The notes under the pieces: generated by a model
What the model was told of the DNA's origin: nothing
The model's database searches: none
What the model saw: the letters and a program-made list of their open reading frames with translations, nothing else
Shown: piece after piece, positions 1-38,014 of the stretch
How positions within the stretch are numbered: the first letter of the stretch is position 1
How the letters are laid out: every line of letters begins with the position of its first letter
DNA from: Pseudomonadota bacterium
GTDB taxonomy: Bacteria; Pseudomonadota; Gammaproteobacteria; Steroidobacterales; Steroidobacteraceae
Length of the DNA stretch: 38,014 bases
Assembly (NCBI GenBank): GCA_018261655.1
Contig: JAGTSG010000010.1
Location: 1-38,014 of the forward strand
Direction: 5' to 3'
Made by a program: the position numbers and the translations under genes

Positions 1-2
1 AC

Positions 3-62
3 GACCTGTCGAGCGAACGGGATTACCAGCGGCTGCAGCTGGACTTCAACATGAAGTTCTGA
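3..62 (+). CDS. C-terminal end of a probable outer-membrane beta-barrel protein (partial)
   Basis: Only the last 19 residues and the TGA stop (60-62) are inside the window. They end in LQLDFNMKF, alternating polar and hydrophobic residues closed by a C-terminal Phe, which is the usual signal recognised by the BAM complex in outer-membrane barrels. That part is seen. The identity is inference: because phoU follows on the same strand, a phosphate-selective porin (OprO/OprP type) is attractive, but any porin or TonB-dependent receptor would look the same. A strong hairpin begins 8 bases after the stop. Confidence 0.5.
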   Translation, partial: DLSSERDYQRLQLDFNMKF

Positions 63-69
63 CGGAAAA

Positions 70-132
70 GGCACCAGGGACCGACCTTTGGTCGGTCCCT
101 GGTACCGCTCGGCGGAGTGGGGTCTGACCCCT
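70..132. repeat. REP-like composite palindrome between porin tail and phoU
   Basis: Two palindromes lie side by side. Bases 73-86 and 90-103 form a perfect 14-bp stem around a TTT loop; with one mismatch the stem extends to 70-106, where the ends read GGCACC and GGTACC. Bases 119-131 are the 13-base palindrome GGGGTCTGACCCC. The second core recurs at several other gaps in this window. There is no T-tract, so this is not a classical intrinsic terminator, although the stem could stop or protect the porin transcript. Confidence 0.75.
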
Positions 133-180
133 GTTTCCGCTATCATCGCTGCATCGGGTCGGGGCCCGATGGAGACGTCC

Positions 181-915
181 ATGGAACCTGCAGATCTCGG
201 TCATCACATCTCGCGTCGCTTCAACGAGGACCTGGAGAAGGTCCGGACGCGCGTGCTGCAGATGGGTGGCTTCGTCGAGCAGCAGCTGCAGCATGCCGTC
301 ACGGCACTGGTCGAGGGCGACAGCCGCCTCGGCGAGGAAGTCGCGCACGCCGACCACCAGGTCAACCAGATGGAGGTCAGCATCGACGAGGAGTGCGGCC
401 GCATCATCGCCATGCGCCAGCCGACGGCCTCCGACCTGCGCGTGGTCGTCGCCATCATCAAGACCATCACCGACCTCGAGCGGATCGGCGACGAGGTCGA
501 GAAGATCGCCATGATCGCCTCGCGGCTCGCAAGCACCGAGCAGCCGTCGGACAAGTACCGGGAGGTGCGGCACATCGCGCGCCTGGTGACGGACATGGTG
601 CACGACGCGCTGCACGCGTTCGCGCGGCTCAACGCCGAAGAGGCGCTCGAGATCGCGCGCCGGGACCGCACGGTGGACGAGGAATACGAGGCGATCCAGC
701 GCCAGAACATGACCTACATGATGGAGGACCCGCGCAACATCCGCCGCGCCCTCGACATCATGTGGATCGTGAGGTCGATGGAACGCATCGGCGACCATGC
801 CAAGAACATCTGCGAGTACATCGTCTATACGGTGTACGGCAAGGACATCCGGCACATCTCGCTGGAGGACGCGGAGGCCCAGATCCGCGCCTCGGCCAGC
901 GACCGCAACGCATGA
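181..915 (+). CDS. phoU: Phosphate transport/signalling regulator PhoU
   Basis: PhoU links the Pst phosphate transporter to the PhoR-PhoB two-component system and keeps PhoR quiet when phosphate is plentiful. The 244-residue product has the family length and all-helical character. It contains the duplicated metal-binding signature: ERIGDEVEKIA in the first three-helix bundle and ERIGDHAKNICEY in the second. ATG 181 is preferred because GGAG lies six bases upstream; an in-frame ATG at 169 is possible. PhoU usually ends a pstSCAB-phoU operon, but here it is separate from pstCAB by dsbB and dapE and overlaps dsbB by four bases (ATGA). A weak TATCAT at 141-146 could be a -10; I see no PHO box in front of it. 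Confidence 0.95.
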   Translation: MEPADLGHHISRRFNEDLEKVRTRVLQMGGFVEQQLQHAVTALVEGDSRLGEEVAHADHQVNQMEVSIDEECGRIIAMRQPTASDLRVVVAIIKTITDLERIGDEVEKIAMIASRLASTEQPSDKYREVRHIARLVTDMVHDALHAFARLNAEEALEIARRDRTVDEEYEAIQRQNMTYMMEDPRNIRRALDIMWIVRSMERIGDHAKNICEYIVYTVYGKDIRHISLEDAEAQIRASASDRNA

Positions 916-1445
916 CGACGCTGGCGAGGTTCCTCGGCGGCTTCGATCGCCGCCGGGTCAACCTGCTCGGCGCCGTCGCCTGCGCCGCCGCGCTGGCCTT
1001 CGCGATGTATGCGCAGTACGGCCTTGGCCTGACGCCCTGCCACCTGTGCATCTTCCAGCGCGTCGAGGTCGCTGCGCTGGGCGTGGTGTTCCTGCTCGCT
1101 GCGATCCACGACCCGGGGCAGGCGGGTGCGCGGGTCTATGCGCTCCTCGTCTTCATCGCTGCCGCGATCACCGCGGTCACGGCCGGCCGTCACGTCTGGA
1201 TCCAGCTGCAGCCGCCCGGCTCGGTGCCGGGCTGCGGCGCCGACCTCGACTTCATGCTCGAGGTCCTGCCGCTGATGCAGGTCATCATCAAGGTGTTCCA
1301 GGCCGGCGGCGAGTGCGCCAAGGTTGACCTCAGCTTCCTCGGGATCAGCTTCCCGGGATGGGTGCTGGTGTTCGTGGTGATCGTCGGCGGGGCCGGGATC
1401 TGGGCGAACCTCAGGCTTCCCCGGAGGCGTCAGACCCCGACGTAG
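912..1445 (+). CDS. dsbB: Disulfide bond formation protein DsbB
   Basis: Inner-membrane quinone reductase that reoxidises periplasmic DsbA. The 177-residue protein has four predicted membrane segments. Both required cysteine pairs are present: C43 and C46 in TPCHLC after the first segment, and C108 and C135 in the long periplasmic loop (PGCGADL and GGECAKVDL), followed by the conserved SFPGW before the last segment. ATG 912 overlaps the phoU stop as ATGA, which suggests translational coupling; DsbB is not a usual PhoU partner. The last codons (RQTPT) lie inside a degenerate copy of the dispersed palindrome (1426-1438), so the C-terminal tail may have been remodelled by that element. Confidence 0.95.
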   Translation: MTTLARFLGGFDRRRVNLLGAVACAAALAFAMYAQYGLGLTPCHLCIFQRVEVAALGVVFLLAAIHDPGQAGARVYALLVFIAAAITAVTAGRHVWIQLQPPGSVPGCGADLDFMLEVLPLMQVIIKVFQAGGECAKVDLSFLGISFPGWVLVFVVIVGGAGIWANLRLPRRRQTPT

Positions 1446-1495
1446 GGGAGGTACCTGGTACCGGTCGCGGGGTCAGAGCGGTGTCTGGCCCCTCC
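1426..1495. repeat. REP-like palindromes between convergent dsbB and dapE
   Basis: Three copies of the dispersed cores are packed here: a degenerate GGCGTCAGACCCC at 1426-1438 inside dsbB, an exact GGTACCTGGTACC at 1450-1462, and an imperfect inverted pair at 1469-1477 and 1484-1492 ending in CCTCC. The array runs from inside the dsbB 3' end to the dapE stop codon. Placed between convergent genes, it may separate the two transcripts, but there is no T-tract on either strand. Confidence 0.7.
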
Positions 1496-2625
1496 TAGGC
1501 CAGCAGCAGTTCCAGCACCCGCTGGTAGGTCCGCGCCAGCGTGTCGATGTCCTCGACGCGGACGCACTCGTTGACCTTGTGGATGGTCTGGTTGACGACG
1601 CCGAGTTCGACCACCTGCGCGCCCATCGGCGCGATGAACCTGCCATCCGAGGTGCCACCGCCGGTCGTGAGGGCGGGGTCGCGGCCGGCGACCTCGCGGA
1701 CCGCGGTGACGACTGCGTCGGACAGCCTGCCGGGCGGCGTGTAGAAGGGCAGCCCGGACACGAACCACTCGAGCGAGTAGCGGACGCCGTGCCGGTCGAG
1801 GGTCGAAGTCACCGCGTGTTGCAGGCCCTCGAGGGTCTGCTCGGGCGACCAGCGGAAGTTGAACCGCGCCTTCAGCTCGCCCGGGATGACGTTCGGCGCG
1901 CCGGTGCCGGCCGCAATGTTCGACACCTGGAAGGACGTCGGCTGGAAGTACTCGTTGCCTTCGTCCCAGTGGCGCGCAACCAGCTCCGCCAGCGCGGGGG
2001 CCAGCATGTGCACGGGGTTTTCCGCCGTCTGGGGATAGGCGATGTGGCCCTGCACGCCGTGGACCGTCAGGCGGCCCGACAGGGAGCCGCGCCGCCCGAT
2101 CTTGATCGTGTCGCCGAAGACCTTGTCGCTCGACGGCTCGCCGACGAGGCACCAGTCGATGCGCTCGTTGCGGGCCTTCAGCACCTCGACCACGCGGCGG
2201 GTGCCGTCCACCGACGGTCCTTCTTCGTCGCTCGTGATCAGGAAGGCCAAAGTGCCGCCGTGATCGGGCCGCGCGCGGACGAAGCCCTCGACGGCCGTGA
2301 CCATGGCGGCGAGCCCGCTCTTCATGTCGGCGGCGCCGCGGCCGTACAACATGCCGTCGCGGATCACCGGGTCGAAGGGATCCGTGTGCCACTCCTCGAG
2401 GGGCCCGGTCGGCACCACGTCGGTGTGGCCCGCGAAGCAGAACACCGGGCCGTCGCCGCCGCGCCGGGTCGCCCAGAAATTCTCCACATTGCCGAAGGGC
2501 ATCCGTTCGACCTCGAACCCCAGCGGCTCGAGCCGCTCGATCATCAGGTCCTGGCAGCCGCCATCGGCCGGGCTGACGGAGGGGCGGGTGATCATCGCCT
2601 GGGTGAGATCGAGCGTGTCGGACAT
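1495..2625 (-). CDS. dapE: Succinyl-diaminopimelate desuccinylase DapE
   Basis: Hydrolyses N-succinyl-LL-diaminopimelate to LL-diaminopimelate and succinate, the step after DapC in lysine and peptidoglycan precursor synthesis. The 376-residue M20 peptidase has the complete dinuclear zinc site: H67 and D69 in GHTDVVP, bridging D100 in GRGAADMK, catalytic E134 with E135 in TSDEEGP, E163 in GEPSS and H349 near the C-terminus in IHKVNE. Length equals the usual family size. It is transcribed alone from a promoter facing away from pstC. The partner genes dapC and dapD lie 4-6 kb away on the same strand, separated from it by pstCAB in the opposite orientation, so a former dap cluster may have been split. 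Confidence 0.97.
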
Positions 2626-2663
2626 CGGCGGGTCGGCGCCTCCAGGGCGCGGTGGGGCGGCCT

Positions 2664-2692
2664 GTTATAAGGCCGGGGGAGCCGGCGGGCAA
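2664..2692 (-). promoter_or_regulatory. Probable sigma-70 promoter of dapE
   Basis: On the minus strand a TTGCCC -35 box (2692-2687) and a TATAAC -10 box (2669-2664) are separated by 17 bases. The expected start near 2657 leaves a leader of about 30 bases before dapE. Confidence 0.55.
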
Positions 2693-2715
2693 GCCCGGTG
2701 CCGGGATCGGCAAGG

Positions 2716-2749
2716 GTGTCACGAAACTGTAACATTGCAGTCCTATAAG
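2716..2749 (+). promoter_or_regulatory. PHO box and -10 element of the pstCAB promoter
   Basis: Bases 2716-2733 read GTGTCACGAAACTGTAAC. This matches the 18-base PhoB-binding consensus (two CTGTCAT-type heptamers spaced by four bases) at about 14 positions. A TATAAG -10 box at 2744-2749 follows after ten bases, the arrangement of PhoB-activated promoters in which the PHO box replaces the -35. This predicts induction under phosphate limitation. Confidence 0.75.
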
Positions 2750-2803
2750 AAGCCGGCGATCGGCGCCCCGCGTGGGAGGGGAGGCGTCGTCCTGAAGGAC
2801 CCG

Positions 2804-4192
2804 ATGCAGACGTCGACGCTCGTCCTGGTGCTGCTGATCCTGACCGCCGTCGCCTACCGGGCCGGGCGACAGCGCTCGCTCGCGCTCGTCGGCGGCGTGA
2901 AGGGCGCGAAGCACCTGCACTCCCTGCCGGGCTACTACGGGATGCTGACGGCGCTGTGGTGCGCCATCCCGGCGCTGCTGGTGCTGGCGCTGTGGCACTC
3001 CTTCGACGGCCGGATCGTCACCGACATGGTCGTGGCCTCGATGCCGTCGGACGTGCAGGTCCTTTCGGAGGACGAGCTGTCGCTGGTCCTGAACGACGTC
3101 CGCAACCTGGTCGCCGGCGCGATTCCTGCAGAGCTGGCCTCCGCCGAGGTCCAGGCGGCCGCCGCGCGCTACCAGCAGCTGGAGTCGCTCTCGCGCCTGG
3201 CCGCGGCCGGCCTGACGCTGAGCATCGCCCTGGGGCTCGGCGCCTTCGTCTGGTGGCGGATCTCGCCGGCCCTGCGGGCCCGCAACAAGGTGGAGCAGAT
3301 CGTCAAGGTCGGCCTCATCGTCTGCTCGACCATCGCCATCTTCACTACCGTCGGCATCGTCATCTCGGTGCTGTTCGAGTCGCTGCGCTTCTTCCAGGTG
3401 GTCCCGGTCACCGAGTTCCTGTTCGGCCTGCAGTGGTCGCCGCAGATGGCGATCCGTGCCGACCAGGTCGGCTCGAGCGGGGCCTTCGGCGCGGTGCCGT
3501 TGTTCACCGGCACCCTGCTCATCGCTGGCCTCGCGATGCTGGTCGCCGTGCCCGTCGGCCTGTTCGCGGCGATCTATCTTGCCGAGTACGCGCACCGCCA
3601 GGTGCGTGCCGTGGTGAAGCCGCTGCTCGAGGTGCTCGCCGGCATCCCGACGGTCGTGTACGGCTTCTTTGCGGCGCTGATCGTGGGGCCGATGCTCCGC
3701 CAGGCCGGCGAGGCCGCGGGGCTGGCCGTCTCGAGCGAGAGCGCGCTGGCCGCGGGCCTGGTGATGGGCGTGATGATCATCCCGTTCGTCTCGTCGCTGG
3801 CCGACGACATGCTGACGGCCGTGCCACAGTCGCTGCGCGACGGCTCCTATGGTCTCGGCGCCACGCAGTCCGAGACGATCCGCCGGGTGGTGTTCCCGGC
3901 GGCGCTGCCCGGCATCGTCGGCGGGGTGCTGCTCGCCATCTCGCGCGCCATTGGCGAGACGATGATCGTGGTCATGGCCGCCGGGCTCGGCGCCAACCTG
4001 ACGGCGAACCCGCTCGAGGCGGTCACGACCGTGACGACGCAGATCGTCACGCTGCTGGTCGGCGACCAGGAGTTCGACAGCCCGAAGACGCTCGCCGCGT
4101 TCGCGCTCGGGCTGGTGCTGTTCCTCGTCACGCTGTCGCTCAACATCATCGCGCTGCACGTCGTGCGCAAGTACCGGGAGCAGTATGAGTGA
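2804..4192 (+). CDS. pstC: Phosphate ABC transporter permease PstC, long form
   Basis: One of the two inner-membrane subunits of the high-affinity phosphate importer. At 462 residues it is about 140 longer than E. coli PstC; the extra N-terminal part (residues 1 to about 165) has roughly three hydrophobic segments around a soluble loop. The C-terminal half is the MetI-like permease domain, with the ATPase-contacting EAA loop seen as DGSYGLGATQSETIRRV followed by PAALPGI. ATG 2804 is chosen for GAAGGA a few bases upstream and because the PHO-box promoter lies just before it; more upstream ATGs fall inside dapE. The stop overlaps the pstA start by eight bases. Long PstC/PstA pairs occur in other proteobacteria. 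No pstS precedes it. Confidence 0.93.
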   Translation: MQTSTLVLVLLILTAVAYRAGRQRSLALVGGVKGAKHLHSLPGYYGMLTALWCAIPALLVLALWHSFDGRIVTDMVVASMPSDVQVLSEDELSLVLNDVRNLVAGAIPAELASAEVQAAAARYQQLESLSRLAAAGLTLSIALGLGAFVWWRISPALRARNKVEQIVKVGLIVCSTIAIFTTVGIVISVLFESLRFFQVVPVTEFLFGLQWSPQMAIRADQVGSSGAFGAVPLFTGTLLIAGLAMLVAVPVGLFAAIYLAEYAHRQVRAVVKPLLEVLAGIPTVVYGFFAALIVGPMLRQAGEAAGLAVSSESALAAGLVMGVMIIPFVSSLADDMLTAVPQSLRDGSYGLGATQSETIRRVVFPAALPGIVGGVLLAISRAIGETMIVVMAAGLGANLTANPLEAVTTVTTQIVTLLVGDQEFDSPKTLAAFALGLVLFLVTLSLNIIALHVVRKYREQYE

Positions 4193-5504
4193 GCCCACGC
4201 TGACGCCCGCGACCGCCGAGACGCCCGCCCAGCGGACCCGCCGGCTGGTGGAGAAGAGCCTGCGCCGCCGCTACCGGGCCGAGCGACGCTTCCGTGTCTA
4301 CGGCATCGTCGCGGTCGCGCTCGGCCTCGGCTTCGTCGCCTTCCTGTTCTCGAGCATCATCTCGACCGGCTGGACCGTGTTCCAGCAGTCCTACCTCAAG
4401 CTGGAGATCGACTACGCGCCGGACGTGCTCGATCCCGATGGCAGCCGCGATCCGGAGGTGATCGGGAGCGCCGACTTCTCCGCCCTGATCAAGGCGGCGC
4501 TGCGCAAGCAGTTTCCCGACGTCGAAGGCCGCAGCGACCTGCGGACCCTGTACAAGCTGGCGAGTGAGGGCGGCCAGTTCGACCTGCGCCAGCGCGTGCT
4601 CGACGACCCGCGGCGGGTCGGCAGCCAGGAGTCGCTCTGGGTGCTGGCCGACGACCGCGTCGACCTGCTGATGAAGGGCGAGATCGAACGCGGCCTGCCC
4701 GAGGACGTTCGTGGCATCAGCGACCAGGAACTGGCGTGGATCGACCGGCTCGTGGCCGACGGGCGGCTCGAAAAGCGCTTCAACCGCAGCTTCTTCACCC
4801 GCGGCGACTCGCGCGAGCCCGAGCAGGCGGGCGTCTGGGGCGCGGTGAGCGGCTCCATCCTGACGCTGTTCGTGACGCTGCTGCTCGCGTTCCCGATCGG
4901 CGTGGCGGCGGCGATCTACCTCGAGGAGTTCGCCCCGCAGAACCGCTTCACCGACCTGATCGAGGTGAACATCAACAACCTGGCGGCGGTGCCGTCGATC
5001 GTCTTCGGCCTGCTCGGACTGGCGGTGTTCATCCAGCTCTTCGGCCTGCCGCGCTCGGCCCCCTTGGTGGGCGGCCTGGTGCTGACGCTGATGACGCTGC
5101 CGACGATCATCATCGCCAGCCGCGCGGCACTCAAGGGCGTGCCGCCGTCGATCCGCGAGGCGGCGCTCGGCATGGGCGCCTCGCAGGTACAGATGATCGC
5201 CCACCACGTGCTGCCGCTCGCGATGCCGGGGATGCTCACCGGGGCGATCATCGGCATGGCGCGCGCCCTCGGCGAGTCGGCGCCGCTGCTGATGATCGGC
5301 ATGGTGGCCTTCATCGTCGACATCCCGCACGGCCTGACCGACCCGGCGACGGTGCTGCCGGTGCAGGTGTACCTGTGGGCGGACAGCCCCGAGCGGGCCT
5401 TCCTCGAGCGCACCTCGGGCGCGATCCTGGTGCTGCTCGGATTCCTCTTGATCATGAACGCGACCGCCGTGGTCCTGCGCCAGAAGTTCGAGCGGCGCTG
5501 GTGA
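4185..5504 (+). CDS. pstA: Phosphate ABC transporter permease PstA, long form
   Basis: Second permease subunit of the Pst importer. The 439-residue product has one N-terminal membrane segment (about residues 38-60), then a soluble insert of roughly 150 residues of the type found in long PstA proteins (DUF3333 in Pfam terms, by recollection), then the MetI-like permease core. The EAA loop is visible as [17 protein letters not shown] followed by LPLAMPG. ATG 4185 lies inside the last codons of pstC (eight-base overlap), so the two permeases are probably made in equal amounts by coupled translation. The extra domains in PstC and PstA probably face the same compartment and may contact each other or PstS; that is inference. 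Confidence 0.95.
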
Positions 5505-5530
5505 CGGACGGACCGGCAGGAGATTCCCAG

Positions 5531-6403
5531 ATGGCGACAGAACCGACGGAGATGGTGCAGCGGACGGGGGCCACGCTCGGGCCCGGGAGCGCGCCGCCGG
5601 AGCGCACGGCGCAGGGCCAGCGCACGGTCGGCGAGATTACCGTCAGCAACCCGGTCATCGTCTGCCGCAACGTCAACGTCCACTACGGCGACAAGCAAGC
5701 CATCCGCGACGTGAGCCTCGACATCGCCCACAACGAGGTGATCGCGATGATCGGCCCGTCCGGTTGCGGCAAGAGCACCTTCCTGCGCTGCCTCAACCGC
5801 CTGAACGACACCATCCCGACGGCGAAGGTCACGGGCTCGATCACGCTGGACGGGGTGGACGTCTACGACAGGAAGCAGGACGTCGTGCAGCTGCGCGCCC
5901 GGGTCGGCATGGTGTTTCAGAAGCCGAACCCGTTCCCGAAGTCGGTCTACGAGAACGTGGCCTACGGGCCGCGCATCCATGGCCTCGCCGGCGACCGCAC
6001 GGAGCTCGACGAGATCGTGCAGACCAGCCTGATGCGGGCCGGCCTGTGGGAAGAGGTCAAGGACCGCCTCGACCAGCCGGGCACTGCGCTCTCGGGCGGC
6101 CAGCAGCAGCGCCTGTGCATCGCGCGGACGATCGCCGTGAGCCCCGAGGTGATCCTGATGGACGAGCCGTGTTCGGCGCTCGACCCGATTGCGACGGCGC
6201 GCATCGAGGACCTGATCGACGAGCTCAGGCAGAACTACGCGATCTGCATCGTCACACACTCGATGCAGCAGGCGGCGCGCGTATCGCAACGCACGGCGTA
6301 CTTCCACCTCGGCGACCTCATCGAGGTCGGCTCGACGGACCAGATCTTCACCAATCCCCGGCACAAGCTGACCGAGGATTACATCACGGGACGGTTCGGG
6401 TGA
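5531..6403 (+). CDS. pstB: Phosphate import ATP-binding protein PstB
   Basis: ATPase of the Pst phosphate importer; it also takes part in PhoU/PhoR signalling. The 290-residue protein carries Walker A GPSGCGKS (75-82), the Q-loop in [12 protein letters not shown], the ABC signature LSGGQ (187-191), Walker B VILMDEP (207-213) and the switch His in VTHSMQQA. It ends in the characteristic [10 protein letters not shown]. The first 40 residues are a low-complexity extension beyond the usual start near [12 protein letters not shown] 5531 has AGGAG eight bases upstream, which supports that longer N-terminus. Only 26 bases separate it from pstA. phoU does not follow; it lies upstream of dsbB. Confidence 0.97.
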
Positions 6404-6410
6404 TTGGTCA

Positions 6411-6443
6411 GAGGTACCGGTACAGGCCTGTACCTGGTACCTC
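6411..6443. repeat. REP-like hairpin between convergent pstB and dapD
   Basis: Bases 6411-6426 and 6427-6443 are complementary over their whole length apart from one bulged base, giving a near-perfect stem with almost no loop. The ends are GAGGTACC and GGTACCTC. This is a GGTACC-type copy of the dispersed palindromes. It fills the 44-base gap between the pstB and dapD stops and may act as a two-way transcription barrier. Confidence 0.7.
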
Positions 6444-6447
6444 ATTA

Positions 6448-7266
6448 CTACATCCGCAACAGCTCGTTGATCGAGGTCTTCGCCCTCGTCTGCGCGTCCA
6501 CGCGTTTCACGATCACCGCGGCATAGAGCGAGTACCTGCCGTCGGGGGACGGGAGGTTGCCCGGGACCACGACCGCCCCGGCGGGAACGCGGCCGTAGTG
6601 GATCTCGCCCGTCGCGCGGTCGTAAATGCGGGTGCTGGCGCCGATGTAGACTCCCATCGAGATCACCGCGCCCTTCTCGACGACGACGCCTTCGACGACC
6701 TCCGAGCGGGCGCCGATGAAGCAGTCGTCCTCGACGATGGTCGGGCTGGCCTGCAGCGGCTCCAGCACGCCGCCGATGCCGACACCCCCCGACAGGTGCA
6801 CGTTGCGGCCGATCTGGGCACAGGAGCCGACCGTGGCCCAGGTGTCCACCATGGTGCCGCTGTCCACGTAGGCGCCGATGTTCACGTAGCTCGGCATCAG
6901 CACCACGCTCGGCGCGATGTAGGCGCCCTTGCGGGCGATGGACGCCGGCACGACCCGCGTGCCGCCGGCACGGAAGCGGTCCGGGCTCATGCCGGAGTAC
7001 TTCAGGGGCACCTTGTCGTAGAAACGGGTGTAGCCCCCCTCGATGACCTGGTTGTCGTGGGTCCGGAAGTACAGCAGGACGGCCTTCTTCAGCCACTCGT
7101 TGACCTGCCAGCCGGAAGCGGTCGGCTCCGCCACGCGGGCGCGCCCGGAATCCAGCAGCTCGAGGCAGTGGTCGAGCGCCACGGCCAGGTCGTGCGGCAC
7201 GTTGCCGGGAGAGAACTCGCCGCGTCGCTCGAAGGCGTCCTCGACCAGGGTCTTCAGGTGGTCCAT
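6448..7266 (-). CDS. dapD: Tetrahydrodipicolinate N-succinyltransferase DapD
   Basis: Transfers succinyl from succinyl-CoA to tetrahydrodipicolinate, opening the succinylase branch of lysine/meso-DAP synthesis. The 272-residue product matches the family length. It has the helical N-terminal domain, a left-handed beta-helix of hexapeptide repeats in the middle (for example [20 protein letters not shown] and [19 protein letters not shown]), and the C-terminal [21 protein letters not shown] tail. Start ATG 7266 has AAGGGA five bases upstream and begins two bases after the dapC stop, so dapC and dapD are surely cotranscribed. It is the last gene of map-glnD-dapC-dapD. Confidence 0.97.
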
Positions 7267-7268
7267 GT

Positions 7269-8471
7269 CTATCCCTTGCGGCCCAGCATGTACTGGCGGA
7301 TGCGGCGCGCGGCCTCGACGGTTTCCTCGAACCCGGCCACGAGCGAGATGCGCACGTGGCGGCGGCCCGGGTTTCCCCGGCCGCCGTCGCGGCCGAGGTA
7401 GGAGCCAGGCAGGACGCTCACGTTCGTGGCGCCGAGCAGGTCGCGGGCAAAGGCCTCGTCGTCGCCGGGCGTCGCGGGCCAGAGGTAGAACGACCCCGCC
7501 GGCCGCTCGACGTCCAGCAGGTCGCCGAGCAGCGGCATCACCGCCGCATACTTGGCGCGGTACAGCTCGCGGTTGGCGCGCACGTGCACCTCGTCGTTCC
7601 AGGCCGCCACGCTCGCGTGCTGCACGTGCTCGGGCATCGCGCTCCCGTGGTAGGTCCGGTAGAGGCGGAACCCGGCAACCAGGCGCGCGTCGCCCGCCAC
7701 GAAGCCGGCGCGCAGGCCCGGCAGGTTCGAGCGCTTGGACAGGCTGTGAAAGACCATGCAGCGCTCGAATCCCGTGCGGCCCAGGCTCCGGCAGGCCTGC
7801 AACAGGCCGGGCGGCGGCGCGGCCTCGTCGGCGTAGACCTCCGAGTAGCACTCGTCGGAGGCCACCACGAAGCCGTGTCGGTCCGACAGCTCCAGGACGC
7901 GCCGGAGGTAGTCGAGGCCCATCACGGCGCCGGTGGGGTTTCCCGGCGTGCACAGGTACAGCAGCTGGCAGCGGTTCCAGGCCTCGGCCGGTACGGCGTC
8001 GAGGTCCGGCAGGAAGCCGGTGGCTTTCGAGGTCTCGATGTAGAACGGCTCGGCGCCGGCCAGGAACGCGGCACCCTCGTAGATCTGGTAACCAGGGTTC
8101 GGCATCAGCACCCGCGCGCGGGTCGTCCGGTCCACGACGGCCTGCGCAAAGGCGAACAGCGCCTCGCGGGTGCCGTTGACCGGCAGCACCATCGTCTCGG
8201 GATCCACGGCCCCGGCGTCGAGCCCGAACCGTCGCTCCAGCCAGGCGGCGCAGGCGGCGCGCAGCACCGGCAGTCCCTGCGTCTGGGGATACACGCCGGT
8301 GCCGTGCAGCGCCGCGCGCAGCGCCTCCAGCACGAACTCCGGCGGCGCGTGCCGCGGTTCGCCGATGGTGAGCCGGATCGGGGACAGCCCGGCGGGCGGG
8401 GCCACGTCACGCGTCAGCTCGGCGAGGCGCTCGAAGGGGTAGGGCAGCAGCCTGGAGAGGTCGGGGTTCAC
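7269..8471 (-). CDS. dapC: Succinyldiaminopimelate transaminase DapC
   Basis: Class I/II PLP aminotransferase of 400 residues, expected to convert N-succinyl-2-amino-6-ketopimelate to N-succinyl-LL-DAP using glutamate. Visible landmarks are [10 protein letters not shown], the PGNPTGAV loop with the cofactor-stacking region, [10 protein letters not shown], and the Schiff-base lysine K246 in [15 protein letters not shown]. Family sequence alone would leave other aminotransferases possible; direct linkage to dapD and the proteobacterial DapC-like GEPRHAPP motif decide the call. I prefer GTG 8471 as start: GAGGT, overlapping the glnD stop, sits five bases upstream. A longer reading from ATG 8510 would overlap glnD by 32 bases. 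Confidence 0.92.
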
Positions 8472-8478
8472 GGATACC

Positions 8479-11187
8479 TCAGGCCGCGGCGACGCGGCGG
8501 TCGAGTGCACGCGTCAGCGTCTCCGCCAGGCGTTCCTGCCGCCTTGGGTCGAGCGGCCGGCCGCCGTCGTCGGTGACGTAGAAGACGTCCTCGGCGCGCT
8601 CGCCGACGGTCATGATCTTGGCGCCGTGCAGGTCCACGCCCTCGTCCCACAGCACCTTGCCGATCTCCGACAGCAGGCCCGGGCGGTCGGCGGCGACCAG
8701 GTCGAGGATGGTCCAGCGGCGCGCCTCGTCGTCGCTGAAGGCGACGTGCGTCGCGGTGCTGAACATGCGCACCTGGCGCGGCGCACGCCGCGTCACGGTC
8801 AGGGTCGGCGCCTCGCGCTCGGCCACGACGCGCCTGAGCGTCGCCTCGATGTGGGCCAGCCGGTCCGGGTCATTGATCGGCCGGCCGTCTTCCTCGAGGA
8901 CATAGTAGGTGTCGAGGCTTGCGCCGTCCTGGGTCGGCGTGATGCGGGCGTCCACGATGTTGAGCCCGACCTGGTCGAGGGCGGCGGTGGCGCGGGCGAA
9001 GCTGTGGCGACGACGATAGGTGTACACGAGGATCGCCGTGGCGCCGCCGCGCGCCGGGTCCGCGGCGCTGGCCACCAGGGGGCTGCGGTCCTCTACGTCG
9101 CGGGCGGCGAGCAGGGCCGTGTGCCAGGCGACCTCCTGCGGGTCGTGGCGCAGGAAGTAGGCTTCGGTCAGCTGCGACCAGACGCGCTCGACGTCCTCCA
9201 CGGCGACCCGCGCCGCGGCCAGCAGCTCGCGCGCCTGCGACTGGGTCGCGGCGATCAGCTCCTCCTGGTCGATCGGGGACTCGAGCCCGCGACGCAGCGC
9301 CTGCTTCACGCGCTCGTAGAAGTCCTCGAACAGGGAGGCTTTCCAGGAGTTCCACAGCTTCGGATTGGTGCCGCGCACGTCGGCGACGGTCAGCACGTAG
9401 AGATGGTCGAGGTGTGCCTGGTCGCCGACGTGACGGGCGAAGTCGTGGACCACCTGCGGGTCGCTGATGTCCTTCTTCTGCGCGGACACCGACAGCAGCA
9501 GGTGGTTGCGGACCAGCCAGGCGACGAGGCGCGCTTCGTAGCGCGACAGTCCCTGCTCGAGGCAGAAGGCCTCGGCGTCCACGGCGCCGAGTTCCGAGTG
9601 GTCGCCGCCGCGTCCCTTGGCGATGTCGTGGAACAGCGCCGCGAGGTAGGCAATCTCCGGCTTCGGCAGGCTGCGGAACAGCTGCGACAGCTTGGGAAAC
9701 TCGTGGTCGTAGCGTTCCAGCGCAAAGCGCCGCAGGTTGGACACGACGAACAGCGTGTGCGCGTCCACGGTGTAGGCGTGGAACAGGTCGTACTGCATGC
9801 GGCCGACGATGCGGCCGAAGGCGGGTATGTAGCGGCCGAGCACGCCGTAGAGGTTCATGCGCCGCAGCTCGTGGGTGACGCCGGCGGGCGCGCGCAGGAT
9901 CTCCATGAACAGGCGGTGGTTGCGCGGGTTCTGGCGGAACTCCTCGTCGATCAGCCACAGGTGGCGGGTCACCAGCCGGATGGTCTCGGCGCGCACGCCC
10001 CTCAGCTGCGGATTGTTCTGCAGCACCACGAACAGCTCGAGCAGCGCCGGGGGATGGCGGACGAAGACGTCCTTGGAGGTGACCTCGAGGTATTCCTCGC
10101 GCTCCTGGAAGCGGGGCGTGAGCGGCACCGGCGGCGCGTCGCCGGAGGACAGGATCGCCTCGCGGAAGTGCTGCAGCAGCAGCTCGTTGGTGAGGCTCAC
10201 GAACATCACCGTCCGGTAGTAGCGCTGCATGAACTGCTCGACCGCGAGCGTGAACGTCGCGTCCTCGTAGCCGAACTGGCGCGCCAGCCTGATCTGGTGG
10301 TCGAACAGCAGCCGGTCCTCGCGGCGGCCGGTGGTCACGTGCAGCGCGAAACGGACCTTCCACAGGTAGGCCTGCGCCGCCTTCAGCTGCACGAGCTCGC
10401 GCTGCGTCAGGAAGCCGTGTGCGGCAAGGTCGTCGAGCGTCTCGGCCCCGAAATGTCGCTTCGCCACCCAGCCGATGGACTGGATGTCGCGCAGTCCGCC
10501 GGGGCTCTGCTTGACGTTGGGCTCGAGGTTGTAGGCGGTGTCGAAGTAGCGGTGGTGGCGGTCGCGCTGTTCCTTGACCTTGGCCTCGAAGAAATCGCCG
10601 GAGGACCACATGCGGTCGGGGGCGATCGCGCGGCGCATGGCGTCGAACAGCGGCTCGGGCCCCTCGAGCAGGCGCGCCTCGATCAGCGTGGTGGCGATGC
10701 TGACGTCGGCCTGGGCCTCCCGGCGGCAGTCGTCCACCGTGCGCACGCTGTGCCCGACCTCGAGCCCGATGTCCCAGAGGAAGGTCAGGAAGTGCTCGAG
10801 CTGCGGCGTCCAGTCCTCCGCTTCGGTCTGCGGCAGCAGCAGCATGATGTCGATGTCGGAGCAGGGCAGCAGCTCGCCCCGCCCATAGCCGCCTACCGCG
10901 ACCAGGGCGAGGCGGCCGGCATGGGCGCCGACGTGGCGCTGCCACGCGTGCCGGAGCAGGGAATCGACGAGTTGCGCACGGTCGTGGACCAGTTCCTCGA
11001 CCGGCTCGTCGGCGAGGAAGCGCTGCTTGAGCGCCGCGTCGCCGTCGGCCAGCGCCGCGCGGAATGCCGACACGGGGTCGTGGGCGGCGTCGAGCAGGTG
11101 TCCGAGGCGGCCGAGGAACTCCCAGGGCGGCCGCGCCTGCTCGGGCTCGAACAGGTCCATTCCGTCGGGGGGCAGGTCGGCGCGCAT
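8479..11187 (-). CDS. glnD: Bifunctional uridylyltransferase/uridylyl-removing enzyme GlnD
   Basis: Nitrogen sensor that uridylylates PII proteins when glutamine is low and removes UMP when it is high. The 902 residues carry the full domain order: nucleotidyltransferase with G99-G100-Y101-G102-R103 and S110-D111-I-D113, the PII uridylyl-transferase middle region, an HD hydrolase domain with H520-D521 in ALFHDIAKGRGGDHSE, and two C-terminal ACT domains (the second near DRPGLLSEIGKVL) that bind glutamine. Length is close to the E. coli enzyme (890). ATG 11187 lacks a good Shine-Dalgarno; ATG 11160 is an alternative. It follows map by 24 bases and precedes dapC by seven. Confidence 0.96.
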   Translation of the reverse strand: MRADLPPDGMDLFEPEQARPPWEFLGRLGHLLDAAHDPVSAFRAALADGDAALKQRFLADEPVEELVHDRAQLVDSLLRHAWQRHVGAHAGRLALVAVGGYGRGELLPCSDIDIMLLLPQTEAEDWTPQLEHFLTFLWDIGLEVGHSVRTVDDCRREAQADVSIATTLIEARLLEGPEPLFDAMRRAIAPDRMWSSGDFFEAKVKEQRDRHHRYFDTAYNLEPNVKQSPGGLRDIQSIGWVAKRHFGAETLDDLAAHGFLTQRELVQLKAAQAYLWKVRFALHVTTGRREDRLLFDHQIRLARQFGYEDATFTLAVEQFMQRYYRTVMFVSLTNELLLQHFREAILSSGDAPPVPLTPRFQEREEYLEVTSKDVFVRHPPALLELFVVLQNNPQLRGVRAETIRLVTRHLWLIDEEFRQNPRNHRLFMEILRAPAGVTHELRRMNLYGVLGRYIPAFGRIVGRMQYDLFHAYTVDAHTLFVVSNLRRFALERYDHEFPKLSQLFRSLPKPEIAYLAALFHDIAKGRGGDHSELGAVDAEAFCLEQGLSRYEARLVAWLVRNHLLLSVSAQKKDISDPQVVHDFARHVGDQAHLDHLYVLTVADVRGTNPKLWNSWKASLFEDFYERVKQALRRGLESPIDQEELIAATQSQARELLAAARVAVEDVERVWSQLTEAYFLRHDPQEVAWHTALLAARDVEDRSPLVASAADPARGGATAILVYTYRRRHSFARATAALDQVGLNIVDARITPTQDGASLDTYYVLEEDGRPINDPDRLAHIEATLRRVVAEREAPTLTVTRRAPRQVRMFSTATHVAFSDDEARRWTILDLVAADRPGLLSEIGKVLWDEGVDLHGAKIMTVGERAEDVFYVTDDGGRPLDPRRQERLAETLTRALDRRVAAA

Positions 11188-11211
11188 GTCAGGCGGCCCG
11201 CGTTGCGGGGC

Positions 11212-12009
11212 TCAAGGCGCTGCTGCCGCGTCGCCGCGGTCCGCGGCGCCGAGCGTCAGCACCTCCACCCCGTCGGCCGTGACCAGGACGGTGTGCTCCC
11301 ATTGCGCGGACGGTGAATGGTCCTTGGTCACCACCGTCCAGCCGTCGGGCAGGACCTTCACGTGGCGCCGCCCGGCGTTGACCATGGGCTCGATGGTGAA
11401 GGTCATGCCGGCCTCGAGGACCATGCCGGTGCCCGGCTCGCCGTAGTGCAGGACCTGCGGGTCCTCGTGGAATCCCCGGCCGATGCCGTGGCCGCAGAAT
11501 TCGCGGACGATGGAGTAGCCGTGGCCTTCCGCGTAGCGCTGGATGGCGTGGCCGATGTCGCCGAGGCGGGTGCCCGGGCGAACGATCCGGATGCCCTCCC
11601 ACATGGACTCGAAGGCGACCCGGCACAGGCGCTCGGCCTGCACCGACACCTTGCCCACGAGGAACATCCGGCTGGAATCGCCGTGGAATCCGTCCTTGAT
11701 GACGGTCACGTCCACGTTGACGATGTCGCCGGCCTTGAGGCGCTTGTCGCCGGGGATGCCGTGGCACACCACGTGGTTGATCGAGGTACAGATCGACTTC
11801 GGGAAGCCCTTGTAGTCCAGCGGGGCCGGGATGGCGTTCTGGTGGCCGACGATGTACTCGTGGCAGATCCGGTCGAGTTCACCGGTGGTGATGCCCGGCT
11901 GGACGTGGGGCCCGATCATGTCGAGGACGTCGGCGGTCAGGCGGCCGGCCTGGCGCATGAGCGCCTGTTCCTCGGTCGTCTTGATGCTTACGCGGGACTC
12001 TCGGGCCAT
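11212..12009 (-). CDS. map: Methionine aminopeptidase type I
   Basis: Removes the initiator methionine from nascent proteins. The 265-residue product matches E. coli Map (264) and has all five metal ligands: D100 and D111 (VNVDVTVIKDGFHGD), H174 (CGHGIGR), E207 (FTIEPMV) and E238 (QWEHTVLV). H82-H83 region CHGIPG supplies the substrate-site histidine. Start is uncertain: ATG 12009 fits the family N-terminus, while GTG 12015 has AGGAG ten bases upstream. It is divergent from rpsB, the common proteobacterial arrangement, and begins the map-glnD-dapC-dapD unit. The gap to rpsB contains a large palindrome (12050-12101) in its upstream region. Confidence 0.96.
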   Translation of the reverse strand: MARESRVSIKTTEEQALMRQAGRLTADVLDMIGPHVQPGITTGELDRICHEYIVGHQNAIPAPLDYKGFPKSICTSINHVVCHGIPGDKRLKAGDIVNVDVTVIKDGFHGDSSRMFLVGKVSVQAERLCRVAFESMWEGIRIVRPGTRLGDIGHAIQRYAEGHGYSIVREFCGHGIGRGFHEDPQVLHYGEPGTGMVLEAGMTFTIEPMVNAGRRHVKVLPDGWTVVTKDHSPSAQWEHTVLVTADGVEVLTLGAADRGDAAAAP

Positions 12010-12049
12010 CAGCACGGGTGGGGGGCTCCTGGGGTGGGGGCGGGAGGAC

Positions 12050-12104
12050 GGGTCAGGCCCCACTCTGTCCCGTGAAATGGGGACAGAGTGGGGCCTGACC
12101 CCTC
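12050..12104. repeat. REP/BIME-like element with perfect 22-bp stem upstream of map and rpsB
   Basis: Bases 12050-12071 and 12080-12101 are perfectly complementary over 22 bp around an eight-base loop. Each arm contains a GGTCAGGCCCC core followed by ACTCTGTCCC, and the right end continues to CCTCC. The same arm design recurs at 14197-14255 and 31463-31519. It lies between divergent genes, so it is not needed as a terminator. Confidence 0.8.
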
Positions 12105-12119
12105 CTGAGGCTTAACACG

Positions 12120-12148
12120 TTGTTTCGGCTCGCCAAGGATGGTATAAA
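12120..12148 (+). promoter_or_regulatory. Sigma-70 promoter of rpsB-tsf
   Basis: A TTGTTT -35 box (12120-12125) and TATAAA -10 box (12143-12148) are spaced by exactly 17 bases. They are followed by a G+C-rich discriminator (GCGCGGCG), typical of growth-rate- and ppGpp-controlled ribosomal promoters. The expected start is near 12155. Confidence 0.75.
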
Positions 12149-12154
12149 GCGCGG

Positions 12155-12268
12155 CGTTTTTTCTCAACCAAATCCACACGCGTTTCGTCACGTGCGGCGG
12201 GGTGCCGGGCCCAGGTCCGGTTGCCGCATGCGGAGGCGCGGAGGGCTAACCCTACAAGGAGTTTTCTC
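12155..12268 (+). promoter_or_regulatory. rpsB 5' leader, possible S2 autoregulatory RNA
   Basis: About 114 untranslated bases precede rpsB. They begin with an A/T-rich stretch, then a G+C-rich segment (about 12186-12245) able to fold, and end with a strong AAGGAG seven bases before the ATG. In enterobacteria the rpsB leader is a conserved target of repression by protein S2. Equivalence here is inferred from position and size; I did not fold or align it. Confidence 0.4.
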
Positions 12269-13237
12269 ATGGCCAGCGTGTCCATGCGGCAGATGCTGGA
12301 AGCGGGTGTCCATTTCGGCCACCAGACCCGCTTCTGGAACCCGAAGATGGCCCCGTTCATCTTCGGCGAACGCAACAAGATCCACATCATCAACCTCGAG
12401 AAGTCGCTTCCCCTGTACAACCAGGCGGCGGACTTCATCAAGAACGTCGTGGGCGACGGCGGCAAGGTGCTGTTCGTCGGCACCAAGCGCAGCGCGCGCG
12501 ACGCCATCCAGGCCGAGGCCACCCGCTGCGGCATGCCCTACGTGAACCAGCGCTGGCTGGGCGGCATGCTCACCAACTTCAAGACCATCCGGCAGTCGAT
12601 CAAGCGGCTGCAGGAGATCGAGGAGCTGCGCGACAGCGGCGCCCTCGACCGGCGCAGCAAGAAGGAGGCGCAGACGATGCGCCGCGAGCTGGACAAGCTG
12701 CTGCGCAGCCTCGGCGGTATCAAGGAGATGACCGGCCTGCCCGACGCGCTGTTCGTCGTGGACGTGGGCCACGAGCAGATCGCGATCCACGAGGCGAGGA
12801 AGCTCGGCATCCCGGTCGTCGCGATCGTGGACACCAACTGCTCGCCCGAGGGCGTGGACTACATGATCCCGGGCAACGACGACGCCATGAAGGCGATCCT
12901 GCTCTACGCGGCCGGTATCGCCGACGCGATCATCGAGGGCAAGGCCGCGGTGCCGCAGGTGCCGGCCGGCGAGGACGAGTTCGTCGAGCTCGACGAGGAA
13001 GGCAACGTGCGTCGCAAGGCGGGTCCCGGCAGGCCGGCGCCGCGCCGCGCTGCCACGGCACGCCGCAAGCCGGCCCGTCCGGCCCGCAAGCCGGCCGCGC
13101 CGGAGGTCGAGGCGGCCGATCCCGTGGCCGATGCGGACGTCGAGGCACCGGCCGACATCGAGGCCGTGGACGACGTGGCGGCGAAGGCCGACAAGCCGGC
13201 GAAGCGCCGCGGGCGCACCGGCGACGACGCTGAATAA
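12269..13237 (+). CDS. rpsB: 30S ribosomal protein S2 with long charged C-terminal tail
   Basis: Component of the small ribosomal subunit. Residues 1 to about 240 are a standard S2 ([22 protein letters not shown] at the start in conserved form, [13 protein letters not shown] at 92-104, [13 protein letters not shown] and IPGNDDA at 187-206). E. coli S2 has 241 residues; this one has 322. The extra part is first basic and Pro/Ala-rich (about 248-278, repeated [12 protein letters not shown]), then acidic (279-305), then ends [11 protein letters not shown]. The ATG at 12269 has AAGGAG seven bases upstream. Only nine bases separate it from tsf, so the usual rpsB-tsf operon is intact. Confidence 0.98.
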
Positions 13238-13246
13238 GGTGACGGC

Positions 13247-14137
13247 ATGATGATCACGGCAGACGCGGTGAAGACCCTGCGCGAACGAACCGGCGCGGGG
13301 ATGATGGAATGCAAGAAGGCGCTCATCGAGACGCACGGCGACCTCGACGCCGCCGCCGAGCTGCTGCGCAAGTCGGGCCTGGCCAAGGCCGACAAGAAGG
13401 CCGGCCGCATCGCGGCCGAGGGCACGATCGCGACGGCGGTCGCCGCCGACGGCCGTTCGGCGGTCCTGGTCGAGGTCAACAGCGAGACGGACTTCGTGGC
13501 CCGCCAGGGCGAGTTCCAGGGTTTTGCCGCCGCCGTGGCCCGGGCCGCGCTCGCCGCGGGCACCGACAGCCTCGAGGCGCTGCTCGCCCTGCCCCTCGAG
13601 GGCGGAGCGACGGTCGAGGACACGCGCCGCAGCCTGATCTCGCGCATCGGCGAGAACATCTCGGTGCGTCGCGTCGGGCGCCTTTCGGCCCCGACCCGGA
13701 TCGGCAGCTACGTCCACGGCGGCCGCATCGGCGTGCTGGTCGGCATCGAGGGCGGCAACGAGACGGTTGCCCACGACCTGGCGATGCACGTCGCCGCGTC
13801 CAACCCGCAGTACGCCACGGCGGACGACGTGCCGGCGGAGCAGGTCGAGAAGGAGCGCGAGATCCTTTCGGCCCAGGCCATGCAGGAAGGCAAGCCGGCC
13901 GAGATCGTCGCCAGGATGGTCGAGGGCCGCATCCGCAAGTACCTGGCGGAGATCTGCCTGGTCGGGCAGCCCTTCGTGAAGGACCCGGACGTGACCGTCG
14001 ACAAGCTGCTGAAGGGCGCCGGCGCGAAGGTGAGCGGATTCCTGCGCTTCGAGGTCGGCGAGGGCCTCGAGAAGAGGCAGGAGAATTTCGCTGACGAGGT
14101 GGCGGCGCAGGTCAAGGCGGCCCAGGCCCGGACCTGA
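13247..14137 (+). CDS. tsf: Elongation factor Ts
   Basis: Guanine nucleotide exchange factor for EF-Tu. The 296-residue protein shows the N-terminal UBA-like domain ([19 protein letters not shown]), the invariant TDFVAR motif (about residues 80-85) that contacts EF-Tu, and the second signature [23 protein letters not shown] in conserved form. Length is close to the E. coli factor (283). AAGGTG precedes ATG 13247 by five bases; the adjacent ATG 13250 is an alternative. A strong intrinsic terminator 30 bases downstream ends the rpsB-tsf unit. Confidence 0.98.
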
Positions 14138-14167
14138 GGCCCGGCCAGGTCCTCACGACCCTGCAAG

Positions 14168-14196
14168 GAACCCCGCCCCGGCGGGGTTCTTTTTTT
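14168..14196 (+). terminator. Intrinsic terminator of rpsB-tsf
   Basis: GAACCCCGC (14168-14176) pairs perfectly with GCGGGGTTC (14181-14189) across a four-base loop and is followed at once by seven T residues (14190-14196). It is the only textbook Rho-independent terminator in the window. Confidence 0.92.
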
Positions 14197-14255
14197 GGAG
14201 GGGTCAGACCCCACTCGGTCGCCGCAGCGGGGTCAGAGCGGGGTCTGACCCCTCC
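14197..14255. repeat. BIME-like inverted pair of REP-like elements between tsf and pyrH
   Basis: The left copy (14197-14212) is GGAGGGGTCAGACCCC and the right copy (14240-14255) is GGGGTCTGACCCCTCC, its exact inverse complement. Including flanks, 14197-14216 pairs with 14236-14255 with one mismatch. Each copy is itself a palindrome. The element starts directly after the terminator T-tract and ends 11 bases before the pyrH -10 box. GGAG heads at both outer ends resemble the tetranucleotide heads of REPs linked to RAYT transposases. Confidence 0.85.
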
Positions 14256-14272
14256 GTGCTCTCCTATATAAT
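14245..14272 (+). promoter_or_regulatory. Promoter of pyrH with -35 inside the repeat
   Basis: A perfect TATAAT -10 box lies at 14267-14272. The best -35 candidate is CTGACC at 14245-14250 (four of six consensus bases, 16-base spacer), which belongs to the right palindrome of the BIME-like element. The expected start near 14279 gives a leader of about 20 bases. Confidence 0.65.
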
Positions 14273-14299
14273 CTCGCGGCTACACAGACAGGGGGCAGG

Positions 14300-15064
14300 A
14301 TGTCCGAGCAACCCGGCCGGCCGCTCAAGCGGATACTCCTCAAGCTGAGCGGCGAGGCGCTTCTCGGCGAGGAAGACTACGGCGTCGACCCGGCCGTGCT
14401 GCGGCGCATCGGCGGCGAGATCAAGGACGTGATGAGCCGCGGCATCGAGGTCGCGGTCGTCGTCGGCGGCGGCAACCTGTTCCGCGGCGCGGGCCTGGCC
14501 CGGGCCGGCATGGACCGCGTGACCGCGGACCACATGGGCATGCTGGCCACCATCATGAACGCGCTGGCCTTCCAGGACGCGCTCGAGCAGCTCGGCCAGG
14601 ACACGCGGGTGATGTCGGCGCTTCGCTGCCAGCAGGTCTGCGAGGACTATATCCGGCGCCGGGCGATCCGCCATCTCGAGAAGGGCCGCTGCGTCATCAT
14701 GGCGGCGGGGACCGGCAATCCCTTCTTCACGACCGACACGGCCGCCTCGCTCCGGGCCATCGAGATCGAGGCCGACCTGCTGCTCAAGGCGACCAAGGTC
14801 AACGGCGTCTACACCGACGATCCGGTCAGGAACCCGAAGGCCCGGCGCTACACGCGCCTGACCTACGACCAGGTGCTGACCGACCGCCTCGGCGTGATGG
14901 ATGCGACCGCCATCGTGATGTGCCGCGACAACGGCGTGCCGTTGCGCGTCTTCAACCTGTTCAATGCCGGCGACCTGATCCGCATCGTGGATGGCGAGGA
15001 GGTCGGGACGCTGGTGGCCGAAGGGGTCCAGGGCGCCATGACGGCGACCCTGTCCGGGGAGTGA
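14300..15064 (+). CDS. pyrH: UMP kinase
   Basis: Phosphorylates UMP to UDP in pyrimidine nucleotide synthesis; bacterial PyrH is an amino-acid-kinase-fold hexamer controlled by GTP and UTP. The 254-residue product has [12 protein letters not shown] at the N-terminus, the GGGNLFRG nucleotide/UMP loop, the [15 protein letters not shown] region, [15 protein letters not shown] at the UMP site and [10 protein letters not shown] near the ATP site. Start ATG 14300 follows a purine-rich AGGGGGCAGG. It begins the long plus-strand gene run and is five bases from frr, the common pyrH-frr pair. Confidence 0.98.
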
Positions 15065-15069
15065 CAGAG

Positions 15070-15627
15070 ATGTTCGAAGACATCAAGAAAGACGCCAACG
15101 ACCGCATGAGCAAGTGCATCCTCAGCCTGCGCGAGCATTTCAAGCGCATGCGCACCGGCCGCGCGAACACCGGCCTGCTGGAGGGCATCCGCGTCGAGTA
15201 CTACGGCGCCGAGATGCCGCTCAACCAGGTGGCGAACGTGACCGTGGAGGACTCCCGCACGCTGGCGATCACGCCCTGGGACAAGGGCATGGTCCCGGTG
15301 ATCGAGAAGGCCATCCTCAAGTCGGACCTCGGCCTGACGCCCAATACGGCCGGGACCGTCATCCGCCTGCCGCTGCCGGCCATGACCGAGGAGCGGCGCA
15401 AGGAGCTGACCAAGGTCGCCCGCCACGAGGCGGAGAACGCCCGCGTCGCGGTGCGCGCGGTCCGCCGCGACCTGATGACGGAACTCAAGGAGATGCTGAA
15501 GGAGAAGCTGCTCTCCGAGGACGATGACCGCCGCGCGCAGGAGGAGGTCCAGAAGCTCACCGATCACTACGTCGCCGAGGTCGACTCCGTCCTGGCCGAG
15601 AAGGAAAAGGAGCTGCTGCAGGTCTGA
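15070..15627 (+). CDS. frr: Ribosome recycling factor
   Basis: With EF-G it splits post-termination ribosomes. The 185 residues are exactly the family length. Conserved segments are the long helical hairpin arms (MSKCILSLREHF and the C-terminal DHYVAEVDSVLAEKEKELL), RTGRANTGLLEGI, and the domain II region PLNQVANVTVEDSRTL. ATG 15070 follows the pyrH stop by five bases; a short GAGA serves as the likely weak ribosome site, consistent with coupling to pyrH. Confidence 0.98.
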   Translation: MFEDIKKDANDRMSKCILSLREHFKRMRTGRANTGLLEGIRVEYYGAEMPLNQVANVTVEDSRTLAITPWDKGMVPVIEKAILKSDLGLTPNTAGTVIRLPLPAMTEERRKELTKVARHEAENARVAVRAVRRDLMTELKEMLKEKLLSEDDDRRAQEEVQKLTDHYVAEVDSVLAEKEKELLQV

Positions 15628-15679
15628 GGGCCTGCAGCGCCGGCACGGCGGGCGACCGCCGGCGCCGGTGCGTCACGCG

Positions 15680-16435
15680 ATGAGCGCGAACCCGCCCGAT
15701 CCGCAGCCGACGCCGGACCTGCCGCGACATGTCGCCGTCGTCATGGACGGCAACGGGCGCTGGGCGGAGCGCCGCGGGCTGCCGCGCACCGCCGGTCACC
15801 GCGCCGGGATGAAGGCCGCGCGGGCGGCCGTCGAGCATTCCATCCGCAGGGGCGTCGGGGCGCTCACGCTCTTCGCGTTCTCCTCCGAGAACTGGTCGCG
15901 GCCGGCCGAGGAAGTCGGCGTCCTGATGCAGCTGTTCGTGGAGGGCCTGCAGCGGGAGGTCCGCCAGCTCGTGGACAATGGTGTACGACTGCGGTTCATC
16001 GGCGACCGTGCCGCGCTGTCGGCCCGCCTGCGTGAGAGCATGCGGTCGGCGGAGGAGCTGACGGCCGGCAACGATCGCCTCGAGCTGTTCATCGCCGCGT
16101 CCTACGGCGGGCGCTGGGACATCGTCCAGGCGGCGCGCAGCCTCGCCGCCGACGCTCGTGACGGCCGGCTCGACCCGGCCCTGATCGGCGATGCGGACTT
16201 CGCCGCGCGGCTGTCGCTCGGCGCCGCGCCCGACCCCGACCTGTTCATCCGCACGGGCGGCGAGTTCCGCATCAGCAACTTCCTGCTGTGGAACCTGGCC
16301 TACACGGAACTCTACTTCTGCGACACGCTCTGGCCTGACTTCGGTGCGGTCGACTATGACGCCGCCATCGCGCATTTCGCCGGGCGCGAGCGGCGCTACG
16401 GCAGGACCTCCGGCCAGGTCCGGAGCGGCGCCTGA
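15680..16435 (+). CDS. uppS: Undecaprenyl diphosphate synthase
   Basis: Cis-prenyltransferase that adds eight isopentenyl units to farnesyl diphosphate, making the C55 lipid carrier for peptidoglycan and O-antigen. The 251-residue product carries the catalytic D23 in [10 protein letters not shown], the GHRAGMKA motif, the hydrophobic-groove [11 protein letters not shown] segment and the C-terminal [22 protein letters not shown]-type substrate site (about residues 194-215). ATG 15680 is preferred; GTG 15668 is possible and neither has a clear Shine-Dalgarno. The stop overlaps the cdsA start by one base. Confidence 0.96.
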
Positions 16436-17235
16436 TGCTGCTGACCCGCATCCTCACCGCCATCGTCCTGGTCGCCGTGCTCGCGATCGTGCTGCTGTGG
16501 CTGCCGTCCTCCCTCGCGGCCGGCGCGCTCGGGGTGCTGACGCTGGCCGGCGCGTGGGAGTGGGCTGCCTTTGCCGGGCTGACTCGGCCCCCCGAAAGGG
16601 TTGCCTACGTGGCGGCGTGCCTCGTGGTCATGAGCGTGCTGTGGGTCCTCGCCGGGTCGCCGGCTGGCTTCAACGCCGTGATGGGCGGGGCCCTCGCCTG
16701 GTGGTGCGTCGCCTTCCTGTGGGTCGTCCTGGCGCCGCGCCACGGCGCGCCGTGGCTCGCCGGGCTGGCCGGGATCCTCGCGCTGGCGCCGATGTGGGTG
16801 GCCATGACCCGGCTGTTCGACGTTGGCGAGACTGGCCACGAACTGGTGATCTTCGCGCTCGTGATCGCCTGGGCCGCCGACGTCGGCGCCTACTTCGTCG
16901 GACGCCGGTTCGGGCGCACCAGGCTGGCGCCCTGGGTCAGCCCCAACAAGACCTGGGAAGGCGCCCTGGGCGGCCTGGCGACCGGCTTCCTGGCGGGGCT
17001 CGCCGCGCAGGCGTGGTTCGGCTTCGCGGCGGGCGCGTTCCTGCCGCTGTGTGTCGCCGTGATCCTGGCCTCGATCGTCGGCGACCTGACCGAGAGCATG
17101 TTCAAGCGGCAGCGCGGCATCAAGGACAGCGGCCGGGTCCTGCCGGGCCACGGTGGCGTCCTCGACCGGATCGACAGCCTGACCGCCGCGGTGCCGGTCC
17201 TGACGCTCGGCCTGGCCTGGATCGGGGCGATCTGA
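16435..17235 (+). CDS. cdsA: Phosphatidate cytidylyltransferase CdsA
   Basis: Integral membrane enzyme that makes CDP-diacylglycerol from phosphatidate and CTP, the branch point for all phospholipids. The 266 residues form about seven or eight hydrophobic segments. The C-terminal half holds the family signature: [13 protein letters not shown], then [17 protein letters not shown] and [13 protein letters not shown], which bind metal and CTP. ATG 16435 shares its A with the uppS TGA (TGATG), and its own stop shares a base with the dxr start, so the three genes are tightly coupled. Confidence 0.97.
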
Positions 17236-18425
17236 TGGGCGGGGTCGCCATCCTCGGCTCGACCGGTTCCATCGGCCAGAGCACGCTCGATGTCATCCGG
17301 CGCCATCCGGACCGCTTTCACGTCGAGGCGCTGGCCGCCGACCGCAACGACGGGCGCCTCCTGGAGCAGTGCCTCGAGTTCAGGCCGGCCATCGCGGCGA
17401 TGGCCTCGCCCGAGGCGGCGAACCGGCTCGAAGGCGCCTTGCGCCGCCACGGCCTGGCGACGCGCGTCGTGTCGGGCCGCGACGGGCTGCTCGAGGCCGC
17501 AGCCTGCGCGGGCGCCGGACAGGTCATGGCCGCCATCGTCGGGGCGGCGGGGCTCGAGCCCACGCTCGCCGCCGCCCGGTCCGGGAAGCGCGTCCTGCTG
17601 GCCAACAAGGAGTCGCTGGTCTGCGCCGGCCGGCTGCTGGTGGACGCGGTGGCCGCCTCGGGCGCCGAGCTGGTGCCCATCGACAGCGAGCACAACGCCG
17701 TCTTCCAGTGCATGCCGCAGCCGGTGCACATCGGGACCCGCTCCCCGGGCGTGCGCCGCATCGTGCTGACCGCCTCGGGGGGCCCTTTTCGCCGCACGCC
17801 GGCCGAGGCGCTCGAGCGTGTCACGGCCGAGCAGGCGGTCGCACACCCGAACTGGCGGATGGGGCGCAAGATCTCCGTGGACTCCGCGACCCTGATGAAC
17901 AAGGGGCTGGAGCTGATCGAGGCCTGCCTGCTGTTCGGCGTCGGGCCGGAGCGGGTGGACGTGGTGGTGCACCCGCAGAGCGTCGTCCACTCGATGGTCG
18001 AGTACGCCGACGGCTCGGTGCTCGCGCAGCTCGGCAATCCCGACATGCGCACCCCGATCGCCCATGCCCTCGGCTGGCCGGAGAGGATCGAGTCCGGTGT
18101 AGAATCGCTGGATTTGATTGCCGTCGGGCAGCTCGCCTTCGAGGCGCCCGACATGGAGCGGTTCCCGTGCCTGCGGCTGGCGCGCGAGGCCGCCGAGGCC
18201 GGGGGCACCGCGCCCGCGGCCCTGAACGCGGCGAACGAGGTGGCGGTCGAGGCGTTCCTCGGCGGCCGGCTGAACTTTACGGGCATCGCGAAGGTCATTG
18301 ACAGCGTGTTGCAGCGACATGACGTACGTCCGGTGACGAGCCTCGAGGAGGCCTTTGCGGCCGACCGCCGGGCGCGCGAGGCCGCGAGGCGCGCGCTCGA
18401 CGAACGCGAGGCCGTTTCCTCATGA
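17235..18425 (+). CDS. dxr: 1-deoxy-D-xylulose 5-phosphate reductoisomerase
   Basis: NADPH-dependent conversion of DXP to methylerythritol phosphate, the committed step of the MEP isoprenoid pathway; it ultimately feeds UppS. The 396-residue protein has the NADPH loop GSTGSIG (8-14), LLANKESLV with K125-E126, the metal ligands D150 and E152 in PIDSEHNA, the flexible substrate loop [11 protein letters not shown] and the ASGGPFR site at 180-186. Residue numbering of the metal ligands agrees with E. coli Dxr. The start overlaps cdsA by one base and the stop overlaps rseP by four (ATGA). Confidence 0.98.
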
Positions 18426-19798
18426 CCATGGCGGTGCTCACCTCCGTGCTGGCCTTCGTGGTCGCGATCAGCGTGCTGATCGCGGTGCACGAGTTCGGCC
18501 ACTTCTGGGTGGCGCGCAAGCTCGACTTCAAGGTCCTGCGCTTTTCCATCGGCTTCGGCCGGCCGCTGCTCCGGAAGGTCGGCGCGGCGCCGGATCGCAC
18601 CGAGTACGTGCTGGCGGCCCTGCCGCTGGGGGGCTACGTCAAGATGCTCGACGAGCGCGAGGGGCCGCTCGACCCTGCGGATCGCGCGCGCGCTTTCCAG
18701 AGCCGTCCGCCGCTGGCGCGCATCGCCGTGCTGCTGGCCGGCCCAGGCGCCAATTTCCTGTTTGCCATCGTCGCCTTCTGGCTGCTCTACATGGCCGGCG
18801 TTCCGGGACTCAAGCCCGTGGTGGGCGAGGTCGCGGCCGGCTCGATCGCGGCCGAGGCCGGCCTCGAGTCGGGGCAGACGATCGTCCGCGTCGGCGACGC
18901 GCCGGTCGCGACCCGCGAGGCGGCGATGCTCGGCATCCTGGACGTCCTGGTGGACGAAGGCCGCGTGCCGCTCACGCTGGTGGACGAGGCCGGCCGCGAG
19001 CGCGCAACGACGCTGTTCGTGGCGCCCGACAGCCGCCGCGAGCTGACCGAGCCTGGCGCCTTGCTGGGCGGCCTCGGGTTCTCGTTCTGGTTCCCGAAGA
19101 TCCCCGTCGTGGTCGGGGAACTGGTGGAGGGCGGCCCGGCCGAGCGGGCGGGGCTGCTCCCCGGCGACGAGGTCGTGGCGGTCGATGGCGAGCCGGTGGA
19201 CGACTTCCGGCAGTTCGTCGAGCGGGTCCGTGCGCGCCCGGGCGACAGCCTGCCCTTCGACGTGCGCCGCGGCAGCCAGTCGCTCCGCCTCGAGGTCGCC
19301 GTGGAGGCGCAGCAGGAGGACGGCGCCACGGTCGGCCGCATCGGCATGTCGGCGGGCGGCACGGCCAGCTTTCCCGACTGGATGCGCACCGAGGAGCGCT
19401 TCGGGCCGCTCGCGGCCGTGGCGCCCGCGGTTCGCGAGACCTGGAACAAGTCCGCCCTGACCGTGAAGTTCCTGTGGCGCATGGTCACCGGCGACGTCTC
19501 GACCAAGAACATCTCCGGGCCGATCAACATCGCCCAGTACGCGGGCCTGTCGGCGCTCGGCGGCTTCACCTACTTCCTCGGCTTCATGGCGCTGATCAGC
19601 ATCTCCCTCGGGGTGCTCAACCTTCTGCCGATCCCGATCCTCGACGGCGGCCAGGTGCTCTACCAGCTCGCCGAGATCATCAAGGGCCGCCCGCTGTCCG
19701 AGGAGATCCAGGTGGCCGGCCAGAAGGTCGGCATCGCCTTCCTGGTGGCCCTGATGGGCTTCGCCTTCTACAACGACATTGCGCGGCTCATCGGGTAG
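18422..19798 (+). CDS. rseP: Site-2 protease RseP
   Basis: Inner-membrane zinc protease that completes cleavage of the anti-sigma-E factor RseA and clears leftover signal peptides. The 458-residue protein has the zinc motif H23-E-F-G-H27 in its first membrane segment, a second active-site motif [11 protein letters not shown] in the third, and two PDZ domains between (about residues 115-190 and 205-290, the latter with [16 protein letters not shown]). Four membrane segments are expected. ATG 18422 overlaps the dxr stop. Its position between dxr and bamA is the conserved gammaproteobacterial order and places an envelope-stress protease beside the main outer-membrane assembly gene. Confidence 0.97.
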
Positions 19799-19822
19799 CC
19801 GCGCCGGGGGACTGGTCCGCTC

Positions 19823-22255
19823 ATGCTACGCAGGCTCATAGGCGGCATCCTGCTCGCCCACGCCCCGATCGTGGCGCTCGCCCAGGCGGGCGGCTTCGTC
19901 GTCGGCGACATCAAGGTCGAGGGGTTGCAGCGGATCTCCGAGGGCACGGTGTACAACTACCTGCCCGTCAACATCGGGGACCGGTTCGACGTGCGCAGGC
20001 AGCAGGAGGCGATCAAGGCCCTGTTCGCCACCGGCTTCTTCCGCGACATCGAGCTCAGGCGCGACGGCAACACGCTGGTCGTGGTCGTGATGGAGCGCCC
20101 GTCCATCGAGAGTTTCGAGATCAAGGGCAACAAGGACATCAAGACCGAGGACCTGCAGCGCTCGCTGCGGGGCGTCGGCCTGGCGCAGGGCAAGACCTTC
20201 GACCGGTCGGTGCTGGAGGAGGTCACGGGTTACCTGACGGACCAGTACTTCAGCCGCGGCAAGTACGCCGTGAAGGTCAAGACCGACGTCGTCGAGGTGC
20301 CCGGCAACAAGGTCAGGATCACCATCGACATCGTCGAGGGCAAGCGCGCCAAGATCCGCCAGATCAATGTCGTCGGCAACACCGTCTACGACGAGGAAGA
20401 CCTGCTCGAGGCCTTCGAGCTGAAGACGCCCAACTGGCTGTCCTGGTATCGCCAGGACGACCGCTACTCGCGCGAGTCGCTGCAGGGCGACCTGGAGAAG
20501 CTGCGCTCCTACTACCAGGACCGCGGTTACGCCAACTTCGACATCGAGTCCACGCAGGTGGCGATCGCCCCCGAGAAGGACGACATCTTCGTCACCATCA
20601 ACGTGCGCGAGGGCGAGGTCTACAAGGTGGGCGAGGTGAAGATCGCCGGCAAGATGGTCGTGCCCGAGGCGCAGCTCAGGCAGCTGCTGCTGGTGCAGCC
20701 GGGGCAGACCTACTCGCGGCGCCTGATCACCCAGACGCAGGAGCTGATGTCGCTGCGCCTCGGCGCCGACGGCTACGCATTCGCCAAGATCGATCCCGTG
20801 CCGCAGGAGAACGCCGACGACAAGACCGTCAACCTGACGTTCTTCGTGGACCCGGGCAACCGCGCCTACGTGAGGCGCGTGAACTTCGAGAACACCAGCG
20901 CCATCGACGACGAGGTGCTGCGACGCGAGATGCGGCAGCTCGAGGGGTCCTACCTGTCGAACGCCATGCTCGACCGGTCGAAGGAGCGCCTGGCGCGGTT
21001 GCCCTACATCGAGGAGGTCGAGTTCGAGACCCAGCCGGTGCCGGGCACGCCGGACCTGGTGGACGTCAGTTTCAACATCAAGGAAGGCCTGCCGGGGCAG
21101 TTCAGCGGCGGCATCGGTTATTCGGAGTCGCAGGGCGCGATCCTGAACGGCAGCTTCGTGCACTCGAACTTCATGGGCAGCGGCGAACGCCTCGCGATGG
21201 AAGTCGCGGGCGGGCAGTACTCGAAGGTGTACAGCTTCTCGCACACCGACCCGTACACGAACATCGACGGCGTCGCGCGCACCTTCGGGCTGCAGTACCG
21301 CGACATCACGCAGTACGTGTCGGCCTCGTCGGACTTCTCCACCAAGACCTTCTCCGGCACGCTCGAGTTCGGCTATCCGATCAGCGAGTTCCAGGCGGTC
21401 CGCTTCGGGCTGATCGCGCAGCGTTCGGACATGATCACCAACGAGTTCGGCAGCGCCGCCGAGGCCGTGTACTGGGTGAAGAACAACGGCAACCCGTACA
21501 CCCGCGACCTGGTGCAGCAGACGCTGGACCCGGTGACGGGGGACGTCGTCGACGTCATCACGACGCTGTACGGCACCAAGTTCGACACCTTCGAGCTGAC
21601 GGGCGGCTGGTCCTACGACACCCGCAACCGCGCGCTGTTCGCCACGCGCGGCACCCGGCACTCGCTGCGCCTGTCGGCGACCGCACCGGGCAGCGACGTC
21701 AACTACTTCATGGCCGACTACGAGTTCCTGACCCTGCGACCGATCTACCGCCAGTGGACGGTCGCGCTCGGGAGCGAGTTGTCCTATGGCAGCGCCCTCG
21801 GCGACGACACCACCTCGCTGCCACCCTACCGGCAGTTCTATGCGGGCGGGCCCGAGTCGGTCCGCGGATTCTCCGAGGCCCGCCTTGGCCCGAAGGACAG
21901 CTTCGGCAACCCGTATGGCGGCAACCTGAAGGTCACGGGCCGGGCGGAGCTCATCTTCCCCGTGCCGGACAAGTGGCGCGCCAGCGCCCGCATCAGCGCT
22001 TTCTACGACATCGGCAACGTCTTCTCCGAAGGGGAGGACATCAGCTTCGTCGGCACGGACCGCGTGACCCCGGTCGACTACGAGTTCGATTACAATGAGC
22101 TCAAGCAGTCGGTCGGCGTGGCCGTGCAATGGCTCGCCCCGCTCGGCATCTTCCGTTTCAGCTATGCCTTCCCCCTGAACGACAAGAAGGCCGAAGGCGT
22201 CCTGTACGGGGACGAGACCGAGGGATTCCAGTTCACCGTTGGTTCCGCTTTCTGA
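19823..22255 (+). CDS. bamA: Outer membrane protein assembly factor BamA
   Basis: Central Omp85 subunit of the BAM complex, which folds beta-barrels into the outer membrane. The 810-residue precursor has a signal peptide (about residues 1-21, ending LAQA), five POTRA domains (about 23-425, beginning FVVGDIKVEGLQRISEGTV) and a 16-strand barrel. The lid-locking VRGF motif is V680-R-G-F683. The chain ends in FTVGSAF with the terminal Phe. ATG 19823 begins 24 bases after rseP. E. coli bamA also answers to sigma-E; I could not identify a convincing sigma-E promoter here. Confidence 0.98.
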   Translation: MLRRLIGGILLAHAPIVALAQAGGFVVGDIKVEGLQRISEGTVYNYLPVNIGDRFDVRRQQEAIKALFATGFFRDIELRRDGNTLVVVVMERPSIESFEIKGNKDIKTEDLQRSLRGVGLAQGKTFDRSVLEEVTGYLTDQYFSRGKYAVKVKTDVVEVPGNKVRITIDIVEGKRAKIRQINVVGNTVYDEEDLLEAFELKTPNWLSWYRQDDRYSRESLQGDLEKLRSYYQDRGYANFDIESTQVAIAPEKDDIFVTINVREGEVYKVGEVKIAGKMVVPEAQLRQLLLVQPGQTYSRRLITQTQELMSLRLGADGYAFAKIDPVPQENADDKTVNLTFFVDPGNRAYVRRVNFENTSAIDDEVLRREMRQLEGSYLSNAMLDRSKERLARLPYIEEVEFETQPVPGTPDLVDVSFNIKEGLPGQFSGGIGYSESQGAILNGSFVHSNFMGSGERLAMEVAGGQYSKVYSFSHTDPYTNIDGVARTFGLQYRDITQYVSASSDFSTKTFSGTLEFGYPISEFQAVRFGLIAQRSDMITNEFGSAAEAVYWVKNNGNPYTRDLVQQTLDPVTGDVVDVITTLYGTKFDTFELTGGWSYDTRNRALFATRGTRHSLRLSATAPGSDVNYFMADYEFLTLRPIYRQWTVALGSELSYGSALGDDTTSLPPYRQFYAGGPESVRGFSEARLGPKDSFGNPYGGNLKVTGRAELIFPVPDKWRASARISAFYDIGNVFSEGEDISFVGTDRVTPVDYEFDYNELKQSVGVAVQWLAPLGIFRFSYAFPLNDKKAEGVLYGDETEGFQFTVGSAF

Positions 22256-22273
22256 CCGAGGTTCCTTACCACT

Positions 22274-22810
22274 ATGCCCAGCATGACCAAGACAGCGTGG
22301 ATTGCGGCGGCAGCCGCCACGATAGCGCTTGCCCCCGCCATCGCCTCCGCCGAGATCAAGATCGCCTTCGTCAACACGGCGAAGCTGCTCGAGGAGTCGC
22401 CCCAGGCGCGCACTGCCCAGCAGGCGCTCGAGAACGAGTTCCTGCCGCGCCAGCGCGAGCTGGCCGACCAGCAGAAGGTGCTGCAGGACAAGGAAGAGAA
22501 GCTCAAGCGCGACGCCGCCGTCATGTCGGAGGCCGACCGGGCCAAGGCCGAGCGCGACCTGCGCGACGGCCAGCGCGACCTCGCGCGCCGCTTCAACGAG
22601 CTGCAGGAAGACGCCAACCTGCGCCGCAACGAGGAGTTCGGCAAGGTCCAGCGGTCGCTGCTGCAGGAAGTCCAGACCTACGCCCGGGCCAACGGCTACG
22701 ACCTCATCGTGAGCGACGGCGTGCTGTTCGCCTCGCCGGCGGTGGACGTGACCGCCCAGGTGGTGACGGCGCTCAAGTCCAAGGCGCCGGCCGCGCCCGC
22801 GAAGAACTGA
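22274..22810 (+). CDS. skp: Periplasmic chaperone Skp (OmpH family)
   Basis: Trimeric jellyfish-shaped chaperone that carries unfolded outer-membrane proteins to BamA. The 178-residue precursor has a signal peptide cut after about residue 26 (AIASA), a first strand KIAFVNTAKLL, a long charged helical hairpin (about 45-145) rich in Q, E, K and R, and a C-terminal strand region GYDLIVSDGVLFASPAVDVT typical of the family. The Ala/Pro/Lys tail is short. Spacing to bamA is 18 bases. The ATG 22274 has GAGG about 12 bases upstream, so ATG 22283 is a possible start. Confidence 0.94.
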   Translation: MPSMTKTAWIAAAAATIALAPAIASAEIKIAFVNTAKLLEESPQARTAQQALENEFLPRQRELADQQKVLQDKEEKLKRDAAVMSEADRAKAERDLRDGQRDLARRFNELQEDANLRRNEEFGKVQRSLLQEVQTYARANGYDLIVSDGVLFASPAVDVTAQVVTALKSKAPAAPAKN

Positions 22811-22829
22811 CCCGGGCGGCCAGGCCGCG

Positions 22830-23879
22830 ATGGGGACGACCCTCGGCGAGCTGGCGGTCCGCTTCGGCCTCGAGCTCGCCGGCGACCCGGCGCTCGAGGT
22901 GAGCCGGGTCGCGACCCTGCAGTCGGCCGGGCCCGGCAGCCTGAGCTTCCTGGCCAACCCGCGCTACCGGCGCCACCTGGCCGGCACGCGAGCCACGGCC
23001 GTGGTCCTCGACCCGCGCTCGGCCGGGGAGTGCCCGGCTGCGGCCCTGGTCAGCACCAACCCCTATGCCGCCTTTGCGCGGATCGCGCAGCTGCTGCACC
23101 CGGAGCCGGTGGCGCCGGCCGGGATCCACGCCTCGGCCGTCGTGGACCCCGGCGCCGCCGTGGCCAGCGACGCCAGCGTAGGACCCCAGGCCGTGATCGA
23201 GGCGGGCGCGCAGGTGGGTGCACGGGCCTTCGTCGGCCCCGGCTGCGTGGTCATGAGGGGCGCCCGGATCGGGCCGGACAGCCGGCTGGTGGCCCGGGTC
23301 ACCCTGTATCCAGGCGTCGTCCTGGGCAGCCGCTGCATCCTCCATGCCGGGGTGGTCATAGGCGCGGACGGTTTCGGGTTCGCGCCCGACCGGGATGGTT
23401 ATGTCAAAGTCCCGCAGGTCGGGGGCGTCCGCATCGGCGACGACGTGGACATCGGGGCCAACACGACAATCGACCGCGGCGCCATCGAGGACACCGTGAT
23501 CGAGGATGGCGTGAAGCTCGACAACCAGGTCCAGGTGGGGCACAACGTCCGCATCGGCGCCCACACCGTCGTCGCCGGCTGTGTCGGAATCTCCGGGAGC
23601 ACCGTCGTCGGCAAGCGCTGCATGATCGGCGGCGCCGTCGGGCTCGCCGGGCACCTCGAGCTCGGCGACGAGGTGATCGTGACCGGCTACTCGCTGGTCA
23701 CGCGCTCGCTGCCCGGCCCCGGCATGTATTCGTCCGGCATGCCCGCCATTCCGGCGGCCGACTGGCGCAAGACCGTGGCGCGACTGCGCCGCCTGCCGTC
23801 GCTCGAGCGGCGGCTGGCGCTGCTCGAGGGTCGCGAACCCGGCATAGACACCGAGATAGACACCGAAGAGGAAACCTGA
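22830..23879 (+). CDS. lpxD: UDP-3-O-(3-hydroxyacyl)glucosamine N-acyltransferase LpxD
   Basis: Adds the second acyl chain to the lipid A precursor. The 349-residue protein has an N-terminal uridine-binding domain (about 1-100, with [15 protein letters not shown]), then a left-handed beta-helix of hexapeptide repeats (about 101-315), and a C-terminal helix. The catalytic His is H238 in [12 protein letters not shown]. The tail has an acidic run made by a 12-base direct repeat (23844-23867). Gene order lpxD-fabZ-lpxA-lpxB is the standard Gram-negative lipid A cluster, and fabZ starts five bases downstream. Confidence 0.97.
23844..23867 (+). repeat. 12-base tandem repeat at the 3' end of lpxD
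   Basis: ATAGACACCGAG is followed directly by ATAGACACCGAA. Each unit is four codons (IDTE), so the reading frame is kept and only the acidic tail is lengthened. Copy number could vary harmlessly between strains. Confidence 0.7.
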
Positions 23880-23883
23880 GGCG

Positions 23884-24336
23884 ATGAGCGAAGCGTTCTC
23901 GATGGACATCAACGCGGTGCTGAAGCAGCTGCCGCACCGCTATCCGTTCCTGCTGGTGGACCGGGTCGTCGCCTGCATCCCGGGCCAGACGATCGAGGCC
24001 ATCAAGAACGTGACCGTCAACGAACCGTTCTTCTCGGGACACTTTCCCCATCGACCGGTCATGCCCGGGGTGATGATCCTCGAGGCGCTGGCCCAGGCGG
24101 CCGGCATCCTGGCGTTCAAGACGGCGGGCGTGGTGCCCGACGAGAGCACCCGCTTCTATTTCGTCGGCATCGACGACGCGCGCTTCCGCAAGCCCGTCGA
24201 ACCCGGTGACCAGCTGGTGCTCAAGGCCAGGCTGGAGCGCGCGCTGCGCGGCATCTGGAAGTTCTCCACGGTGGCCGAGGTGGACGGCCAGGTGGTGTGC
24301 TCGGCCACGATGATGGTGGCCCCGGAGGTCAAGTGA
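23884..24336 (+). CDS. fabZ: 3-hydroxyacyl-[acyl-carrier-protein] dehydratase FabZ
   Basis: Dehydrates 3-hydroxyacyl-ACP in fatty acid elongation and so competes with LpxA/LpxD for hydroxyacyl-ACP. The 150-residue hot-dog-fold enzyme has the early [13 protein letters not shown] motif and the catalytic pair H53 ([13 protein letters not shown]) and E67 (MILEALAQ). The first ATG (23884) gives the same distance to LPHR as in E. coli; ATG 23902 is less likely. The stop shares one base with the lpxA start. Confidence 0.98.
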
Positions 24337-25106
24337 TGATCGACCCGCGCGCGATCGTGTCACCCAGCGCCCGGCTCGCGGCCGGCGTGGAGGTCGGCCC
24401 TTACAGCATCATCGGCGACGACGTCGAGATCGGCGAGGGCACCTGGGTCGGCCCGCATGCGGTGGTCAACGGCCCGACCCGGATCGGGCGCGACTGCAAG
24501 GTGTTCCAGTTCGCCTCGATCGGCGACGCGCCGCAGGACAAGAAGTACAAGGGCGAGCCGACCCGGCTCGAGATCGGCGACCGCAACGTGTTCCGCGAGT
24601 TCTGCACGATGAACCGCGGCACGGCCACCGGCCACGGCGTCACCCGCATCGGTGACGACAACCTGTTCATGGCCTATTCGCACGTGGCGCACGATTGCGT
24701 GGTGGGCAACAAGTGCGTGATGGCCAACTACTCGGTGCTGGCGGGCCACGTCGAGATCGGCGACTGGGTCATCCTCGCGGGCTACGCTGGCATCCACCAG
24801 TTCTGCAAGGTCGGCGCCCACGCCTTCCTCGGCAACAACACCGCGGTGACGCGCGACGTGCCGCCCTACCTGCTGGTGTCGGGCCAGCCGGCCGAGCCCA
24901 AGGGCATCAACAGCGAGGGCCTCAAGCGCCGCGACTTCAGCGCCGGGCAGATTGCCAACATCAAGAACGCCTACCGGGTGCTCTACCGCTCGGGGCTCAA
25001 GCTGGCCGAGGCGCTCGAGCAGCTCACGGACCTCGCGCGGACGCAGCCGGAGGTGCAGCCGTTCGTGGACTTCCTGCCGACCGTGACGCGGAGCATCGTC
25101 CGGTGA
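24336..25106 (+). CDS. lpxA: UDP-N-acetylglucosamine O-acyltransferase LpxA
   Basis: First enzyme of lipid A synthesis. The 256-residue protein is a left-handed beta-helix of hexapeptide repeats (about 1-185) with a C-terminal helical domain. The catalytic His is H119 in AYSHVAHDCVVGN, with H116 also conserved, and the substrate region GDAPQDKKYKGEPTRLEIG is present. Length is near E. coli LpxA (262). ATG 24336 shares its A with the fabZ TGA; an upstream in-frame ATG inside fabZ is rejected because it would precede the conserved MIDPRAIV start. Confidence 0.98.
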   Translation: MIDPRAIVSPSARLAAGVEVGPYSIIGDDVEIGEGTWVGPHAVVNGPTRIGRDCKVFQFASIGDAPQDKKYKGEPTRLEIGDRNVFREFCTMNRGTATGHGVTRIGDDNLFMAYSHVAHDCVVGNKCVMANYSVLAGHVEIGDWVILAGYAGIHQFCKVGAHAFLGNNTAVTRDVPPYLLVSGQPAEPKGINSEGLKRRDFSAGQIANIKNAYRVLYRSGLKLAEALEQLTDLARTQPEVQPFVDFLPTVTRSIVR

Positions 25107-25116
25107 GCAGTGGGCG

Positions 25117-26283
25117 GTGAGCCGGACGCTTCGCATCGGCATCGTCGCCGGCGAGCTGTCCGGCGACAACCTCGGCGCGGCGTTCATCCGCTCGGTGCGG
25201 GCGAGGCGGCCTGACACCCGGTTTTTCGGCGTCGCGGGCCCGAGGATGCAGGCCGAGGGTTGCGAGTGCTGGGAACCCTCGGAGAGCCTGGCCGTCATGG
25301 GCCTGTTCGAGGTCTTGTCGCACCTGCCGCGCCTCTTGCGGCTGCGCAGGCTCGTCAGGGCCCGCTTCCTCGCCGAGCGCCCGGACGTCTTCATCGGCGT
25401 GGACGCGCCCGAGTTCAACCTGAACCTCGCCCCGGCACTGCACGCGGCCGGGATCCCGACCGTGCAGTACGTGAGCCCGCAGGTCTGGGCATGGCGCCAG
25501 GGGCGCGTGGCGAAGATGGCGCGCTTCCTCGACCTCGTGCTGTGCCTGCTGCCCTTCGAGAAACGCTTCTATGGCGAGCACGGCCTGGCGGCCGAGTTCG
25601 TCGGGCATCCGCTTGCGGACCAGCTGCCGCTCGAGCCTGACCGCGCCGCGGCCCGCGCGCAACTCGGGTTGCCGGCCGACGGCGAGGTGGTCGCCCTCCT
25701 GCCCGGCAGCCGCCGCGGGGAGGTCAGCCGGCTCGCCGCGGATTTTGCCGGTGCCGCCGCCTGGCTCGGAGAGCGTCGACCCGGGATCCGGTTCGTCGCG
25801 CCCATGGCCAACCCCGCCGCGCGCGAGATGTTCGCCCAGGCGCTGGCGGCCAGGGCGCCGGAGCAGCCGGTCCAGCTGCTCGACGGGCAGGCACAACGGG
25901 CGCTGACCGCGGCCGATGCCGTGCTGGTCGCGTCCGGCACCGCGACCCTCGAGACGCTGCTGTGCAAGCGGCCGATGGTCGTCGCGTACCGACTCGGCGC
26001 GCTGACGGCGTGGACGCTCGGCTCGCTGGGCCTGATGAAGGCGCCGCACTTTGCGCAACCCAACCTCCTGGCTGGGCGGCGGGTGGTCCCGGAGATCTTC
26101 CAGGCCGAGGTCACGCCCGAGCGGCTGGGTCGCGAACTGGCGTTCTGGCTCGATCATCCTGCCGAGCGGGCGGAGCTGGAGCAGCTCTTCGCCGGGATCC
26201 ACCGCCAGCTGCGGCAGGGCGGCAGCGACAGGGCGGCCGAGGCGGTGTTGGGGTTGGTGGCGGCGCGGGAGTCATCGAAGTGA
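25117..26283 (+). CDS. lpxB: Lipid A disaccharide synthase LpxB
   Basis: Condenses UDP-diacylglucosamine with lipid X to give the lipid A disaccharide; a GT19 glycosyltransferase at the inner membrane. The 388-residue product has the N-terminal [15 protein letters not shown] motif, the [12 protein letters not shown] region, [10 protein letters not shown], the [14 protein letters not shown] segment, LPGSRRGEV and the C-terminal nucleotide site VASGTATLE. It starts at GTG 25117, ten bases after lpxA. Its last four bases are also the start region of rnhB (GTGA), and the shared junction sits 13 bases before a dispersed palindrome. Confidence 0.97.
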
Positions 26284-26960
26284 GTCGGCGGAAGAGGTGC
26301 CAGGCACCGCCAGCCTCGTCGCTTACAGTAGACCCGACCCGGATTGCGGTGCCTGGCACCGATCGGATCGCGGGCGTCGACGAGGCGGGCCGGGGACCCC
26401 TCGCCGGCCCGGTCTTTGCCGCCGCGGTGATCCTCGACCCGCTGCGGCCCATCGACGGCCTCGCCGACTCCAAGAAGCTGTCGGCCGCGGCGCGAGAGAG
26501 GCTGGCGCCGATCATCCGTGCCCGCTCGCTGGCCTGGGGCATCGGCATGGCCGATGCGGAGGAGATCGATGCGCTCAACATCCTCGGCGCGACCTGGCTG
26601 GCCATGCGGCGCGCGCTGCTGGCCCTGCCGCTGCACCCGGCGCACGTCCGGGTCGACGGCAATCGCTGCCCACCGTCCACGGGTCTCGGCTTTGATTGCC
26701 GCTTCTCCGCGGTCGTCGGCGGCGACGCGACGGTGGCCGAGATCAGCGCCGCCTCGATCCTTGCCAAGGTCGGCCGCGACGCGTGGATGTGCCAGGCCGC
26801 GCAGGCCTACCCCGGATACGGCTTCGAGCGCCACAAGGGCTACCCGACTTCCTCGCACGTTCAGGCACTTGCGCGGCTCGGGCCGTGCCGGCTGCACCGC
26901 CGCAGCTTCGCGCCGCTAAAATCCCCGGACCTCTTCCCGGCCCCGGCCTCCGACGCATGA
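26280..26960 (+). CDS. rnhB: Ribonuclease HII with repeat-encoded N-terminus
   Basis: Cuts RNA in RNA-DNA hybrids and misincorporated ribonucleotides. The catalytic core is complete: D34 and E35 in [16 protein letters not shown]126 in VDGNRC and D167 in AKVGRDAWM, with ADSKKLS at 62-68. Normal RnhB proteins have about ten residues before AGVDE; this reading has 30, and residues 6-27 are encoded by an inverted pair of dispersed palindromes. GTG 26280 is favoured because GGGAG lies about eight bases upstream and the start overlaps lpxB (GTGA). GTG 26349, inside the second palindrome, would give a normal-length protein but lacks a ribosome site. The stop overlaps dnaE (ATGA). Confidence 0.92.
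26296..26360. repeat. Inverted pair of GGTGCC-type palindromes inside rnhB 5' end
   Basis: GGTGCCAGGCACC (26296-26308) and its inverse complement GGTGCCTGGCACC (26348-26360) enclose 39 bases. Each is palindromic around its centre and together they can form one larger stem. This is the only element of the dispersed family in the window that lies wholly inside a reading frame. Confidence 0.8.
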
Positions 26961-29900
26961 CCCAGTTCGTCCACCTGCGCGTTCACACCGAGTACTCGCT
27001 CGTGGACGGGGTGGTGCGCGTGCCGGCACTGATGAAGGCCGTCGCGGCCGCGGGCATGCCGGCGGTCGCGCTGACCGACCAGAGCAACCTGTTTGCGATG
27101 GTCAAGTTCTACAGCGAGGCGCAGAAGCAGGGGATCAAGCCGGTCATCGGCGTGGACGTGCTGCTGCGCGAGGGCGACGAGCGCGCCGAGCCCAGCCGGA
27201 TGACGCTCCTCGTCCAGGACTACGACGGTTACCGCAACCTGACCCGGCTCGTGTCGCGCGCCTACCTCGAGGGCCAGCAGCGCGGCATCCCGATGCTCGA
27301 GCGCGATTGGCTCGACGGCGACAGCACGCGTGGCGTCATCGCGTTGTCCGGCGCCCGCGAGGGCGACATCGGGCGGGCGCTCCTGGCCGGGCGGGACGAC
27401 GAGGCAGGGGCGCTGCTGGAACGCTGGCTCGGGCTGTTCGGGGACCGCTACTACCTCGAGATCCAGCGGACCGGCCGGCCGGGCGAGGAGGAATACATCC
27501 GCGGCGTGCTGGCGCTGGTCGCGCGGACGCCGGCGCCGGTGGTCGCGACCAACGATGTCCGCTTCGTCGCGCCGGCGGACTTCGAGGCGCACGAGGCGCG
27601 CGTGTGCATCCAGGACGGCATGCTGCTCGACGACCCGGGACGGCCGCGCCGCTACACCGAGCAGCAGTACCTGCGCACGCCGGCCGAGATGGCCGCGCTG
27701 TTCGCCGACCTGCCCGAGGCGCTCGAGAACTCGGTCGAGATCGCGAGACGTTGCTCGATCGAGGTGACCCTCGGCAGGTCGTTCCTGCCCGAGTTCGCGG
27801 TGCCGGCCGGCATGACCACCGCCGGGTTCCTGCGGCAGCAGGCGGCCCGCGGCCTCGTGGACCGGCTGGCGGCCGTCGAGCGCGCGCCCGCGCTGCGGCT
27901 GAAGCCGGTCGCCCGCGACGACTACGACGCGCGCCTCGCGCTCGAGCTCGACGTGATCTGCCAGATGGGCTTCGAAGGCTACTTCCTCATCGTCGCCGAC
28001 TTCATCCGCTGGGCGCGCGACAACGGCGTGCCGGTGGGGCCCGGACGCGGCTCGGGCGCCGGGTCGCTGGTGGCCTATGCGCTCGGCATCACCGACCTCG
28101 ACCCGCTGCAGCACGACCTGCTGTTCGAGCGTTTCCTCAACCCCGAGCGCGTGTCGATGCCGGACTTCGACGTCGACTTCTGCATGGAACGGCGCGACCG
28201 GGTCATCGACTACGTGTCCAGGACCTACGGCCGCGACAAGGTCTCGCAGATCATCACCTTCGGCACGATGGCGGCGAAGGCGGTGGTGCGCGACGTCGGC
28301 CGCGTGCTCGGGCATCCGTACGGCTTCGTGGACGGCATCGCCAAGCTGATCCCGTTCGAGCTCGGCATCACGCTCGACGACGCCCTCGCCAAGGAGCCCG
28401 AGCTCAGGCGCCGCTACGAGGGGGAGGACGAGGTCCGCGACCTGATCGACCTTGCGCGCTCCCTCGAGGGCCTGACGCGCAATGCCGGCACCCATGCGGG
28501 GGGCGTGGTGATCGCGCCCTCCGTGCTGACGGACTTCTCCGCGCTCTACTGCGAGCAGGGAAGCCAGTCGGTCGTGACCCAGTTCGACAAGGACGACGTG
28601 GAGAAGGTCGGCCTGGTGAAGTTCGACTTCCTCGGCCTCAGGACGCTCACCATCATCGACTGGGCGGTCAACACCATCAACGCACAGCGCGCGGCGAAGG
28701 GCGAGGCCCCGCTCGACATGGCCACGCTGCCGCTGGTCGACCCGGCGACCTACGCGCTGATCAAGTCCTGCCGCACGACCGCCGTGTTCCAGCTCGAGTC
28801 GCGCGGCATGAAGGACCTGATCCGCCGCCTGCAGCCTGACTGTTTCGAGGACACGGTCGCGCTGGTGGCGCTGTTCCGGCCGGGGCCGCTGCAGTCCGGC
28901 ATGGTCGAGGACTTCATCAGCCGCAAGCACGACCGCAGCGGCGCGGCGGTCGACTACCTGCACCCGAGCCTGGAGGGCATCCTCAGGCCCACCTACGGCG
29001 TCATCCTGTACCAGGAACAGGTGATGCAGATCGCGCAGGTGCTGGCCGGCTACACGCTTGGCGGCGCCGACCTGCTGCGGCGTGCGATGGGCAAGAAGAA
29101 ACCGGAGGAGATGGCCAAGCAGCGCTCGGTGTTCATCGGGGGCGCGACCGCGCGCGGCGTCCGCGAGTCGCAGGCAGCGCACATCTTCGACCTGATGGAG
29201 AAGTTTGCCGGCTACGGCTTCAACAAGTCGCATTCGGCCGCCTATGCGCTGCTGTCCTACCAGACAGGCTGGCTCAAGGCCCACTACCCGGCGGCCTTCA
29301 TGGCCGCGGTGCTGTCCTCGGACATGGACCACACCGACAAGGTCGTGACCTTCATCGACGAGTGCGCGCACATGGGCCTCACCGTGCTGCCGCCGGACGT
29401 CAACGAGTCCGTGTACCAGTTCACGGTGGCGGACGAGAGGACCATCCGCTACGGCCTCGGCGCGGTGAAAGGCGTGGGACAGGGCGCCGTCGAGGCGATC
29501 ATGCAGGAGCGCACCGAGCGCGGCCCGTTCCGTGACCTGGCCGACCTGTGCCACCGAGTGGACCTGTCGAAGTTGAATCGCCGCACCCTCGAGGCGCTGA
29601 TCCGGGCCGGCTGCATGGACGGCTTCCGGCTGAATCGCGCCACGCTGATGCACCAGCTGCCGGCCGCGCTGCAGCTCGGCGAGCAGAGCACCCGCGCCTC
29701 CGCGGCGGGGCAGGTGGACCTGTTTGGCCTCGCGCCGGCTGCGGACGCGCCGCGGCCGCTGCCGGTCGACACCGTGCCCGACTGGAGCGAGGCGGTGCGC
29801 CTGGCCGGCGAGCGCGAGACGCTCGGGCTGTTCCTCACCGGCCATCCCATCGCCGAGTACGAGCGCGAGCTGGCCGCCATCGTCTCCGGCCGCATCGCCG

Positions 29901-30460
29901 ACATCGCCTCCGGAAAGCCGGTCGGCGAGACGCCGCGCTTCGGGGGCGGCAGGCAGGTGACGATCGCGGGCCTGGTGCTCGAGATACGCCGCCGCGGCAA
30001 CCGGACGACGCTGGTGCTCGACGACCGCAGCGCGCGCATCGAGGTGATGCTGTTCGACGATGTCTTCCAGCAGCACCGCGACATCATCGCGCGGGACGCC
30101 ATCCTGGTGGTGGAGGGCCAGCTGCGCTACGACGAGTTCATCGAGGACTGGCGGCTCAATGCGAAGAAGCTGACCCACGTGGACGCGGTCCGCGAGCGGG
30201 AGGCCCGCCGCATCGTGCTGCGCTGGCCGGCGAACGGCAACGGGGCCCGGCTGGTGGGAGAGCTCGAGGACGTCCTGCGGCCGTACACCAACGGCCGCTG
30301 CGGCGTCGCACTGCAGTTCTCGACCGGGGACGCGCGGGCCGCCATCACGCTCGGCGAGGAGTGGCAGGTCCGTCCGACGCGGGAGCTGCTGGAGCGGCTG
30401 GCACAGCTGGTCGGCCGCGACGCTGTCCGGGTCGTCTACGGGCCGCGGCTGGACGGGTAG
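26957..30460 (+). CDS. dnaE: DNA polymerase III alpha subunit DnaE
   Basis: Replicative DNA polymerase of the chromosome. The 1167-residue product has the PHP domain at the N-terminus ([13 protein letters not shown]), the C-family polymerase core with catalytic D405 and D407 in [13 protein letters not shown] and D557 in [11 protein letters not shown], the helix-hairpin-helix region, the clamp-binding motif Q919-V-D-L-F923, and an OB-fold with [14 protein letters not shown]. Sizes and spacings agree with E. coli DnaE (1160). ATG 26957 overlaps the rnhB stop by four bases. Dimer-polymerase partners (epsilon, tau) are outside the window. Confidence 0.98.
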
Positions 30461-30477
30461 GAGGGCTCAGACCCCTC
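30460..30477. repeat. Single REP-like palindrome between dnaE and accA
   Basis: GGAG (30460-30463) heads a near-palindrome GGGCTCAGACCCC (30463-30475), one base away from the core at 14200-14212. It starts at the last base of the dnaE stop codon and ends seven bases before a putative accA -10 box. Confidence 0.6.
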
Positions 30478-30483
30478 TTGCGG

Positions 30484-30489
30484 TAAACT
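30484..30489 (+). promoter_or_regulatory. Possible -10 element of accA (leaderless start)
   Basis: TAAACT lies eight bases before the accA ATG, so transcription would start at or next to the A of the ATG. No ribosome-binding site precedes the gene and no good -35 is present; the palindrome occupies that region. Weak evidence on its own. Confidence 0.35.
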
Positions 30490-30497
30490 CCCGCGTC

Positions 30498-31457
30498 ATG
30501 ACCATGCAATTCCTGGACTTCGAGCAACCCATCGCGGAGCTCGAGGCGAAGATCGAGGAGCTCAAGTTCCTCGGCGAAGACGGCGAGGTCAACCTCGCCG
30601 AGGAAGTGCAGCGCCTGCAGGCCAAAAGCCGGGCGCTGACCACCAGCATCTTCGCGGGCCTGACGCCCTGGCAGGTGGCGCAGCTCGCGCGGCATCCGAG
30701 CCGGCCCTACACGCTCGACTACATCCCGCTGGTCTTCACCGAGTTCTCGGAGCTGCACGGCGACCGGATGTACGCCGATGATCCGGCCATCGTCGCGGGC
30801 ATGGCCCGGCTCGACGGCAAGCCGATCATGCTGATCGGCCAGCAGAAGGGGCGTGACACCAAGGAACGTGTGCGCCGCAACTACGGCATGCCGAAGCCCG
30901 AGGGCTATCGCAAGGCGCTCAGGCTGATGAAGCTGGCCGAGCGTTTCCAGCTGCCGGTCGTCACGCTCATCGACACGCCGGGCGCCTACCCCGGCGTCGG
31001 GTCGGAGGAACGGAACCAGTCGGAGGCGATCGCGCGCAACCTGTTCGAGATGTCGGAACTGACCGTGCCGGTCGTGTCCTGCGTGATCGGCGAGGGCGGC
31101 TCCGGGGGCGCGCTGGCCATCGGCGTCGCGGACCGGCTGCTGATGCTCCAGTACGGCATCTACTCGGTGATCTCCCCGGAGGGTTGCGCCTCGATCCTGT
31201 GGAAGAGCGCCGACAAGAAGGAGCTCGCCGCGCAGGCCATGGGCATTACCGCGGACCGCCTGCGCCGCCAGCGCCTGATCGACGAGATCGTGCGCGAGCC
31301 GCTCGGCGGGGCGCACCGCGACCCGCAGACGACCGCCGACAACCTCAAGGCGGCACTGGGGCGGCACCTCGCCGAGGTCGAGGCGCTGCCGCCGGGTGAA
31401 CTGCTGGAGAAGCGCCGCGCGCGGATCCGGCGGTTCGGCGTGTTCGGTGAAGCCTAG
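30498..31457 (+). CDS. accA: Acetyl-CoA carboxylase carboxyltransferase subunit alpha
   Basis: With AccD it moves the carboxyl group from biotin to acetyl-CoA, making malonyl-CoA for fatty acid synthesis. The 319 residues equal E. coli AccA. Landmarks are [18 protein letters not shown] at the N-terminus, [23 protein letters not shown], the [14 protein letters not shown] region, [10 protein letters not shown] and the oxyanion loop [15 protein letters not shown] 30498 places FLDFEQ at the same distance as in E. coli; ATG 30504 is an alternative. There is no Shine-Dalgarno upstream, which fits the leaderless promoter suggested above. It follows dnaE as in many gammaproteobacteria. Confidence 0.98.
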
Positions 31458-31462
31458 GAGGC

Positions 31463-31519
31463 GGGGTCGGGCCCCACCGTGTCCCCGAAGGCGGGGACGG
31501 AGTGGAGCCCGACCGGTCC
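31463..31519. repeat. Degenerate REP-like hairpin between accA and tilS
   Basis: Bases 31465-31486 pair with 31493-31514 at 18 of 22 positions around a six-base loop. The left arm, GGTCGGGCCCCACC followed by GTGTCCCC, is plainly related to the arm at 12051-12071. GGAG stands at 31457-31460. The element fills most of the gap and reaches to within eight bases of the preferred tilS start. Confidence 0.7.
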
Positions 31520-31526
31520 TGATCCC

Positions 31527-32543
31527 GTGACCGAAGCCGTTTCCCTCGTCGACCGCCTCGCCGAGCGACTGGCAGCGCTCGCGCCCGGCTATCCCGACGT
31601 CCGGTTGTGCGTCGCGTTCTCGGGCGGCATGGACTCCGTAGCGCTTCTGCACGCCGCGCGTGAGCTGGCCGGACACCAGCCGGCCCTCTCCCTGCGGGCG
31701 GTCCACGTCGATCACGGCTTGCAGCCGGCGGCTGTGCAGTGGGCCGATCATTGCCGGGAGCATTGCCGGCGCCTGGCCGTGCCGCTCGAGGTCGTCGAGC
31801 TCGGGCTCGAGGTCGGGAAGGGCGAGAGCGTCGAGGCTGAGGCCCGGCACGAGCGATATGCCGCGCTCGCGGCGCGTCTCGCGCCGGGCGAGTGCCTGCT
31901 CACCGCGCACCATGCCGACGACCAGCTCGAGACCGTGCTGCTGCAGCTGTTTCGCGGCGCAGGCGTGGCGGGACTGGCGGCGATGCCGGATGCCGCACCG
32001 CTCGGCCCCGGCCTGCACCTGCGGCCGTTGCTCGACACCGCCCGTGACGAACTCGTCGCCTACGCGACGGCCCTGGGGCTCGAGTGGATCGAGGATCCCA
32101 TGAACGCGGAGGGTCGCTACGACCGCGCCTTCCTGCGCCACGTGGTGCTGCCGGCGATCCTGGCACGCTGGCCTTCGGTCGCGCGGACCGTCGGGCGCAG
32201 CGCGCGTCACCTGGGCGAGGCAAAACGCCTGCTGGAGGCGCTCGCCCGGCTGGACGGCCGGCCGCTCGTGGACGGGCAGGGGCGGCTCGACATCGCGGGC
32301 CTCAGGGCGTTGCCGCGCGAGCGTCAGGTGAACGTGCTGCGCTGGTGGATGGCGGAACAGGGATTGGGGACGCCCTCCACTGCGCGGCTGGAGTCCATCC
32401 TGCGCGACGTGGTGCCGGCGCGACCCGACGCGCACCCGGTCGTGACCTGGCCGACGGGCGAAGTGAGGCGCTACCGGGGGAGGCTGGTTGCGGGGCGGTC
32501 GACGGGTCAGGCGGCCGGGACGGAACCCGGCCGGCGAGACTGA
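31527..32543 (+). CDS. tilS: tRNA(Ile)-lysidine synthase TilS, short form
   Basis: Converts C34 of the tRNA-Ile CAU anticodon to lysidine so that it reads AUA codons. The PP-loop ATPase domain is intact: SGGMDS near residue 33-38, VHVDHGLQ, the TAHHADDQLETVLLQLFRG motif and GAGVAGLAAMP. The substrate-binding middle domain follows, up to WPTGEVRRYRGRLVAG. At 338 residues it ends there, whereas E. coli TilS (432) has a further C-terminal domain of about 100 residues; Aquifex TilS is naturally short too. The last 15 residues look like filler and the pilus locus starts at once. GTG 31527 is chosen because an upstream GTG (31479) lies inside the repeat. Confidence 0.9.
   Translation: MTEAVSLVDRLAERLAALAPGYPDVRLCVAFSGGMDSVALLHAARELAGHQPALSLRAVHVDHGLQPAAVQWADHCREHCRRLAVPLEVVELGLEVGKGESVEAEARHERYAALAARLAPGECLLTAHHADDQLETVLLQLFRGAGVAGLAAMPDAAPLGPGLHLRPLLDTARDELVAYATALGLEWIEDPMNAEGRYDRAFLRHVVLPAILARWPSVARTVGRSARHLGEAKRLLEALARLDGRPLVDGQGRLDIAGLRALPRERQVNVLRWWMAEQGLGTPSTARLESILRDVVPARPDAHPVVTWPTGEVRRYRGRLVAGRSTGQAAGTEPGRRD
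32512..32533. other. Hairpin at the tilS/pilE convergent end
   Basis: CGGCCGGG (32512-32519) and CCCGGCCG (32526-32533) form a perfect 8-bp stem with a six-base loop inside the last codons of tilS. No T-tract follows on either strand. It is the only candidate structure for ending the two convergent transcripts, whose stop codons are one base apart. Confidence 0.35.
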
Positions 32544-32544
32544 C

Positions 32545-32991
32545 CTACCAGCACGTGGTGGTCGTGTCGTCGCCGTCCGCGTTGATCGCGGTCCGCACAC
32601 CGCGATCGTCGATCTGGAACTCGCGGCAGTCGGTGTCGTTGAACTGCTGCCCGCCGCTCGCGGCCGTTGCGCTGACGGCGAATCCGTCGGTGGCATCATC
32701 CACGTCTGTCGGTTCGGTGATTTCCAGCGTGTACCAGCCGCGCTCGCTGGTGCCGATTCCCAGCCCGGCGGGCGGTGCATCGTCACGCTCGTCGTCAATC
32801 GCGTAGCGGTTGTTCTGCAGGTAGAACTTCTCCTGTGCCGTGGCCAGGCGCAACAAGGCTTCCTTGGCGTCGCTGCGCTGCGCGCGCACGACGTACGCAC
32901 GATACGAGGGCACCGCGACGGCAGCCAGGATCCCCATGATCACCATGACGACCATGAGTTCGATCAACGTAATGCCAGTCTGCTTTTGCAT
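32545..32991 (-). CDS. pilE: Type IV pilin-like protein PilE
   Basis: Minor pilin of the type IV pilus, made as a prepilin and processed by PilD. The 148-residue product has the prepilin signature MQKQTG/ITLIELMVVMVIM: cleavage after G6, E at position +5, then a hydrophobic helix. Position +1 is Ile rather than the usual Phe. The globular part has the conserved SDAKEALLRLATAQEKFYLQNNRY segment and a C-terminal disulfide pair (CREF near the end and the final CW). Start ATG 32991 has GGAG eight bases upstream; longer in-frame readings are rejected. It follows pilY1 by 50 bases in the usual pilY1-pilE order. Confidence 0.92.
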   Translation of the reverse strand: MQKQTGITLIELMVVMVIMGILAAVAVPSYRAYVVRAQRSDAKEALLRLATAQEKFYLQNNRYAIDDERDDAPPAGLGIGTSERGWYTLEITEPTDVDDATDGFAVSATAASGGQQFNDTDCREFQIDDRGVRTAINADGDDTTTTCW

Positions 32992-33010
32992 CAGGTCTAC
33001 TCCGCGGCGT

Positions 33011-33032
33011 GCCCCGGCCAGGTGGCCGGGGC
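33011..33032 (-). other. Hairpin in the pilY1-pilE gap
   Basis: GCCCCGGCC (33011-33019) and GGCCGGGGC (33024-33032) form a perfect 9-bp stem with a four-base loop in the 50-base gap. Without a T-tract it is more likely to protect or tune the mRNA between the large adhesin and the small pilin than to terminate it. Confidence 0.5.
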
Positions 33033-33041
33033 CCACTGCCG

Positions 33042-36000
33042 TCATTCGACGCCTCGCTGGCGCCAGTAGGTGCGAACCGGCTCCACCGAGAGTCCGGGCG
33101 GGCATACCGTGAAGCCGGCGAGGCAGAACACCGTCCGTTCACCGGTCGTCGTTCCGGGCACCAGCTGGTCGGTGAACAGGAACACGACCTCCGAGGCGAT
33201 TCCGGACTGGGTCAGCTCGGTCGACCGGTCGCCCGCGCTCTCGGTAAAGGAATCAGCCACGCCGTCACCATCGGTGTCGGTATTGAACGGCATGTCATCC
33301 TGATATATCGGCCGGGCATCAATGATGCTGACCACGTAGAGCCGGTTGGTGCCGAAGTTGACCGAACAAGCCTCCGGGATGTAGTCGCGCGGCGTCGGCT
33401 CGTAGGTGGTGAAGAAGACCTTGCCGCCCAGGGTGCGTGCTTCGGCCAGCGCTTTCTCGCCGTATGCCTGGGACAACCAGATCTTCCAGCCCTTGGCGCC
33501 GTCCGGGACCAGGTTGGTGGCCGCGTCACCGACGATGCTGGTCAGGTCGACCAGGTCAGCGTCCGACTCGGTGACGATCTGGTGGCAGGGGTCCGTGCCG
33601 GTGCAGGTCGCCTTGTACTGGGACGACAGCAGGCGCGTCTTGGCGTAATAGTCACGAATGCTGAAGAAGGCATTGTGCGTGTTGGTATCGGTCGCCGGCA
33701 GTTCGCGATGGCCCGAGCCAATGCCGATGTTGATGATGCTGCGCCCGTACAATTCGAAGGGCACGGCATCCGGCGCGTAGAAGAAGCGGCGCGTCGCCGT
33801 GGAGGCCGGGGTACCGTCTTCTGCGTTGCCGAGCGAAGCCAGCACCCCGCCCTCGACCAGCCGGTCGCCCTCGGTGGTCGAGGTCGCCGACTTGCCATTG
33901 ACGATGTCGAACCTCCAGACGCGGCCGCCCAGGTCGGCGGCGTAGAGCCGGTCCGCAAACCCGTCGCCCGAGAGCTCCAGGACGCGCACGTCGGCCGCGA
34001 ACGCATGCTTCATGTCGGGCAACTGCAGGTTGGCGCCGCCGTCGGTGGTGGGTCCGGCGCGCCAGAGCAGCGACCCGGTCAACAGGTCGAGCATGTAGAT
34101 GCGGTTGCCGGCGGTGTCCGCAGGGTTCGGATACTGCTGCCAGGCAGGGGGCGTACCCACCACGTTCTCGTGGTCGGGTGAATAGCCGCCGCTGACGAAC
34201 AGTACGATCTTGTTTTCCGTGCCGATCCGGACCCTGGCCGGCTGCGGGGTGGACCAGCTCTGGCCGGCGCCCGGCAGGCTGTCGTTGACCCACATGAGCT
34301 TCGGCGAATTCTTGACCGAGACGTCCATGGCGTAGTACGCCATGCCGCCGCGACGCATGCCGAAGAAGAGGTAGGCCTTGTCCCGCTTGCCGTCTGCGTC
34401 GTCGGGCTCGATCACGCCGTTGTTGTTGGTGTCGAAGATCAGCAGGCGGACATTGGCGTCGAGGCCGTAGTCGCGCTCCTCCGGGGTGATTTCCCCGTTC
34501 TCGTACAGGTTCCTGGCACGCTGGAGGAGGGGCTCCGGAATGAAGGCCCACTGCTCGGTGCCTTCGCCGGCGTCGATCGCGTGCAGGAAGCCGTCGTTGG
34601 TCGGCACGAACAGGGTCGCGTCATTCACGTCAGGGTCGGCCGCCGTGCCGCCGTAGACCAGCACGATCGGGCGGGCGTGCAGCGGGTCACCCATGTCCTG
34701 CCGGGTTTCCGTCAAGTCTCCGTCGCCGTCCGCGTCTCCGACGTCGCGGCCGTACAGCCACTCGACGATCTCGTCAACGGTAACGGTATCCGTGGCGCCG
34801 ATCCCCAGCATGGACTTGGCCAGGGCCGGGTCGTAGCCCGTGAGCGCACTCAGCTTCTTGCTGTCGGCCGTCAAGGTGACATCGGTCGTGTCGCCAAAGT
34901 TCACGTAGACGTTGCGGCTGTCCCAGTCGGGAATCTCGCCGGCAGCGCCGCCCAGCGTGACGTCCTTGCCGTCCACCTCGTCCGACCAGTAGCTCTGCGA
35001 GGTGCTCAACAGGAAGCCGTCTGCCGGATCGGCGGCCGGTGCGCCGTTGATGTCGACGATTTCACCCTCATCATTGACCTTGAACTTCTTGACGTTGCCA
35101 AACCAGCGGCGCGTCAGGTCGGGGCGGAACAGCGACACGTAGACATCGTCGAGGTTGCGGGTGCGGTTGAACGCGTCGACGGTCACCGCCGGGGCGGTGA
35201 AAGTGGCGTTATCCGTCAGCACGGCGCGGACGATGTCGTCGAACGCATCCTGCAGGGACTGCGCGTCATCGGCCTCGTAGTACCGTCCGCCGCCGCGCGT
35301 CGCCGTGGACTTCAGCAGCGGCTCCGCATTCTCCTTCGCCGTCGCGTCGAGGGCAAAGCCGATGGTGAACGTCTTGACGTTCTGGATGCCGGCAATGCTG
35401 CCGCTGGCGTCGGCCTCGAACATGAACTCCGCAATGTCGTCAACGCACTGGGAGGGAGTGGGCACGATAGAGCTGAGCTCCGGGTCAACGTCGCAGTCCC
35501 CGACCAGCTGCGCAAAGGTCCTTTCGCCGGTGCCTGCCGGCTCCTTCAGCTGCTTGATCGAAGTGTTGTCGGCGCTGTTGTCCTGCTCGGTCGTGCCATC
35601 CGACAGCATGACGATGTAGTTCTTGCTGCAGCCGTCGACAATCGGACTCTTGTAACGGTCGCTGTCCAGCGTTTCGCCGATCCTCGAACCGGCCACGCTG
35701 GGATAGGAGTGCTGCGAGCCGATGCCGGCGGTCAGGTTGGTGTTCTTCTGCGATGTCGGGTCGCCGCGGTAGTAGGCGTAGGCCTCGAACAGCGACGTCC
35801 CCATGCCGGTGCGGCCGTTCGGGGTGAAGAGCTGCACGTCACAGGCGCCACCCTGCCCGGGGACGTTTTCGTCGTAGAGTTTGGACTTGATCGTGTCAAC
35901 GGTGCCCGAGGCGTCGATGCCCAGCATCTCCATCACGACCAGGCCCTCGCCCGACTGTCCGGTGCACTCGAGGGTCCCGTCGCTGCAGGTCGGGATGATC

Positions 36001-36752
36001 GGGACGCAAGCCCCGGCGTCGATGTTGGCATCCAGGGAGTTGTTGGCGCCGAAGCGCATCAGCGAGATATTGACACCGTCGGTGTTTTTGGCGAGCTCGA
36101 GGACGGCCTCCTTCATGACCTCGATGCGCGGGCTGGCGGCCGAGCCGACGCTCGCCTTCCAGGCCAGGTAGTTGCCGTCGTAGAACGTGATGCCCTGCGT
36201 GGAGATGTTCGCCCAGTTGACCGGCAGGGTGGTGGCGGGGGGCGTGCCGTCGCCCTGGCAGATGACCGGAGTGTTCGCCGTGCCCTGGAGGTTGCGCCAC
36301 TGCGTGCCCCGGGAGGCCGGGGGACCGCTGGTCCGGTTCCACTGTTCGGCAACCTTGGCCGGCAGGGTGTAATAGCCCTCCGAATCCACCGTGGCCTTGG
36401 TCACATCGCAGTAGAAGTTGGCCGCCGTGATCTTCGGCGACGAACAGCTGGGGCTGCCGGAACCAACGACGTAGTAGTAGCCGCTCGTGTCGCAGCCCGA
36501 CGCGGCGTAGGTCGTGGCGGCGTCATACCCTGCACTCGGCGCGGCCACGTCGCTCCACATCGATCCCGACGCGTCGAGCAGGAAGATGATGTTCGGCTGC
36601 GCACCGGTGTCCGTCGCCGGACTGGTGAAGAAGACCTCGATGTCGGTGGCGCCCGCAGGCATGGGGGCGTAGCCACCCACCACGACGGGGAGCGCCGCCA
36701 TCAGGGTTGCCGTTGCACGGTGGACGACGCGGGTAAGCGATCCGTAATTCAT
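33042..36752 (-). CDS. pilY1: Type IV pilus tip adhesin/biogenesis protein PilY1
   Basis: Large pilus-tip protein that with the minor pilins primes assembly and mediates surface sensing. The 1236-residue product has a signal-like N-terminus (about 1-35), a von Willebrand A-like domain with the metal motif D60-A-S62-G-S64, and the C-terminal PilY1 beta-propeller (VPTNDGFLHAIDAGEGTEQWAFIP, near 715). Three Ca-binding-type loops are visible: D673-A-D-G-D-G-D679, D774-T-N-N-N-G-V-I-E-P-D-D785 (a full EF-hand pattern) and D1159-T-D-G-D-G-V-A-D1167. ATG 36752 has GGGAG seven bases upstream. Because of the pilX frameshift, the same frame is open upstream to 37307 and beyond. Confidence 0.95.
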   Translation of the reverse strand: MNYGSLTRVVHRATATLMAALPVVVGGYAPMPAGATDIEVFFTSPATDTGAQPNIIFLLDASGSMWSDVAAPSAGYDAATTYAASGCDTSGYYYVVGSGSPSCSSPKITAANFYCDVTKATVDSEGYYTLPAKVAEQWNRTSGPPASRGTQWRNLQGTANTPVICQGDGTPPATTLPVNWANISTQGITFYDGNYLAWKASVGSAASPRIEVMKEAVLELAKNTDGVNISLMRFGANNSLDANIDAGACVPIIPTCSDGTLECTGQSGEGLVVMEMLGIDASGTVDTIKSKLYDENVPGQGGACDVQLFTPNGRTGMGTSLFEAYAYYRGDPTSQKNTNLTAGIGSQHSYPSVAGSRIGETLDSDRYKSPIVDGCSKNYIVMLSDGTTEQDNSADNTSIKQLKEPAGTGERTFAQLVGDCDVDPELSSIVPTPSQCVDDIAEFMFEADASGSIAGIQNVKTFTIGFALDATAKENAEPLLKSTATRGGGRYYEADDAQSLQDAFDDIVRAVLTDNATFTAPAVTVDAFNRTRNLDDVYVSLFRPDLTRRWFGNVKKFKVNDEGEIVDINGAPAADPADGFLLSTSQSYWSDEVDGKDVTLGGAAGEIPDWDSRNVYVNFGDTTDVTLTADSKKLSALTGYDPALAKSMLGIGATDTVTVDEIVEWLYGRDVGDADGDGDLTETRQDMGDPLHARPIVLVYGGTAADPDVNDATLFVPTNDGFLHAIDAGEGTEQWAFIPEPLLQRARNLYENGEITPEERDYGLDANVRLLIFDTNNNGVIEPDDADGKRDKAYLFFGMRRGGMAYYAMDVSVKNSPKLMWVNDSLPGAGQSWSTPQPARVRIGTENKIVLFVSGGYSPDHENVVGTPPAWQQYPNPADTAGNRIYMLDLLTGSLLWRAGPTTDGGANLQLPDMKHAFAADVRVLELSGDGFADRLYAADLGGRVWRFDIVNGKSATSTTEGDRLVEGGVLASLGNAEDGTPASTATRRFFYAPDAVPFELYGRSIINIGIGSGHRELPATDTNTHNAFFSIRDYYAKTRLLSSQYKATCTGTDPCHQIVTESDADLVDLTSIVGDAATNLVPDGAKGWKIWLSQAYGEKALAEARTLGGKVFFTTYEPTPRDYIPEACSVNFGTNRLYVVSIIDARPIYQDDMPFNTDTDGDGVADSFTESAGDRSTELTQSGIASEVVFLFTDQLVPGTTTGERTVFCLAGFTVCPPGLSVEPVRTYWRQRGVE

Positions 36753-36769
36753 GATCTGACTCCCGGGCC

Positions 36770-37307
36770 TCAGGGCAGGCCCGTGGTGGACGGCAGGGTC
36801 GTGCCGCCGGTGTTGACGATGACGTAGAAGCCCTGCGTGTGCTCGGACTCGGCGCCACCGGGTGCGTAACCGTCCGCGGTGACCTCGAAGTGAAACGCCG
36901 ACAGGCCGACCCCTGCGCTGACCGCGCCGGTCGGGGCGCTCGCGGGCGGGGTGAACTCGCCGACGGGTCGCAGCTGGTACTCGAATTCCTCGGTGTCGGG
37001 GGCGCCCGGGTCGATTTCCGTCCGCGCAACGGTCGTGACCGTCGACGTGCTGGCGATGTTCGTCGTCAGTGCACGCTCGACCGCAACTTCCGCTGCCTGG
37101 AAGGCGCGCTCCTGTTGCTGCTGGTTGGCGACCATGCGCAGCTCGAAGGTCGACGTGACCACGCCCGATACGGCGAGGATCGTCAGGACCAGCAGGAGGA
37201 TCAGTCCGATGACCGAGGATCGTCAGGACCAGCAGGAGGATCAGTCCGATGACCAGCGCTGCACCGCGCTGGTCAGTTCCCTGTCGGCTTGTGGTGATGC
37301 GGTTCAT
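36770..37307 (-). pseudogene. pilX: Minor pilin-operon protein PilX, frameshifted by a 40-bp duplication
   Basis: PilX is a minor pilin that with PilV, PilW and PilE forms the priming complex joined to PilY1. The N-terminus MNRITTSRQGTDQRGAALVI starts at ATG 37307, overlapping the pilW stop (ATGA). After residue 32 the frame is broken by a perfect 40-bp tandem repeat (37175-37254). Deleting one copy restores a continuous 165-residue PilX running LVLTILAVSGVVTSTFELR and then MVANQQQQERAFQAAEVAVE, a textbook PilX_N segment, to the stop at 36770. As it stands only the signal and half of the membrane helix are read correctly. It may be off by phase variation, recently mutated, or misassembled. 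Confidence 0.88.
37175..37254 (-). repeat. Perfect 40-bp tandem duplication inside pilX
   Basis: Bases 37175-37214 and 37215-37254 are identical; the base before each copy also matches. Forty is not a multiple of three, so the duplication shifts the frame by one base. The unit itself encodes the hydrophobic VIGLILLLVLTIL part of PilX. Confidence 0.97.
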
Positions 37308-38014
37308 CGACGGGTATTCCGGAGCATGATGGTCTTGGAAATGAGCAACCTGCGGAAGTTGCCACCCGGGGCGTAGTCCACCCGATTGCCGTAACTGTAT
37401 TCGCGATCGTCGGTGAAGCCGCTCTCGCGCTGGTCGGAGCGCACCAGCAGCCAGACGCGAACCGCGACCGGCACCGCAGCGGCCGGCAGGCCGACGGTGT
37501 CCGGGTCGACATACAGTTCGGCATTCTGGTCGCCGTTCGTGTCCCAGCCGATCTGGACCTGCAGGTCCTCGACCCCCGACACGACCTCTTCGTCCTCGAT
37601 GGTCGGCACGCCGCCCGCGAAGTCGAGACGCTTGCGCCGAAGCGAAGGCACCGTCGTGCTGCTGTCCGACTGCTCGTCCACGTAGTAGCTGTGCACGACC
37701 AGCGCGCGGGTCTCCGACGAGGGCGGCAGGAAGTCCGGTGGAATCGTGTCGCCCGAGAAGATCTCTCCCTGGCTGCGGCTGGCCTGTATCTTGATCTGGC
37801 CGTCGCTGGCCGCCAGGGCCGCCGCCGACATCATGCCGGCCTGCGCGAAGCGGACGGTGAGCAGGTCGCTGTCTTCCACGGCATCCGTGTAGGGGTCGCA
37901 ATTCAGCGGGTAATTCGCGTCCGCAGCCTCCAGGTAGTTGACGACGTCGACGCCCCAGTTCTCGGCGCAGGCATCGATCTCGTCTTCCAGGCTGGCGTTC
38001 AGGCCTGCCGGCAA
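37304..38014 (-). CDS. pilW: Type IV minor pilin PilW, C-terminal part (partial)
   Basis: The frame is open at the right window edge and 236 residues are visible; the prepilin leader and N-terminal helix lie outside. The call rests on context (directly upstream of pilX-pilY1-pilE with a four-base ATGA overlap) and on PilW-like features: DLLTVRFAQAG near the start, a GVEDLQVQIGWDTNGD segment, AVRVWLLVRSD and the C-terminal RRLLISKTIMLRNTR. Acidic, Asp-rich stretches resemble calcium-binding loops but do not complete an EF-hand. PilW is required to place PilX and PilY1 at the pilus base or tip. Confidence 0.85.
   Translation of the reverse strand: MPAGLNASLEDEIDACAENWGVDVVNYLEAADANYPLNCDPYTDAVEDSDLLTVRFAQAGMMSAAALAASDGQIKIQASRSQGEIFSGDTIPPDFLPPSSETRALVVHSYYVDEQSDSSTTVPSLRRKRLDFAGGVPTIEDEEVVSGVEDLQVQIGWDTNGDQNAELYVDPDTVGLPAAAVPVAVRVWLLVRSDQRESGFTDDREYSYGNRVDYAPGGNFRRLLISKTIMLRNTRR

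Follow-up and report, generated by a model that had tools for sequence, protein, structure and literature searches.

Genes and features of the minor-pilin locus

The window analysed here, 38,014 nucleotides in length, is a whole contig (C121) of a metagenome-assembled genome (MAG) of 2.22 Mb in 122 contigs, estimated to be 74.6% complete, from an uncultured bacterium of the family Steroidobacteraceae. One end of the window is occupied by a minor-pilin cluster read from the minus strand, whose features, taken in the reading direction of the genes, are the following:

37304–38014, minus strand: pilW, matching PF16074 (PilW) with E 7.8e-19; the gene reaches the contig end and its start is not seen
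37214–37307, minus strand: 5' part of pilX, from the ATG at 37307, with the N-terminal segment and a first reading of the helix; PilX_N positions 1–19 at 37212–37268
37214–37253, minus strand: copy B of a 40-bp unit, the upstream copy in the reading direction of pilX
37174–37213, minus strand: copy A of the 40-bp unit, the downstream copy in the same direction, 100% identical to copy B
36770–37222, minus strand: 3' part of pilX in another frame, in which the helix is read a second time and PilX is completed; PilX_N positions 6–51 at 37076–37213
33042–36752, minus strand: pilY1-like gene that follows pilX and shares the frame of the pilX ATG, assigned from its open reading frame and position
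32545–33105, minus strand: type IV pilin gene closing the cluster, matching PF07963 (N_methyl) and PF16732 (ComP_DUS)

In its helix sequence, its gene order, and its conserved AFQAAE motif, pilX resembles the PilX_N (PF14341) minor pilins of other pilW-pilX-pilY1 clusters, from which it differs in that the second 40-bp copy breaks its frame in the assembly. The start codon of pilX overlaps the stop codon of pilW, which lies upstream and is recognized by its family profile, and the long open reading frame downstream is recognized as pilY1-like by position and sequence, which we take to be typical of PilY1; its sole profile match is a weak, partial one to BamB. The family match of the type IV pilin that closes the cluster is to ComP, a DNA-uptake-sequence receptor. 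The same genome also encodes a second, weaker PilX_N-like protein (22.6 bits; contig C84, 18923–19072, locus L170), and proteins similar to it occur in several genomes of the same genus (L166, L167, and L169).

A perfect 40-bp duplication within the PilX helix

The original prediction described a perfect 40-bp tandem duplication in the codons for the PilX membrane helix that shifts the frame when both copies are kept, and each of these points is borne out. TRF and a second repeat search both return two abutting units, 37174–37213 and 37214–37253, that are 100% identical and present in two copies; the period match covers 41 bp, with one extra matching base at 37254 past copy B, and the junction homology is 1 bp. 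Both units stand on the minus strand within the codons of the hydrophobic helix. A chance origin can be set aside, since a third-order Markov simulation of 3.6 Mb at matched composition produced not one perfect tandem duplication of units of 15 bp or longer.

The consequences for the coding sequence are visible in the translations and in the profile search alike. The upstream frame reads MNRITTSRQGTDQRGAALVIGLILLLVLTIL and, from the ATG, passes through RGAALVIGLILLLVLTIL before it goes out of the PilX frame, and the downstream frame (36770–37222) re-enters inside the helix with VIGLILLLVLTILAVSGVV and continues to the end of the protein. The upstream frame matches PilX_N positions 1–19 and the downstream frame positions 6–51, the latter at 48.7 bits against a cut-off of 25.5; because these two matches overlap, each of positions 6–19 (some 14 positions) has a codon in both frames. 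With a single unit the PilX frame is thus open, and with a second unit it is shifted, so that the DNA as assembled holds no single uninterrupted pilX.

With two copies, the frame that begins at the pilX start codon meets no stop and remains open into pilY1 (open reading frame 33042–37901, minus strand), a feature that the original prediction did not mention. The assembled DNA would, through this shifted frame, encode a fusion of the PilX helix to PilY1, and it may be asked whether the two-copy frame is itself functional and makes such a protein. We regard this as extremely improbable: uninterrupted as the frame is from the pilX ATG through pilY1, the window has a GC content of about 70% and carries long spurious open frames throughout, on both strands, the segment that would link the two proteins has no family match, and pilY1 keeps a start of its own.

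Comparison with relatives and the case for a switch

The original prediction went on to propose a selected, reversible on/off switch, in which the gain or loss of one 40-bp copy would toggle pilX and with it the priming of pili. The proposal has some logic on its side, since the frame behaves as it demands and tandem copies of such a size can in principle be gained and lost. It also has a precedent of a kind in Mycobacterium tuberculosis, in which copy-number change in promoter repeats of 54–57 bp has been reported to be phase-variable (PMC12817950); that system is comparable to ours in unit size and in the form of the change, and differs in that its repeats are located in promoters, are present in several copies, and vary among isolates and single reads. 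A literature search on pilus genes switched by reversible tandem duplication yielded no relevant paper. The comparison that had been drawn with the phase-variable pilus-tip genes of Neisseria would hold for the outcome, a frame change that turns off a pilus-assembly protein. Phase variation of Neisseria pilC works through homopolymer tracts and single-base changes, whereas the present locus has a two-copy unit of 40 bp and no evidence of variation.

A comparison of pilX with its relatives, which the original prediction had called for, was carried out and speaks against such a switch. Homologues of the 3' part of pilX were found in 15 of 40 related genomes, and the helix was read at 18 loci from this related-genome search and at 35 loci from a contig search, which together make about 45 distinct homologues after removal of shared contigs. 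In the contig search, a scan with the C-terminal part of pilX alone gave no confirmed relatives, and a scan with a nine-sequence alignment of the helix gave 37 loci. Every readable helix among these homologues, which belong to related families, is single-copy, and none carries a duplication of this type; the possibility that the repeat is conserved among relatives was accordingly rejected. In the five genomes of the same genus, no DNA orthologous to the pilX locus was found, so this part of the comparison added no further homologue, and no plasmid copy of pilX was found either. The repeat is therefore neither retained nor seen to vary among these relatives, whereas a phase-variable locus would be expected to show one or the other. 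As a control for the background of such repeats, the 37 gammaproteobacterial loci of the contig search, totalling 0.56 Mb, contained one perfect tandem duplication, of 18 bp, a comparison of little power in that only about 1.2 long duplications would be expected there at the rate of the MAG (probability of none, about 0.3).

The make-up of the repeat points in the same direction, as it consists of two copies only with 1 bp of junction homology. A special DNA structure at the repeat was considered and rejected, the strand fold giving no signal beyond chance (z 0.19).

Similar duplications elsewhere in the assembly

A pilus switch would be expected to have no counterpart elsewhere in the genome, or to have its counterparts in other surface genes. 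We therefore listed all perfect head-to-tail duplications whose unit measures 15 bp or more in 1.82 of the 2.22 Mb of the assembly and found, besides the 40-bp unit in pilX, three others with units of at least 32 bp:

L113:8394–8458 (contig C90): 32-bp two-copy duplication, breaking cca, the gene for the CCA-adding enzyme
L142:9230–9353 (contig C11, about 29129–29252): 62-bp two-copy duplication, interrupting a GreA/GreB-family gene close to the 5' end
L049:15743–15846 (contig C26): 52-bp two-copy duplication in non-coding DNA downstream of rpiA

All four of these long duplications (32, 40, 52, and 62 bp) have exactly two copies, none has a unit length divisible by three, and their junction homologies are 0, 0, 1, and 1 bp, which is no greater than expected from blunt joining. 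Slippage usually leaves more junction homology than this. All but the 52-bp duplication interrupt conserved genes, namely pilX, cca, and the GreA/GreB-family gene. In cca, the match to the model of the multifunctional CCA addition/repair protein (610 bits) stops at position 353 of 409, with the remainder in another frame, and in the GreA/GreB-family gene the frame that remains lacks the first 30 or so positions of the model. The 52-bp duplication, for its part, lies in repetitive sequence where words resembling CTTCGCTC abound.

The shorter units found in the same 1.82 Mb (15, 18, 18, and 21 bp) have lengths divisible by three without exception, as would be expected from selection acting on genuine coding sequence. 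One of the 18-bp units forms an in-frame array of 4.4 perfect copies on contig C14 (L037:10003–10082), coding for a VTVESP repeat linker in a protein of 801 amino acids, and this array looks like a genuine variable-number repeat.

By the simulation described above, these duplications are not a product of chance either. The long ones are several events of one form that ignore both gene function and reading frame, as expected of assembly mistakes or unselected mutations and not of an evolved pilus switch. Far from being confined to surface or accessory genes, they fall in cca and in a gene of the GreA/GreB family, housekeeping genes in which a phase switch makes little sense. Were the switch nevertheless real, the genome might use perfect tandem duplications of 30–60 bp as a general switch, in cca and the GreA/GreB-family gene too. 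Given the one-copy relatives, the 1-bp junction homology, and the companion duplications in these two genes, the proposal of a reversible switch finds no support and we judge it highly unlikely.

A possible real but unselected duplication

A different reading accepts the duplication as real and recent, and regards it as an unselected event by which the sampled strain, or part of the population, has lost pilX function; reversion by chance would be possible, and the event would count as a common loss-of-function mutation rather than a switch. The perfect identity of the copies and the undecayed state of the rest of pilX, with its score against PilX_N and its clear homologues, are what such a recent event would leave, and the loss of a minor pilin need not be lethal. 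Against this stands the need for independent events of the same kind in cca and in the GreA/GreB-family gene of the same genome, all of them with junctions of 0–1 bp homology.

Since two further genes with GreA/GreB domains are present in the genome, the loss of the broken family member would be survivable on its own. The broken cca is the only candidate for a CCA-adding enzyme that was found, apart from a second protein of the poly(A)-polymerase type, a PF12627 match that is probably a poly(A) polymerase. We considered whether cca might be dispensable on the grounds that the tRNA genes encode the CCA end themselves, and rejected this: 19 of the 21 predicted tRNA genes do so, but at least one, a Met(CAT) gene on contig C52, does not (the remaining one looks like a spurious Ala prediction). 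With no clear second cca and a Met(CAT) tRNA that lacks an encoded CCA end, losing the C-terminus of the enzyme should cost fitness, which also counts against real duplications in this genome. We hold a real, unselected duplication in pilX to be possible, if rather unlikely.

An assembly error as the most probable origin

Together, these observations favour a local error in the short-read assembly as the source of the second 40-bp copy, a reading to which we assign a probability of roughly 0.7. Between the repeat and the contig end there are 760 bp. Exact overlaps of 99 bp are common to many contig tips of the same assembly and one of its contigs contains a scaffold gap of 33 Ns; these tips and this gap mark a de Bruijn short-read assembly with a k of about 99–100 and a scaffolding step, and the division into 122 contigs likewise places it among draft short-read assemblies, in which local errors of this kind can arise. 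Chen et al. 2020 (PMC7111523) give the usual tip overlaps of IDBA-UD and metaSPAdes contigs as n and n−1, where n is the largest k, so that the 99-bp tips fit a k of 99 or 100 and do not name the assembler. The join errors in MAGs described in that work resemble the present case in arising in short-read drafts with a k of around 100, in the perfect extra copy, in the broken coding genes, and in the occurrence of several cases per bin; they differ in that no Ns stand between the copies here. A search for literature on this exact artefact found nothing direct.

Under an assembly error, the stretch would have been written twice at the join of two overlapping pieces, or by local reassembly, and the extra copy would be without read support. 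Two considerations run against it: there are no Ns at the junction of the pilX duplication, and the 81-bp array is shorter than the k of about 99, so that a normal contig should have needed read words spanning both copies. The error would then have to stem from an earlier k iteration, from local assembly, or from a scaffold join. It is because an array shorter than k should have been resolved from the reads that we hold the error at the probability given above and leave room for a real, unselected duplication. Of the original prediction, then, the duplication, its place, the frame break, and the alternatives that it listed, an assembly error and a loss of function, all stand, and the switch is not supported; since similar doublings disrupt cca and the GreA/GreB-family gene, two housekeeping genes with no relation to pili, the likeliest explanation is a mistake of assembly or a single chance mutation.

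Implications

Perfect two-copy duplications with a unit of more than 30 bp that is not a multiple of three are an easy warning sign of assembly error in a draft genome, and are worth counting genome-wide before a gene is called phase-variable or a pseudogene. As for the bacterium itself, living cells probably have an intact pilX with a single copy of the unit, set in a pilW-pilX-pilY1 cluster of the usual kind that has no switch; as biology, the duplication is probably of no consequence, pilX being most likely intact.
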